Source: Desulfoscipio geothermicus DSM 3669 (GTDB taxonomy: Bacteria > Bacillota > Desulfotomaculia > Desulfotomaculales > Desulfallaceae). From it: DNA of 52,766 bases. The position numbers and the translations under genes are program-made. Where the stretch lies: positions 1 to 52,766 of the forward strand of contig NZ_FOYM01000026.1 of NCBI RefSeq assembly GCF_900115975.1, in the 5' to 3' direction. The notes beneath the pieces are model-generated. The model ran no database searches. It saw only the letters and a list, made by a program, of their open reading frames with translations, and was not told the DNA's origin. Of the stretch, positions 1 to 52,766 are shown in pieces. Position 1 is the first letter of the stretch. Every line of letters starts with the position of its first letter.

Positions 1-127
1 ATAACGGTAAAACCAAATCATAAATAATTGAATCATCCACAATATCAATATAGTCAATGAGTTCTCTATCAAAGCCAAGTGTGTTATAATATGACATTGG
101 AAATAGATCCAACTGCATCTTCGCCAT
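1..127 (-). CDS. Probable transposase, N-terminal fragment (runs off the window)
   Basis: An open frame begins with ATG at 127-125 behind a GAGGTG ribosome site and runs off the left edge. The 42 visible residues start MAKMQLDLFPMSYYN and contain VDDSIIYDLVLPL. That segment resembles the N-terminal helical region of DDE transposases of the IS5/IS1182 type, which often read F/I-IYDLV-x-x-LY before the catalytic domain. No catalytic residues are visible. The transposase call rests on this weak resemblance plus its position next to a truncated cotJC; another mobile-element protein is possible. Confidence 0.4.
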   Translation of the reverse strand, partial: MAKMQLDLFPMSYYNTLGFDRELIDYIDIVDDSIIYDLVLPL

Positions 128-273
128 AAGTATGCACCTCGCTTGGTAATTGGTAGTTTTCTCGTAAATTACTACCTAATTCGACAAGTGACGGTGCATT
201 TCCTATTTATGGCTGCCTAAAGTTTTAACTTTTCGAACAGACTCGACAAGATTTTTTATTGAAAAATCATAAG
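1..273 (-). mobile_element. Partial insertion sequence that interrupts cotJC
   Basis: This stretch lies between the window edge and the point near 273 where the cotJC reading frame stops resembling CotJC. It holds the first 42 codons of an apparent transposase (1-127, minus strand) and about 140 nt of non-coding leader. The leader has two copies of a CTTGTCGA-like motif (near 181-189 and 241-249, minus strand). The far end, terminal repeats and target duplication are outside the window, so the boundary near 273 is inferred from where cotJC homology breaks. IS family not determined. Confidence 0.5.
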
Positions 274-371
274 TCCGGCCCGCCGTATTGAGTAATAATG
301 TATTTAGCCATCCGGGGGTCAGGCGCCGTAATCCTGACCGGAACCTGCAATTTCTTTTCATATATCCACAT
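267..371 (-). pseudogene. cotJC: cotJC, truncated after 34 codons by an insertion
   Basis: The frame starts at ATG 371-369 and reads MWIYEKKLQ, then MAKYIITQYGGPD, the conserved N-terminus of CotJC, a manganese-catalase-like spore coat protein of about 190 residues. After GGPD it reads Leu and then TGA (267-269), so the diiron/dimanganese catalase fold is lost. It follows cotJB in the usual cotJA-cotJB-cotJC order with a 23-nt gap. The break coincides with the apparent IS end. The rest of the gene may lie beyond the IS outside this window. Confidence 0.8.
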
Positions 372-394
372 AGTCACAAATCCTTTCTTATAAA

Positions 395-658
395 CTAATA
401 CTGTATTTCCCAGGGCCACGGGCTATCTACCCATTTCCAATAGCTATGCATGACCGGTGAAAAACCGAAACTTAAAAGCGGTCCGTAAATTTGCTCATAG
501 TTACGTAACGCCTGCATTAATTCATGGTGCGCTTTATTATACATGGCCAGGGCCTGTTGATCTTCGGGATGAGTATCCAAGTATAAATTCAATTCCGCAG
601 TAACAAATTCCAATTGTTGTATTTGATGTAACCATTGCGCCTGGTTGTGATTATCCAC
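395..658 (-). CDS. cotJB: Spore coat protein CotJB
   Basis: This is an 87-residue protein with the CotJB signature: an N-terminal QLEFVTAELNLYLDTHPEDQ segment, a helical middle, and a C-terminal region rich in Trp and Tyr. In Bacillus, CotJA, CotJB and CotJC depend on each other for assembly into inner spore-coat layers. Translation starts at GTG 658 behind GGAGGTGA, 15 nt after the end of cotJA, so the genes are co-transcribed. The downstream partner cotJC is truncated here, so the function of the set may be lost or changed. Confidence 0.9.
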   Translation of the reverse strand: MDNHNQAQWLHQIQQLEFVTAELNLYLDTHPEDQQALAMYNKAHHELMQALRNYEQIYGPLLSFGFSPVMHSYWKWVDSPWPWEIQY

Positions 659-673
659 TAGGATTCACCTCCA

Positions 674-898
674 TCAATACGGGTAAGGTCTGTATAAATC
701 GGGAAAGAGGGTACCTACTTCCAGGGCCCTGGCAGGTGGGTAAACTGTACCCAGCCTCTGGATAGGAATGTAAGCCCGAGCCAGTTCCATACCCGGGTAG
801 GGTTGGCCGGGATAATACCCCTGCAGATTTTCCGTTTTTTGATTGGACACGGCTTGCACCTGGTTTGGGTTGGGACTTTTGGGGCTATTATTTGACAT
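674..898 (-). CDS. cotJA: Spore coat associated protein CotJA
   Basis: This 74-residue protein has the CotJA C-terminal pattern LARAYIPIQRLGTVYPPARALEVGTLFPDLYRPY after a low-complexity Asn/Gln/Pro N-terminus. The start is set at ATG 898 because GGAGGCG lies just upstream; an ATG 15 nt earlier (913) would place that ribosome site inside the gene. It heads the cotJ cluster on the minus strand. In Bacillus this operon is sigma-E dependent; a CATAACAT element upstream (near 940) vaguely resembles a sigma-E -10 box but I would not claim it. Confidence 0.88.
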   Translation of the reverse strand: MSNNSPKSPNPNQVQAVSNQKTENLQGYYPGQPYPGMELARAYIPIQRLGTVYPPARALEVGTLFPDLYRPYPY

Positions 899-1060
899 AG
901 CAAACGCCTCCATTTTAATTCATTGATTAATATTGTTAACATGTTATGCAATTACATGCATTGGTGTTACAAAATGGAAAAACAAATAAAACATTTTATT
1001 ATTTAATATAGAGGAAAAAAGGAGGAACTGGTGGAATTTAATTGTAAAGGGAGGGATAGT

Positions 1061-1816
1061 ATGAAAACGGTGGCAGTTTATGGTCTCACCGCCGGTACAG
1101 GCAAAACCTCCGTGGCCAAAGAAATGGCCGGCTTTATTCATCAGTTCGGTCAGAAGACATTGCTGGTGGATCTGGACTTAAATAAAGGCAATATTACGGA
1201 TAAACTAGGCTTGAACGAATCACCCAATATCGGATCTTGGTTGATCGAAATCATAAAAAAAATGAATACCTCGCCTTGCTGGGAAATTACTTATAAACCA
1301 GAAGAAATACAGCCATTTATACAGCAACATAATTCAGGCCTGCATGTGCTGGCCAGCAATACGAAAAAAAATCTTGATCATTCCCCTTTTTTATTAAGCA
1401 GCCTGGAAATAATTATACGTAGCCTGTTAAAATCAGCCTTTGACGTTGTGGTATTCGATACCAACAGTGAAGTGCGCGACTATACCATTGAACTCATACT
1501 CAGAGTTGATAAAGTGCTGTTGGTTGTAGAACCATTCGGTTTTTCCCTGCAAAATGCAGAAATGTTTTTACGACTGCTGGTAGACGAAGGAATTAGCATG
1601 GACCGGTTCGGTCTAGTCTTTAACCGTTTTCCCACCTTTGCAGAAGATGACCCGCAAGAGATAAGCCGGTCACTTGGCATACCGCTTTGCGGTGTGTTAC
1701 CCAACTACCCCAACCTATCAGAAAAAAAGAATCAGACCAAAATTCTTACCACAAAAAAGTCAAGCCGTTTCTCTCAGGAGTTGCGGCAGGTATTGGGAAA
1801 AGTATGGGGTGATTGA
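1061..1816 (+). CDS. MinD/ParA/CpaE-like P-loop ATPase
   Basis: This 251-residue cytoplasmic SIMIBI-type ATPase starts MKTVAVYGLTAGTGKTS. The Walker A (residues 9-17) has the catalytic GTGKTS, but the signature Lys of the deviant KGGxGKT motif is replaced (T10). LLVDLDLNKGN matches the A' motif and VVVFDTNSEV Walker B. The start at 1061 has GGGAGGG upstream and matches the family N-terminus; a GTG at 1031 with its own GGAGGA site would add ten residues. Relatives drive septum, plasmid or pilus positioning. It stands alone here, divergent from cotJA, so its cargo is unknown. Confidence 0.8.
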   Translation: MKTVAVYGLTAGTGKTSVAKEMAGFIHQFGQKTLLVDLDLNKGNITDKLGLNESPNIGSWLIEIIKKMNTSPCWEITYKPEEIQPFIQQHNSGLHVLASNTKKNLDHSPFLLSSLEIIIRSLLKSAFDVVVFDTNSEVRDYTIELILRVDKVLLVVEPFGFSLQNAEMFLRLLVDEGISMDRFGLVFNRFPTFAEDDPQEISRSLGIPLCGVLPNYPNLSEKKNQTKILTTKKSSRFSQELRQVLGKVWGD

Positions 1817-1906
1817 TTGCTAAAGGCCAGGTACGGCTCAGAAATTTCTTGCGAGAATATGCTGCTTTTTGAAAAGCTGACTTTTAAACAAACCAATGTT
1901 ATGGTG

Positions 1907-1934
1907 AAACCCCACAGGTAGGGGTTTTTTTATT
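1907..1934 (+). terminator. Rho-independent terminator after the MinD-like ATPase gene
   Basis: AAACCCC (1907-1913) pairs with GGGGTTT (1921-1927) across a 7-nt loop, followed by a run of T. It is about 90 nt after the stop. Confidence 0.75.
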
Positions 1935-2000
1935 TTTAATGTTTTTTATCAACCCCCATGGCTAACAATATAAGCAAAAATAATGAAGGGGGCGAATTAA

Positions 2001-2396
2001 ATGCAGTTATCACCGGGCGAACGATCCTTGTTGGCATATTTTCCGTCGGACAATGCCGCGGAGGCGGCAGCAAAAGAATTAAAGAAAGCCGGTTATGATA
2101 CTGTGCAAGTTGACCGCGTAAGCAGGTACGGCGAAACTCACGACGCAGAGATCAACAACGCCCTGATGGGGCGGGCGGAGACCATTACCGGACTGACATT
2201 ATATTCAGCAGGCACCGATAATCTGGTTGACAATGACAAACGGGTACTGCTGGGTGCCGACCCCTCGGTCAGCGGTTACGGCGACCGTAATTACGGAATT
2301 GCCGGCGGCAGGTCCTTTTTAGTGACCGTGGTCACCTCTGATGACATGGCCGACCGGGCGGAGGAAATAATTAAAAAAAACGGGGGTACCATATAA
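2001..2396 (+). CDS. Conserved hypothetical protein
   Basis: This 131-residue protein starts at ATG behind GAAGGGGGCG. The first 50 residues (LLAYFPSDNAAEAAAKELKK, GYDTVQVDRVSRYG) look like a small alpha/beta domain used in stress or 'heat-induced' proteins of the YflT type, where an element such as FPSxxxAEAAxxEL is followed by a beta strand. The C-terminus (FLVTVVTSDDMADRAEEIIKKNGG) forms a second such half. No catalytic motif or signal peptide is visible. It probably forms a transcription unit with the next gene (43-nt gap). Function unknown. Confidence 0.8.
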   Translation: MQLSPGERSLLAYFPSDNAAEAAAKELKKAGYDTVQVDRVSRYGETHDAEINNALMGRAETITGLTLYSAGTDNLVDNDKRVLLGADPSVSGYGDRNYGIAGGRSFLVTVVTSDDMADRAEEIIKKNGGTI

Positions 2397-2439
2397 CCCG
2401 AATAACCCGAGTCAATAATTTAAGGTATCAGGAGGAATT

Positions 2440-2643
2440 ATGATGAGCAACGAACAAAGGGACCTCACCTTAACTGCTGAAAGTTTACGCGCCCGGCAAG
2501 AAGTCCCTGTATTGACCGAGACTGAACTTAACGTCCTGGAGTCGGACTACATTGATTCTTTTGACGATGCTCTGGCAGTACTGGAAGATGCGCAACAAGT
2601 GAACCCGCCGGATATTCTGGGCCTGGATAACGGTCATCCTTGA
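2440..2643 (+). CDS. Small acidic hypothetical protein
   Basis: This 67-residue, strongly acidic protein starts at ATG 2440 behind a good CAGGAGGAATT site (ATG 2443 is equally possible). It has no Cys, no membrane segment and no recognised domain. The close spacing to the upstream gene suggests co-expression. Confidence 0.65.
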   Translation: MMSNEQRDLTLTAESLRARQEVPVLTETELNVLESDYIDSFDDALAVLEDAQQVNPPDILGLDNGHP

Positions 2644-2684
2644 TGGATGACCGTTTAAATTGGAAACCAGATTTATTATACATA

Positions 2685-2757
2685 AAGCAATAGAATGCCA
2701 TGGATTAACATTAATATGTCAAAAACTCATTGATAGGCAGTATTGCTTGTTTTTTTT
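2685..2757 (+). terminator. Possible terminator with a long loop
   Basis: AAGCAATA (2685-2692) is repeated inverted as TATTGCTT (2741-2748), directly followed by G and a T-run. The 48-nt loop is long for an intrinsic terminator, so this is tentative. Confidence 0.35.
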
Positions 2758-2820
2758 GCTTAATTTGGTTACAATGGTAAAAGATATTTCAAAGAGAGAG
2801 TTGATAGGAGGGCTTACGTT

Positions 2821-3738
2821 TTGAAACGCGTGGTCAGTGTCAGCCTGGGTTCTTCCGGGCGTGATCACAAAGTACAGGTGGAATTGCTGGGCGAGCAATT
2901 CGAAATAGAGCGCCTGGGAATGGACGGCGATTTTGACCGGGCCCTGGCAAAACTACAGGAGCTTGATGGACAAGTCGATGCCATCGGTCTGGGCGGCATT
3001 GACGTATACGTTTATGCGGGAAATAAAAAATATGCCTTTAAAGATGGTTTAAAATTAATGGAGACCGTCAAAAAAACTCCCGTGGTGGACGGCAGCGGTT
3101 TGAAAAACACCCTTGAGCGGGAGACGGTAAACTACTTACTGCGGGAAACGAATTACTTGAATAAAGACACCCGGGTGCTCATGGTCAGCGCGGTGGACCG
3201 GTTCGGCATGGCCCAAGCCTTTACAACCGCGGGGTGCGATGTCACTTTCGGCGACCTGATTTTCGCCGCCGGCATTCCCTATCCCATTAAAACCCTGGAA
3301 GAACTGGAGGAAATGGCCGGCAAATTGCTGCCGGAGATGACCAAACTGCCCTTTCACATGCTATACCCCACCGGAAAAAAACAAGAGTCCAGGGATGAGG
3401 AAAAGGCTAAAAAGTATGCACAGTATTACCGGGATGCGGATGTAATTGCCGGTGATTTTCATTTTATTAAACGTTACTTACCCGACAATCTGAACGGTCA
3501 AATCATCATCACCAACACCACAACGGCAGCCGATGTAGAGTTTTTACGACAAAGCGGCGCCAGCCGGCTGGTCACTACGACCCCGGTATTTGAGGGGCGT
3601 TCCTTCGGCACCAATGTCATGGAAGGCGTGCTGGTCGCCCTCCTGGGCAAGCCCTGGGAGGAAGTGACGCCGGAAGATTACATGGATCTAATTGAACGAT
3701 TGGAATTCAAACCGCGTATCATAGATATGGCAAGTTAA
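2821..3738 (+). CDS. Conserved protein of the family often labelled 'quinate 5-dehydrogenase'
   Basis: This 305-residue soluble protein starts at TTG 2821 behind AGGAGGG. The N-terminus (MKRVVSVSLGSSGRDHKVQV) and internal stretches (VDAIGLGGIDVYVYAG, IAGDFHFIKRYLPDNLNGQIIITNTTTAADVEFL) fit a clostridial family that databases often call quinate 5-dehydrogenase. I see no classical GxGxxG dinucleotide motif at the N-terminus and no shikimate-pathway genes nearby, so that label is doubtful. The middle (LLRETNYLNKDTRVLMVSAVDRFGMAQAF) suggests a ligand-binding alpha/beta fold. The SCP2 gene begins 32 nt downstream, suggesting a small operon with the permease. Confidence 0.8.
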   Translation: MKRVVSVSLGSSGRDHKVQVELLGEQFEIERLGMDGDFDRALAKLQELDGQVDAIGLGGIDVYVYAGNKKYAFKDGLKLMETVKKTPVVDGSGLKNTLERETVNYLLRETNYLNKDTRVLMVSAVDRFGMAQAFTTAGCDVTFGDLIFAAGIPYPIKTLEELEEMAGKLLPEMTKLPFHMLYPTGKKQESRDEEKAKKYAQYYRDADVIAGDFHFIKRYLPDNLNGQIIITNTTTAADVEFLRQSGASRLVTTTPVFEGRSFGTNVMEGVLVALLGKPWEEVTPEDYMDLIERLEFKPRIIDMAS

Positions 3739-3770
3739 CTGACATACATTTTTGGCAGGCGGAGGTTATT

Positions 3771-4127
3771 ATGGCTACACATGAGGAAATAACCGGTAGC
3801 TTACAGGCTTTTGGGGAGGGCTACCAAAAGAATAAAAAATTAAAAATAATGAACAAAGATTGGGACCGGGTAATTTTAATCAAAGCAGCGGACGTGGACT
3901 CCCAACATACTTTAATACTTAAAAACGGCGAACTTACCGTAACTGAAGGCACGCCGGCAGGTGATCCCGATCTGGTGGTCACGGCCGACAGCGAAACCCT
4001 GGCTGACCTTTTTTACGGTGACATTACCCCCACCGAGCCATACATGAACGGGACCCTGGTAATTAAGGGGTCCGAAGATGATATTGTACGCCTGGATTTC
4101 ATTTCGTTGATGATCTGGGGTGAGTGA
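3771..4127 (+). CDS. SCP2 sterol-binding domain protein
   Basis: This 118-residue protein is essentially one SCP2 domain: a helical start, then TLILKNGELTVTEG, DLVVTADSETLADLFYGDI and MNGTLVIKGSEDDIVRLDFI. SCP2 domains bind lipids or acyl-CoA-like ligands in a hydrophobic tunnel. It starts at ATG 3771 behind GGCGGAGG. The stop (TGA 4125-4127) lies within or at the start of the following permease gene, so the two are translationally coupled. The ligand is unknown. Confidence 0.85.
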   Translation: MATHEEITGSLQAFGEGYQKNKKLKIMNKDWDRVILIKAADVDSQHTLILKNGELTVTEGTPAGDPDLVVTADSETLADLFYGDITPTEPYMNGTLVIKGSEDDIVRLDFISLMIWGE

Positions 4128-5487
4128 GGTGCAGTTAAAAAAAGTCCTCACCCTGCGTACGGTGGTAGCCACCAGCGCCGGCCTGACTCTGTCCAGTTCT
4201 ACCTTTGTGGCAGCAGTTCAGGTGGCGGGTTTTTTAGCCGGCGATGCAGCCTGGTTGGCCATTCTCACCGGAGGGCTGCTGTGTATGACAGCAGCCCTAT
4301 GTTTCAGCGAACTTAACGGCATGATTCCGTCAGCGGCCGGCATCCGCCTGTATTTCAGCCGGGCCTTCAATGACCGAACGGCCCTAACCGTGTCAATTCT
4401 TTATATGGCCGTTATACTGGGAGTAATTGGGGCGGAAAGTTATGTGCTGGCGGAAATTTTAAACGAGGCACTGCCGTCTGTGCCTCCGATGGTATGGATA
4501 CTGGTAATGTTTTTGGCCGTCACGGCCATGAACATTATCGGCCTAAAACTGGCCGGCGGATTTCAGGACACCATAACTTACGGACTGATGTTGTCCTTGG
4601 TAACCCTGGCTTTCATCGCCCTGGCCAGGGTCGACTTTCATTTGACTGCCCCAATGGATACGGGAGGCGCAATGGGACTGATAAATGCGGTGGCCGTGGG
4701 TGTATTTTTGTTTGTCGGTTTTGAATGGGTTACACCCCTGGCCGAAGAAGTAACCCACAGCCGGTTGATATCCCGGGGCATGCTATTGGCCGTTGGACTT
4801 TTAAGTATCATATACGCCGTTTTTACCGTGGGGATGACGGCAACGGTGCCGCGGGCCGCCCTGACGGGGTCGCCGATACCACAACTGATTTTTGCCCGTA
4901 CAATATTAGGCGATATCGGGGTGGTGTGGATGGTAACGCTGACCCTGGCCGCCTCCATTACCACATTCAACGCAGGTTTGATCAGCGTATCCCGCTTTAT
5001 CTACGCATCAGCCCGGGAACATGTGCTGCCGCCAGTTTTCAGCAAGATCAGCATGCGATTTTTTACCCCGTGGGTGGCCGTATTCACTATATTTATTATC
5101 GGTGTCGCCATATCAACAATAGTACTGTTTACTCATCGTTACCTTGTACTGGTGAACATGGCCGCGGCCATGGAAAGTATTATCTACGCGCTGGCAGGCC
5201 TGGCTGTAATTGTTTTACGCCGTAAAATGCCTTATGCCAACCGGCCCTACCGTATTCCGAGCGGTTATATCATTCCTGGAGTCAGCGTTGTGGTTTTCAG
5301 TATCCTGGCCCTGGCTATATTTGTGACATTCCCGCAGGTCTTTTTTTACCTGACCCTGGGGTTGCTGATTTGCGCCTGGTATGTCAGCCGCGTAGTTCCG
5401 GTGATCAAACAAAAGTATCAGGCCAAAAAGTCTGCCGCCCGGAAGCGCAGGCGCCCGATGATCCAGACAACAAAGGCGGGGGACTAA
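4120..5487 (+). CDS. APC-family amino acid/polyamine permease
   Basis: This integral membrane transporter of about 455 residues has roughly 12 hydrophobic segments. The N-terminal GLTLSSSTFVAAVQVAGFLAGDAAWLAI and the helix with FVGFEWVTPLAEEV are typical of the APC superfamily (amino acid-H+ symport or antiport). The C-terminus is a basic tail (KSAARKRRRP). The start is ambiguous: GTG 4120 overlaps the upstream stop by 8 nt, while GTG 4129 has GGGGTGAG in better position. Both imply translational coupling to the SCP2 gene. The substrate cannot be read from sequence. Confidence 0.85.
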   Translation: MSEVQLKKVLTLRTVVATSAGLTLSSSTFVAAVQVAGFLAGDAAWLAILTGGLLCMTAALCFSELNGMIPSAAGIRLYFSRAFNDRTALTVSILYMAVILGVIGAESYVLAEILNEALPSVPPMVWILVMFLAVTAMNIIGLKLAGGFQDTITYGLMLSLVTLAFIALARVDFHLTAPMDTGGAMGLINAVAVGVFLFVGFEWVTPLAEEVTHSRLISRGMLLAVGLLSIIYAVFTVGMTATVPRAALTGSPIPQLIFARTILGDIGVVWMVTLTLAASITTFNAGLISVSRFIYASAREHVLPPVFSKISMRFFTPWVAVFTIFIIGVAISTIVLFTHRYLVLVNMAAAMESIIYALAGLAVIVLRRKMPYANRPYRIPSGYIIPGVSVVVFSILALAIFVTFPQVFFYLTLGLLICAWYVSRVVPVIKQKYQAKKSAARKRRRPMIQTTKAGD

Positions 5488-5500
5488 CCCCCGCTTCTTT
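5474..5500. terminator. Hairpin between convergent genes, stop codon in the loop
   Basis: GCGGGGG (5476-5482) pairs with CCCCCGC (5488-5494); the loop carries the TAA stop of the permease (5485-5487). A short A/T flank on each side allows it to act in both directions. Confidence 0.65.
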
Positions 5501-6443
5501 ACAATCCCAGCGCACGGTAAACTTCGGCATCTACTGCATTATCCCTGGATAGCTTTCGGCTTTTGCGAAATTCCATTACCGCCCGCTCCATGCCCCCGCC
5601 CCAGATACCGTCAAGGGGGCCGTCATAATACCCCAGTCTTTGCAAACGCATCTGTACTTCCAGCACATCCCCGCCCCGCTCGTCCCGCCGCATAGTCCGA
5701 AACCGGTCAGGTTGATACATAAATGGATTTCCTATAATAATCACCCTTGTGCCGGGCTTGACCCAGGGGTATATTTCCTCCACATTTTTATTATTCATCC
5801 TAATGCAGCCGTGACTGGCGTAACTGCCAATGGCATAAGGTTTGTTAGTGCCGTGAATACCATAAATACCCCATGGAACCGTCAAGCCAATCCAACGGGT
5901 GCCGAAACCCGTGCCCCAGTTCCTGGCCCGGCGCAGCACTTTAAAGGTCCCGATGGGAGTGGGTGTTTTGTATTTACCAACAGCCACCGGGTATTGCTTA
6001 TATGGTTCCCCGTCGGACAGCACAGTCAATTTGCGCCGATAAGTGTCCACCAAAATACTTACCTCCCCCGGGGGTGGCGGCACCTCATTTTCTGATATCA
6101 AAAATTGGCTATACACTTGTTCCATTTGTTCCCAAGTTGCTTCTGTAACCACCCCGTCCGGTTCTGCACCCCAGGTTTGCTGGAACTTTTGTACTGCCTG
6201 AACGGTACGGGGTCCATAAACTCCGTTGACCTGGTCCCGGTAAAAATTCAGCTTTTTTAGCATTAATTGCAGCAAGCGCACGTCCGCTCCATGCATAGCC
6301 GGCTTTTGCAGCTTCAAAATGCGAAGCCCCTCCGTCGCTACCCGGCATTCGGGACACCCGGGCACCGCCCGGGCCGGGCTGGAACAGAGCAGCAGCCCGG
6401 CAAAAACTAATACAATAATTATGGCTATATAATGCTTAGGCAA
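5499..6443 (-). CDS. L,D-transpeptidase (YkuD domain) with two peptidoglycan-binding domains
   Basis: This 314-residue exported enzyme would form 3-3 peptidoglycan cross-links or anchor proteins to the wall. An N-terminal signal peptide (hydrophobic IAIIIVLVFAGLLLCSS, cleavage likely after PARA) leads to a PG_binding_1 domain (about 45-100), a YkuD domain (about 125-245) with the catalytic signature SHGCIRM and an upstream HGTN, and a C-terminal peptidoglycan-binding domain (DVLEVQMRLQRLGYYDGPLDG). The start is TTG 6443 with GGAGGGG upstream; an earlier in-frame codon at 6464 would place that site inside the gene. It converges with the permease gene. Confidence 0.9.
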   Translation of the reverse strand: MPKHYIAIIIVLVFAGLLLCSSPARAVPGCPECRVATEGLRILKLQKPAMHGADVRLLQLMLKKLNFYRDQVNGVYGPRTVQAVQKFQQTWGAEPDGVVTEATWEQMEQVYSQFLISENEVPPPPGEVSILVDTYRRKLTVLSDGEPYKQYPVAVGKYKTPTPIGTFKVLRRARNWGTGFGTRWIGLTVPWGIYGIHGTNKPYAIGSYASHGCIRMNNKNVEEIYPWVKPGTRVIIIGNPFMYQPDRFRTMRRDERGGDVLEVQMRLQRLGYYDGPLDGIWGGGMERAVMEFRKSRKLSRDNAVDAEVYRALGL

Positions 6444-6580
6444 ATCGTTTCCCCTCCAACACAAAATCCGCTCTTAGTTTCCCCCTGCTCGAATGACTGT
6501 ATTCTCCCGGCAATTAATATCATAATCAATGTTCTTTTCCCATACAAATTAAGTAGGACAAACTCTATGGGGGTGAGATA

Positions 6581-7177
6581 ATGAAAGCGGCAATTAAATT
6601 TTTTCTCTATATGGGGCTGATTATGATAATCCTGTACACTTCCGGATGTTTTTACAATAACGATGCGGGCAGCGGTAAAATGAAGGAAGAGATAATAACC
6701 TTGGAACAACCCGACTGCGCCCCGACAAATGAAGCCACATTACCCGTTATAGCTGATACAACTGAAAAAACTAAAGTTGTACTTTATTTTGCCGACGATA
6801 ACGGTAATTTAGTGGCAGAACGGCGGGAAATACCCAAGGTAGTGGGCATTGCCCGGCGAACTATGCAGGAACTCTGCCGGGGGCCGCAAAACAGCGCCAT
6901 TTCTCCCACTCTGCCGGCGGGCACCGAATTGCTGGACATAAATATCAGGGATGGTCTATGTACTGTCAATTTCAGCAAGCAATTGATTACCGCGCATAGC
7001 GGCGGCTCAGCCATGGAAAACCAAACGGTTTATTCCATTGTAAACACCCTTACCCAGTTCAGAACCGTGGAGCGGGTGCAGATTCAAGTGGACGGGCGGA
7101 TAGTGGATTCCATTGCCGGACATATCGATGTCAGCGTGCCGCTGGCGCGTAACAGCGATATTATCAACAGTTTGTGA
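6581..7177 (+). CDS. GerMN-domain lipoprotein
   Basis: This 198-residue protein starts at ATG behind GGGGGTGAG. Residues 5-22 are hydrophobic and end in TSGC (Cys23), a lipoprotein-type cleavage site. Residues about 62-190 form a GerMN domain: VVLYFADDNGNLVAERREIP, then GPQNSAISPTLPAGTELLDI, DGLCTVNFS and QTVYSIVNTLTQF. GerMN domains occur in GerM, needed for forespore engulfment and germination in Bacillus, and in other envelope proteins. It is divergent from the L,D-transpeptidase, consistent with a spore/cell-wall neighbourhood. Confidence 0.88.
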   Translation: MKAAIKFFLYMGLIMIILYTSGCFYNNDAGSGKMKEEIITLEQPDCAPTNEATLPVIADTTEKTKVVLYFADDNGNLVAERREIPKVVGIARRTMQELCRGPQNSAISPTLPAGTELLDINIRDGLCTVNFSKQLITAHSGGSAMENQTVYSIVNTLTQFRTVERVQIQVDGRIVDSIAGHIDVSVPLARNSDIINSL

Positions 7178-7200
7178 TTTTATATTACATGTATGTCCAC

Positions 7201-7230
7201 GAGCCCCGTGCCAGAGTCTACACGGGGCTC
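7201..7230. terminator. Strong hairpin between convergent genes
   Basis: GAGCCCCGTG (7201-7210) and CACGGGGCTC (7221-7230) form a perfect 10-bp stem with a 10-nt loop. Neither side has a clear T-run, so termination is inferred from its place between convergent genes. Confidence 0.5.
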
Positions 7231-7236
7231 ATTCCA

Positions 7237-8352
7237 TTACTGCCACTTCACATGGTGAAACTCAAAATGCACGGGCTGTTGGGCGGAAATATAAGCGGGT
7301 ATAAAGTCATTATTTTTATCCACGGAAATAATGCTGTCCTCCCGTATTGAACGCAAAATATCCAAAATCGTCTTGGCGTCGCCATATTCCATCTCCGGAG
7401 TGACCTCGATGGGTTCTTTATCCATCATAAAGTTATACAGGTTGAGCAATTCATTATAATAGCCGCGCTGCGGGCGATAGGGGATTTGCTCCGAGCCACC
7501 GTCGTTGTATGCTACGTTAACGGTGCCGCAATCTCTTTCCTCCCAATAAATCATTCCGGAAGTTCCAAATATGCGCAGGCCAATCAACGGGCGCTGCATT
7601 TCCTTGCCGGCACTGTAAAAGGTGAACTGACCGGTTACCCCGCTTTTAAACCGCATATTCACATTTACCACGGCATAAGGGGCAAAATCATCGTCCTGGG
7701 GCACCCCGAAAGCCTGCAGCCGGTCAACGGCGCCAAAAATACAGCGCAGGGCGGCAATATCATGCACCCCGGTATCCAAAATCACTCCGCCGTGAAATAC
7801 CGGGTGCTGGCGCCATTCTTCCCTGGCGAATTTATTTTTCAGCATCTCCTCCGGGAAGCAGGTAACCCGGTTTTGGATAAAGTACACAACATCGCCTATT
7901 TTCTTTTCTTGTACCATGGCGCGGATCATTTTAATTTCCTCGTTATAGCGATAGTTTTCCGCAATCATAATCGGCACGCCGTAGCGGCGCGGCAATTCCG
8001 CGTGGGCACGGGCCTGCTCGTAATTGGACGCCAGCGGCTTTTCACAGATAATGGCCCGATGCGGCTGAAACGCTATTGCCCGAGCTACATCCTCGGTAAC
8101 CGAAAAATTTTGCTCAATGGGTACCATGATATCAAAAACGTTGATGTCCCCCCGCGTAAGCAGCGGCCGGTAATCGGTGTATATGGCATCCTCGCCCAGT
8201 CCGAGCCGCTGTGCCCACGGTCTGGTTTTTTCGGGCACCGGGTCGCACAGGGCCACAATCTCATATTTATCCGCCAGTTCCTGATAGGCCGGGTAATGCA
8301 GGCGTTCAAAAGCCATTCCCGTACCGATAATTCCCACTTTAAGCTTTTCCAC
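7237..8352 (-). CDS. Gfo/Idh/MocA family oxidoreductase
   Basis: This 371-residue NAD(P)-dependent oxidoreductase starts at GTG 8352 behind GGAGGGAT. The N-terminus MEKLKVGIIGTGMAFERLHYP is a Rossmann GxGxxA-type motif; the signature ICEKPLASNYEQA (EKP) follows at about residue 100, and the C-terminal half is the alpha/beta dimerisation domain with HPVFHGGVILDTGVHDIA. The family acts on sugars, inositol or related polyols; the substrate cannot be told. It is flanked by convergent and divergent genes and appears monocistronic. Confidence 0.88.
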   Translation of the reverse strand: MEKLKVGIIGTGMAFERLHYPAYQELADKYEIVALCDPVPEKTRPWAQRLGLGEDAIYTDYRPLLTRGDINVFDIMVPIEQNFSVTEDVARAIAFQPHRAIICEKPLASNYEQARAHAELPRRYGVPIMIAENYRYNEEIKMIRAMVQEKKIGDVVYFIQNRVTCFPEEMLKNKFAREEWRQHPVFHGGVILDTGVHDIAALRCIFGAVDRLQAFGVPQDDDFAPYAVVNVNMRFKSGVTGQFTFYSAGKEMQRPLIGLRIFGTSGMIYWEERDCGTVNVAYNDGGSEQIPYRPQRGYYNELLNLYNFMMDKEPIEVTPEMEYGDAKTILDILRSIREDSIISVDKNNDFIPAYISAQQPVHFEFHHVKWQ

Positions 8353-8604
8353 GCATTATCCCTCCACTGCATTGTTTAAATTTAGTATGCAGCCTCAAAA
8401 GTTAAACTATCCGGTAATTTGTCATTTTAGGGAACTTTTTACCGGTTAAAAGCGTCCCATAAGTGTAACCATCATAACGCAGCTAAGGTTAACAAAATAT
8501 AGCAATTTACCTGCCCGGCAGGTTTTTCCCTTTATTTGTTGAATTATATTTTTTGCTGATTTAACAGTTATTTGGGAAAAAATTGGGAAACGAGGAAACG
8601 GTTT

Positions 8605-10860
8605 ATGGGCAAATGCAAAAGCTGGAAACAAATATTTAAAAAGGGAATGATTATTTCTCTGCTCTGCGCCTCAAGCTATTTTGCTTTTACATCAGCTGCT
8701 CCCGCTGCCACCCAGCTGGTGGTGGATAGCAACACCCTGAACGTACGGGGTGGTCCCGGCACCAATCACAGTATTGTGGCCCAAGTACATAAAGGCGATC
8801 AATTTACTGCGCTGGATGCGCGCGGCGACTGGTACAAAATAAAGGTAGACGGTAAAGAAGGATGGGTAGCCGGCTGGCTGGTCAATGCCAGGCAGGTATC
8901 GGATGCGTCGGCCAAAAAAGCCGTGGTGCAAACAAGCACGCTGAATGTGCGCAGCGGTCCGGGCACCGACCACCGGGTGGTAGGAAAGGTTTATTCCGGT
9001 AACACTTTACCCGTGCTGACCACTGAGGGTGATTGGGTTAAAGTGCAGTTGCCCGGCGGGCAAACAGGTTGGCTGGCCGGCTGGCTGGTAAAGATTGAGC
9101 AGGCCTCGGCCGGTTCGTCGACCGCCCCGGCGAAGCAGCAACCGGCGGCCCCGGCCAAAGTGAAGCAAGCCACCATCACTGCTTCCAGGCTCAACGTTCG
9201 GTCAGGGCCGGATATATCCTACGGCATCGTGTCCAAAGTTAATAAAGACGAAAAGTATACCGTCATCGACTCCAACGGCCAGTGGCTGAAAATCAGCCTG
9301 CCGGGGGGAAAATCAGGATGGATAGCCGGCTGGCTTGCCAGCGTCAAAGAAGTGGCTATAACTCCGCCCGCCGCCCCCGCGACCGGTTCTCAAAGCCCGG
9401 CACAGAAGCAACAGGTTGCTACAGCAAAGTTAAAGCAGGCTACTATAACTGCTTCCAGGCTCAACGTACGGGCGGGCCCGAATACTTCGTACAGTACCGT
9501 CGCCAAAGTTAATCAAGGCGAAAAATACACCGTCATCGACTCGAACGGCCAGTGGCTGAAAATCAGCTTGCCGGGCGGACAGTCGGGATGGATTGCCGGT
9601 TGGTTCGCCAACGTCAATGAAATAGCCGTAACTCCGCCCACCGCCCCCGGGCAGGATAACCCGGCAGGTCAATCCGCAGGAACTGTTGTGGCCGTTGTTA
9701 AAGATAACCTGGTTAATGTCCGGGGCGGTCCGGGAACCCAGCACGGCATCATCAGCCAGGTCAGCCGGGGCCAGCGTTTCGGAGTGCTGGAACGGGCCGG
9801 CGACTGGTATAAAGTCAAGTTGGAAGGCGGTGTGGCCGGTTGGGTGGCCGGCTGGCTGGTCAACGTGGAAAAGGCGGAAGCATCTCCGGCGCCGGGCGAT
9901 CCCCTCGTGGAAACCGAAGATACCGACCAAAGCGGGGAGCAACAACCCGGCCAACCAGTCAAACTCGATAAAATTGAGGTGCGGGAAGAAAACGAACATA
10001 CGCTGGTCAGCATTAAGGCCAGTGACCGGTTGAACTACGACATGTTCATGCTCACGAATCCCGAGCGGCTGGTCATCGATCTCAAGAATACGGACCTGGG
10101 AGATTTGCCGGCTAAAGTTGAAGTGGATACCAAGGCAGTGGCCCGGATGCGCACGGGCTGGTTCAGCACCGAGCCGCCCGTAGTACGGCTGGTGTTTGAC
10201 CTAAAAAAAGCTGTGGTTAGCATGGACAAGCTGTCCCAGGACCGCAAGCAACTTGACCTGGATATTTATATTCCGGAAATAGGCAGCTTCCTGCAGGGCC
10301 ACGTTATTGCCATCGATCCGGGACACGGCGGTAAGGACCCCGGGGCCAAGGGCCCCACCGGACTGCAGGAAAAGGATGTCAACCTGGACATAGCCCTAAA
10401 ACTGGCTAAATTACTGGCAGAAAACGGAGCCAAGGTGGTGCTCACCAGAAGCGACGATCGTTTTGTGGACCTTTATGAGCGTACGGCCATCGCCGAAAGA
10501 AACGGCGCCGAAGTATTGTTAAGCATTCACGTCAACGCTAACCCCAAACAAAACATCAACGGCACCAGTACCTATTACCGGCGAGATGACGGTGATATAG
10601 CTCCGGGGGTGAGCCAGGCCGACAACCGCCGTCTGGCCGGCGCCATCCAATCCGAACTGCTGCGAGCTCTGGGCAGGCGCAGTCTGGGCGTGCTGCAGGC
10701 CAACTTTGTGGTACTACGCACCTCATCCGTACCTGCGGCACTGGCGGAAATAGCGTTCATTTCAAATCCGGAAGAAGAACAGATGCTGCGACAGGAAACA
10801 GTTCGCCTGAAAGTTGCCGAAGCTTTGGCCCATGGATTGAATAATTACTTTGCCAACTAA
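8605..10860 (+). CDS. N-acetylmuramoyl-L-alanine amidase with five SH3b repeats and an AMIN domain
   Basis: This secreted cell-wall hydrolase (751 residues) starts at ATG 8605, with a GAGGAAA site upstream; TTG 8572 is an in-frame alternative. After a signal peptide come five bacterial SH3 repeats, each carrying an LNVRxGP or VNVRGGP core and ending near GWxAGW, joined by Pro/Ala linkers. An AMIN domain follows (about 460-560), then an Amidase_3 domain (about 565-750). The zinc ligands are visible: H in DPGHGG, E in LQEKDVN, H in SIHVNA; the catalytic E is in AEIAFISN. SH3b and AMIN domains target it to peptidoglycan. Repeats three and four are nearly identical. Confidence 0.93.
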   Translation: MGKCKSWKQIFKKGMIISLLCASSYFAFTSAAPAATQLVVDSNTLNVRGGPGTNHSIVAQVHKGDQFTALDARGDWYKIKVDGKEGWVAGWLVNARQVSDASAKKAVVQTSTLNVRSGPGTDHRVVGKVYSGNTLPVLTTEGDWVKVQLPGGQTGWLAGWLVKIEQASAGSSTAPAKQQPAAPAKVKQATITASRLNVRSGPDISYGIVSKVNKDEKYTVIDSNGQWLKISLPGGKSGWIAGWLASVKEVAITPPAAPATGSQSPAQKQQVATAKLKQATITASRLNVRAGPNTSYSTVAKVNQGEKYTVIDSNGQWLKISLPGGQSGWIAGWFANVNEIAVTPPTAPGQDNPAGQSAGTVVAVVKDNLVNVRGGPGTQHGIISQVSRGQRFGVLERAGDWYKVKLEGGVAGWVAGWLVNVEKAEASPAPGDPLVETEDTDQSGEQQPGQPVKLDKIEVREENEHTLVSIKASDRLNYDMFMLTNPERLVIDLKNTDLGDLPAKVEVDTKAVARMRTGWFSTEPPVVRLVFDLKKAVVSMDKLSQDRKQLDLDIYIPEIGSFLQGHVIAIDPGHGGKDPGAKGPTGLQEKDVNLDIALKLAKLLAENGAKVVLTRSDDRFVDLYERTAIAERNGAEVLLSIHVNANPKQNINGTSTYYRRDDGDIAPGVSQADNRRLAGAIQSELLRALGRRSLGVLQANFVVLRTSSVPAALAEIAFISNPEEEQMLRQETVRLKVAEALAHGLNNYFAN
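9157..9620 (+). repeat. Tandem 270-bp repeat encoding SH3b domains 3 and 4 of the amidase
   Basis: Two copies (about 9157-9350 and 9427-9620) are offset by exactly 270 bp. They share long nearly identical stretches, for example the codons for TVIDSNGQWLKISLPGG at 9259 and 9529. Other SH3b repeats in the gene are far more diverged, so this duplication or gene conversion looks recent. Confidence 0.8.
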
Positions 10861-10878
10861 ATAATAGTTTATTGTTGC

Positions 10879-10906
10879 GGAACCGGCTGACCACCGGTTC
10901 CTTTTT
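10879..10906 (+). terminator. Rho-independent terminator after the amidase gene
   Basis: GGAACCGG (10879-10886) pairs with CCGGTTCC (10894-10901) across a 7-nt loop, followed by TTTTT. Confidence 0.85.
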
Positions 10907-10943
10907 ACTTCTAAAAATTTATTGCAATAAGGGGTGGTGCAAT

Positions 10944-11006
10944 ATGGCGGCAGAGGATAAAATGTATTTTTGGGGAATCTTTTTAAACCGCTCGATATTG
11001 TTTTAG
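10944..11006 (+). CDS. Possible 20-residue leader peptide
   Basis: A short frame with ATG at 10944 has GGGGTGG six nt upstream and encodes a 20-residue peptide (MAAEDKMYFWGIFLNRSILF). It sits between the amidase terminator and the HgdB-like gene, whose start is 30 nt downstream. Length is too small to judge coding by composition; a chance frame is quite possible. Confidence 0.22.
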   Translation: MAAEDKMYFWGIFLNRSILF

Positions 11007-11036
11007 CAAAAGTAGTTCAGGGAAAGGATATGAACA

Positions 11037-12011
11037 ATGAAAATCGGCATTACCACCACCGTACCCGTGGAAATTATTTATGCCGCAGGACACGTTCCGG
11101 TGGACTTGAATAACATATTCATAACTCATAACCGGCCTGAATCCCTGGTGGAACAGGCTGAATTGGCCGGATACCCGCGCAACGTGTGCGCCTGGATAAA
11201 AGGGATATACAGCACCGTACTGGAAAATAAAGATATTCGCACCATCATAGCGGTCACCCAGGGAGATTGCAGCAACACCCACGCCCTAATGGAAACCCTG
11301 GAACTGGCCGGGGTAACGGTAATTCCCTTTGCTTATCCCTTTGACCGCGACGCCGACCTGTTGCGCCTGCAGATGGATAAATTGATGGACCGGTTGGGCA
11401 CCGACTGGACTGCGGTGCAGCGCACCAAGAAATATCTGGATGAAGTGCGCAGCCGGGTGTGGGAAATTGACATCATGACCTGGCGGGACAACCTGGTAAG
11501 CGGGTGGGACAACCACCTGTTCCAGGTGAATTGCAGTGACTTCCAGGGCGACCCCGCTAAGTTTGCCCGGGAAGCGGATGCCTTTATCAAAGCTCAACGC
11601 CAAAAAGAACCCGACCGCCAGAGCATCCGCCTGGGCTACATCGGTGTACCGCCCATTATGGATGACCTGTATGATTACTTGGAGGAACGGGGCGCCCGGG
11701 TAGTGTTCAACGAGACCCAGCGGCAGTTCACCATGCCTTACGGGGTGGATGACCTGGTGGAACAATATCGCCTTTACACTTACCCGTACGGAATTTTTTA
11801 CCGCTTAAAAGATATACTGGTTGAACTGGAACGGCGCAAACTGGATGGTATTATCCATTATGCCCAAAGTTTTTGTTATCGCCAGATTGAAGACCTTATT
11901 GTAAGGCAAAAAATAAACATTCCCGTGCTTACACTTGAGGGTGATAAACCTAACCGATTGGATGCCCGCACTAAAATGCGGTTGGATTCATTTGTGGAAA
12001 TGCTGAGGTGA
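11037..12011 (+). CDS. 2-hydroxyacyl-CoA dehydratase family (HgdB-like) protein, possible double-cubane cluster protein
   Basis: This 324-residue Fe-S protein of the HgdB/FldB/BcrB family has the N-terminus MKIGITTTVPVEIIYAAGHVPVDL and Cys at 51 (CAWIK), 78 (GDCSN), 166 and 280 (SFCYRQIED). Cys 51, 78 and 280 match the usual cluster-ligand places. The family includes 2-hydroxyacyl-CoA dehydratases, benzoyl-CoA reductases and double-cubane cluster proteins that do low-potential reductions after ATP-driven electron transfer from an activator. Only one dehydratase-like subunit is present, followed directly (4-nt overlap) by its activator, which fits a homodimeric double-cubane protein better than a two-subunit dehydratase. 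Substrate unknown. Confidence 0.8.
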   Translation: MKIGITTTVPVEIIYAAGHVPVDLNNIFITHNRPESLVEQAELAGYPRNVCAWIKGIYSTVLENKDIRTIIAVTQGDCSNTHALMETLELAGVTVIPFAYPFDRDADLLRLQMDKLMDRLGTDWTAVQRTKKYLDEVRSRVWEIDIMTWRDNLVSGWDNHLFQVNCSDFQGDPAKFAREADAFIKAQRQKEPDRQSIRLGYIGVPPIMDDLYDYLEERGARVVFNETQRQFTMPYGVDDLVEQYRLYTYPYGIFYRLKDILVELERRKLDGIIHYAQSFCYRQIEDLIVRQKINIPVLTLEGDKPNRLDARTKMRLDSFVEMLR

Positions 12012-12793
12012 GATTGGTGTGGTGTGGAATTGACCTGGGCAGCCGTAACGTCAAGGTAGCCCTCTTAAATAATGACGGTGTGCGCTATTACAAATTCGAT
12101 ACAATAAAATTCTACCGGGAACACGGGAGGCTGGTGAATGGAAAGCTGCAGGTCGACTTGGAAAGCCTGCTTTCAGTGGAAGAACAGATTGACACCGTGG
12201 TTAGCACCGGTTACGGCAGGCAGACGGTAAACCTGGCGGGCGCCCGGGCCATCCCGGAAATAAAAGCGCATGTCTTGGGCGCCGCATACGCCACCGGCCT
12301 TACCGACTTCACCCTGCTGGACCTGGGGGGGCAGGACAGCAAGGTGGCCCTGGTAAGCGGCGGGCGCATGGTGGACTTTCAAACCAACGACAAATGTGCA
12401 GCCAGCACCGGACGTTACCTGGAAAACATGGCGGATGTGCTGGGCATATCCACGGAGGAACTTTCCAGATACCATGAAAATCCCGTGGAACTAACCTCCA
12501 CCTGCGCCATTTTCGGAGAAACAGAGCTTATAGGCCGGGTTGTAGAGGGTTACAGCACGGCCAGCCTGGCCGCGGGAGTAAATTACACCATTTTTAAACG
12601 CATCCGCCCCATGCTGCAAAAGCTGCTTAGCCCGGTGATTGTCTTTACCGGGGGAGTGGCCGCCAATACAGCCTTGCGGAAAATAATCCGCCGCGAGCTG
12701 GCAGTGGAAGTGCGGGTGCCGCCCGCGCCGCAGTACGCCGGCGCGCTGGGTTGCTGCCTGGCAGCTCGCCGGGAAGGGGAAAACAGGGGGTAA
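12008..12793 (+). CDS. HgdC/BadF-type ATP-dependent activator (CoA-substrate-specific activase)
   Basis: This 261-residue ASKHA-fold ATPase starts at GTG 12008, overlapping the upstream stop by 4 nt. Visible motifs are CGIDLGSRNVKVAL (phosphate 1), DLGGQDSKV (phosphate 2), NDKCAASTGRYLENMADVLG and TSTCAIFGETELIG with the two Cys that hold a shared [4Fe-4S] cluster between two subunits, and FTGGVAANTALR (adenosine motif). It hydrolyses ATP to push one electron at very low potential onto its partner, here almost certainly the protein encoded just upstream. Confidence 0.9.
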   Translation: MRLVWCGIDLGSRNVKVALLNNDGVRYYKFDTIKFYREHGRLVNGKLQVDLESLLSVEEQIDTVVSTGYGRQTVNLAGARAIPEIKAHVLGAAYATGLTDFTLLDLGGQDSKVALVSGGRMVDFQTNDKCAASTGRYLENMADVLGISTEELSRYHENPVELTSTCAIFGETELIGRVVEGYSTASLAAGVNYTIFKRIRPMLQKLLSPVIVFTGGVAANTALRKIIRRELAVEVRVPPAPQYAGALGCCLAARREGENRG

Positions 12794-12797
12794 TTTT

Positions 12798-13571
12798 ATG
12801 CAATTAACCGTACTGGGATGCTGGGCACCCTATCCCCGTCCGGGGGAAGCCTGTTCGGGGTACCTGCTCCGGGCCGGTGATACCACCGTGATGCTGGAAG
12901 CGGGCAACGGCAGCTTTGCCGAACTTGCCCGCCACGTGGATTTTCGCCGTCTATCGGGGCTGGTGATTACCCATTTTCATCCCGACCATTACGCCGACGT
13001 GTTTTGCCTGCGTCATGCCATAGAAGGCGCGCGGCGGGCGGACGAAATGAACGGGCCGGTCAAACTGTTTATTCCGCCGGACCCCGCAGATATCTATGCC
13101 AAGCTGGCCAGCTATACCGGAGCGTTTGACGTGGTAAACGTGGAGGAATTACCCGAAACCACGCAAATACCGGGGGTTATAACCAGAAAAGCACTGCTCA
13201 ACGACCTGGCCCTGTATTTTATACACACCGCGCATTCGCTGCCAGGATACGCGGTACTGTTCCTGCAGAAAGATAAAACCGTATTTTTTTCCGGCGATAC
13301 CGCTCCCACCGAAGCAATTGAAAGGGCGGCGCAGGGGGCGGGGCTGTTTCTCTGCGAGGCCAGCGGGCTGGATAAGGACGCCGGTTATCTTGCCAACGCC
13401 CACATGACCGCCCGGGAAGCCGGCACCCTGGCCCGCCGGGCCGGGGCAAAAAGGTTGGTAATCACCCATTTCTGGCCGGAATACGCGGTAACAGATTTGC
13501 TCAATGAGGCCGGCAGAAGTTTTGGCGGCGCGGTTGAGGCTGCCAAGCAGGGGAAAACATATATACTATAA
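12798..13571 (+). CDS. Metallo-beta-lactamase fold hydrolase
   Basis: This 257-residue protein has the MBL zinc signature THFHPDH (about residues 55-61), later ligands in FIHTAHS and FSGDTAP, and a final TH(F)WPEY. The overall shape (N-terminal MQLTVLGCWAPYPRPGEACSGYLL) is like RNase Z-related or YhfI-type small MBL proteins. It starts at ATG 12798 behind AGGGGG, 4 nt after the activator gene, and is 25 nt before rph, so it may be an RNA-processing or phosphodiesterase-type enzyme. Exact substrate unknown. Confidence 0.85.
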   Translation: MQLTVLGCWAPYPRPGEACSGYLLRAGDTTVMLEAGNGSFAELARHVDFRRLSGLVITHFHPDHYADVFCLRHAIEGARRADEMNGPVKLFIPPDPADIYAKLASYTGAFDVVNVEELPETTQIPGVITRKALLNDLALYFIHTAHSLPGYAVLFLQKDKTVFFSGDTAPTEAIERAAQGAGLFLCEASGLDKDAGYLANAHMTAREAGTLARRAGAKRLVITHFWPEYAVTDLLNEAGRSFGGAVEAAKQGKTYIL

Positions 13572-13596
13572 AAATCACACTGAAAAGAGGTAAAAT

Positions 13597-14337
13597 ATGA
13601 AAAGAGTTGACGGCAGAGAAAATACCGAAATGCGACCGGTAAAAATAACCCGGGGCATAAACAAACACGCGGAAGGTTCCGTGCTGATCGAGGTGGGCGA
13701 CACCAAAGTAATCTGTACCGCTACGGTTGAAGACCGCCTTCCCAACTGGCGCAAGTTGGAAGGCAAGGGGTGGGTCACCGCCGAATACAGCATGCTTCCC
13801 AGAAGCACGGGCCAGCGCTCACCACGCGATTCTGTCCGGGGCAGGCCCAACGGCCGCACCCTGGAAATTCAGCGCCTGATCGGCCGCGCCCTGCGATCGG
13901 TGACCGATATGGAAGCACTGGGTGAATATAATATCACTCTGGATTGTGACGTGATCCAGGCCGACGGCGGCACCCGGACGGCGTCCATAACCGGCGCTTT
14001 CGTGGCCCTGGCCGATGCCATGCAATGGATGATTGACAACGGGCTGATTCCCCAAATGCCTCTACGTGATTTTGTAGCCGCCACCAGCGTGGGAATATTA
14101 CAGGGGGAAATTATAATGGACCTGTGTTACACAGAGGATTCCGCCGCCGAAGTGGATATGAACATTGTCATGACCGGTAGTGATCGGTTCGTGGAAATAC
14201 AAGGCACCGGAGAAGAGGCATCATTCAGCAGAGAAGAGACGGATCAACTGTTAAACCTTGCCCGGGATGGGATAAAACAGCTGATAAACTACCAAAAACA
14301 AGTGCTGGGACCGGTAGCTGACAGCATCGGGAAGTAA
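13597..14337 (+). CDS. rph: Ribonuclease PH
   Basis: This 246-residue phosphorolytic 3'-5' exoribonuclease trims tRNA 3' ends. The sequence is typical throughout: [75 protein letters not shown], and [15 protein letters not shown] near the end. Length is close to the family norm. It starts at ATG 13597 behind AAGAGG and precedes rdgB, the common clostridial rph-rdgB order. Confidence 0.97.
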
Positions 14338-14360
14338 TATACCGGGGGGGGGATGGTAAA

Positions 14361-14966
14361 ATGAAGCTGGTTCTGGCTACACATAACGAGGGCAAGGTCC
14401 GGGAATTGCGGGAACTGTTGGCCGGCACTGGATATGATGTGGTTTCCCTGGCTGAGTATCCGCATGTGCCCGAGGTAATCGAAGACGGCGATACTTTCCT
14501 GGCCAATGCCGTAAAAAAGGCCCGGCAAGTGGCAGCTGCCGTGGGGGAAATTGCTCTGGCCGACGATTCAGGCCTGGAAGTGGATTACCTGAACGGGGCA
14601 CCGGGTGTGCATTCCGCACGTTTTGCAGGAACAGGGCACGATGATGCGGCCAACAACCAAAAGCTGTTAAAATTGCTGCAAGGTGTACCACCGGAAAAAC
14701 GCACGGCCCGTTTTCGCTGCGTGGTGGCCGTGGCCACTCCCGACGGCCGGGTGGAAACGGCTGACGGTAAATGCGAAGGATTAATCATCGACGAACCACG
14801 GGGAGAGAACGGTTTTGGTTATGACCCGCTCTTCTGGGTTTCGGAGTATGGCAAAACCTTTGCCGAGCTGGACGGAACGACAAAGAATTCCATCAGCCAC
14901 CGGGGCCGGGCACTACAAAAGGTTCAATCAATTTTGACCAAGTTGGTCCATAATCCGGCTAATTGA
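14361..14966 (+). CDS. rdgB: dITP/XTP pyrophosphatase (RdgB/HAM1 family)
   Basis: This 201-residue enzyme hydrolyses non-canonical purine nucleoside triphosphates (dITP, XTP) to monophosphates. Visible motifs are LATHNEGKVRELRELL (substrate loop), ALADDSGLEVDYLNGAPGVHSARFAG, GENGFGYDPLFW and SHRGRALQKV. ATG 14361 is preceded by GGGGGGGATGG. It is the partner of rph just upstream and is followed 28 nt later by yfcE. Confidence 0.96.
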   Translation: MKLVLATHNEGKVRELRELLAGTGYDVVSLAEYPHVPEVIEDGDTFLANAVKKARQVAAAVGEIALADDSGLEVDYLNGAPGVHSARFAGTGHDDAANNQKLLKLLQGVPPEKRTARFRCVVAVATPDGRVETADGKCEGLIIDEPRGENGFGYDPLFWVSEYGKTFAELDGTTKNSISHRGRALQKVQSILTKLVHNPAN

Positions 14967-14994
14967 TAAAATATTGTTTACGGGGTGGCAAATT

Positions 14995-15471
14995 TTGCGT
15001 ATCGGTGTCTTAAGCGATACACACGGTTCTATCAATATAGCTATTCAAGCAATAAATAAAATGGGTCCGATTGACGCCCTGATCCACGCCGGGGACTTTT
15101 ACAGCGATGCCCTGCATATTAGTAAAAATTTCAACGTGCCGCTTTATGCGGTACTGGGCAACTGCGATGCGGGCTTTAGTGGAGTTGAAGAGTTGCTTAT
15201 TAATTTGGAAGGATGTAAAATATATATTACCCACGGTCACCTGTTCCGGGCCAAGAGTACCCTGCAACTTTTATATTATAAGGCGCAAGAAACAAGTGCC
15301 GGTGTAGTGGTTTTCGGGCATACGCACGTGCCGGTAAATATACGTGAAAATGGTATTCTTCTTTTCAACCCGGGCAGTACTACCCGGCCCCAGGGAGGCA
15401 GCAAAGCCGGTTACGGCATTTTAAGCATTGATAAGAATAACATTACCGGAGAATTATGCACCCTGGATTAG
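14995..15471 (+). CDS. YfcE-family metallophosphoesterase
   Basis: This 158-residue phosphodiesterase has the calcineurin-like motifs GVLSDTHGS, HAGDF, LGNCD, YITHGHLF and VFGHTHVP, which bind two metal ions. The start is TTG 14995, giving MRIGVLSDTHG, with GGGGTGG upstream; an earlier TTG at 14974 would leave an atypical N-terminus. The family hydrolyses phosphodiester bonds of small substrates. It ends the rph-rdgB run, 112 nt before the tRNA pair. Confidence 0.92.
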   Translation: MRIGVLSDTHGSINIAIQAINKMGPIDALIHAGDFYSDALHISKNFNVPLYAVLGNCDAGFSGVEELLINLEGCKIYITHGHLFRAKSTLQLLYYKAQETSAGVVVFGHTHVPVNIRENGILLFNPGSTTRPQGGSKAGYGILSIDKNNITGELCTLD

Positions 15472-15583
15472 AACCGGCGCCTAAAAACTTCATACAGATA
15501 CAAAAATTTTGTTTTGACTTAAAGAACGCTTTTTTGTATAATAAAGTTGTTCGCTTAAAATAAATAAATTGAACCAATAACGG

Positions 15584-15657
15584 GCGGGTGTAGCTCAATG
15601 GTAGAGCCCTGGCCTTCCAAGCCAGTCGCGTGGGTTCGATTCCCATCACCCGCTCCA
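15584..15657 (+). tRNA. tRNA-Gly (anticodon TCC)
   Basis: This 74-nt cloverleaf has acceptor arm GCGGGTG/CACCCGC, D-arm GCTCAATGGTAGAGC, anticodon loop CTTCCAA (TCC) and T-arm GGGTTCGATTCCC. The CCA end is encoded. Confidence 0.96.
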
Positions 15658-15664
15658 TTTTTAT

Positions 15665-15741
15665 CTCCCGGTAGCTCAGCTGGACAGAGCAACGGACTTC
15701 TAATCCGTGGGTCGGGGGTTCGAATCCCTCCCGGGAGGCCA
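15665..15741 (+). tRNA. tRNA-Arg (anticodon TCT)
   Basis: This 77-nt cloverleaf has acceptor arm CTCCCGG/CCGGGAG, anticodon loop CTTCTAA (TCT), T-arm GGGGTTCGAATCCC and encoded CCA. It lies 7 nt after tRNA-Gly, so both are cut from one transcript. Confidence 0.96.
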
Positions 15742-15749
15742 GAATATGA

Positions 15750-15775
15750 AAGCCCTTGCATAGCAAGGGCTTTTG
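15750..15775 (+). terminator. Terminator of the tRNA-Gly/tRNA-Arg unit
   Basis: AAGCCCTTGC (15750-15759) and GCAAGGGCTT (15763-15772) form a 10-bp stem with a 3-nt loop, followed by TTTT within the same run. Confidence 0.8.
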
Positions 15776-15877
15776 TGATTTATTGAAAAATGCGATATAA
15801 GCAGCAAGAAATTGCATTCTTAAAGGCAAAATTAAATCATAGGGCAAAATCAGGTCGGTTTATTTGATTTTACATCT

Positions 15878-15908
15878 TATAATGTTATTTTTACTTATAT
15901 TTAAGTAA
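15878..15908 (+). promoter_or_regulatory. Candidate -10 box and inverted repeat upstream of the DUF1540 gene
   Basis: A TATAAT hexamer lies at 15878-15883, although no good -35 element is found 17 nt upstream. Just downstream TTACTTA (15891-15897) and TAAGTAA (15902-15908) form an inverted repeat that could bind a repressor or fold in the leader. Confidence 0.4.
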
Positions 15909-15968
15909 GAACAGGGGAAAAATACTTAAAGAAAAACAAAAACATAGTGAAGGAGGATTCGAGCACTA

Positions 15969-16217
15969 ATGAACCAGCACATTCACTGCATTATCAACAA
16001 CTGCCATTACTGGTCGCAGGGTAACAAATGCGCAGCCAACGAGATTTTAGTGACATCCGACGAATTTGGTGCAAATCAACCCGATAGAATCGATGCCACC
16101 ATGGCCAAACAATTGACTCCCCAACCGGCGGAAACTTGCATGGCCACATGCTGTAAGACCTTTGTTCTCAAAGGATCCGGCGACGCCAATGTTGACAGAG
16201 TACAGAAAATGTCATAA
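15969..16217 (+). CDS. DUF1540 domain protein
   Basis: This 82-residue Cys-rich protein starts at ATG 15969 behind GAAGGAGGATT. The first half has the DUF1540 pattern: HCIINNCHYWSQGNKCAA followed by I-x-V, with regularly spaced Cys likely to bind a metal. The C-terminal part carries further Cys (TCMATCCKTF). DUF1540 proteins are small, widespread in spore-formers, and have no assigned role. The gene is monocistronic, with its own terminator. Confidence 0.88.
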   Translation: MNQHIHCIINNCHYWSQGNKCAANEILVTSDEFGANQPDRIDATMAKQLTPQPAETCMATCCKTFVLKGSGDANVDRVQKMS

Positions 16218-16228
16218 ATATCAATAAG

Positions 16229-16258
16229 GCCTGGCTTCATAATCAGCCGGGCTTTTTT
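16229..16258 (+). terminator. Terminator after the DUF1540 gene
   Basis: GCCTGGCT (16229-16236) pairs with AGCCGGGC (16245-16252), one G-T pair, followed by TTTTTT. Confidence 0.8.
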
Positions 16259-16327
16259 GTGTGGACAGCGAAGTTTATTTTATTCAATACAGGCAATGCT
16301 AGTAATAAAAATTTGGAGGTTTTGCCA

Positions 16328-16654
16328 TTGTATCCGGGTACTGTCAGAGATTATAGCCATGTAAAACACAATTTACGCTGGGATTTGAATTTGGCTACGG
16401 AATTCCAGGGAAAAAGGCCGCTGGGTTATAGTTTTGTAATTGATGTTCTGGAAGGCATACCCCGGTTGGCCCTTTACCATATGAAAATTAACTGCAGTAT
16501 CAGCACTACCGTTACCACCCAACCATCACGCCAATTGCTGCTCAAGGCGCTTTATAATCAAGGGTGGCATTGTGGACAGGATGGGCTTTATCAAATAAAC
16601 GAAGAACTGCGTTGCTGGATACAGGAAAACCTGTTACAAAATCATAGGCGGTAA
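16328..16654 (+). CDS. Hypothetical protein
   Basis: This 108-residue protein starts at TTG 16328 with GGAGG 8 nt upstream; an in-frame GTG at 16259 would begin inside the preceding terminator and is rejected. I recognise no domain. It has two Cys, a mixed alpha/beta composition and no membrane segment. It sits alone between the DUF1540 gene and tRNA-Leu. Confidence 0.65.
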   Translation: MYPGTVRDYSHVKHNLRWDLNLATEFQGKRPLGYSFVIDVLEGIPRLALYHMKINCSISTTVTTQPSRQLLLKALYNQGWHCGQDGLYQINEELRCWIQENLLQNHRR

Positions 16655-16724
16655 TGCACCTTGACGCTGGGGACCATCTGTGTTACCATTTAACATGCAG
16701 TTGATTTAATAATACATTTTATGT

Positions 16725-16809
16725 GCGGGCGTGGCGGAACGGCAGACGCGCTGGACTTAGGATCCAGTGGGGCACACCCGTGGGGGTTCAAATCCCTTCG
16801 CCCGCACCA
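16725..16809 (+). tRNA. tRNA-Leu (anticodon TAG)
   Basis: This 85-nt class II tRNA has acceptor arm GCGGGCG/CGCCCGC, anticodon loop ACTTAGGA (TAG), a long variable arm, T-arm GGGTTCAAATCCC and encoded CCA. Confidence 0.95.
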
Positions 16810-17303
16810 TTACTATAAGCCTTAGTTGTAAATGACCACAACCTCGATAGTCATTTTCTTTTAGTGCTTATTTTTATGCTTTTCATGATTTTTATGATTT
16901 ATAGTTAACTATAATAACAAAGAATAATCTCGTTAAACTTCAAAATATTATACAATAATTAACATTATCGTTTTTATTTATTATAAATTATCATTTTATT
17001 CTTTTCATTAAAAAAAATTTAAATTATAATAAAATTATGCCTTTGATAATTATATTTACTTTTATTGATAGCGAAACTATAATTAAGTATTAGCAAACAT
17101 CTTTATATAATTCTAGTTTAATTGCCCGATTTACTCAAGTATTGAAACATGGTTCTTTTTAGTCATTTATATTGAACATACGCTAAATACTGGCCTTTTG
17201 ATTTAAATTTCAAACAATTAGTTAATTTTTATAATCATCTATATCTAACTAAAATTATCACCTTTTGTTAAAAAATTGAAGCTTACCAGAGGGGGGACCG
17301 GGA
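16810..17303. other. AT-rich intergenic leader upstream of hdrCBA
   Basis: These 494 nt hold no supported gene on either strand. Base composition is strikingly AT-rich compared with the surrounding genes. It contains a perfect 14-bp palindrome, TATAGTTAACTATA (16900-16913), several short A/T runs, and ends with the GAGGGGGG ribosome site for hdrC. It is probably a long promoter and leader region; I could not assign a specific -35/-10 pair with confidence. Confidence 0.6.
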
Positions 17304-17849
17304 TTGAGTTTTCTTAATGGAGACAAGAGGAATTTTTTTAATGCAGTAAGAGAAATGAGCAGGCAGCCGATCGAATTGTGCTACCAGTGCCAGAAATGCG
17401 CTTCAGGATGCATAGCTACCGAATATGCTGATTATTACCCGAATGAAATTTTACGTATGGTGCAGTTTGGCCAAAAAGATCGCGTCTTGAACTCATCCAG
17501 CATTTGGATTTGCTCCAGTTGCGAGACCTGCGGCGCCAGGTGTCCCAATGGAATAAATATAGCCGAAGTAATGGATGCCCTGAAAGAAATAGCCATTAGG
17601 GAAAATAAGGTAAAAGAGAAAAATATTCATTTATTTCACTCTGTTTTCCTGAATTCGGCACGTGCGCACGGTCGCGTTCATGAGGGCACCATGATGGCCA
17701 TTTACAAGTTTAAAAGCGGTGATTTGATGTCCGACATGGACATTGGCTGGGAGATGTTTAGGAAAGGTAAATTGCCCATTTTACCTCACCGCATCAAGGC
17801 AAAGGGGCAGTTAAGAAAAATATTTGATAAAACCACTGCCCATAGTTAA
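17304..17849 (+). CDS. hdrC: Heterodisulfide reductase subunit C-like Fe-S protein
   Basis: This 181-residue protein carries two [4Fe-4S] motifs: CYQCQKCASGC (about residues 28-38) and CSSCETCGARCPNG (about 71-84), with helical surroundings typical of HdrC. It would pass electrons between HdrA and the catalytic HdrB. The start is TTG 17304 behind GAGGGGGGACC. It leads hdrC-hdrB-hdrA in one direction with an 89-nt gap to hdrB. No methanogen-type or Mvh partner is seen, so it is likely one of the anaerobe-type soluble Hdr complexes. Confidence 0.92.
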   Translation: MSFLNGDKRNFFNAVREMSRQPIELCYQCQKCASGCIATEYADYYPNEILRMVQFGQKDRVLNSSSIWICSSCETCGARCPNGINIAEVMDALKEIAIRENKVKEKNIHLFHSVFLNSARAHGRVHEGTMMAIYKFKSGDLMSDMDIGWEMFRKGKLPILPHRIKAKGQLRKIFDKTTAHS

Positions 17850-17938
17850 GTAACATCAGGGCAAGCGCCCATGATTAACTCTTTAAAATAAAACAAAATG
17901 TTATTTATTCAGCTGTACAAGGAAAGGAGTTACATAAA

Positions 17939-18793
17939 TTGAAACTTTCCTATTTTCCGGGATGTTCTTTAGGATCAACCGCCAAAGAGTATGACTATTC
18001 AGCCCGTTCCGTTTGCCAGGCCCTGGGAATGGAACTCGTTGAGTTAAAAGACTGGGTTTGCTGCGGGGCCACTTCTGCCCATAGCACCAACCACCTGTTA
18101 TCCATCGCCCTGCCATCACGCAACTTGGCGCTGGCCCAGGAAACAGGGTTGGACCTGGCAGTTCCCTGTTCTGCGTGTTATAACCGGGTTAAAAAAGCCG
18201 ATTACAATATGCGCCACAATGATGAAATGCGTCAAAAAATAGAAGAAATTGTTGAGTTCAAATACCGTGGACAGGTAAATGTTTACTCATTGTTGGAAGC
18301 CCTGATAACTAAAATTGGTGTAGAGGCTATCGCCAAAAACGTTAAAAAACCGTTAAAAGGGCTTAAAGTCGTTTGTTTTTACGGCTGTTTACTGGTCAGG
18401 CCGCCGGAAGTAACCTGTTTTGATAACAGCGAAAACCCGGTAGCATTGGACAATATAGTTAAAGCCCTGGGCGCCGAAAGTATCCCCTGGTCTTATAAAA
18501 CAGATTGCTGCGGTGCTAACCTGGGCTTGACTTCCAGCAATGTTGTACAAGGCATGGTCAACCGTTTATTGGAAGCCGCAAAGGAAGCAGGAGCCATGGC
18601 CCTGGTCACCGCCTGCCCGCTGTGCCAGTCCAACCTGGAAATGCGCCGCAAGGAGCGCGGCACCGATCTGCCCGCTTTCTATTTCACAGAATTGATTGGC
18701 TTGGCCATGGACTTGCCGGATTGCCGTAAATGGTTCAACCTGCATTTGATTAACCCGAAGCCGCTGCTGCAGTCGTTGTCTCTGGCGGATTAA
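17939..18793 (+). CDS. hdrB: Heterodisulfide reductase subunit B-like protein (two CCG domains)
   Basis: This 284-residue protein has two CCG domains, the ligands for non-cubane [4Fe-4S] clusters in HdrB. First: FPGCSLGS, then WVCCGATSAH and CSACYNRVK. Second: CFYGCLLVRP, DCCGANLG and CPLCQSN. In methanogens HdrB reduces the CoM-S-S-CoB disulfide; in sulfate reducers and acetogens the substrate is unknown and may be a different thiol or redox carrier. It starts at TTG 17939 behind AAGGAAAGGAG. It is 22 nt upstream of hdrA. Confidence 0.94.
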   Translation: MKLSYFPGCSLGSTAKEYDYSARSVCQALGMELVELKDWVCCGATSAHSTNHLLSIALPSRNLALAQETGLDLAVPCSACYNRVKKADYNMRHNDEMRQKIEEIVEFKYRGQVNVYSLLEALITKIGVEAIAKNVKKPLKGLKVVCFYGCLLVRPPEVTCFDNSENPVALDNIVKALGAESIPWSYKTDCCGANLGLTSSNVVQGMVNRLLEAAKEAGAMALVTACPLCQSNLEMRRKERGTDLPAFYFTELIGLAMDLPDCRKWFNLHLINPKPLLQSLSLAD

Positions 18794-18815
18794 TTCTCGG
18801 ATATGGAGGTCTGGA

Positions 18816-21800
18816 TTGACATTGAAAAATAATAATACCGATCACAAGAATGGCAATATTGTCGGCTCTGTGATGATTGTTGGCGCAGGAATCAGTGGTA
18901 TGCAGTCCGCCTTGGACCTAGCGGAAGTAGGGTATAAAGTTTATATCGTGGAAAAATCCCCGGCCATTGGCGGACGCATGCCCATGCTTGACAAGACTTT
19001 TCCCACAAACGATTGTTCCATGTGCATTCTTTCTCCCAAACTGGTTGAATGCGGGCGTCACCGGAACATCGAGATACTCACCTGTTCCGATGTAGTGGAT
19101 CTGCAAGGGGAGCCCGGCAATTTTCAGGTAAAAATAAATAAACGACCTCGTTATGTAGACCCCGACAAGTGCCTGGGCTGCGGTTCCTGTGCGGAAGAAT
19201 GCCCGGTTAAAGTGCCCAACGAATTCAACCAGCTGTTAAACAAGCGTAAGGCTATATATAAGCTTTATCCTCAGGCCTACCCCAATGCCTATATGATTGA
19301 TGCTACCAAATGTTTAAAACATAAAAACCCCAAGGCCTGCGGCAAATGTATAAAAGCCTGCCCCGTGGATGCCATAGACCATAGCATGCAAGAAGAACAG
19401 GTCAATATTAACGTGGGAGCTATCATCCTGTGCCCCGGCTATGAATTGTTCGACGCAGAGCTACGCGGAGAATACGGCTATGGCGTTTACGACAATGTGT
19501 TGACCAGCTTGCAATTCGAACGTATGTTAAGCGCCTCGGGACCCTATGAAGGCCATATCCAGAAAGCAGATGGCAATACACCGAAAAAAATTGCCTTTAT
19601 TCAGTGCGTCGGCTCCCGCGACGTTTCGTTGTGTCGCGGGTACTGTTCCTCGGTATGCTGTATGTACGCCACCAAGGAAGCGGTTATCGCCAAAGAACAC
19701 GAGCCCGGACTTGAAACCACCATATTTTACATGGATATACGGGCCTTCGGCAAAGACTATGAGAAGTATTATAACCGAGCTCAAAACGAATACGGCGTCA
19801 GGTACGTCAAGTGCATGATTTCCTCAGTCAAGGAACTGCAGCAGACCAAAGAATTGCGCGTAAGGTACCGCACTCCCGACGGGGCTATGACCGAGGAAGA
19901 TTTCGATATGGTAGTGCTCTCGGTCGGCTTGAAACCCACGGAGGATTCCGTCAAACTGGCCAACATACTGGGCGTGGAACTGAACCAGTACAATTTCTGT
20001 CAACTCCAAGACTTGACGGGGGTCCAAACTTCCCGGGAAGGGATTTACGTGGCCGGCGTCTTCAGCGGCCCCAAGGATATCCCGGAAACCGTAATGCAGG
20101 CCAGCGCGGCGGCCGGTGATACAGCTGCTTATCTTTCGAAAGCCCGCAATACTCTGGTAACGGAAAGGGAGTTCCCCCCGGAAAAGGATATCGGCGGTGA
20201 TGAGCCCCGTATAGGAGTATTTGTATGTCATTGCGGTATAAACATTGCCAGCGTAGTATATATACCGACAGTTATACAACACGTTCAAAAACTACCCAAT
20301 GTGGTTTTTGCCACCAATAACCTGTATGCCTGCTCACAGGATAGCCAGGCAGCCATGAAGGAACTAATTGAAGAGCATAAACTTAACCGCATTGTTGTGG
20401 CATCCTGCAGCCCCAGGACCCATAAACCGTTGTTCCAGGAAACCATGCGTGAAGCGGGGCTGAACCCCAGTTTGTTTGAAATGGCCAATATCCGGGACCA
20501 GTGTTCCTGGGTGCATATGCAAGAGCCCCAAAAAGCCACTGAAAAAGCCATTGATTTAATCAGTATGGCTGTAGCCAAGGCAGCCACATTAAAGCCGGTT
20601 TATAACGTAAAAGTGAACGTAACCCGTGCTGCGCTGGTAATAGGCGGCGGCATTGCCGGCATGACCGCCGCCGGTAGCCTGGTCAAGCAAGGCTACAAGG
20701 TCAGCCTGCTGGAAAAAGGCGACCGGCTGGGCGGGGTAGCGCTGCGAATCAAAGAAGGGTTTAACAACGAAAATGTTCAAGGTTATATAAAGGAATTAAT
20801 TAATATCGTAAATAATAACCCTTTAATTGACCTGTACACCGGCAGCGAAATAGCGGATGTTTCCGGTTACATGGGCAATTTCACGACCAAGTTGACATCA
20901 GGGCAGGAAATCAAACACGGCGTGACCATTATCGCCACCGGGGCGGAAGAACAAAAGCCCACCGAATATTTGTACGGGCAGGACGAGCGGGTTATGACCC
21001 AACTGGAACTGGACGAAGCCATCGTCAACAATGACCCACGGGTAAAGAGCGCCCAGAATATTGTTATGATCCAGTGTGTAGGCTCCAGAGAAGAAAACCG
21101 ACCTTATTGCAGCCGTATTTGTTGCACCAAGACTATGAAACTGGCCCTGAAGATCAAGGAAGTCAACCCCAATGCATCAATTATCGTTTTATACCGGGAC
21201 ATCAGAACTTACAGCTTTAACGAGGATTACTACCGGCAAGCCCGTGAAAATGGCGTTATTTTCATTCGCTACGAAGTGGATAACAAACCAGCCGTTGAAC
21301 TGGCTGGGCAAAACGGCGGCAGTGTTTTGCGGGTCACCGCCACTGACCATATCCTGCGCGAGCCGATCACCATTGATGCAGACCTGGTTACCCTGGCGGC
21401 GCCCATCGTGCCGCCTGCATCCAACCAGCGGCTTTCTCAGCTGTTCAAGGTGCCATTAAACCCGGATAACTTTTTCCAGGAAGCACACATGAAATTGCGT
21501 CCCGTGGATTTTTCCTCTGACGGAGTGTATATGTGCGGTCTGGCACACGGACCAAAAACTATAGAAGAAAGCATTGCCCAGGCCAAAGCAGCCGCCGGGC
21601 GCGCCACCAGCATTCTTTCCCACGATACCCTGGAATCAAAAGGCGTGGTGGCCGTGATTGAGCCCACCAAATGCGCGGCCTGCTTGACCTGCGTCAGGTT
21701 ATGCCCGTTTAAGGCACCCAGAATCAAAGAAAAACATGTGGCGGAAATAGAGGCTGTAATTTGCCAGGGTTGCGGCACCTGCGCCGGAGAATGCCCCAAT

Positions 21801-21878
21801 AAGGCGATTACCCTGCAAAGTTATAGCGATAAGCAACTGAGCGCCGCGGTGCACGGCTTGTTTGAGCAAGCCCGGTAA
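18816..21878 (+). CDS. hdrA: HdrA-like flavoprotein with two FAD domains
   Basis: This 1020-residue protein, about 1.5 times the classical HdrA, starts at TTG 18816 behind GGAGG. The first FAD domain begins at about residue 19 (IVGAGISGMQSALDLAEVGY), with HdrA cysteines NDCSMCIL and ECGRH. Two ferredoxin motifs follow (CLGCGSCAEECP and, near 170-190, ACGKCIKACP). The HdrA core FVCHCGINIASVV sits near 470. A second Rossmann/FAD motif, ALVIGGGIAGMTAAGSL, starts near 606. The C-terminus carries CAACLTCVRLCP and CQGCGTCAGECP. HdrA is the flavin bifurcating or branching subunit of Hdr complexes. The doubled flavin domain suggests an additional electron path, without a separate flavin partner gene nearby. 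Confidence 0.92.
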   Translation: MTLKNNNTDHKNGNIVGSVMIVGAGISGMQSALDLAEVGYKVYIVEKSPAIGGRMPMLDKTFPTNDCSMCILSPKLVECGRHRNIEILTCSDVVDLQGEPGNFQVKINKRPRYVDPDKCLGCGSCAEECPVKVPNEFNQLLNKRKAIYKLYPQAYPNAYMIDATKCLKHKNPKACGKCIKACPVDAIDHSMQEEQVNINVGAIILCPGYELFDAELRGEYGYGVYDNVLTSLQFERMLSASGPYEGHIQKADGNTPKKIAFIQCVGSRDVSLCRGYCSSVCCMYATKEAVIAKEHEPGLETTIFYMDIRAFGKDYEKYYNRAQNEYGVRYVKCMISSVKELQQTKELRVRYRTPDGAMTEEDFDMVVLSVGLKPTEDSVKLANILGVELNQYNFCQLQDLTGVQTSREGIYVAGVFSGPKDIPETVMQASAAAGDTAAYLSKARNTLVTEREFPPEKDIGGDEPRIGVFVCHCGINIASVVYIPTVIQHVQKLPNVVFATNNLYACSQDSQAAMKELIEEHKLNRIVVASCSPRTHKPLFQETMREAGLNPSLFEMANIRDQCSWVHMQEPQKATEKAIDLISMAVAKAATLKPVYNVKVNVTRAALVIGGGIAGMTAAGSLVKQGYKVSLLEKGDRLGGVALRIKEGFNNENVQGYIKELINIVNNNPLIDLYTGSEIADVSGYMGNFTTKLTSGQEIKHGVTIIATGAEEQKPTEYLYGQDERVMTQLELDEAIVNNDPRVKSAQNIVMIQCVGSREENRPYCSRICCTKTMKLALKIKEVNPNASIIVLYRDIRTYSFNEDYYRQARENGVIFIRYEVDNKPAVELAGQNGGSVLRVTATDHILREPITIDADLVTLAAPIVPPASNQRLSQLFKVPLNPDNFFQEAHMKLRPVDFSSDGVYMCGLAHGPKTIEESIAQAKAAAGRATSILSHDTLESKGVVAVIEPTKCAACLTCVRLCPFKAPRIKEKHVAEIEAVICQGCGTCAGECPNKAITLQSYSDKQLSAAVHGLFEQAR

Positions 21879-21888
21879 ATATGCATAA

Positions 21889-21925
21889 AAAGTCCCCTCT
21901 TTTGCTAAATGCAAGAGGGGACTTT
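21889..21925. terminator. Bidirectional terminator after hdrA
   Basis: A perfect 13-bp stem (21889-21901 with 21913-21925) closes an 11-nt loop, with A and T runs at the two ends. It lies between hdrA and the convergent macro-domain gene. Confidence 0.8.
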
Positions 21926-21988
21926 AATATTGCCCAGTTCATTCAACACTTACTAGGAAAATTTAGCTATATGCTTGCTAAGTACAAT

Positions 21989-22534
21989 TTACTGAAGCGC
22001 TTTTTCCCAGGCCAACCTGTAGACCAGCAAAACTTCGTCGCTGAAAAGCACAAACCTTATTTCAGTAGGGATAATATTTTGGGCAGCAAATTCCTGTACT
22101 GAGGCAACGGCAATCCCTGCCGCCTGTTCAATGGGAAACCGGTATGCCCCGGTGCTGATGGAAGGGAAAGAGATGCTCCGAATACCTTTTTCTTTCGCCA
22201 GCAGCAGACTGTTTTTGTATGCGTTGCGCAATAAATCCGCTTCCCCGTGGCGGCCGCCGTGCCATACCGGTCCCACGGTATGAATAACATAGCGGGCCGG
22301 TAAATTCCCCCCGGTAGTAATAACGGCCTCGCCGGTAGGGCAACCTCCCTGCCTGGCCCTGATCTGCTTGCACTCTTCCAGTATCTTCGGGCCACCAGCC
22401 CGGTGAATAGCGCCATCTACGCCACCGCCGCCAAGCAGGCTCGAATTGGCGGCATTTACTATAGCCTCTGTATCTTGTTTGGTGATATCGTCACGTTTTA
22501 ACAATATCCGAGTATTATTAACCCAGAATTCCAC
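21989..22534 (-). CDS. Macro-domain protein, probable (O-acetyl-)ADP-ribose hydrolase
   Basis: This 181-residue single macro domain starts at GTG 22534 behind GGAGGTG. Typical motifs are [55 protein letters not shown] and [15 protein letters not shown]. Proteins of this YmdB-like subtype bind ADP-ribose and hydrolyse O-acetyl-ADP-ribose made by sirtuins. A sirtuin gene is in this window (32041), but not in the same operon. Confidence 0.93.
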
Positions 22535-22573
22535 ACTTTACACCTCCAGTAATGATAAATAATTAAAAAACAC

Positions 22574-22603
22574 TTTACAGTAATAATAAACTTTACATAA
22601 TAT
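22574..22603 (+). promoter_or_regulatory. Candidate sigma-A promoter upstream of the small interrupted gene
   Basis: TTTACA (22574-22579) and TAATAT (22598-22603) are separated by 18 nt, about 40 nt before the ATG at 22644. Confidence 0.35.
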
Positions 22604-22643
22604 TATGATAACGCCTGAAAATAATGGAAAGGATGTGCTTTTT

Positions 22644-22856
22644 ATGGAACGTAAAGGGGTGCTGTATAACCCCAAAACGGGTGAAGTATTTATCAACAAC
22701 CACTTTAATATCCCGCTGCTCATGAAGGAATGGGCCTGACTGTGTAACACCAAGCGGGCCCAAGGCTGGGTCTTTTACCCCGTTAATGACGTAAACACAG
22801 ATTTGGTACAAATTAACGGAAAATGGTATGTACCGGAGGAGCGCCGAAAAAAATAG
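22644..22856 (+). CDS. Small gene with an in-frame TGA (nonsense or possible selenocysteine)
   Basis: ATG 22644 opens a 31-codon frame starting MERKGVLYNPKTGEVFINN and ending KEWA before TGA (22737-22739). The same frame continues 38 codons to TAG 22854 with protein-like sequence (GWVFYPVNDVNTDLVQINGK). Both halves look like one 70-residue protein. Explanations are a nonsense mutation, a sequencing error (TGG to TGA), or selenocysteine; the genome does use Sec in fdhA. A weak hairpin (GGGCCC 22756-22761 with GGGTCT 22768-22773, loop AAGGCT) starts 16 nt after TGA. I do not recognise the family. AAAGGA precedes the ATG by a rather long 11 nt. Confidence 0.4.
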
Positions 22857-22895
22857 TCCCTGCAAAGGTGTCCGTGCAGGGACTATTTTTTTCGG
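22844..22895. terminator. Bidirectional terminator shared by two convergent small genes
   Basis: A perfect 21-bp stem (22844-22864 with 22875-22895) around a 10-nt loop includes seven A and seven T residues. The TAG stops of both convergent genes (22854-22856 plus; 22885-22883 minus) lie inside the stem. Confidence 0.85.
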
Positions 22896-23053
22896 TCAAA
22901 TAACTTCCTAGTTGCCACTGCTAATAAAATAGCCACTATCACCCCACCAGCCATACTTAAATTTTCGGAAAGGCCAGTTTCAGTGACCAGTAGATAATAC
23001 GTACCCACCGACGCAAATACCGTCAGCATCATGGGCAGAAATGTTTTACTCAT
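22883..23053 (-). CDS. Small membrane protein (56 residues)
   Basis: The frame starts at ATG 23053-23051 and shares one base with the thrC stop (TGATG), so it is translationally coupled to thrC. The product starts MSKTFLPMMLTVFASVGTYY. Two hydrophobic stretches (about 5-20 and 30-47) with a short polar link and a basic C-terminus (RKLFDRKK) suggest a two-span membrane protein. It ends inside the terminator hairpin. Function unknown. Confidence 0.6.
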   Translation of the reverse strand: MSKTFLPMMLTVFASVGTYYLLVTETGLSENLSMAGGVIVAILLAVATRKLFDRKK

Positions 23054-24564
23054 CAATTACAATCACCGGCACGTAAAAAATCTATAACTGCCTCCCGCAT
23101 ATTGTCCCGGTCCACTACCACCTTATGCCGCACCGGACGCCGGTCCAGGGCGCGCAATCCCGGCGGGACCGGCAAGTCGCTGAAATCAGCCAGCATTTGT
23201 AGCAGGGCGAATTCATCCTTATCATTTGTATTATCTTCGCCGAGCAGTGCCCGCGTTACGCTGGCGTTAAATTTAAACGGGCTGGCGGTGGATAGTACTA
23301 TGGTCAGAAATTTATCTCCGGTACTCTCCCGGTATTTGCGGTAGACATGTAAACCTACCGCCGTATGGGTGTCCACCACGTATTTATATTGATTATAATT
23401 TTGTTTAATGGAGACCAAGGTTTCCTCATCGCTGGCAAAGTCGGACCAGAACAATTCTTGTATCATGTCTCTGGTAGTACTGTCCACCTCGTACCGTCCG
23501 TGCTCCTTTAAATCGGCCATCCACTGCCGAACCCTTGGGGCATCATGCCCGGTCAACTCAAAGAGCAGACGTTCCAGATTGCTGGAAATCAGGATATCCA
23601 TGGACGGGGAAATAGTCCGTTTAAAAGCCCGGTTGCGGTCATAGATACCGGTGCGAATGAAATCTGTGAGCACATTGTTATCATTGGCGGCGCAGATTAG
23701 CCGATTCACGGGCAGGCCCATTTGCCGGGCATAAAAACCGGCCAATATATTGCCGAAATTGCCTGTGGGCACCACGAAATTAACGGGTTCGCCGACCTTT
23801 AACCGGCCCCTTTTCAGTAAATCAGCGTAAGCAGAAAAATAGTATACTATCTGGGGCACCAAACGGCCCCAGTTTATTGAATTGGCAGAGGAAAATTTAT
23901 AACCGTATTTCAACGCTGTTTCGGCCATACCGGGATCACCAAAAATTTCTTTAACCCCGCTCTGGGTGTCATCAAAATTACCCCGCACGGCCACAACGCC
24001 CACATTTTTTCCTTCCTGGGTGACCATCTGCAATCTCTGAACCTCACTGACCCCTTCTTCAGGGTAAAACACCACAATAGCGGTTCGGGGTACGTCTTTA
24101 AAGCCCTCCAGCGCGGCTTTGCCGGTATCACCAGAAGTGGCTACAAGAATAAGGATGCCCGCGTCTTCTCCGGTTTTTCCCATAGACTGTACTAAAAAAT
24201 GAGGTAGTATTTGCAGCGCCATGTCTTTAAAGGCACAGGTGGGACCGTGCCACAGTTCCAGCACGCTTAACCCTTCGTCCAGATCCACCAGAGGGGCCAC
24301 GTCCGGGTGATCAAAACTGATTTCATTATAGGCCCCGTTAATGCACCGGGCAAGTTCCTCCCCGGTAAAATCAGTTAAAAACGATTGTAATATTTTAGCG
24401 GCACGGTCCTGGTAGCCAAGACCTGCCATCGCCGATATATCTGCCATGGAAAAGGTCACTTTTTCAGTGGGAACAAACAATCCTCCATCGGGGGCAATAC
24501 CCAGTTTAATAGCGCCTGCGGATGGTAGGGGTTGGTAATTTCCTCTGGTGCTTTCATAAAACAT
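23053..24564 (-). CDS. thrC: Threonine synthase
   Basis: This 503-residue PLP enzyme converts O-phosphohomoserine to threonine. Visible: the N-terminus MFYESTRGNYQPLPSAGAIKLGIAPDGGLFVP, the PLP lysine in HGPTCAFKDMALQ, the phosphate-binding SGDTGKAA, and VPTGNFGNILAGFYARQMGLP. Length matches the long (about 500-residue) class. The start at 24564 is preceded by GGAGGAATT. No other threonine-pathway gene is nearby; a 56-residue membrane protein overlaps its stop. Confidence 0.96.
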   Translation of the reverse strand: MFYESTRGNYQPLPSAGAIKLGIAPDGGLFVPTEKVTFSMADISAMAGLGYQDRAAKILQSFLTDFTGEELARCINGAYNEISFDHPDVAPLVDLDEGLSVLELWHGPTCAFKDMALQILPHFLVQSMGKTGEDAGILILVATSGDTGKAALEGFKDVPRTAIVVFYPEEGVSEVQRLQMVTQEGKNVGVVAVRGNFDDTQSGVKEIFGDPGMAETALKYGYKFSSANSINWGRLVPQIVYYFSAYADLLKRGRLKVGEPVNFVVPTGNFGNILAGFYARQMGLPVNRLICAANDNNVLTDFIRTGIYDRNRAFKRTISPSMDILISSNLERLLFELTGHDAPRVRQWMADLKEHGRYEVDSTTRDMIQELFWSDFASDEETLVSIKQNYNQYKYVVDTHTAVGLHVYRKYRESTGDKFLTIVLSTASPFKFNASVTRALLGEDNTNDKDEFALLQMLADFSDLPVPPGLRALDRRPVRHKVVVDRDNMREAVIDFLRAGDCN

Positions 24565-24692
24565 TTTAATTCCTCCCGCATGTTTTTGCTTATTACATTA
24601 AAACACCATTAGCAGGCCGGAGTCAATCAAGATATCAGTTAAAAAGCAACTTACACTGGAGCAACCTCAACCCGGTCAGAAAAAAAACGGAC

Positions 24693-25076
24693 TTATATAG
24701 CGGGCTCCCATTTACCGAATACCCGACCGCAGCGGCAGCCATAACTGACATAATGCCTGCGAAGATGCTCTTCTATGCTCAGGATTCGGATGGCGCTTTT
24801 AAAATTATAAATACGGTCCCCGCAACCAGGGCAGTTGTCCCCTTGTATAATATGCTTGGCTTTAATTATTGACCACCTGGGTTCCCTCGTTGCGTAAACC
24901 ATGTAATCGGCAAATCCGAACTTGGTAATTCCGTACCGGTCAAGCACTGCACGGATGGTTTTCAGCATTACTTCCCTGGTTTTTCCGGTCTGCGTGTAAA
25001 GAAACGTTTCAACTGCGGTTTGAATGACGTGTTGGTCCTCGGCAGACGGAAATGCTAAGACATTTGCAAACTGCAT
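24693..25076 (-). CDS. Hypothetical protein with a C-terminal zinc-ribbon-like motif
   Basis: This 127-residue protein starts at ATG 25076 with GGAGGAC 8 nt upstream; a TTG 30 nt earlier would put that site inside the gene. The first 85 residues are helical. The C-terminus has CPGCGDRIYNF and YGCRCGRVFGKWEP, four Cys that could bind one zinc. No known family recognised. It is divergent from adenine deaminase. Confidence 0.65.
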   Translation of the reverse strand: MQFANVLAFPSAEDQHVIQTAVETFLYTQTGKTREVMLKTIRAVLDRYGITKFGFADYMVYATREPRWSIIKAKHIIQGDNCPGCGDRIYNFKSAIRILSIEEHLRRHYVSYGCRCGRVFGKWEPAI

Positions 25077-25106
25077 TTGTAAGTCCTCCAGATTAAATAT
25101 ATCCAA

Positions 25107-25118
25107 TATTGTACAATA
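25107..25118. promoter_or_regulatory. 12-bp palindrome between divergent genes
   Basis: TATTGTACAATA is a perfect dyad between the zinc-ribbon gene and adenine deaminase. It could be an operator; no factor is known. Confidence 0.3.
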
Positions 25119-25220
25119 ATGATTGACATTTTAGGATATTTTGATACGTAACGAGATTTTTTTTCAAGGGCGATATAATTTTTTTATTATTTAATGTTCT
25201 GGTAATTACCGATTGACTGG

Positions 25221-25229
25221 TGCTATAAT
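25221..25229 (+). promoter_or_regulatory. Extended -10 promoter of adenine deaminase
   Basis: TGCTATAAT is a perfect extended -10 (TGnTATAAT) 32 nt upstream of the ATG. No convincing -35 lies 17 nt before it, as is usual for extended -10 promoters. Confidence 0.55.
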
Positions 25230-25261
25230 TTACTCAAACCAATATTTGCCGGAGGTTTTAT

Positions 25262-27040
25262 ATGGAAACCCAAAAATTACGGCCGCTGGATAAACAAAAA
25301 TTATATGACTTAATTCGCACCGCCAGGGGGGAAATAGAAGCCGACATTTATATTCAAGGCGGTACGGTAATCAATGTTTATTCCGGTGAATTAATAAAAG
25401 CCAACGTGGCTATAAAAGGCCGGCACATCGCTTACGTTGGCGACGGGGATGCCATGGTGGGGGACGGCACTCGGGTGCTGGACGCCGCCGGCATGTACCT
25501 ATGTCCCGGGTACATTGAGCCGCATGCCCATCCCTTTCAAACTTACAACCCGATCACTCTGGTCGAAAATGTGATGACCCGGGGTACTACCACCCTGATT
25601 TGCGATAACTTGTTTTTTTTCATGCTCATGGATGAGGACAGGTTGATGCATTTATGGCGGGAACTGGCTGAACTGCAGGTAAAACTATTATGGAGTATCC
25701 GCCTGGATCCCCAAACCTATTCCCGCGCCAGAATGACCAGGTTTGCACCGGAGGGCATCAAACAATTGCTGGATACGCCCCTGTCCAGGCAGGTGGGGGA
25801 GCTAACCGATTGGCCATCGCTGGTAAACGGCCATGTGCAGATGCTGGAAAACATCCTGGCCGCCGGCCACCTGGGCAAACGGGTGGAGGGCCATGCCCCC
25901 GGCGCCTCGATGCAGACCCTGAACATGCTGGCCGCCGGGGGCGTTTCAGCCTGCCATGAAAGCATAACGGGAGAAGAAGCGTTGCGCCGCCTGCGCCTGG
26001 GCATATATGCCACCCTACGGCACAGTTCCCTGCGCCCGGACCTACCCGGATTGATTAAAGATCTGCTCAGCAGCGGAGTGGACCTGCGGCGCACCATGGT
26101 TACCACCGACGGGGTGACTCCCCCGAGCATGGGGCAGGGGTTTACCGATCACATATTGCGCGTGGCCATGCAGGCGGGACTGCCGCCAATGGATGCCTAT
26201 CGTATGGCTACCATCAATCCGGCCGTCTACTACGGTCTGGACGATGAACTGGGCGGTATCGCCCCGGGCCGGCTGGCTGATGTTCTTTTTTTGACTGAAC
26301 CAACCAACCCCACCCCGGTGAAAGTGCTGGCCGAAGGCGCACTGGTAGCGGAACAGAGCAGGCCGCTGGTAAAATTCCCTGAACCGCGCTGGCAAGATTA
26401 CAACATCACTGCCGTTTCCGGCTCCACGGACGGAATAATCCCCCATGACCTTGTTCCCGCCGCCCGAACTGGTGCCTTTCCGGTGATGCAACTGGTCAAT
26501 CCCGTGATCACCCGTAGACAGGACATGGTATTACCGGCACAAGACAGCCTGGTTGATATAACAGGTAAGCGGGGTTTGCTTTATGCCACTTTGCTTGACC
26601 GGAAAGGCAGCTGGGTTTGCAGCGGCATCTTGGGCGGCTTTGCCGATGACTTGGCCGGCCTGGCCTGCTCCAATACCATCACCGGCGACATACTGGCCCT
26701 GGGACGCAGCCCCGGAGAAATGCTGCTGGCCGTAAAACGCATGTTTGAAATGGGCGGAGGGGTAGTATTGGTTGAAAAACACCGGGTAATTTATGAATTA
26801 CCCCTGCCTCTGGGCGGCATCATGAGTCCAGCGCCCGTGGATCAGCTCATTGAGGAATGCAGCACTTTGTACGCTCTGCTGGCGGAGCGGGGCCACACCC
26901 ACTACGACCTGCTGTATACCTTACTGTTTTTATCGGCCACGCACCTGCCGGAATTACGCTTATCCCCGGCCGGCATTCTTTCTGTAAAGGATAAAAAAAT
27001 ACTGGTTCCCGTCAAATATACCGGCAAACGCCCGGTATAA
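25262..27040 (+). CDS. ade: Adenine deaminase
   Basis: This 592-residue amidohydrolase deaminates adenine to hypoxanthine. The N-terminal half has the metal motif EPHAHPF (HxH), then VEGHAPGAS, CHES and TTDGVTPPSM. The second half carries the adenine deaminase C-terminal domain (GGFADDLAGLACSNTITGDILALG, GGGVVLVEKH, LPLPLGGIMS). Length matches the family. It starts at ATG 25262 behind GGAGG. The gene stands between a divergent gene and a gerW-like gene with its own promoter. Confidence 0.95.
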   Translation: METQKLRPLDKQKLYDLIRTARGEIEADIYIQGGTVINVYSGELIKANVAIKGRHIAYVGDGDAMVGDGTRVLDAAGMYLCPGYIEPHAHPFQTYNPITLVENVMTRGTTTLICDNLFFFMLMDEDRLMHLWRELAELQVKLLWSIRLDPQTYSRARMTRFAPEGIKQLLDTPLSRQVGELTDWPSLVNGHVQMLENILAAGHLGKRVEGHAPGASMQTLNMLAAGGVSACHESITGEEALRRLRLGIYATLRHSSLRPDLPGLIKDLLSSGVDLRRTMVTTDGVTPPSMGQGFTDHILRVAMQAGLPPMDAYRMATINPAVYYGLDDELGGIAPGRLADVLFLTEPTNPTPVKVLAEGALVAEQSRPLVKFPEPRWQDYNITAVSGSTDGIIPHDLVPAARTGAFPVMQLVNPVITRRQDMVLPAQDSLVDITGKRGLLYATLLDRKGSWVCSGILGGFADDLAGLACSNTITGDILALGRSPGEMLLAVKRMFEMGGGVVLVEKHRVIYELPLPLGGIMSPAPVDQLIEECSTLYALLAERGHTHYDLLYTLLFLSATHLPELRLSPAGILSVKDKKILVPVKYTGKRPV

Positions 27041-27043
27041 ATT

Positions 27044-27072
27044 TTGTAATTTAATAGAAATACTGGTATACT
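27044..27072 (+). promoter_or_regulatory. Candidate sigma-A promoter of the gerW-like gene
   Basis: TTGTAA (27044-27049) and TATACT (27067-27072) are 17 nt apart, 57 nt before the GTG start. Confidence 0.45.
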
Positions 27073-27128
27073 AACACTAAAGGTGCTGCAATCCGGGCAC
27101 AAACGCTTTTTCAGCGGGAGGTTACATA

Positions 27129-27434
27129 GTGTTGCCTGGTGACATGTCGAAAAGCATTCTAACCGGGCTGAAAACAGCCGCCGCCCCCAATATGGTGCTG
27201 GGCGAACCCATTGCGGTGCAGGGAACTACCCTGGTGCCCGTAATCTCAATCACCACCGCTTACGGTGGATCGGCCAACCATACCGGGGGCGGAGGTTTTA
27301 AAATTGACCCGGTGGCTGTGGTGGCGCTGCGGGACGGAGAAATAAATGTTTATCCGCTCCAGCGCGGCAATGCCGTGGAAAAGCTGGCAGCGTTGCTGCC
27401 GAAAGTCCTGGAACTGGACAATGATGAAGAATAG
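27129..27434 (+). CDS. GerW/YtfJ-like sporulation protein, short form
   Basis: This 101-residue protein has the YtfJ/GerW pattern: VLGEPIAVQGTTLVPVISITTAYGG, a Gly-rich HTGGGGF patch and DPVAVVALRDGEINVYPLQ. Bacillus GerW is about 150 residues and needed for normal germination; this copy is shorter at both ends. It starts at GTG 27129 behind GCGGGAGG. The next gene begins 33 nt downstream. Confidence 0.82.
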   Translation: MLPGDMSKSILTGLKTAAAPNMVLGEPIAVQGTTLVPVISITTAYGGSANHTGGGGFKIDPVAVVALRDGEINVYPLQRGNAVEKLAALLPKVLELDNDEE

Positions 27435-27467
27435 CTGAAAGCTCGGGGGTGCGGAGGAGGAATGCAC

Positions 27468-27782
27468 ATGTCCAACGTAGTAAACCTGGAAAACATTCGC
27501 CTGGAAAAACTATTGCGCGAATTATATACCGCGCAAAAATGTACTTTTTTCCTGGAAGACGCCATGGGGCGGGTCATGGACCAGTTTGGGTTCACCGAAC
27601 AAGAAGCAATTGACATTGTCAAATTACTGATGGAAAAAGGATTGATTTCTACCAGGGCCTTTTTACCGGCAACATTCCTCAGACCCAAGTATATACGTAT
27701 GTTTCCCGTTGTGCTAACCGCCAAAGCCCTGGTATTGCTTAAGGACAGCGAGGAAAAAAATAAAGGTGAGCAATTTAATTAG
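27468..27782 (+). CDS. Hypothetical protein, probable helix-turn-helix fold
   Basis: This 104-residue protein starts at ATG 27468, placed because GGAGGAGG lies 7 nt upstream; an ATG 6 nt earlier is too close to that site. The sequence is helix-rich (LENIRLEKLLRELYTAQKC, GFTEQEAIDIVKLLMEKGLIS) with a winged-helix-like middle, but I cannot name the family. Co-directional with the GerW-like gene. Confidence 0.65.
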   Translation: MSNVVNLENIRLEKLLRELYTAQKCTFFLEDAMGRVMDQFGFTEQEAIDIVKLLMEKGLISTRAFLPATFLRPKYIRMFPVVLTAKALVLLKDSEEKNKGEQFN

Positions 27783-27783
27783 C

Positions 27784-27921
27784 TCACCTGGGGGATTTAT
27801 CTTCCCCGGAACAGACGTCCGGGTTCGGTTCCACGTATACTTCAGCAGGTTTGATTCGGTAAGGCTTGTAAAATCCTTTGTGCTTGTCGGGCGCAGCCGC
27901 GCGCTTATCCGAATCCGCCAT
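27784..27921 (-). CDS. Small hypothetical protein (45 residues)
   Basis: This short gene has ATG at 27921-27919 behind a very strong AAGGAGGGGGG site and a stop at 27784. The product, starting MADSDKRAAAPDKHKGFYKP, is charged and Pro-rich with no membrane segment. It directly follows the 65-residue zinc-ribbon-like gene on the same strand. Its stop is 1 nt from the end of the convergent gene. Confidence 0.55.
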   Translation of the reverse strand: MADSDKRAAAPDKHKGFYKPYRIKPAEVYVEPNPDVCSGEDKSPR

Positions 27922-27950
27922 TATACCCCCCTCCTTACGCAACATTTGGT

Positions 27951-28148
27951 TTATTCACTACGGGTCAGGTGAAAATGATTGTGCTGAATTTTTATTGTAT
28001 GCGCAGCCCCACATTCCGGACAGGTTTTTGATTCACCCTCCCGAAACCGGATTTCGCCGATATGTTTGCCGCAGCAGGTTATTTCAATGCTAAGAATTTG
28101 GCCATTCTCGCGAAAGTTTACTCGGTAATCCATTTTTTTGTTGCTCAT
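27951..28148 (-). CDS. Small protein with Cys pairs, zinc-ribbon-like
   Basis: This 65-residue protein starts at ATG 28148 behind GAGGTGAGGG. It has CC (TCCGKHIGE) and CPECGAAH, so four Cys may hold a metal, and a basic, His-rich tail (IQHNHFHLTRSE). Function unknown. Confidence 0.65.
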   Translation of the reverse strand: MSNKKMDYRVNFRENGQILSIEITCCGKHIGEIRFREGESKTCPECGAAHTIKIQHNHFHLTRSE

Positions 28149-28197
28149 TATTCCCTCACCTCAATTTACCGTATTTTACCTCAGTATTCTTTTTTTA

Positions 28198-28215
28198 AAC
28201 AGGAAATTTCCTGTT
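28198..28215. promoter_or_regulatory. 18-bp perfect palindrome
   Basis: AACAGGAAATTTCCTGTT is a perfect dyad that overlaps the end of the next gene (28214) and lies just upstream of the zinc-ribbon-like gene. It could be an operator or a stem; no T-run follows in the gene direction. Confidence 0.4.
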
Positions 28216-29032
28216 AAATTATACCAATTACCTCGATGGCTATTGTTACTGACTCAAGCGCTTCATAAACCATATCGATCAGGTGGACGCAACCGTCACC
28301 CCGCCCGAGCAGACCGGCGATTTGCTTTTTACTTTGGGCGCTGGCCGGCCGGCTGACCATTTGATCTAAAAATACCGCGGCCTCCTGGCAAACCGGGTCA
28401 GGAACGCGCAATAAAGTGCCCCGGCATTCAGTGACCACTAATTGCCTGTCCAGGACAATTTCTACATTCAGTTCATGAAAAGAATCGCTTAATTGACTGC
28501 ATACCCGGTAATCATTTACCTCCCTATAAACGGATTGAGCTTTGAACCGGTTGAACAAGTTGGATGTACGCATATGGCCGGCATATTCATGCCACTTCCG
28601 ATTGACTCGGTGCAGGTTGCTGTAATAGCGGCATGAATCGGCATAAAACTTCTCCCAGTAATTGCTGTATTCCACCGCTGAAGCAAAACCTCTTTCAGTA
28701 TATAAGAATGTTTCCGCCTGAATAACGCCACGCACGGTATCGGCAAAGACCGAGCGAGGGAATTCTCCCATCCCGGCCAACGCTTCCTTCAACGCCGGGC
28801 CACAGTCAAAGTAAGCCTGCACGCCGCGCAGACCGACTATATCCATGTTTGCCGCGGGCGGGGAATAGTTTTCCCAGGTAGCCTCAATAACCGTAAAACT
28901 TACCGGGTCTACTTTTAAAAAAGCGCCCACCTCGCAATCAGTGCCGCAATAAACTGTCCGCGCTTCCAAAAAAGCCCCGGGCGCGTCCCGGCGCACCGTG
29001 GTCAGCCAGTGTCGCTGTAAAATATTGGACAC
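28214..29032 (-). CDS. Conserved hypothetical protein, DUF2889-like C-terminus
   Basis: This 272-residue soluble protein starts at GTG 29032 behind AAAGGAGTGAG. The C-terminal third (VCQEAAVFLDQMVSRPASAQ then GRGDGCVHLIDMVYEALES) resembles the end of DUF2889 proteins, where a Gly-Cys-x-His-Leu pattern closes the domain. The N-terminal half has a few Cys (YCGTDCEVG) and alternating strands. I do not recognise a catalytic site. Confidence 0.65.
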   Translation of the reverse strand: MSNILQRHWLTTVRRDAPGAFLEARTVYCGTDCEVGAFLKVDPVSFTVIEATWENYSPPAANMDIVGLRGVQAYFDCGPALKEALAGMGEFPRSVFADTVRGVIQAETFLYTERGFASAVEYSNYWEKFYADSCRYYSNLHRVNRKWHEYAGHMRTSNLFNRFKAQSVYREVNDYRVCSQLSDSFHELNVEIVLDRQLVVTECRGTLLRVPDPVCQEAAVFLDQMVSRPASAQSKKQIAGLLGRGDGCVHLIDMVYEALESVTIAIEVIGII

Positions 29033-29155
29033 AGTCTCACTCCTTTAGCACTATTATACTGTAAAACAATCAATTTTTGGCTGATAAATTTACAGCGATA
29101 TGGAAAAGGTTTATTTCCAGGTATGCCGAATAAAAATATAGCGGGAGGTGATTTT

Positions 29156-29575
29156 ATGAGTTTTATCCAGAAAATAGCGGATAGCGCCAAGCAGTTGAGC
29201 ATCCGCGCCAGGGACTTCGGCGGCATGGCCGGAGACAAGGCCAAGGACCTGACCAAAAAATCTTCGGATTTGCTCGAACTCACCAGAATGAAGCATGAAT
29301 TGCGAAAAATGGAAAAGGAAATGGAAAATAACCTGGCCGGTATCGGCGCATTATATTACCAGCAGCAATCAGGCAAGGATAACGTAGAAGAAGAAATGCA
29401 AAGGCTACTGGCCACAACCCGGGAGTTAGAACAGGAAATGAAAGAACTGGAAGCGGAAATTGCCGCTATGCAGCCCGAGCAGCCGTTTTGTCCTGATTGC
29501 CGCAAAGAACTGCCCGCAGGCGGCAATTTTTGCAGCTACTGCGGCAAGCAAATCTCCAGTAAACAGACGCAGTAA
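29156..29575 (+). CDS. Coiled-coil zinc-ribbon protein
   Basis: This 139-residue protein starts at ATG 29156, chosen because GGGAGGTG lies just upstream; an ATG at 29123 is less well placed. Residues about 40-110 form a charged coiled coil (MKHELRKMEKEMENNLAG, TRELEQEMKELEAEIAAM). The C-terminus is a zinc ribbon, CPDCRKELPAGGNFCSYCGK. The arrangement is that of many small Firmicute envelope or stress proteins. Role unknown. Confidence 0.78.
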   Translation: MSFIQKIADSAKQLSIRARDFGGMAGDKAKDLTKKSSDLLELTRMKHELRKMEKEMENNLAGIGALYYQQQSGKDNVEEEMQRLLATTRELEQEMKELEAEIAAMQPEQPFCPDCRKELPAGGNFCSYCGKQISSKQTQ

Positions 29576-29750
29576 AAATATTTTATCTGGTTATTTATGT
29601 CGAGTATATAATTGATAAATTTCTCATGAATCAACTGTCACAGGTCAAAAGAAAGGCCGCTGAATAGGGTAAGACATTAAACCAGCAGTTAAACGAAACA
29701 ATTTACCGGTCTGCTGAAATTCCTTCTGCAGCGCGCCAAAGAACGAACGA

Positions 29751-29792
29751 AGTAAAACTAAGCCGCGGTTTTCACCGCGGCTTAGTTTTACT
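29751..29792. terminator. Bidirectional terminator
   Basis: A perfect 19-bp stem (29751-29769 with 29774-29792) with loop TTTC lies between the zinc-ribbon gene and the convergent acetoacetyl-CoA ligase gene. The 175 nt before it hold nothing else I can support. Confidence 0.85.
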
Positions 29793-29802
29793 TCTATTTG
29801 CA

Positions 29803-31755
29803 TTATACCTGCAGTTCCGGAATATCTCTGTACAAATCCAGGGCTTCGGGGTTAGCAAGGGCATCCCGGTTTTTAACAGGTTCGTTATGGATAATGTTGC
29901 GCACGGCCATTTCGACTTTTTTTCCACTGATGGTATAAGGGATATCATCCACGGCAATGACTTTGGCCGGGACGTGCCTGGGGGTGGTATTGACCCGAAT
30001 GGTGGTTTTGATCTTCTTGATCAGGTCACCGTTTAAGACCACATTTTCAGCCAGCTTGACAAATAATATCACCCGCACGTCATTGTCCCAATTCTGGCCC
30101 ACCACCAGGCTGTCTTTGATTTCTTCCAACGCCTCCACCTGCCGGTAAATTTCCGCCGTGCCGATGCGCACCCCGCCGGGATTGAGGGTGGCGTCGGAGC
30201 GCCCGTAAATGATGATGCCGCCGGTATCGGTGATCTCAATGTAATCCCCGTGGTTCCAGACATTCGAATACATGCTGAAATACGCATTGGTATATTTTTC
30301 ATTACTTTCGTCATTCCAAAAACAAACAGGCATGGATGGAAAAGAGGACGTACAAACCAGTTCGCCCTTTTGATTAACCACCGGCCGTCCGCTGTCATCA
30401 AAGGCATGCACCTCCATGCCCAGGCCGCGGCACTGCAATTCCCCGGCATACACCGGACCGATGGGATTGCCCAGGGCGAAACATGAAATAATATCCGTGC
30501 CCCCGGAAATGGACGACAGGCACACATCTTCCTTAATGTCGCGGTAAACATATTCAAAGCTTTCGACCGACAGGGGTGACCCGGTGGACAGGATGGCCTT
30601 GAGCGGTGTCAGATCAAAAGTTTCCCGGGGTTTTACTCCTTCCTTTTCTATGGCCGCCAGGTATTTGGCGCTGGTGCCGAAAACAGTAACCCTCTCGTCC
30701 TGCGCCATTTTAAATAACGCCTCGGGGCCGGGGTAAAAGGGCGAGCCGTCATAAAGGAGTATGGTGGCCCCCAGGGCCAAAGAACTGACCAACCAGTTCC
30801 ACATCATCCAACCGCAGGTGGTAAAATAAAATATAGTATCTTCACGTTTCAAGTCCGTATGTAGCTTGAGTTCCTTCAAATGCTGGATTAAAGTCCCGCC
30901 CGCACCGTGAACAATACATTTGGGCACGCCCGTGGTACCGGAGGAATACATGATATATACCGGGTGATCAAAGGGCAACTGCGCAAATTCAATTTCCAGC
31001 CCGCTTTCCGGCGCCATGAAATCGGCAAACAACACCGCGTTGGGTATAGCGCCCAGATCAGGTGCGGGGTCTGTATAAGGCACCACCACCACTTTTTCCA
31101 CCGAAGGAATTTCCTCGATGATCCTGACCACCCGTCCCAGTGAATCGTGTTGCTTACCATTATAATAATAGCCGTTGGCTGTAAAAAGCACCCGCGGCTG
31201 AATTTGCCCGAACCGGTCCAACACCCCTTTGATTCCGAAATCCGGTGAGCAGGATGACCAGATGGCGCCGATGCTGGTAGCGGCCAGCATAGCAATCACC
31301 GTTTCCGTCATGTTGGGCATAAAACCGGCCACCCGGTCGCCAGCGGCAACCCCCAGGTGCCGCAAGGAGCGGGCCAGGCGCACCACCCGGTCAAACAACT
31401 GGGCATAGGTAAGGCGCACCGGCACTTGCCCCTCGCCTTTAAAAATAATAGCAGTTTGTTCATCACGATAACGCAGCAGGTTTTCAGCAAAATTCAACTT
31501 TGCTCCTGGAAACCAGCGGGACCCGATCATGTCATCCTGGTTAATTACCACACTGTCATAAGGGCGGGAAGCCTTTATTTCACAAAACTCCCACATAGCC
31601 GCCCAGAAATCGGCCGAGCAGTTGACTGACCAATCATATAGTTCTGAATAATCAGAAAAATTTTTACCGTATTTATTATTTACGAAATTAATAAATGCGG
31701 TCATATTGGCTTTTTGCTTACGCTCTTCCGATGGTACCCATAATGGCTTTTTCAT
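29803..31755 (-). CDS. Acetoacetate-CoA ligase (acetoacetyl-CoA synthetase)
   Basis: This 650-residue ANL-superfamily enzyme makes acetoacetyl-CoA from acetoacetate, ATP and CoA. The N-terminal part (WVPSEERKQKANMTAFINFV and NFAENLLRYRDEQTAIIF) is characteristic of acetoacetyl-CoA synthetases. The P-loop is MYSSGTTGVPKCIVHGAGG, the hinge is YGRSDATLNPGGVRIGTAEI, and the catalytic Lys is in TISGKKVEMAVR. It starts at ATG 31755. Monocistronic; it converges with the zinc-ribbon gene. Confidence 0.93.
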   Translation of the reverse strand: MKKPLWVPSEERKQKANMTAFINFVNNKYGKNFSDYSELYDWSVNCSADFWAAMWEFCEIKASRPYDSVVINQDDMIGSRWFPGAKLNFAENLLRYRDEQTAIIFKGEGQVPVRLTYAQLFDRVVRLARSLRHLGVAAGDRVAGFMPNMTETVIAMLAATSIGAIWSSCSPDFGIKGVLDRFGQIQPRVLFTANGYYYNGKQHDSLGRVVRIIEEIPSVEKVVVVPYTDPAPDLGAIPNAVLFADFMAPESGLEIEFAQLPFDHPVYIMYSSGTTGVPKCIVHGAGGTLIQHLKELKLHTDLKREDTIFYFTTCGWMMWNWLVSSLALGATILLYDGSPFYPGPEALFKMAQDERVTVFGTSAKYLAAIEKEGVKPRETFDLTPLKAILSTGSPLSVESFEYVYRDIKEDVCLSSISGGTDIISCFALGNPIGPVYAGELQCRGLGMEVHAFDDSGRPVVNQKGELVCTSSFPSMPVCFWNDESNEKYTNAYFSMYSNVWNHGDYIEITDTGGIIIYGRSDATLNPGGVRIGTAEIYRQVEALEEIKDSLVVGQNWDNDVRVILFVKLAENVVLNGDLIKKIKTTIRVNTTPRHVPAKVIAVDDIPYTISGKKVEMAVRNIIHNEPVKNRDALANPEALDLYRDIPELQV

Positions 31756-31969
31756 GCAAAAACAACCCCCTCGTTGAATAATAATTTACACATACCGCCC
31801 TATTATGTTTAATCTTCTGCATTGTTTTGCAATACCTGTGCCAGCGGCTACGGACTGTTTATACACTATTGGCGGGCCTTGCCTGAAATGCACATTAGTA
31901 AACCTGTTTAAAATATTATACACTTTAACCCGAAACTGATAAGTATAGCGACATTTACCTGGCAAAACA

Positions 31970-31999
31970 TTGACAGAGAAAATTATTTTATAAGATAAT
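31970..31999 (+). promoter_or_regulatory. Sigma-A promoter of the sirtuin gene
   Basis: TTGACA (31970-31975) and GATAAT (31994-31999) are 18 nt apart; the start codon is 41 nt downstream. The rest of the 285-nt gap before the gene holds no supported feature. Confidence 0.5.
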
Positions 32000-32040
32000 G
32001 TTATAAACTTACGATAATTACATTAAACGGAGGTTTTTTT

Positions 32041-32823
32041 GTGCAATACATTGATAAAATCAAAGAAATAGTTCGCCTGCTCAAAGAATCCCAAAAAACG
32101 CTGGCCCTCACCGGAGCCGGTATCAGCACGGAAAGCGGCATTCCCGATTACCGCAGCCCCCAGACCGGACTGTGGGAAAAGCATGACCCCATTAAAACCG
32201 CCAGTCTGTCGGCCTTAAAAAAGGACCCCGCCCAATTTTACGCCATCAACCTGGAACGCTGGACCGCTTACAATAACGCCAAACCCAACCCGGCCCACTA
32301 TGCCCTGGAACGTTTGGAAAAAACAGGTTTGCTGTTGGGGGTGATTACGCAAAATATAGACAGCTTGCATGTCAAAGCAGGCTCCAACAGGGTTTGGGAA
32401 GTGCACGGCCACCTGCGCACCTGCCACTGCATGTCCTGCAAGGCTGAACATGATTTTTCCAACCTGGCGGCCCGTTTCAAAGGCGGGGAAAACCCACCGC
32501 GCTGCCTCAAATGCTCCGGTATCCTGCGCCCGGACGTGGTACTGTTCGAGGACCGGATGAACGAAGATTTCTTTCAGGCCACCCAGGTCATTTCGGGCTG
32601 CCAGTTGCTGCTGGTGGTGGGTAGCAGCCTCACCGTCTATCCGGTGGCCGGCCTGCCGGGAGTGGCCAAGCAAATTGTGATCATCAATAAAACCCCCACT
32701 CCCTGGGACGAAGAAGCGGCCGTAGTAATAAACGAAAGCGCCGGGCGGGTATTTAGAGATATCATGGCGGAGTTGGGAGAGCAACTGCCCGGCGAACTGG
32801 GAAACACAGCGGAAAATCACTGA
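32041..32823 (+). CDS. NAD-dependent protein deacylase (sirtuin)
   Basis: This 260-residue Sir2 enzyme removes acyl groups from lysines using NAD+, giving O-acyl-ADP-ribose. Motifs are LTGAGISTESGIPDYRSP, TQNIDSLH, the catalytic His in EVHGHL, two zinc pairs (CHCMSC and CLKCSG), RPDVVLFED and VVGSSLTVYP. It starts at GTG 32041 behind GGAGG. In other bacteria such enzymes reactivate acetyl-CoA synthetase; acs is in this window (50471) but far away. Its 3' end overlaps the convergent EEP gene by 62 nt. Confidence 0.94.
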   Translation: MQYIDKIKEIVRLLKESQKTLALTGAGISTESGIPDYRSPQTGLWEKHDPIKTASLSALKKDPAQFYAINLERWTAYNNAKPNPAHYALERLEKTGLLLGVITQNIDSLHVKAGSNRVWEVHGHLRTCHCMSCKAEHDFSNLAARFKGGENPPRCLKCSGILRPDVVLFEDRMNEDFFQATQVISGCQLLLVVGSSLTVYPVAGLPGVAKQIVIINKTPTPWDEEAAVVINESAGRVFRDIMAELGEQLPGELGNTAENH

Positions 32824-33532
32824 TTATGGTTTGATTATGGTTCGTAGATCTAAGTTTAAGATCCGCAGCCAGGGGCAGATGGTCCGAAGCCCGGCTGTCA
32901 TGGACCCCGGTATCACGGACTTCCCAGTGTTTTGATACGAAAATATAATCTATTTTATATTTGGGAAAATCGGCCGGGAAAGTCAACCCCGCTCCCGCAG
33001 GGTCCACCGGCGTAAGCAAAACCTGCATTATTTGTATTTCCGCCGCATCGGGCCGCGCATTAAAATCGCCGGTTAATACCAGGGGTGCTTCATCGTCAGC
33101 AATAATGTCCGTAATTGTATCCACCTGCCGTAAACGCTCTTCCTGGTTGAGCCCTAGATGCGTGGTGTAAAACGCCACCGGACGGTTATGCACGACAATT
33201 TCAGCGCGTAGGAGGCCCCTTTTTTCGCCCACGCTGGGCAGGGGATAATTACGACATGATACAATGGGGTACGAGGAAACAACTGCATTACCAAATCTGG
33301 CCAGACAACCCCATCGAACGTTGGGTCCGAAGAACGCATACATGCCCAGCAACCGGCCCAGCTTATGCGCCTGGTTGAAAAACAAACTGCGGGGGTTACA
33401 ACAATCCACTTCTTGCAAACCCGCTATTTGAGCTCCCGTAGCTGCGATGGTGGAAGCCACCGCTTTTAAAGATACACTGCCGTCAATACCCAGGCAATGT
33501 CTGATATTATATGTTAATACTTTTAATTTCAC
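32762..33532 (-). CDS. Endonuclease/exonuclease/phosphatase (EEP) family hydrolase
   Basis: This 256-residue enzyme has the EEP motifs: KVLTYNIRHCLG, GLQEVDCC (metal Glu), FYTTHLGLN, LTGDFNARP and ASDHLPLAADL. Such proteins hydrolyse phosphodiesters of nucleic acids or phospholipids. It starts at GTG 33532 behind GGTGAG. The last 20 or so residues (after LAADLKLRS) are antisense to the end of the sirtuin gene and unlike the domain, so the stop has probably moved by loss of an earlier one. Confidence 0.88.
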   Translation of the reverse strand: MKLKVLTYNIRHCLGIDGSVSLKAVASTIAATGAQIAGLQEVDCCNPRSLFFNQAHKLGRLLGMYAFFGPNVRWGCLARFGNAVVSSYPIVSCRNYPLPSVGEKRGLLRAEIVVHNRPVAFYTTHLGLNQEERLRQVDTITDIIADDEAPLVLTGDFNARPDAAEIQIMQVLLTPVDPAGAGLTFPADFPKYKIDYIFVSKHWEVRDTGVHDSRASDHLPLAADLKLRSTNHNQTIISDFPLCFPVRRAVALPTPP

Positions 33533-33670
33533 TTATCTCACCTTGACAAAACAATTTGCAAATAATTGTATGTTGGGCCATCAGGCCCTGCAATTGATAT
33601 GGAAGACCTATAATAATCTATTAAAACTCGGTTTAAAAAAGTGCCTGTTTGTACAAGGAGCTATGTAAAA

Positions 33671-34693
33671 ATGAGCGTTATTATTCTGGCTATTGAAACT
33701 TCCTGTGATGAAACTTCCGCCTCCGTAGTGGCGGACGGCGCGGTTATCAAGTCCAACATTATATCTTCCCAGGTGGACGTACACCGCAAGTTTGGCGGCG
33801 TGGTGCCCGAGGTGGCATCCCGCAAGCACCTGGAATTGATTAACATAGTCATACGGGAGTCCCTGGACGCCGCTGGAATCGGTTTCGGCGACCTCAGCGC
33901 AGTGGCCGTTACCTACGGCCCCGGACTGGTGGGCGCTCTTTTGGTTGGAGTGGCTGCAGCCAAAGCCATCGCCTTCGGACTGGACATTCCCCTGCTGGGG
34001 GTCAACCATATTGAAGGACATGTTTTTGCAAACTTTTTAACCGAAACTAACCCGCAATTTCCTTTAATTTGCCTGGTGGTATCCGGCGGCCATACGGACC
34101 TGGTGTTAATCAAGGATTTTGGTGATTATCAATTGCTGGGCGCTACCAGAGATGACGCGGCCGGGGAAGCTTTTGACAAGGTGGCCCGGGTTCTGGGTTT
34201 GGGCTACCCGGGCGGACCGCTGATTGACAACCTGGCCACCGAGGGTAATGACCGGGCCATCACCCTGCCCCGGGCCTACCTGGAAGAGGGTAGCCTTGAT
34301 TTTAGTTTCAGCGGACTAAAAACAGCAGTCATCAATTACCTGCACCGCTTGAAACAGAAAGGCGAGCCGGTCAATGCAGCCGACGTGGCAGCCAGTTTCC
34401 GCCGGGCGGTAGTGGACGTACTGGTGGACAAGTCACTCCTGGCCGCCCGGCAATACGAAACCGATACCATCATGCTGGCCGGCGGAGTGGCAGCCAATCG
34501 GCTGTTGCGGGATGAACTTGCCCGCCGGGCGGCGGAAGAACGTCTGCGGGTCATTTACCCTCCGCCGGTGCTGTGTACGGACAACGCCGCCATGATAGCC
34601 TGTGCGGCACACTATAAATACCTGCGCGGCGATTTTGCCCCGCTGACACTTAACGCCATACCCAATTTGCAACTGGGATTAGACCGCTATTAA
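33671..34693 (+). CDS. tsaD: tRNA N6-adenosine threonylcarbamoyltransferase TsaD
   Basis: This 340-residue essential tRNA modification enzyme forms t6A at position 37 of ANN-reading tRNAs, with TsaB, TsaC and TsaE (not in this window). The ASKHA fold starts [16 protein letters not shown], the metal motif is [11 protein letters not shown], then [31 protein letters not shown] and [11 protein letters not shown]. It starts at ATG 33671 behind AAGGAG; an earlier in-frame start at 33641 lacks a site. Confidence 0.97.
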
Positions 34694-34707
34694 AATGATT
34701 TAACATT

Positions 34708-34892
34708 TTATCCACAAAATAAAGCACAGTCTTTGCTAACATGTTGTAGATAAATTTTTCATATGAACGGTGGCAGTTACTCAAAGCCCTAATTTTACTC
34801 GCATATCACATTATTGCAATTTGCCTATTTTTCTAAACTATAGTGATTATTTTATAGCTTGTAGATTAAATTCCTGTGGACAATGTGGATAA
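34708..34892. promoter_or_regulatory. Cluster of four DnaA-box-like sites
   Basis: The gap between tsaD and the radical SAM gene is AT-rich and carries TTATCCACA (34708-34716, perfect), TGTAGATAA (34745-34753, reverse, one mismatch), TGTGGACAA (34875-34883, reverse, one mismatch) and TGTGGATAA (34884-34892, reverse, perfect). The last two abut. No dnaA or dnaN gene is seen, so this is more likely a DnaA-titration/regulatory site than the origin. Confidence 0.45.
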
Positions 34893-34928
34893 GTCTGTTA
34901 ATAACTTGGCAATTAAGAGGTTTGACCT

Positions 34929-36296
34929 GTGGGTGACAATTCGAATTTACTAATACAGAACTATGTTGAATCATTAATTTACCGGGGCGCCGGGCACGGG
35001 AACATTCTGCCGCTCACTTCACGCTGCAATGTACGCTGTGTCTTTTGCAGCAATTCGTCAAATCCTCCCGGAGTGGAAGTATACAATATCAAGCCGCGTT
35101 CTCTGGACCAGGTGCGGCAAACCCTGGCGGTAATGGACCGAAGCCGCCCGGTGGTGATTGGGGAATCGGTAACCAGGATAAATGAAGGAGAACCGTTTAC
35201 CCACTCCCGAATTGAAGAAATCTTAACCATGATACGGTCAACTTTTCCCCGAACCCCTTTACAGATTACCACCAACGGTTCCCTGCTCGATAAGAAGCGG
35301 GTAGTATTTTTGCAGTCCCTGGCACCGTTGACCGTTTATCTTTCTTTAAACAGCGCCGACAAACACCTGCGGGCGTGGGTCATGCGCGACCCCCAGGCCC
35401 AAAACGCCGTGGCGGCGGCGAAGCTATTGGGCCGGTACGGCGTTTCCTGGCATGGCAGCGTGGTGGCCATGCCCCACCTGACCGGATGGAATGACCTGCG
35501 TAACACAATCCATTACCTGGCCCGGTGCGGAGCGCAAACCATCAGGGTGTTCATACCCGGCTTCACCCGGCTGGCGCCGCCGGAGTTGCACTTCCCTACG
35601 GAACTACCCGGACAATTGGACTGTTTTATCCGGGAACTGCGCCCGGATATTGCGGTGCCGGTAACCCTGGAACCGCCGCTGCTGGACGACCTGCGCCCGG
35701 AAGTGGCCGGAGTGCTGAGTGATTCACCGGCCCACCGGGCCGGAGTGCGACATGGTGATGTAATAAATACCGTAAACGGTGTTGTACCGGTTTCCCGGGT
35801 ACACGCCTTCCACCTTGTCAAGGAGGCGTCCGACCCGGTGCTGGCCCTGCGCAGGCCGGACGGCACAAATATTACGGTGACCCTGCAAAAAACGGCCGGA
35901 GCCCGTTCCGGGCTGGTAATGGATTTCGATATTGACCCGGGAACAATACGGGAAATTAATAGAGCAATAACCAGGCACGAGGTGGCCAATACGCTGGTGC
36001 TCACATCTGCTTTGGCAGACAATATCATTAAAACTTCGTTGCATTGCCGGCAGTCTGGACCGGCAATATACGTTTTACCGGTACCAAACGGTTTTTTCGG
36101 CGGATTCATCAAAACAGCCGGGCTGCTGGTAATGGCCGATATGCTGGAAGCACTTCGGACCTATCTAACCCGCCACCCCCGCCCGGATCTGGTATTATTG
36201 CCACAAGTGGCCTTTGATCACCGCGGGCGCGACATTACCGGCCGCTCCTGGCTGGATATCAAGCAGCAGTTTGCCTTGCCGGTGGAGATTTTGTGA
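34929..36296 (+). CDS. Radical SAM protein with an internal PDZ domain
   Basis: This 455-residue protein has a radical SAM core in its first half with the cluster motif SRCNVRCVFCSN (CxxxCxxC) and a following GxEP-like NEGEPF. A PDZ domain follows near 260-330 (GVLSDSPAHRAGVRHGDVIN TVNG). The last 130 residues include NTLVLTSALADN, YVLPVPNGFFGG and LLPQVAFDHRGRDITG, similar to the C-terminal half of DUF512 proteins. In the usual DUF512 proteins the PDZ comes first; here the order is radical SAM-PDZ-DUF512-like. It starts at GTG 34929. Substrate unknown. Confidence 0.82.
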   Translation: MGDNSNLLIQNYVESLIYRGAGHGNILPLTSRCNVRCVFCSNSSNPPGVEVYNIKPRSLDQVRQTLAVMDRSRPVVIGESVTRINEGEPFTHSRIEEILTMIRSTFPRTPLQITTNGSLLDKKRVVFLQSLAPLTVYLSLNSADKHLRAWVMRDPQAQNAVAAAKLLGRYGVSWHGSVVAMPHLTGWNDLRNTIHYLARCGAQTIRVFIPGFTRLAPPELHFPTELPGQLDCFIRELRPDIAVPVTLEPPLLDDLRPEVAGVLSDSPAHRAGVRHGDVINTVNGVVPVSRVHAFHLVKEASDPVLALRRPDGTNITVTLQKTAGARSGLVMDFDIDPGTIREINRAITRHEVANTLVLTSALADNIIKTSLHCRQSGPAIYVLPVPNGFFGGFIKTAGLLVMADMLEALRTYLTRHPRPDLVLLPQVAFDHRGRDITGRSWLDIKQQFALPVEIL

Positions 36297-36383
36297 CAAG
36301 TGTAATCACTCTTTTTTTTAATTTAAACTTGTGCTATTCTTTTTAAAATAAGATTTATTGCGACTGTGAAAGGAGAAAGAAAT

Positions 36384-37682
36384 TTGTACTGGCAAAAGGA
36401 ATATGAAACCATGCCGCGGGAAAAGCTGGCAGAGTTACAACTTAAGCGCTTGCAAAAAACAGTTCGGCACGCGTATCAAAATGTGGATTTTTATCGCCGG
36501 GCTTTCGACGCCGCCGGTATTAAACCCGAAGATATAAAGTCTCTGGCAGACCTGGCAAACTTACCGTTTACCACCAAACAAGATTTACGGGATAATTACC
36601 CCTTCGGCCTGTTTGCGGTACCAATGGATCAAGTAGTTAGATTACACGCATCCTCCGGTACCACGGGCAAGCCCACGGTGGTCGGTTATACCCGAAACGA
36701 TATCGATACCTGGGCTGATATTATGGCCCGGGCCTTCGTAGTGGCGGGGGGAACAGCCAAAGATGTCGTCCAAAACGCATACGGATACGGGCTCTTCACC
36801 GGCGGCTTGGGCATCCACTACGGCGCCGAACGCTTGGGGGCCACGGTAGTACCCGTATCGGGCGGAAACACCGCCCGGCAATTGATGCTCATGCAGGATT
36901 TTGGCTCCACCATCCTCACCTGTACACCCTCTTACGCTCTGTACTTGGCGGAAGAAATTGCCGGAGCAGACATTGACCCACAAAAAATAAAACTCCGGAT
37001 CGGCGTTTTCGGCGCCGAGCCCTGGAGCGAACAGATGCGGGATCAACTGGAATCCAAGCTCAACCTGACAGCGCTTGATATTTACGGCCTCAGCGAGGTT
37101 ATCGGGCCCGGGGTGGCCATGGAATGCCCGGAAAAGAACGGCATGCATATATTTGAAGATCACTTTATAGCCGAAATCGTAGACCCGGAAACCCAAAAAC
37201 CGCTCCCTTACGGCCAGCCCGGGGAACTGGTGATTACTTCCCTGACCAAGGAAGCGCTGCCCATTATCCGCTACCGCACCCGGGACATCACCGTGCTGGC
37301 TGAACAAACATGCGGTTGCGGTCGCACATTCACCCGCATGCAGCGAGTTACCGGACGCACTGACGATATGCTGATCATCCGGGGAGTAAACGTGTTCCCG
37401 TCCCAAATTGAAAGCGTACTGCTGGAATTCGGCGATACCGAGCCGCACTACCTGCTGGTGGTGGACCGCAAGGGCACGCTGGACGAACTGGAAATCTGGG
37501 TGGAACTGAGCGACAAGTTCTTTTCAGACAAGGTGCGGGCCATTGAGGACCTGGAAAACAGACTACGCTCCCGTATCCTCAGCGTACTGGGCATCAGTGC
37601 ACGTATCAAACTGGTAGAACCGCGCACCATTCCGCGCAGCGAAGGCAAGGCCAAACGCGTCATCGACAAGCGGGAAATATAA
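36384..37682 (+). CDS. paaK: Phenylacetate-CoA ligase family protein
   Basis: This 432-residue ligase starts at TTG 36384 ([15 protein letters not shown]) behind AAAGGAG; an upstream GTG would place that site inside the gene. Motifs are [16 protein letters not shown] (P-loop), [34 protein letters not shown] and the C-terminal [20 protein letters not shown] with the catalytic Lys. The family activates phenylacetate, indoleacetate or other aryl acids. The ACT-domain gene 39 nt downstream is a common partner in anaerobes. Confidence 0.93.
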
Positions 37683-37721
37683 TTAACATGAATTTTATTC
37701 TACATAAAGGGGGCGAATAGT

Positions 37722-38153
37722 ATGAAAGTAAAACAAATATCGGTTTTCCTCGAAAACAAGTCGGGCCGCCTGGCCCAAGTAACCAGAGTGTTGGGTGAAA
37801 ACAGCATCAACATCAGGGCGCTTTCCATAGCTGATACCACTGACTTCGGAATCCTGCGCCTGATAGTCAACAACCCCGATTCCGCTTACCGGGCGCTTAA
37901 AGACGCCGGGTTCACCGTCAGCACCACCGACGTAATCGCAGTGGAGGTTAAAGACGACCCCGGCGGGCTGGCCCAGGTGCTGGAAATATTGCAAAACGTC
38001 AATATAAACATTGAATATCTCTATGCTTTTTTACAAAAGGCAACCAACGCCGCCCTGGTGGTTTTCCGGGTCGAACAGATTGATGAAGCGATAGAAGTGT
38101 TGCAAAAGAACAATATCAGCATCCTGGACGGAAGCAGGGTGTACGCGCTGTAA
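37722..38153 (+). CDS. Tandem ACT-domain protein
   Basis: This 143-residue protein consists of two ACT domains (first: [21 protein letters not shown]; second: [20 protein letters not shown]), each a small amino-acid-binding regulatory fold. It starts at ATG behind AAAGGGGGCG and follows the CoA ligase gene. Such paaK-ACT pairs are common in Clostridia; the ACT protein probably senses an amino acid or aryl acid to tune the ligase. Confidence 0.9.
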
Positions 38154-38175
38154 TTCAAGTTTTGGATTATATTTC

Positions 38176-38211
38176 AAATCCTCCGCTGGCAGTGGAGGAT
38201 TTGTTTTTTTT
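38176..38211 (+). terminator. Terminator after the paaK-ACT operon
   Basis: AAATCCTCC (38176-38184) pairs with GGAGGATTT (38194-38202), then G and a T-run. Confidence 0.8.
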
Positions 38212-38288
38212 CCGGCGAAGTAATGTATTGAATATTCTGCACGGGACATACCGAAAAAATTTTTAAAAAAATTTTTGGAGGAATTCAT

Positions 38289-38873
38289 GTGCCCAAAAAC
38301 GAATTAAGAAAAAATGTAATTGCCGGGCGTAACGCGCTACCCAAAGAGGTAGTGCGGGAGAAAAGCGCCGCAATCGTCAAACGGACGCTGGAACTGGTTG
38401 AATACAAAAATGCCGAAACTGTCATGACCTACGTTGATTTTCGCAATGAAGTTCAGACCGCGGAGATCATCAACCATGCCCTGCAAAATGGTAAACGCTT
38501 GGTCGTGCCAATTACCGACACACCCAACAGGAGACTTATTCCTTCACAATTAATCAATTATCCTGATGACCTGACGCCGGGGACCTGGAACATTTTAGAA
38601 CCGAAGCCGGAATGTGTCCGCCCGGTTGCGCCGGAGGAAATCGACCTGGTCATAGTACCCGGCGTGGCTTTTGACACCGCCGGCAACCGCCTTGGCTACG
38701 GCGGCGGTTTTTACGACCGTTTCTTGCCCCTGACCGGAGCGGCAACTGTTTTTGTTTCCCTGGCCTTTGAACTGCAAATAAGGCCAAACGTGTATCCCCA
38801 TGAGCATGACGTTCCCGTTCACTTGTTAATAACAGAGGAAAGGTTGCTAGACTTTCGCAATATGAGAAAATAA
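38289..38873 (+). CDS. 5-formyltetrahydrofolate cyclo-ligase
   Basis: This 194-residue enzyme (MTHFS) converts 5-formyl-THF and ATP to 5,10-methenyl-THF. Motifs are MTYVDFRNEVQT, PVITDTPNRRLI, DLVIVPGVAFDTAGNRLGYGGGFYDRFL (the family signature) and VPVHLLITEERLL. It starts at GTG 38289 behind GGAGGAATT. Near formate dehydrogenase genes, it fits C1-folate metabolism. Confidence 0.94.
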   Translation: MPKNELRKNVIAGRNALPKEVVREKSAAIVKRTLELVEYKNAETVMTYVDFRNEVQTAEIINHALQNGKRLVVPITDTPNRRLIPSQLINYPDDLTPGTWNILEPKPECVRPVAPEEIDLVIVPGVAFDTAGNRLGYGGGFYDRFLPLTGAATVFVSLAFELQIRPNVYPHEHDVPVHLLITEERLLDFRNMRK

Positions 38874-38980
38874 ATGAGAATATAATGAAACTTCTCTAAA
38901 AGATCATTTTTACCCGGGTGCATTTTTGGCCCGGGCTAATGTAATGTCCATGTTTTGAATTAATGAGAGGAGGGAAAAAA

Positions 38981-39466
38981 TTGGCATCTTGCAAGTGTGA
39001 ACAAAACCTGGAATCCCAGTACCAGGAACTGCAAAAAGTTTTTGACAAGTACCGGACTGTGCAGGGGGCTTTAATTCCGCTGCTGCAGGAAGCCCAGGAA
39101 ATTTTCGGCTATCTGCCCGGTGATGTTATGAAAAAGATTTCCCGGGAAATCGGTGTGCCCTTCAGCAAGACCTTCGGGGTTGCTACTTTTTACTCTCAGT
39201 TTCACTTGAAACCACGCGGGCGCAACATTATCCGATTATGCCAGGGAACGGCCTGCCATGTACGGGGCGCAGCCAAGGTTTTCGAAGCCGTATCCAACGA
39301 TTTGGGCGTAGATCGTAATGAAACCACCGAAGACCGGCGCTATACACTGGAAACCGTAGCCTGTCTCGGTGCCTGCGGGCTGGCGCCCGTCATGATGGTC
39401 AATGATGATACACATGGCCGCCTGACACCGGACAAGGCCATTGCCGAGATTAAAAAATACGATTAG
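38981..39466 (+). CDS. NuoE-like [2Fe-2S] thioredoxin-fold subunit
   Basis: This 161-residue subunit starts at TTG 38981, just after GAGAGGAGGG; an ATG at 38963 would overlap that site. It has the NuoE/HydC ligands: CQGTACHVRG (two Cys) and CLGACGLAP (two Cys), binding one [2Fe-2S]. The N-terminal helical region (GALIPLLQEAQEIFGYLPGDVMKKIS, FGVATFYSQF) is typical. It heads the NuoE-NuoF-FeS-FdhA operon, with 18 nt to nuoF. Confidence 0.94.
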   Translation: MASCKCEQNLESQYQELQKVFDKYRTVQGALIPLLQEAQEIFGYLPGDVMKKISREIGVPFSKTFGVATFYSQFHLKPRGRNIIRLCQGTACHVRGAAKVFEAVSNDLGVDRNETTEDRRYTLETVACLGACGLAPVMMVNDDTHGRLTPDKAIAEIKKYD

Positions 39467-39484
39467 AAAGGAGGCCTGGCAAAC

Positions 39485-41437
39485 TTGAAAAGCCTGTTGG
39501 ACAAGTGTTGCGAAAAATGTACCCATGGACCGCAAACCCCCTGCCGGGACTTCATCAAGTGTCGCAAAACAGGCCCCATCTGCCACGATGATGAAGCCTG
39601 CCGGCAAAAAAGGCAAAATGCTTTATCCGATATCCATTTAACCAAAGGCTCTGAGAAAAAAAATATTCTGATTTGCGCCGGTACCGGCTGCACCTCCTCC
39701 GGTTCGCGAAAACTGGTGGAAGTGTTGCAGGAAGAACTGCAAAAACACGGGCTTACGGACAAAATCAAAATAACCATCACCGGATGTCACGGCTTTTGCG
39801 AACAGGGCCCGCTGATGATAGTTGAACCAGATAAGACTTTTTATGTTCGGGTGCAGGACAGCGACGTTGCTGAAATAGTGGAGCAGAACCTGGTGGGCGG
39901 ACAAGTAGTGGAAAGACTCCTTTATAAAGACCCGAACACCGGCGAACCCGCCGAAACCTATGAATCAGTGCCTTTTTACGCCAAGCAGCAACGTCTGGTA
40001 CTGCATAACTGCGGGCATATCAACCCGGAAGACGTGGCTGAATACATCGCCAATGACGGCTACGCCGGTTTTGTCAAAGCCCTGTTGGACATGACCCCCG
40101 AGGAAGTAATAGAAGATGTCAAAAAATCCGGGCTGCGCGGGCGAGGCGGTGCCGGCTTCCCCACGGGCATGAAGTGGAGTTTTGTGCGCCAGGCGACTGG
40201 TGACAAGAAATACGTGGTCTGCAACGCAGACGAAGGTGACCCGGGCGCGTTCATGGATCGCAGTGTGCTGGAAGGCGACCCCCATGCCGTACTGGAAGGC
40301 ATGCTGATCTGCGGCTACGCCGTGGGTGCCGATGAAGGTTATATTTATGTGCGGGCTGAGTACCCTCTGGCCATTGAACGTTTGAAAATCGCCATTGCCC
40401 AGGCCGAACAATATGGTATCCTGGGAGACAACATTTTTAACACAGGATTTAATTTCCATATTAAAATAAAGGCCGGGGCCGGCGCCTTTGTGTGCGGCGA
40501 GGAAACCGCACTCTTGACTTCCATTGAAGGCAATCGCGGCATGCCCAGGGTTAGGCCGCCATTCCCGGCCCAAAAAGGTTTATGGGGCAAACCCACCAAC
40601 CTGAACAATGTGGAAACTTACGCCAACGTACCCTACATTCTGCGTCACGGCGGCGACAATTACGCCAAACTTGGTACTGAAAAAAGCAAAGGCACCAAGA
40701 TATTTGCTTTGACCGGCAAGGTGAACAACACCGGCCTGGTGGAAGTGCCCATGGGCATGACTATGCGGGACATTATCTTTACCATCGGCGGCGGCATCCA
40801 GGGCGGTAAAAAATATAAGGCCGTGCAAATCGGCGGGCCGTCCGGCGGGTGTATCCCGGAAGAAAACCTGGACCTGCCGGTGGACTATGACTCGCTAACC
40901 GCCGCCGGAGCCATGATGGGATCAGGTGGCTTGGTGGTCATGGACGAAACCACATGCATGGTTGACGTGGCCCGTTTCTTCCTGACTTTCACCCAGTCCG
41001 AGTCCTGCGGCAAGTGCACCCCCTGCCGCGAAGGCACCAAACGCATGCTGGAAATATTGACCCGTATTTGTGACGGTGAGGGTAATATGGAAGACCTGGA
41101 TACCCTGGAGCGGCTGGGGCGGGTGGTCAAAAACACCGCCCTTTGCGGATTGGGCCAGACCTGTCCCAACCCAATTCTTTCTACGCTGCGTTACTTCAAG
41201 GACGAATATATAGCCCACATCCGGGACAAGCGTTGCCCGGCGGGCGTTTGCCCCAACCTGTTGGTTTATAAGATCGATCAGGAAAAATGCAAAGGTTGTA
41301 CCAAGTGCGCAAAGAACTGCCCGGCAGGGGCTATTACCGGTGAAAAGAAGGAGCCGCACACCATTGATACGGAAAAATGCATCAAGTGCGGTGCCTGCCT
41401 GCAGGGTTGCAAGTTCAACGCTATTTATAAAGCCTAA
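39485..41437 (+). CDS. NuoF/HydB-like FMN and NAD(H)-binding subunit
   Basis: This 650-residue subunit starts at TTG 39485 behind AAAGGAGG. An unusual N-terminal stretch (residues 1-40) carries seven Cys (8, 9, 12, 20, 26, 33, 39). Next a [2Fe-2S] thioredoxin-like domain (CAGTGCTSSGSRKL, TGCHGFCEQGP), then the NuoF core with GRGGAGFPTGMKW (FMN/NADH) and CNADEGDPGAFMDRSVLE, then SCGKCTPCREGTKRMLEI for a [4Fe-4S], and at the C-terminus two ferredoxin motifs (CKGCTKCAKNCP and CIKCGACLQGC). It is the NAD(H) site of the formate dehydrogenase complex. Confidence 0.95.
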   Translation: MKSLLDKCCEKCTHGPQTPCRDFIKCRKTGPICHDDEACRQKRQNALSDIHLTKGSEKKNILICAGTGCTSSGSRKLVEVLQEELQKHGLTDKIKITITGCHGFCEQGPLMIVEPDKTFYVRVQDSDVAEIVEQNLVGGQVVERLLYKDPNTGEPAETYESVPFYAKQQRLVLHNCGHINPEDVAEYIANDGYAGFVKALLDMTPEEVIEDVKKSGLRGRGGAGFPTGMKWSFVRQATGDKKYVVCNADEGDPGAFMDRSVLEGDPHAVLEGMLICGYAVGADEGYIYVRAEYPLAIERLKIAIAQAEQYGILGDNIFNTGFNFHIKIKAGAGAFVCGEETALLTSIEGNRGMPRVRPPFPAQKGLWGKPTNLNNVETYANVPYILRHGGDNYAKLGTEKSKGTKIFALTGKVNNTGLVEVPMGMTMRDIIFTIGGGIQGGKKYKAVQIGGPSGGCIPEENLDLPVDYDSLTAAGAMMGSGGLVVMDETTCMVDVARFFLTFTQSESCGKCTPCREGTKRMLEILTRICDGEGNMEDLDTLERLGRVVKNTALCGLGQTCPNPILSTLRYFKDEYIAHIRDKRCPAGVCPNLLVYKIDQEKCKGCTKCAKNCPAGAITGEKKEPHTIDTEKCIKCGACLQGCKFNAIYKA

Positions 41438-41484
41438 ACATATTAACGCAAAGGCACCAACTCTCTGAAAAGGAGGGGAAGAAA

Positions 41485-42411
41485 TTGTCCTATGTATCCC
41501 TTACCATAAACGGGGTTATGGTAACCGTGCCCAAAGGGACCACCGTGCTGAACGCCGCCCGGGAAGCGGGTGTGTTTATCCCTACTTTTTGCCACGACCC
41601 GAACATCCCGCGCTTTGGCGCCTGCCGCATTTGCGTAGTGGAAATTCCGGGCATGCGCAACCTGCCCGCTTCCTGCGTTACCGAGGCCACCGAGGGCATG
41701 GAAGTATATACGGAATCGCCTGCAGTGGTGGAGGCACGCAAAACTATCCTGGAATTGCTTCTGGCTAATCATCCCCAGGACTGCCTGACCTGCGAAAAAA
41801 ACGGGGACTGCCGGCTGCAGGACTATGCCTTCCGATACAGCGTCAAGGAAGCGGGGTTCAAGGGCGAGAGCAAGGATTACCCGCTTGATGATACCAACCC
41901 GTACATTATCCGGGACGCCAATAAATGTATTCTATGCGGCAGGTGCGTACGCACCTGTAACGCCATCCCCGATCGCAGTGTGATTGATTTCGGCTACCGC
42001 GGCTTTAACACTAAAATTGTCACCGCCATGGACACCCCGCTGGGTGAATCCGATTGCGTTTACTGCGGTCGCTGCGTCACGGTCTGCCCGGTGGGCGCCC
42101 TGGCGTGGAAACCGCTGGCCGGCAAAGGCCGGACATGGGAGATGGCCAGACAGGACGTAACCTGTACCTTCTGCGACAGCGGCTGTGTTTTTGAAGTGCT
42201 AAGCAAAGACGGTAAAAACGTCGGCGTGATACCCAAAGCATCTGGTAACGGCCGCCCGCTCTGCCTCAAGGGAAGACTGGGTTTGGAACTTAAATACCTG
42301 GATGATCCGCCACCCCCGTATTTGAAAAAGGATGGAGAATTTGCCCAGGTATCCTGGGCTGAAGCACTGGGTCTGGAAGATATTTTAGCTAAGCTGGATA
42401 ATAAAGGCTAA
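41485..42411 (+). CDS. Fe-S protein resembling the N-terminal third of FdhA
   Basis: This 308-residue protein starts at TTG 41485 behind GGAGGGG. It has the same domain order as the start of the downstream FdhA: a [2Fe-2S] domain (FCHDPNIPRFGACRICVVEIPG), the His-ligated motif HPQDCLTCEKNGDC, two ferredoxin motifs (CILCGRCVRTC, CVYCGRCVTVCP), then CTFCDSGCVFEV, the start of a Mo4Fe4S domain. It stops there, with no molybdopterin region and no H-cluster. It is so similar to FdhA over this stretch that it looks like a tandem duplicate. It likely acts as an extra electron wire in the complex. Confidence 0.9.
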   Translation: MSYVSLTINGVMVTVPKGTTVLNAAREAGVFIPTFCHDPNIPRFGACRICVVEIPGMRNLPASCVTEATEGMEVYTESPAVVEARKTILELLLANHPQDCLTCEKNGDCRLQDYAFRYSVKEAGFKGESKDYPLDDTNPYIIRDANKCILCGRCVRTCNAIPDRSVIDFGYRGFNTKIVTAMDTPLGESDCVYCGRCVTVCPVGALAWKPLAGKGRTWEMARQDVTCTFCDSGCVFEVLSKDGKNVGVIPKASGNGRPLCLKGRLGLELKYLDDPPPPYLKKDGEFAQVSWAEALGLEDILAKLDNKG

Positions 42412-42435
42412 CAAGGAAGGGAGGGATAACTTACG

Positions 42436-45123
42436 GTGGCAGAAGTTACATTAACCATCAACGGACTGCAAGTGACCGTGCCCAAGGGAACCACCGTACT
42501 GGACGCTGCCCGGCAGGCCGGCCTGTTCATTCCCACTTTTTGCCACGACCCGGAACTGACCAGGTTCGGTGCCTGTCGCATGTGCGTGGTGGAAATCCCG
42601 GGTATGCGTAATTTGCCGGCTTCCTGCGTCACCGAGGCCACCGAGGGCATGGTGGTGCATACCGATTCGCCGGCAGTCATTGAAGCCAGGAAAACCATCC
42701 TGGAGTTGATGCTGGCCAATCACCCCATGGACTGCCTGACCTGCGGCAAAAACGGGGACTGCCGCCTGCAGGATTACGCCTACATGTATGGCGTGAAAAC
42801 CGAACCCTTCGGGGGCGAAAAACATAATTATCCCCTGGAAGACGATAACCCGTTCATTGTCAGGGATATGAACAAATGCATACTGTGCGGCAAGTGCGTG
42901 CGCGCCTGCGCAGAAATTCAGGGTAAGAGTATCGTGGACTTCGCCTACCGCGGCTTTGACGCCAAGATCACTCCGGCCATGGACGTGCCTCTCTCCGAAT
43001 CGGAGTGCGTGTTTTGCGGTAACTGCGTGGCCGTGTGCCCGGTGGGTGCTTTGCAGGAAAAAGGCCTGCGCTCGGCTGCCAGAACCTGGGAAGTGCAAAA
43101 GGTCAAAACCACCTGTCCATACTGCGGTACAGGCTGCAACTTTGAATTAAACGTCAAGGACAACCAAGTGGTGGGCGTCACTTCCTGCGACGGCGACGTC
43201 AACGGCCGGGCCCTTTGTGTAAAAGGGCGTTTCGGTTACGGTTTTATCCATCATCCCGACCGTTTGACCACACCGCTGATTAAAAAGAACGGAGAGTTTG
43301 TAGAAGCCACCTGGGACGAAGCCATTACTCTGGTGGCCCAAAAACTGGGTGACATAAAGGATAAATATGGCCCGGACGCGCTTGCGGTGCTCAGTTCCGC
43401 ACGCTGCACCAATGAAGAAAACTACCTGATGCAAAAATTCACCCGCGCGGTGCTCGGTACCAACAGTATCGACCACTGCGCTCGTCTCTGACACGCCCCC
43501 ACCGTCGCCGGTCTGGCGACTGCATTCGGCAGCGGGGCAATGACCAACAGCATTGGGGAAATTGCCGGGGCCGATTTTATCCTGGCCATCGGCACAAATA
43601 CTACGGAGTCCCACCCCGTGATCAGCCTGCAAGCAAAAAAAGCCCAGCGCAACGGGGCTACACTGGTGGTGGCGGATCCGCGGCGCACTGAAATGGCTGA
43701 ACTGGCCAATACCCATCTGCAATTGAAATCCGGCTCAGATATCGCTCTACTCAACGCCATGGCCAATGTAATCATAAGCGAAGAGTTATGGAATAAAGAA
43801 TTTGTAGCCAATAGAACTGAAGACTTCGAGTCCCTGAAAGAAACGGTGGCCAAGTATACGCCGGAGTATGCCGAACAAATCACCGGCATTCCGGCTGATA
43901 CCATCAAAACAGTGGCCCGGGGTTACGCCAAAGCTAACAACGCCACTATTCTGTACACCATGGGCGTCACCCAGCATATCTGCGGTACCCATAACGTATT
44001 TGCCGTAGCCAACCTGGCCATGCTGTGCGGGCATATCGGCAAGGAAAACAGCGGCGTTAACCCGTTGCGGGGACAAAATAACGTCCAGGGCGCCTGCGAC
44101 ATGGGCGCGCTGCCCAATGTATATACCGGATACCAGGCTGTCACCGTTGATGATAACCGGACCAAGTTTTCCAAAGCCTGGAACGTGGCCGAATTACCGG
44201 CCCAACCGGGCCTGACCGTGGGCGAAATGATGGAAGGCGCGGCGGATGGCAAGGTCAAGGGTATGTACATCATGGGTGAAAACCCCGTATTGTCGGATCC
44301 GGACGCCGACCACGTAGTACATGCACTGGAAAAATTGGAATTTTTAGTAGTGCAGGACATTTTTCTCACCGAAACTGCGGCCCTGGCCGACGTGGTATTG
44401 CCGGCGGCCAGCTTCGCGGAAAAGGATGGCACCTTCAGCAACACCGAACGACGGGTGCAACGGGTGCGCAAAGCCATCGACCCGGTGGGGAACGCCCGGG
44501 CGGACTGGGAAATCATTTGCAATATCGCCACGGCCATGGGCTATCCCATGCAATATGCCTCGGCTTCGAACATCTTTGATGAAATCGCAAGCCTTACACC
44601 TTCCTACGCCGGTATATCATACGCACGCCTGGAGTTGGGAGGTATCCAGTGGCCCTGTCCTGATGCGGACCATCCCGGAACACCGTACCTGCACAAGGAC
44701 AAGTTCGTGCGGGGCCTGGGTAAATTCAACCCGGTGGAATACATCCCGCCGGCAGAACTGCCCGACCAGGATTACCCGCTGGTGCTGAGCACCGGACGCC
44801 GGCACTTCCATTACCATACCGGCACCATGACCCAACGTACCGGTGCCCTGGAAGTGCATTACGGTGCCGAGCACCTGGAAATCAACCCGGCCGATGCAGC
44901 CGCCCTGAATGTGGCCGAGGGCGATACAGTGCTGATGAAATCCCGACGCGGACAGGTGGAAGTAACCGCCCGCATTACCGATGTGGTACCCCGGGGCATG
45001 GTATTTACCTCTTTCCACTTCCCGGAAGTGGCCATCAACAAGTTGACCAACCCGGCAAGGGACCCCGTGGCCAAGATACCGGAACTGAAGGTTTGCGCGG
45101 TAAAAGTAATAACAGTAAGTTGA
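42436..45123 (+). CDS. fdhA: Selenocysteine formate dehydrogenase, catalytic subunit
   Basis: The gene covers 895 codons if the TGA at 43489-43491 is read as selenocysteine (residue 352): the frame continues without a break to 45123. The context DHCARL-U-HAPTVAGL is the classic FdhA active site. N-terminal order: [2Fe-2S], HPMDCLTCGKNGDC, CILCGKCVRAC, CVFCGNCVAVCP, then CPYCGTGCNFEL of the Mo4Fe4S domain, then the molybdopterin domains (EIAGADFILAIGTNTTESHP, MGVTQHICGTHNVF, RGQNNVQGACDMGALP, GENPVLSDPD) and the C-terminal MopB_CT domain (STGRRHFHYHTGTMTQRT). A start at GTG 42436 follows GGGAGGG. It oxidises formate or reduces CO2; with NuoEF-like partners the carriers are NAD(H) and probably ferredoxin. 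Confidence 0.95.
43489..43520 (+). promoter_or_regulatory. Selenocysteine UGA codon and bSECIS hairpin in fdhA
   Basis: TGA at 43489-43491 is followed 12 nt later by GTCGCC (43504-43509), loop GGTCT (43510-43514) and GGCGAC (43515-43520), a perfect 6-bp stem. The distance and the G-rich loop start fit bacterial SECIS elements recognised by SelB. Confidence 0.85.
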
Positions 45124-45143
45124 GTCCACAACTTTATACTCTT

Positions 45144-45175
45144 AAGGCCGAAGGTATACAACCTGCGGCCTTTTT
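45144..45175 (+). terminator. Terminator of the formate dehydrogenase operon
   Basis: AAGGCCG (45144-45150) pairs with CGGCCTT (45166-45172), with an inner AGGT/ACCT helix, then a T-run. Confidence 0.85.
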
Positions 45176-45255
45176 AATTTAACGAGCATGTCATTTGTGA
45201 TATCCTTGTGATGCTCATAACAACTCATATTATTGTTTTTTTTAAATATTTTTAA

Positions 45256-45284
45256 TTTACAGAAGGATTAATTAATTTTTTATA
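45256..45284 (+). promoter_or_regulatory. Candidate promoter of the acyl-CoA ligase
   Basis: TTTACA (45256-45261) and TTTATA (45279-45284) are 17 nt apart. The -10 is poor; TATAGA at 45281 is an alternative. Confidence 0.3.
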
Positions 45285-45309
45285 GAAATTTAATTGATAA
45301 ATAACCAAT

Positions 45310-45327
45310 TGAATGCTCATTCATTCA
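45310..45327. promoter_or_regulatory. FadR-type operator upstream of the acyl-CoA ligase
   Basis: TGAATGCTCATTCATTCA has TGAATG and CATTCA arms 6 nt apart, as in the Bacillus subtilis FadR (TetR family) operator pattern TGAATG-N6-CATTCA. It lies just before the ribosome site of a long-chain acyl-CoA ligase, whose Bacillus homologue is FadR-controlled. Confidence 0.6.
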
Positions 45328-45345
45328 TACAGGAGGTGTTACTTT

Positions 45346-46980
45346 TTGGTAGATTCAAATAAGGTATGGTTTAAAAGTTATGATCAAAATGTACGCCAGC
45401 ATATTGATTACCCCGACCTAACCATGCCGCAGTTTCTTGACCGTTCCGCTAAAAATTTACCGGAACGGGACGCCGTAATATTTGCCGGTGTCAAACTATC
45501 ATACCCAACGCTGGCGGCAATGGTGAACAAAATTGCGGCCGCCCTGGCGGATCTAGGTATCAAGAAAGGCGACCGGGTAGCTATAATGTCGCCAAACTGC
45601 CCTCAATATATCGTTGGCTTTATGGCTACATTAAAATTGGGAGCTATAGTGGTACAAGTCAACCCCATGTACGTGGAAAGGGAACTTGAACATGTTTTAA
45701 ACGATTCCGAAGCGGAAACCATCATTGCCTACGATGCTTTTTACCCACGGATTAAAAACGTGCAAAATGTAACGCAGCTGAAAAATGTTATCCTATTCGC
45801 GCTGGGTCAGCCCGCCGGCACAGCAGATGGAAGTGTGCTGAAGGCGGAAGAACTGTTGATGAAATACCCGCCGGAATTCACCCAGGTTCCGGTAAATATG
45901 GACGAAGATGTAGCGGTATTCCAGTATACAGGCGGAACCACGGGAGTATCCAAGGGTGCCATGCTGATACATCGCAACATTACCGCCAACGCCCTGCAGG
46001 TGGCCGAATGGTTTGAACAACTGGAATACGGCAACGAGAAAGTATTGTGCGTATTACCGTTTTTCCATTCCTACGGTATGACCACGGCCATGAATTTGAG
46101 CATAATCTACGCTGCCACCATGATTGTCACGCCGCGGTTTGAAATTAAGCAATGCCTGGAAACTATCAAGGCATACAAACCAACATTGTTTCCCGGCGTG
46201 CCCACCATGTATATAGCCATAAACAACTATCCAAACGTACAGGAATACGGCATCAATACCATCAAGGGTTGTATAAGCGGCTCGGCTCCGCTGCCGGTGG
46301 AAGTGGCCGAAACATTTGAAAGAATAACCGAAGGCTTGCTGGTAGAAGGATACGGCCTATCGGAAACCTCCCCGGTTACCCATTGCAACCCCATGCTGGG
46401 CAAACGAAAAGCGGGCTCCATCGGCATACCCCTGCCGGATACGGACTGCAAAATTGTTGACCTGGAAACCGGCGAGCGGGAACTGCCCCCGGGCGAAGTG
46501 GGCGAACTCTGCATCAAAGGACCCCAGGTCATGAAAGGCTACTGGAATATGCCCGAAGAAACGGCCAAAACACTACGCAACGGGTGGATTTACACCGGCG
46601 ACATCGCCAAAATGGATGAGGAAGGCTATTTTTATATTGTGGATCGAAAAAAAGACATGATTATTGCCGGCGGGTATAATATTTACCCACGGGATATCGA
46701 AGAAGTTTTATTTGAACATCCCAAGGTACTGGAAGCGGTGGTGGCCGGGGTGCCGGACCCCTATCGCGGTGAAACCGTCAAAGCCTTTGTAGTTCTAAAA
46801 GAAGGTCAGCAAGCCACAGAAGAAGAAATCATCGAATTCTGCAAAGCCAACCTGGCTAAATATAAAGTGCCCAGGTTGGTGGAGTTCCGGTCAGAATTAC
46901 CCAAAACCACTGTCGGGAAAATTTTAAGGCGCATATTGCGGGAAGAAGAAGTAAAAAAGCAGCAAGTAACTAAAAGTTAA
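45346..46980 (+). CDS. Long-chain fatty acid-CoA ligase-type AMP-forming synthetase
   Basis: This 544-residue ANL ligase starts at TTG 45346 behind CAGGAGG; an ATG at 45313 would put the operator and ribosome site inside the gene. Motifs: FQYTGGTTGVSKGAMLIHRN (P-loop), EGYGLSETSPVTHCNP, IYTGDIAKMDEEGYFYIVDR, IIAGGYNIYPRDIEEVL and PKTTVGKILRRIL (catalytic Lys). Length and motifs are of the FadD/LcfA type. With the FadR-like operator, this points to fatty acid use. Confidence 0.93.
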   Translation: MVDSNKVWFKSYDQNVRQHIDYPDLTMPQFLDRSAKNLPERDAVIFAGVKLSYPTLAAMVNKIAAALADLGIKKGDRVAIMSPNCPQYIVGFMATLKLGAIVVQVNPMYVERELEHVLNDSEAETIIAYDAFYPRIKNVQNVTQLKNVILFALGQPAGTADGSVLKAEELLMKYPPEFTQVPVNMDEDVAVFQYTGGTTGVSKGAMLIHRNITANALQVAEWFEQLEYGNEKVLCVLPFFHSYGMTTAMNLSIIYAATMIVTPRFEIKQCLETIKAYKPTLFPGVPTMYIAINNYPNVQEYGINTIKGCISGSAPLPVEVAETFERITEGLLVEGYGLSETSPVTHCNPMLGKRKAGSIGIPLPDTDCKIVDLETGERELPPGEVGELCIKGPQVMKGYWNMPEETAKTLRNGWIYTGDIAKMDEEGYFYIVDRKKDMIIAGGYNIYPRDIEEVLFEHPKVLEAVVAGVPDPYRGETVKAFVVLKEGQQATEEEIIEFCKANLAKYKVPRLVEFRSELPKTTVGKILRRILREEEVKKQQVTKS

Positions 46981-47021
46981 AGAATTGATCAAGATACCCA
47001 GACGGAACGCCGAATGTACCC

Positions 47022-47057
47022 AATTTAAAACCCCATCCGAGGATGGGGTTTTAAATT
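47022..47057. terminator. Bidirectional terminator
   Basis: A perfect 16-bp stem (47022-47037 with 47042-47057) around a 4-nt loop, rich in A/T at its base, lies between the convergent acyl-CoA ligase and HD-GYP genes. Confidence 0.85.
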
Positions 47058-47123
47058 ATATACAACTTTTAACCGGTCTGTCTCACAGGGTGGCCTCAAC
47101 GCATAGTGTTAGCAAGCAAACTA

Positions 47124-48233
47124 TTAAAATTGGCTAACCTTGCGCTTGAGAGCACCCAGTTCTTCATCATCATCGATAATTCTAACAACGGTGATATTCG
47201 TTACAGAGGCAAGGTCTACTTCGTAAGGTATTTTTAAAGGTTCAATGTCCGGTGTAAATAATACCCTTATTTTGGGGCGCATGGAAAACCCGGGCCGGTT
47301 GTCAACCACGGCGGCAATTTCCCCGGTATTCAATTCTACCAGGGTACCTACGGGGTAAGCAGCGATGTGGTGCAGGAAAGATTCCACCACCTGGAAATCA
47401 AACATATAATCGCCCAGGGCGGAAATCATCTCGTAAGCCTCGTATGCGGAATACGCCTTACGATATACCCTGTCGGCGGTTAGCGCATCATACATATCGA
47501 CCAGACCCACAATAGCGGAAAATTGATGAATTTCGTCTCCCGTCAATCCGTTGGGATATCCGGAACCGTCATATCTTTCATGATGTTGCAGGGCAACCAG
47601 GGCCGAAATGGTATAAAAATTCCTTTTTCGGGTAAGTACTTTATACCCGGATTCGGAGTGTTTCTTAATAACTTCAAACTCCTCCGCCGTTAGCCGGCCT
47701 GGTTTATTCAGTATTTCAGACGGCACCAATATTTTTCCCAAATCATGCATGATGGCGCCCATGGCCAGACGGCGAAGAATGTTGTGATTGAAACCCATAT
47801 GGATGGCGGTAATCAATGATAGAATGCACGTATTGACGGAATGCCCGAAGGTATACTCATCAGTGCTGCGAATATCCACCAGATTAAGCATTATGGTATG
47901 ATTATTGAGCAAATCATCAATAATAGTACTGATTACATCCTGAATTTTTTCCAGGCCCGTCAAAGTCCTGGTAAAGTGAAAGTCTTGAAATAGTTTTTTG
48001 GTAACCTGAATGGCCTGGGTCCTGGTTTTTTCGGTTACAACATCGTCAATCTCTATATCCGGCAAAAATCCATCATCTATATATACTGCAGGTACATTTA
48101 ATTTGGCCAATCTTTTAATAAACTTTTCAGTTAAAATAGTACCGGCAATCAGTAATATTTGTCCGTTGGCATTAAATACCGAAATGCCGATTTTCATACC
48201 CGGTTTCAACCGGTCTGTGGCAACTTTACGCAT
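47124..48233 (-). CDS. HD-GYP domain protein, probable cyclic-di-GMP phosphodiesterase
   Basis: This 369-residue protein starts at ATG 48233. It has an N-terminal DUF3391-like region (1-60, LKPGMKIGISVFNANGQILL) and an HD-GYP domain: H131 then IMHDLGKILVP (residues 161-171), with HHERYDGSGYPNGL (217-230) as the GYP motif. The family hydrolyses c-di-GMP (or c-GAMP). No sensor or membrane domain is seen, so it is cytoplasmic. It is divergent from the Na/Pi cotransporter gene. Confidence 0.92.
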   Translation of the reverse strand: MRKVATDRLKPGMKIGISVFNANGQILLIAGTILTEKFIKRLAKLNVPAVYIDDGFLPDIEIDDVVTEKTRTQAIQVTKKLFQDFHFTRTLTGLEKIQDVISTIIDDLLNNHTIMLNLVDIRSTDEYTFGHSVNTCILSLITAIHMGFNHNILRRLAMGAIMHDLGKILVPSEILNKPGRLTAEEFEVIKKHSESGYKVLTRKRNFYTISALVALQHHERYDGSGYPNGLTGDEIHQFSAIVGLVDMYDALTADRVYRKAYSAYEAYEMISALGDYMFDFQVVESFLHHIAAYPVGTLVELNTGEIAAVVDNRPGFSMRPKIRVLFTPDIEPLKIPYEVDLASVTNITVVRIIDDDEELGALKRKVSQF

Positions 48234-48509
48234 TAAGAAGATTCGTCCTTGATTCCAATTATTTTAAATTAGTTTTTCGACGATAAACCATAAAATCCTT
48301 TTTATTTGGCAGAATTTTTGTGTAAAATATCATAAGAGTATTAGAAGGTTTATGTTCTTCTACACACTCTTATAAAGTAAAAAAAATTATTTATTGCTAA
48401 AATAATGTGAAACATGGTACAATAATCTTAACAAAAAATTAATATTTATTTAACATTTATTTAAATAATTTTATCATAATTTGATTAAAGTTCCGGGAGG
48501 TGAATAGTC

Positions 48510-50213
48510 TTGGAATTATGGAAAACTGTTGTACTGGGATTACTGGGTGGCATGGGCTTATTGCTTTACGGTATGTTTATCATGAGCGAAGGGTTGCAAA
48601 AAATAGCCGGACACAGGCTGCGCAACATTCTCGGTACGCTTACACACAACCGGTTTACCGCGCTGATAGTGGGCGCACTGGTTACCATGCTTTTTCAAAG
48701 CAGCACCGCCACCACCGTTATACTGGTTGGGCTTACCAGTGCTTCCATTATGACATTGAAACAAACTCTTGGAGTAATTCTGGGTGCGGATATCGGCACC
48801 ACCGTTACAGCGCAGTTGATTGCGCTTAAAATTACGGAAATATCGTTACCTATTGTCGGTGTTGGAGCAACGATTATTTTTTTCAGCAAGCGAGACAAAT
48901 ACAGGCGTATCGGCCAAGTTTTGCTGGGATTCGGGTTGCTTTTCCTGGGGCTAAAAATTATGGCCGACACCATGCATCCGCTCAGGGATGAACCTTTTTT
49001 CCGCCAAATGCTGATGAATTCCAGCGATTACCCGTTGCTGGCCATCGCCGCCGCAGCTTTATTTACTTTTCTCGTACATAGCAGTGCGGCATCAGTGGGT
49101 ATCATCATGATCATGGCCATACAGGGTTTGGTATCGCTACAATCCGCTATTTACTTATTGTTTGGTGCCAACATCGGCACATCATTTACGGCGGTGCTCT
49201 CCAGTCTTGGTTCTTCCCGGGAGGCACAAAGGGTGGCCATGGCCCACCTGCTTTTCAAAATAGCCGGAGTACTGGTACTTTTTCCCTTTGTTACCCCGTA
49301 CGCCAAACTGCTTACCAATCTTACCGCCTCACCCGGGTATCAGGTGGCCAACGCCCATACGCTGTTTAATATAGGCATTGCCATATTGTTCTTACCGTTT
49401 ATCAACCAGTTCGCCAAGTTACTGGAAAAAATAGTGCCGGAACGCAAAACGGCCACGGAAGAAGAACTGAAACCCAAATATCTTGATGAGAAATTAATCA
49501 ATACACCGTCAATTGCCCTGGGACTGGCTTCCAAAGAAATCAACCACGCCGCGGACCAGGTACTGGATATGACACGCGCCATTATCACCATTTTTGAAAA
49601 GAGCGATATTGATCTATTAGATAAAATTAACAAGAAAGAGGATTACCTGGATGTGCTTTGCAAATCTTTATCTAATTATTTGACCCAGGTAATGCGCCAC
49701 CCACTATCCAAGCAAGAGTTTTTACGCAGCATGGGCTATATGCATATAACCAATGACCTGGAAATAATCGGTGATATCATTGAAAGAGACATTACTTACA
49801 TCGCAAGCTGTAAAATAGCCGAGGGATGTAAGTTTTCCGCGGCCGGTTGGGAAGAGATCAACGATATGCACCAGCGCACCTGTGAATTGTTACAAATGGC
49901 CAACATAGCACTGGCCACCAATGATGTGCAGTTGGCGGATAAGGCCATGAAACTGTACCCCGAACTTGTTCGGATGGAAAGGCGCTTGCGGGCGCAACAC
50001 TTTAACCGGCTCAAGGAGGGCAAAACGCTTTCCCTTTCTACCAGTGCGCTGCACCTGGATCTGATTAATTCTTTCCTGCGTATCAGTGAGCATGTCCGCA
50101 ACATCTGTAATGAAATCATCACCCAGGGGGAAGACGGCGAAGTCCCTTACGGATACCATTCAAAGGAAGATTTCCTTTCCTGTGAAGATTATAACATTGC
50201 AGCGAACAATTAA
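48510..50213 (+). CDS. Na+/phosphate cotransporter with a PhoU-like C-terminus
   Basis: This 567-residue protein starts at TTG 48510 behind GGGAGG. The membrane part has two inverted repeats with QSSTATTVILVGL (first) and VHSSAASVGIIMIMA (second), each the Ser-rich re-entrant loop of the NptA/PNaS family, and DIGTT / NIGTS motifs. From about residue 340 a soluble helical domain (ASKEINHAADQVLDMTRAII, MGYMHITNDLEIIGDIIER) is PhoU-like. It would import phosphate with sodium, the PhoU part being regulatory. Confidence 0.93.
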   Translation: MELWKTVVLGLLGGMGLLLYGMFIMSEGLQKIAGHRLRNILGTLTHNRFTALIVGALVTMLFQSSTATTVILVGLTSASIMTLKQTLGVILGADIGTTVTAQLIALKITEISLPIVGVGATIIFFSKRDKYRRIGQVLLGFGLLFLGLKIMADTMHPLRDEPFFRQMLMNSSDYPLLAIAAAALFTFLVHSSAASVGIIMIMAIQGLVSLQSAIYLLFGANIGTSFTAVLSSLGSSREAQRVAMAHLLFKIAGVLVLFPFVTPYAKLLTNLTASPGYQVANAHTLFNIGIAILFLPFINQFAKLLEKIVPERKTATEEELKPKYLDEKLINTPSIALGLASKEINHAADQVLDMTRAIITIFEKSDIDLLDKINKKEDYLDVLCKSLSNYLTQVMRHPLSKQEFLRSMGYMHITNDLEIIGDIIERDITYIASCKIAEGCKFSAAGWEEINDMHQRTCELLQMANIALATNDVQLADKAMKLYPELVRMERRLRAQHFNRLKEGKTLSLSTSALHLDLINSFLRISEHVRNICNEIITQGEDGEVPYGYHSKEDFLSCEDYNIAANN

Positions 50214-50233
50214 CTATAAAAAACATTCTTTTC

Positions 50234-50260
50234 AAGCCGGGTTATGTGGCCCGGCTTTAC
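50234..50260 (+). terminator. Terminator after the Na/Pi cotransporter
   Basis: AAGCCGGG (50234-50241) pairs with CCCGGCTT (50250-50257), then a short T-rich tail. Confidence 0.75.
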
Positions 50261-50470
50261 TTTTGTGGTTTATTGACTTAAGCTACTTTTTATACCCTTA
50301 GGCAAAAGTATGCAGACCTCAACGGATAACATTTTGGAAAAACCGTTCAGATTAAAAATAAAACCACTTGGCTGAATTTTCTTAATTTTTTTAATAGTAT
50401 ATCTTATTATATATATAGGGTCATGCTTGATCTTGCGGACTTATATTATTTTTATAAGGAGGTTGATACT

Positions 50471-52480
50471 GTGTCCGAAAAGCACTATGCAGTGCACTGG
50501 CAAGAAGAAGAGTATATTTACCCGCCACCGAGTTTTGTGGGTCAGGCCAACTTAACCGATCCGTCAATTTTTGAACGTTTCAGTTTGGATAACTTCCCGG
50601 AGTGTTTCAAAGAGTTTGCCGACTTGCTGGATTGGGATCAATACTGGCATACCACGCTGGATACCAGCGACGCCCCGTGCTGGAAGTGGTTTGTAGGCGG
50701 GAAGCTAAATGCCAGTTACAACTGCGTGGACAGACATCTGGACAAGTATAAAAATAAAACCGCCATTCACTTTGTTCCCGAACCCGAGGATGAGCCGATT
50801 GTACACATGACCTACCAAGAACTGTACCGTCGGGTTAATGAAACCGCCGCAGTACTAAGGGACTTTGTGGGCCTGAAAGCTGGGGACCGGGTCACCCTGC
50901 ACCTGCCCATGACCCCGGAACTGCCCATTACCATGCTGGCCTGCGCCCGGTTGGGGGTTATCCACTCCCAGGTGTTTGCCGGTTTCAGCGGCCAAGCCTG
51001 CGGCGAGAGGATCTGGGATTCCGAAAGCCGCGTGCTTATTACCATTGATGGCTACTACCGGAGCGGCAAGCTGCTTGACCATAAAGTCAATGGCGACCAG
51101 GCCGTTGAAGTGGCCAAAAAGCTGGGGCAGGATGTCGATAAAATTCTGGTGTGGAGACGTTATCCCGGCAAATATTCGTCGGCGGCTCCCATGGTGGAAG
51201 GCCGGGACTACTTCATGGACGATCTTGTCAAGCAGTACCGGGGAAAAATAGTACAGCCCGTATCAATGCCGGCTGAAGGAATTCTCTTCCTCATGTACAC
51301 CAGCGGCTCAACGGGACGGCCCAAGGGCGTTCAGCACAGCATCGGCGGTTACCTTTCCTACGTAACCTGGATGTCCAAGAATATCCAGGACATTCACCCT
51401 GAAGATGTTTACTGGTGCATGGCCGACATCGGCTGGATCACCGGACATTCCTTTATCGTATACGGCCCCCTGTCAGCTGCCGCAAGCACTGTAATCTTTG
51501 AAGGGGTTCCAACTTACCCGGACGCCGGGCGGGTATGGCGCATCGCCGAAGAACTGGATGTAAACATCTTCCACACCTCACCGACTGCAATCCGTCAGTT
51601 AAGAAAAGCTGGTCCGGATGAGCCCGCCAAGTATAATTATGATTTCAAACACATGACCACGGTTGGTGAACCCATCGAGCCCGAGGTCTGGAGATGGTAC
51701 TACAACGTGGTGGGCAAAGGCAGGGCAGCCATCGTTGACACGTGGTGGCAGACGGAAACAGGAGGGTTCCTGTGCAGCACCGTGCCCGGCCTGAGCCCCA
51801 TGAAACCCGGCAGCGCCGGCCCCGGCGTACCCGGCATCCACCCGGTAATTTTCGATGATGAGGGGAATGAAATTAAACCCGGTGAGGGCAAAGCCGGCAA
51901 CGTCTGCATCAGAAACCCGTGGCCGGGGCAGATGCAGACCATTTGGAAGGACCGGGACCGTTATGTAAGCACTTATTATGGAAAATACAACAAAGACCCC
52001 AACAGCAAAGATTGGCGCGACTGGCCCTACATGGCCGGCGACGCGGCGGTGATGTCCAGCGACGGTTACGTCCGCATTCTGGGCCGGGTTGACGATGTTA
52101 TCAACGTGGCGGGGCACCGGCTGGGTACCAAGGAAATCGAGTCCGCCGCCCTTACGGTTGAAGAAGTGGCGGAAGCCGCGGTTATTGCCGCCAAGGATGA
52201 AATCAAGGGTACGGTACCGGACCTGTACGTATCCCTGAAACCCGGGTATGAGGCCAGCCAGGAACTGGCGGTAAAAATTTCCCAGGCCGTTTCCACTGTG
52301 GTGGGTAAAATCGCCCGGCCGAGAAGTGTGCATATAGTTCCCGACATGCCCAAAACTCGTTCCGGTAAGATTATGCGGCGCATCCTGGCATCCATTTCCA
52401 ACCGGGGGGATGTTGGTGACGTAACCTCCCTGGCCAACCCGGATGTTGTCGAACAAATCCGCCGGCAGGTGCAAAGTTAG
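50471..52480 (+). CDS. acs: Acetyl-CoA synthetase
   Basis: This 669-residue AMP-forming enzyme activates acetate. It starts at GTG 50471 behind AAGGAGG; an earlier in-frame codon at 50423 would put that site inside. Motifs: MYTSGSTGRPKGVQHSIGG (P-loop), VDTWWQTETGGF, YMAGDAAVMSSDGYVRILGR, VDDVINVAGHRLGTKEIESA and KTRSGKIMRRIL, whose Lys is the acetylation site that sirtuins reverse in other bacteria. Length is typical. Confidence 0.95.
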   Translation: MSEKHYAVHWQEEEYIYPPPSFVGQANLTDPSIFERFSLDNFPECFKEFADLLDWDQYWHTTLDTSDAPCWKWFVGGKLNASYNCVDRHLDKYKNKTAIHFVPEPEDEPIVHMTYQELYRRVNETAAVLRDFVGLKAGDRVTLHLPMTPELPITMLACARLGVIHSQVFAGFSGQACGERIWDSESRVLITIDGYYRSGKLLDHKVNGDQAVEVAKKLGQDVDKILVWRRYPGKYSSAAPMVEGRDYFMDDLVKQYRGKIVQPVSMPAEGILFLMYTSGSTGRPKGVQHSIGGYLSYVTWMSKNIQDIHPEDVYWCMADIGWITGHSFIVYGPLSAAASTVIFEGVPTYPDAGRVWRIAEELDVNIFHTSPTAIRQLRKAGPDEPAKYNYDFKHMTTVGEPIEPEVWRWYYNVVGKGRAAIVDTWWQTETGGFLCSTVPGLSPMKPGSAGPGVPGIHPVIFDDEGNEIKPGEGKAGNVCIRNPWPGQMQTIWKDRDRYVSTYYGKYNKDPNSKDWRDWPYMAGDAAVMSSDGYVRILGRVDDVINVAGHRLGTKEIESAALTVEEVAEAAVIAAKDEIKGTVPDLYVSLKPGYEASQELAVKISQAVSTVVGKIARPRSVHIVPDMPKTRSGKIMRRILASISNRGDVGDVTSLANPDVVEQIRRQVQS

Positions 52481-52493
52481 GTTTTCAACTTTC

Positions 52494-52766
52494 GCACTAG
52501 AAAAATGCCCTCAAACCCTTGGTAAATCTGAAATCTAACAACAAAAACACCCCTCAATCTGGTAAAATAGAAGTGACAAAAACCCATTATACCAAGGAAA
52601 GAAGGGTGTTCTTGTGACTTCTATTTTATCAGAAAATACGGCTGCTGAAAATAAGTCAGCCAATTACGTTGCGAACTTTTTCAAGGAACATAAGATCGGC
52701 CAAGCACTAAAGCAGTCGAACTTTTTCAAACAGAAAGGCTTTCCTTGCAAAGATCTGCTACAGTTT
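52494..52766 (+). mobile_element. Left part of an insertion sequence (runs off the window)
   Basis: After the acs stop, AT-rich sequence with several inverted repeats leads into a transposase-like gene. The exact left end is not defined; 52494 is approximate (about GCACTAGAAAAATGCCC). Family is probably IS4 or related. Confidence 0.55.
52614..52766 (+). CDS. Probable transposase, N-terminal fragment (runs off the window)
   Basis: A frame starts at GTG 52614 behind AAGAAGGG and is open to the edge (51 codons). The product reads MTSILSENTAAENKSANYVA, then FFKEHKIGQALKQSNFFKQKGFPCKDLLQF. The pattern of a short helix, then 'IG-x-x-L-x-x-SN-F-x-K-x-KG-x-P' matches the N-terminal helix of IS4-family transposases. 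No catalytic residues are visible. Confidence 0.55.
   Translation, partial: MTSILSENTAAENKSANYVANFFKEHKIGQALKQSNFFKQKGFPCKDLLQF

Follow-up and report, generated by a model that had tools for sequence, protein, structure and literature searches.

A conserved in-frame UGA marks a probable small selenoprotein family, found without a cysteine form, in Desulfoscipio geothermicus and its relatives

A 70-codon gene of Desulfoscipio geothermicus DSM 3669, the reading frame of which is crossed by a TGA at codon 32, is very probably genuine, forming a transcription unit by itself and encoding a small selenoprotein, with selenocysteine (Sec) inserted at the UGA. The gene lies in a 52,766-nucleotide stretch of DNA (hereafter, the window; Table 1) and consists of 31 codons, the TGA, 38 further codons and a TAG. 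Its translation is a protein of 70 residues, MERKGVLYNPKTGEVFINNHFNIPLLMKEWA-U-LCNTKRAQGWVFYPVNDVNTDLVQINGKWYVPEERRKK-stop. Judging from sequence comparisons, the protein belongs to an unnamed family in which the UGA is conserved, coding sequence extends on both sides of it, a SECIS-type hairpin follows and the host genomes carry the Sec machinery; we infer that Sec is really inserted at codon 32. It is quite possible, if somewhat short of probable, that the family is Sec-obligate, with a mini-fold of its own, Sec as the sole conserved chalcogen and no Cys version of any kind. The decoding mechanism is known; what is new is a protein family for which no Cys form was found.

Table 1 Features of the candidate selenoprotein gene and its surroundings in the window.
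Feature	Position	Strand	Basis or remark
Probable Sec-containing gene, 70 residues	22644..22856	+	TAG at 22854-22856; relatives align over nearly the full length on both sides of the TGA
In-frame TGA, predicted Sec residue 32	22737..22739	+	Same aligned codon in 16/16 copies
Putative SECIS hairpin, arms 22756-22762 and 22767-22773, apical loop AGGC 22763-22766	22756..22773	+	Covariation, synonymous-recoding control, bacterial SECIS rules
Shine-Dalgarno-like GGAAAGGA, 10 nt 5' of the ATG	22626..22633	+	Direct reading of the sequence
Promoter-like TTTACA-16-CATAAT	22574..22601	+	Consensus match only
Strong hairpin that overlaps the TAG, with a T run after it	22850..22889	+	-23.7 kcal/mol, z -6.85
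Divergent neighbour, presumably macro-domain-like (named from sequence)	21989..22534	-	Present beside the gene in 6/6 copies of family f1
Convergent neighbour, small hydrophobic protein, probably membrane	22883..23056	-	
Presumed threonine-synthase-like gene	23053..24564	-	

The gene stands alone between the divergent macro-domain-like gene and the convergent genes. Four promoter-like pairs were found in the region, compared with 1.3 (sd 1.3) expected. The hairpin overlapping the TAG, together with the T run, is likely to be an intrinsic terminator; it is absent from the list produced by a pattern scan, and its loop is unusual. Because this terminator-like hairpin overlaps the TAG, the transcript plausibly spans the whole 70-codon frame, including both halves.

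The earlier note had read the frame as continuing past the TGA, and relatives bear this out. A search of 100 related genomes, performed with X at the stop, identified 15 relatives in 13 other genomes, each with an internal TGA. A second search profile carried Cys at the TGA position and would therefore favour Cys forms. Searched in this way, the 113 genomes covered from the class, which we take to be Desulfotomaculum-like, again yielded these 16 copies and no Cys form; the 14 carrier genomes, which include Desulfotruncus alcoholivorax and D. arcticus, represent 5 families and 9 genera. At a loosened limit, the weakest true copy in these 113 genomes had an E value of 2.6e-24, and the best noise 0.05. 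Cys forms were also lacking in 398 drawn phylum genomes, which returned only the window, one known carrier and one weak unrelated match, and in a motif scan of a one-genome-per-species collection, where two matches outside Desulfotruncus were unrelated. No relative of the 70-residue protein was found in viral contigs or in plasmids. Judging from its patchy occurrence (14 of the 113 class genomes), the gene is dispensable. The gene tree of the copies, the deep branching of which is weak, does not distinguish vertical descent from transfer.

Weaker matches were discarded upon inspection. The phylum match in genome G140 (20.8 bits, no stop) covers 36 profile positions only, and the plus-strand frames at this locus are unlike the family by eye. 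Ten loci representing weak class matches (E 0.05 to 2) were inspected, nine of which were readable (L061 was too short), and most turned out to be short unrelated frames. Among the weak class matches, L059 and L065 feature a short GGWAFET...IKLDG.WYV string within larger proteins. Matches located inside a 600-residue Paenibacillus protein (L037) and a 424-residue archaeal protein (L038) were judged to be due to chance.

The TGA occupies one aligned codon in all 16 copies, none of which features Cys, Trp or Arg at that site. On either side of the TGA, dN was lower than dS in all 12 pairs compared, some of which show saturated dS. Any gene with an in-frame TGA, when viewed in a single genome, could be a nonsense pseudogene or the result of a TGG-to-TGA sequencing error, as the earlier note had allowed; this explanation retains next to no probability, as the TGA is common to copies from 14 genomes, TGG is found at the site in no copy, purifying selection persists after the TGA, and one contaminating sequence could not account for copies with identities of 33-70% to the window protein. 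Homologues with Cys at residue 32, expected in the same note to support a small selenoprotein, were not found, and neither were the Trp or Arg homologues expected to weaken it. The selenoprotein option draws its support instead from the TGA in every relative, which is stronger evidence than Cys homologues against both pseudogene and sequencing error. The 16 genes contain 44 TGG and 16 TGA codons, the latter at codon 32 only, and ordinary predicted genes ending in TGA occur in 13 of the 14 carrier genomes (there are none in the G009 stretch). The confinement of TGA to codon 32 and its use as an ordinary stop thus argue against a general code in which UGA specifies Trp.

A 44-residue ORF starting at an ATG terminates at the TGA, as would be expected if the region contained two separate short genes, the first ending there. 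This arrangement is extremely unlikely, as no copy has one half only, and the downstream half is present in the same frame in 16/16 copies, with no homologue ending at the TGA. Moreover, the two halves make one confident, compact AlphaFold2 model, and it is the whole gene that is missing from eight relatives. In six f1 genomes, the gene is located between the macro-domain-like gene and (where called) the small hydrophobic gene beside threonine synthase. Ten f1 genomes without the gene were searched, and the threonine synthase locus was found in nine. At eight of these loci the flanking genes are separated by about 19-92 nt (as measured from tblastn ends), with no significant remnant; at the ninth (G002), neither neighbour was found. 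Such clean absence in eight relatives suggests that the gene comes and goes as one unit. Where the gene is missing (L074-L081), the genes for the macro-domain-like protein, the small hydrophobic protein and threonine synthase follow one another in tandem on a single strand, separated by short gaps.

The hairpin that the earlier note had placed 16 nt downstream of the TGA is exactly the conserved stem-loop. In the window, it consists of a 7-bp stem and a 4-nt loop, and its position is conserved. Its stability is unremarkable when the hairpin is compared alone with dinucleotide shuffles (z 0.60), and equally good folding is seen in 14.5% of the synonymous recodings of this one copy. Since the single hairpin is not exceptional, the significance of the SECIS rests on the comparison of the whole set. 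The covariation score of the set was 0.320, compared with 0.148 (sd 0.030) in shuffles; none of 500 shuffles scored as high, and all slid registers scored lower. RNAalifold recovered the same stem (-9.31 kcal/mol), and compensatory changes affect two pairs, both partners of which are altered in 5 and 6 sequences. All 16 copies have C as the third base of codon 39, though the Ala and Ser codons found there could vary; the pairing partner of this C is the final G of the codon for the invariant Trp. The summed MFE was -171.4, versus -111.6 (sd 11.2) for synonymous recodings based on the local codon usage of each genome; none of 1000 recodings was as low or matched the summed stem length, with the qualification that the recoding and shuffle controls ignore shared ancestry. 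Bacterial SECIS rules, as set out in the accessible part of PMC13188914, hold for the window and for 12/16 copies, compared with 68 of the 1515 TGA triplets of the window. The strict rules fail in four copies, namely L006, in which a single C-A mismatch leaves no stem that satisfies them, and L009, L015 and L016 (stems of -4.6 to -5.9 kcal/mol). Of the 15 copies with a hit, 13 have a loop starting 23 nt past the TGA, and in the other two the distance is 22 or 24 nt; GG is present in the loop in all 16 copies.

Programmed read-through with an ordinary amino acid (Trp, Arg or Gln), or a UGA switch between short and long products, either of them without Sec, would likewise conserve the TGA and both halves. 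Hairpins after a stop can stimulate read-through. We consider this very unlikely, as the hairpin lies at the spacing typical of bacterial SECIS elements and has an invariant GG, selA and selB are present in every carrier, and no copy features a sense codon at the site. Both selA and selB scored above the curated cut-off in 14/14 carriers. tRNA-Sec scored above the cut-off in 95 of the 100 relatives and in 13 of the 14 carriers (71 bits in the window genome, G000), with a weak best match in G068 (E 7.4e-8). As nearly the whole order has the Sec machinery, its presence in the carriers is necessary but not discriminating. In G004, G006, G007, G009, G013, G027 and G039, the gene and selAB share a contig, at a distance of about 11-60 kb, and, with the exception of G039, selC is within about 100 kb of the gene; this linkage is loose and probably reflects inherited chromosome order.

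The window itself contains a second in-frame TGA, located in the UHAP motif of an fdhA-like gene at 43489 (+), with 354 open residues before it and 544 after. The downstream SECIS-like stem (GTCGCC/GGCGAC, loop GGTCT) conforms to the bacterial SECIS rules. The gene is an ordinary Sec formate dehydrogenase, in agreement with the earlier note, which had taken fdhA as a sign that this genome decodes UGA as Sec. The fdhA and the 70-residue genes are alike in having a TGA followed, at a short distance, by a stem-loop with GG starting the loop. In contrast, FdhA, of which Cys forms exist, is a large molybdo/tungsto-enzyme, and the 70-residue protein is an orphan. Under the preferred reading, Sec insertion, the ribosome would reach the UGA at codon 32, the hairpin 16 nt downstream would recruit SelB with GTP and Sec-tRNA, and translation would continue to the TAG once Sec had been inserted.

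Residues G5, L7, P24, U32, G41, W42, L54 and W61 are invariant in the family. The U-x-C arrangement pointed out in the earlier note does exist in the window but does not hold throughout the family, as it occurs in 11/16 copies; four copies lack any Cys, and one has a Cys only far off in the tail. AlphaFold2 models place Sec as the first residue of helix 32-39 in the window protein (pLDDT 92.2, pTM 0.78) and of helix 33-40 in the distant paralogue L016 (pLDDT 82.9, pTM 0.64); in both models, Sec begins the longest helix, between short strands. Reactive thiols and selenols are usually found at the N-terminus of a helix, and Sec occupies the same place in the thioredoxin fold. The position of Sec at the helix start leads us to propose a redox role, so that the function assigned rests on one structural feature. 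The inconstancy of U-x-C and the existence of Cys-less copies favour a redox role relying on an external thiol. We tentatively suggest that the protein is possibly a small cytosolic selenol redox protein, able to use an external thiol. Where U-x-C is present, Sec could form a selenenylsulfide with the Cys of this motif. In Cys-less copies, reduction of the oxidised selenol would depend on an external thiol, as it does in 1-Cys peroxiredoxins.

Foldseek revealed no significant fold match for the modelled protein (best E 2.8 in PDB and 0.54 in BFVD), and the best Z in a VIA fold comparison was 2.2. No thioredoxin-fold entry was found among the Foldseek matches listed, an absence compatible with that fold. 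The protein may adopt a mini-fold of its own, for which the lack of a significant match falls short of proof. None of the 16 members matched Pfam at E 0.1, and no fitting model was found in NCBIfam (June 2026), which gave one chance match, to one member, at E 0.1. The Pfam/NCBIfam scan covered the NF, TIGR and PF entries of a 119-family review table. In the accessible part of that table (PMC13188914), no entry fits by motif or name. No family resembling the 70-residue selenoprotein was found in the published literature as far as its text was accessible, which does not prove that none has been published.

The main alternative to a redox function is the handling of a metal or of selenium. The protein would still be a selenoprotein, with Sec acting as a metal ligand, as a means of carrying or storing selenium, or as a sensor of selenium status. 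The unconserved U-x-C and the four Cys-less copies, unlike dithiol oxidoreductases, fit a role of this kind, as do the lack of a redox partner gene conserved alongside and the CxxCxxCC (PF03692) neighbours in G019, G044 and G027. There is, however, no conserved His/Cys cluster beyond Sec that could form a metal site, and we regard a non-redox role as unlikely.

No conserved partner gene was found, as families other than f1 have different neighbours. PF03692 genes are immediate neighbours of the family member in G019 and G044 (two in a row); in G027, one is located about 2.3 kb away (loci L047, L049 and L048 have PF03692 neighbours). This neighbourhood is only a weak lead, because each carrier has 3-8 copies of the PF03692 family. 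In the second copies of G027 and G039 (L051 and L053), GKDUQHDK replaces U-x-C, and there is no Cys at all. A gene for a protein of about 90 residues ends about 32 nt upstream of these copies, and two larger genes, one presumably helicase-like, follow in the same order in both genomes. This gene group is a possible operon and, as such, the best functional clue for the subfamily.

Known selenoproteins resemble the family in part. In 2005, grdA was the only one of ten known families detected without known Cys homologues, according to the accessible text of PMC1088965. The window family is, like GrdA, a bacterial selenoprotein without known Cys homologues in the sense of that text, but PF04723, the GrdA accession according to the accessible part of PMC13188914, matches none of the 16 members. 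The CxxU motif is also absent from the window family, unlike GrdA. Thioredoxin-like UxC (Sec.2) and UxxC families, as they appear in the same part of PMC13188914, carry a Cys two or three residues after Sec, as here. They show no sequence match to the window family, 5/16 copies of which lack a Cys two residues after Sec. A ryanodine-receptor repeat (PDB 5c30) shares a short string around QGW-x-Y/F. This candidate was rejected, as the similarity covers 18-19 residues only, each stretch is insignificant (i-Evalue 3.5 and 12), no Pfam RyR domain was detected in any of the 16 members at E 0.1, and none appears in the Foldseek list.

Nearly all selenoproteins have Cys homologues, and Cys/Sec pairs are a standard search strategy, as stated in the accessible part of PMC13188914. 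According to the portion of PMC12013277 available, the recent predictor deep-Sep retains a candidate only when a known Sec homologue, or a minimum of two Cys homologues, is present in its top ten hits; a new Sec-only family would be discarded by this rule. The 70-residue protein is probably a real protein missed by current gene finders. If so, bacterial selenoprotein families may be systematically undercounted, with Sec-only families constituting a blind spot of gene finders. The combination of a TGA in all copies, coding on both sides and a covarying SECIS provides a simple test that could reveal other families. If the family is Sec-obligate, its chemistry would need selenium itself, for instance in selenol catalysis with an external thiol, or in selenium carriage or sensing. 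It would then join GrdA as one of very few families in bacteria in which Cys does not replace Sec. A protein of 70 residues without a Cys form would then offer a small, expressible system in which to study why some chemistry needs selenium.
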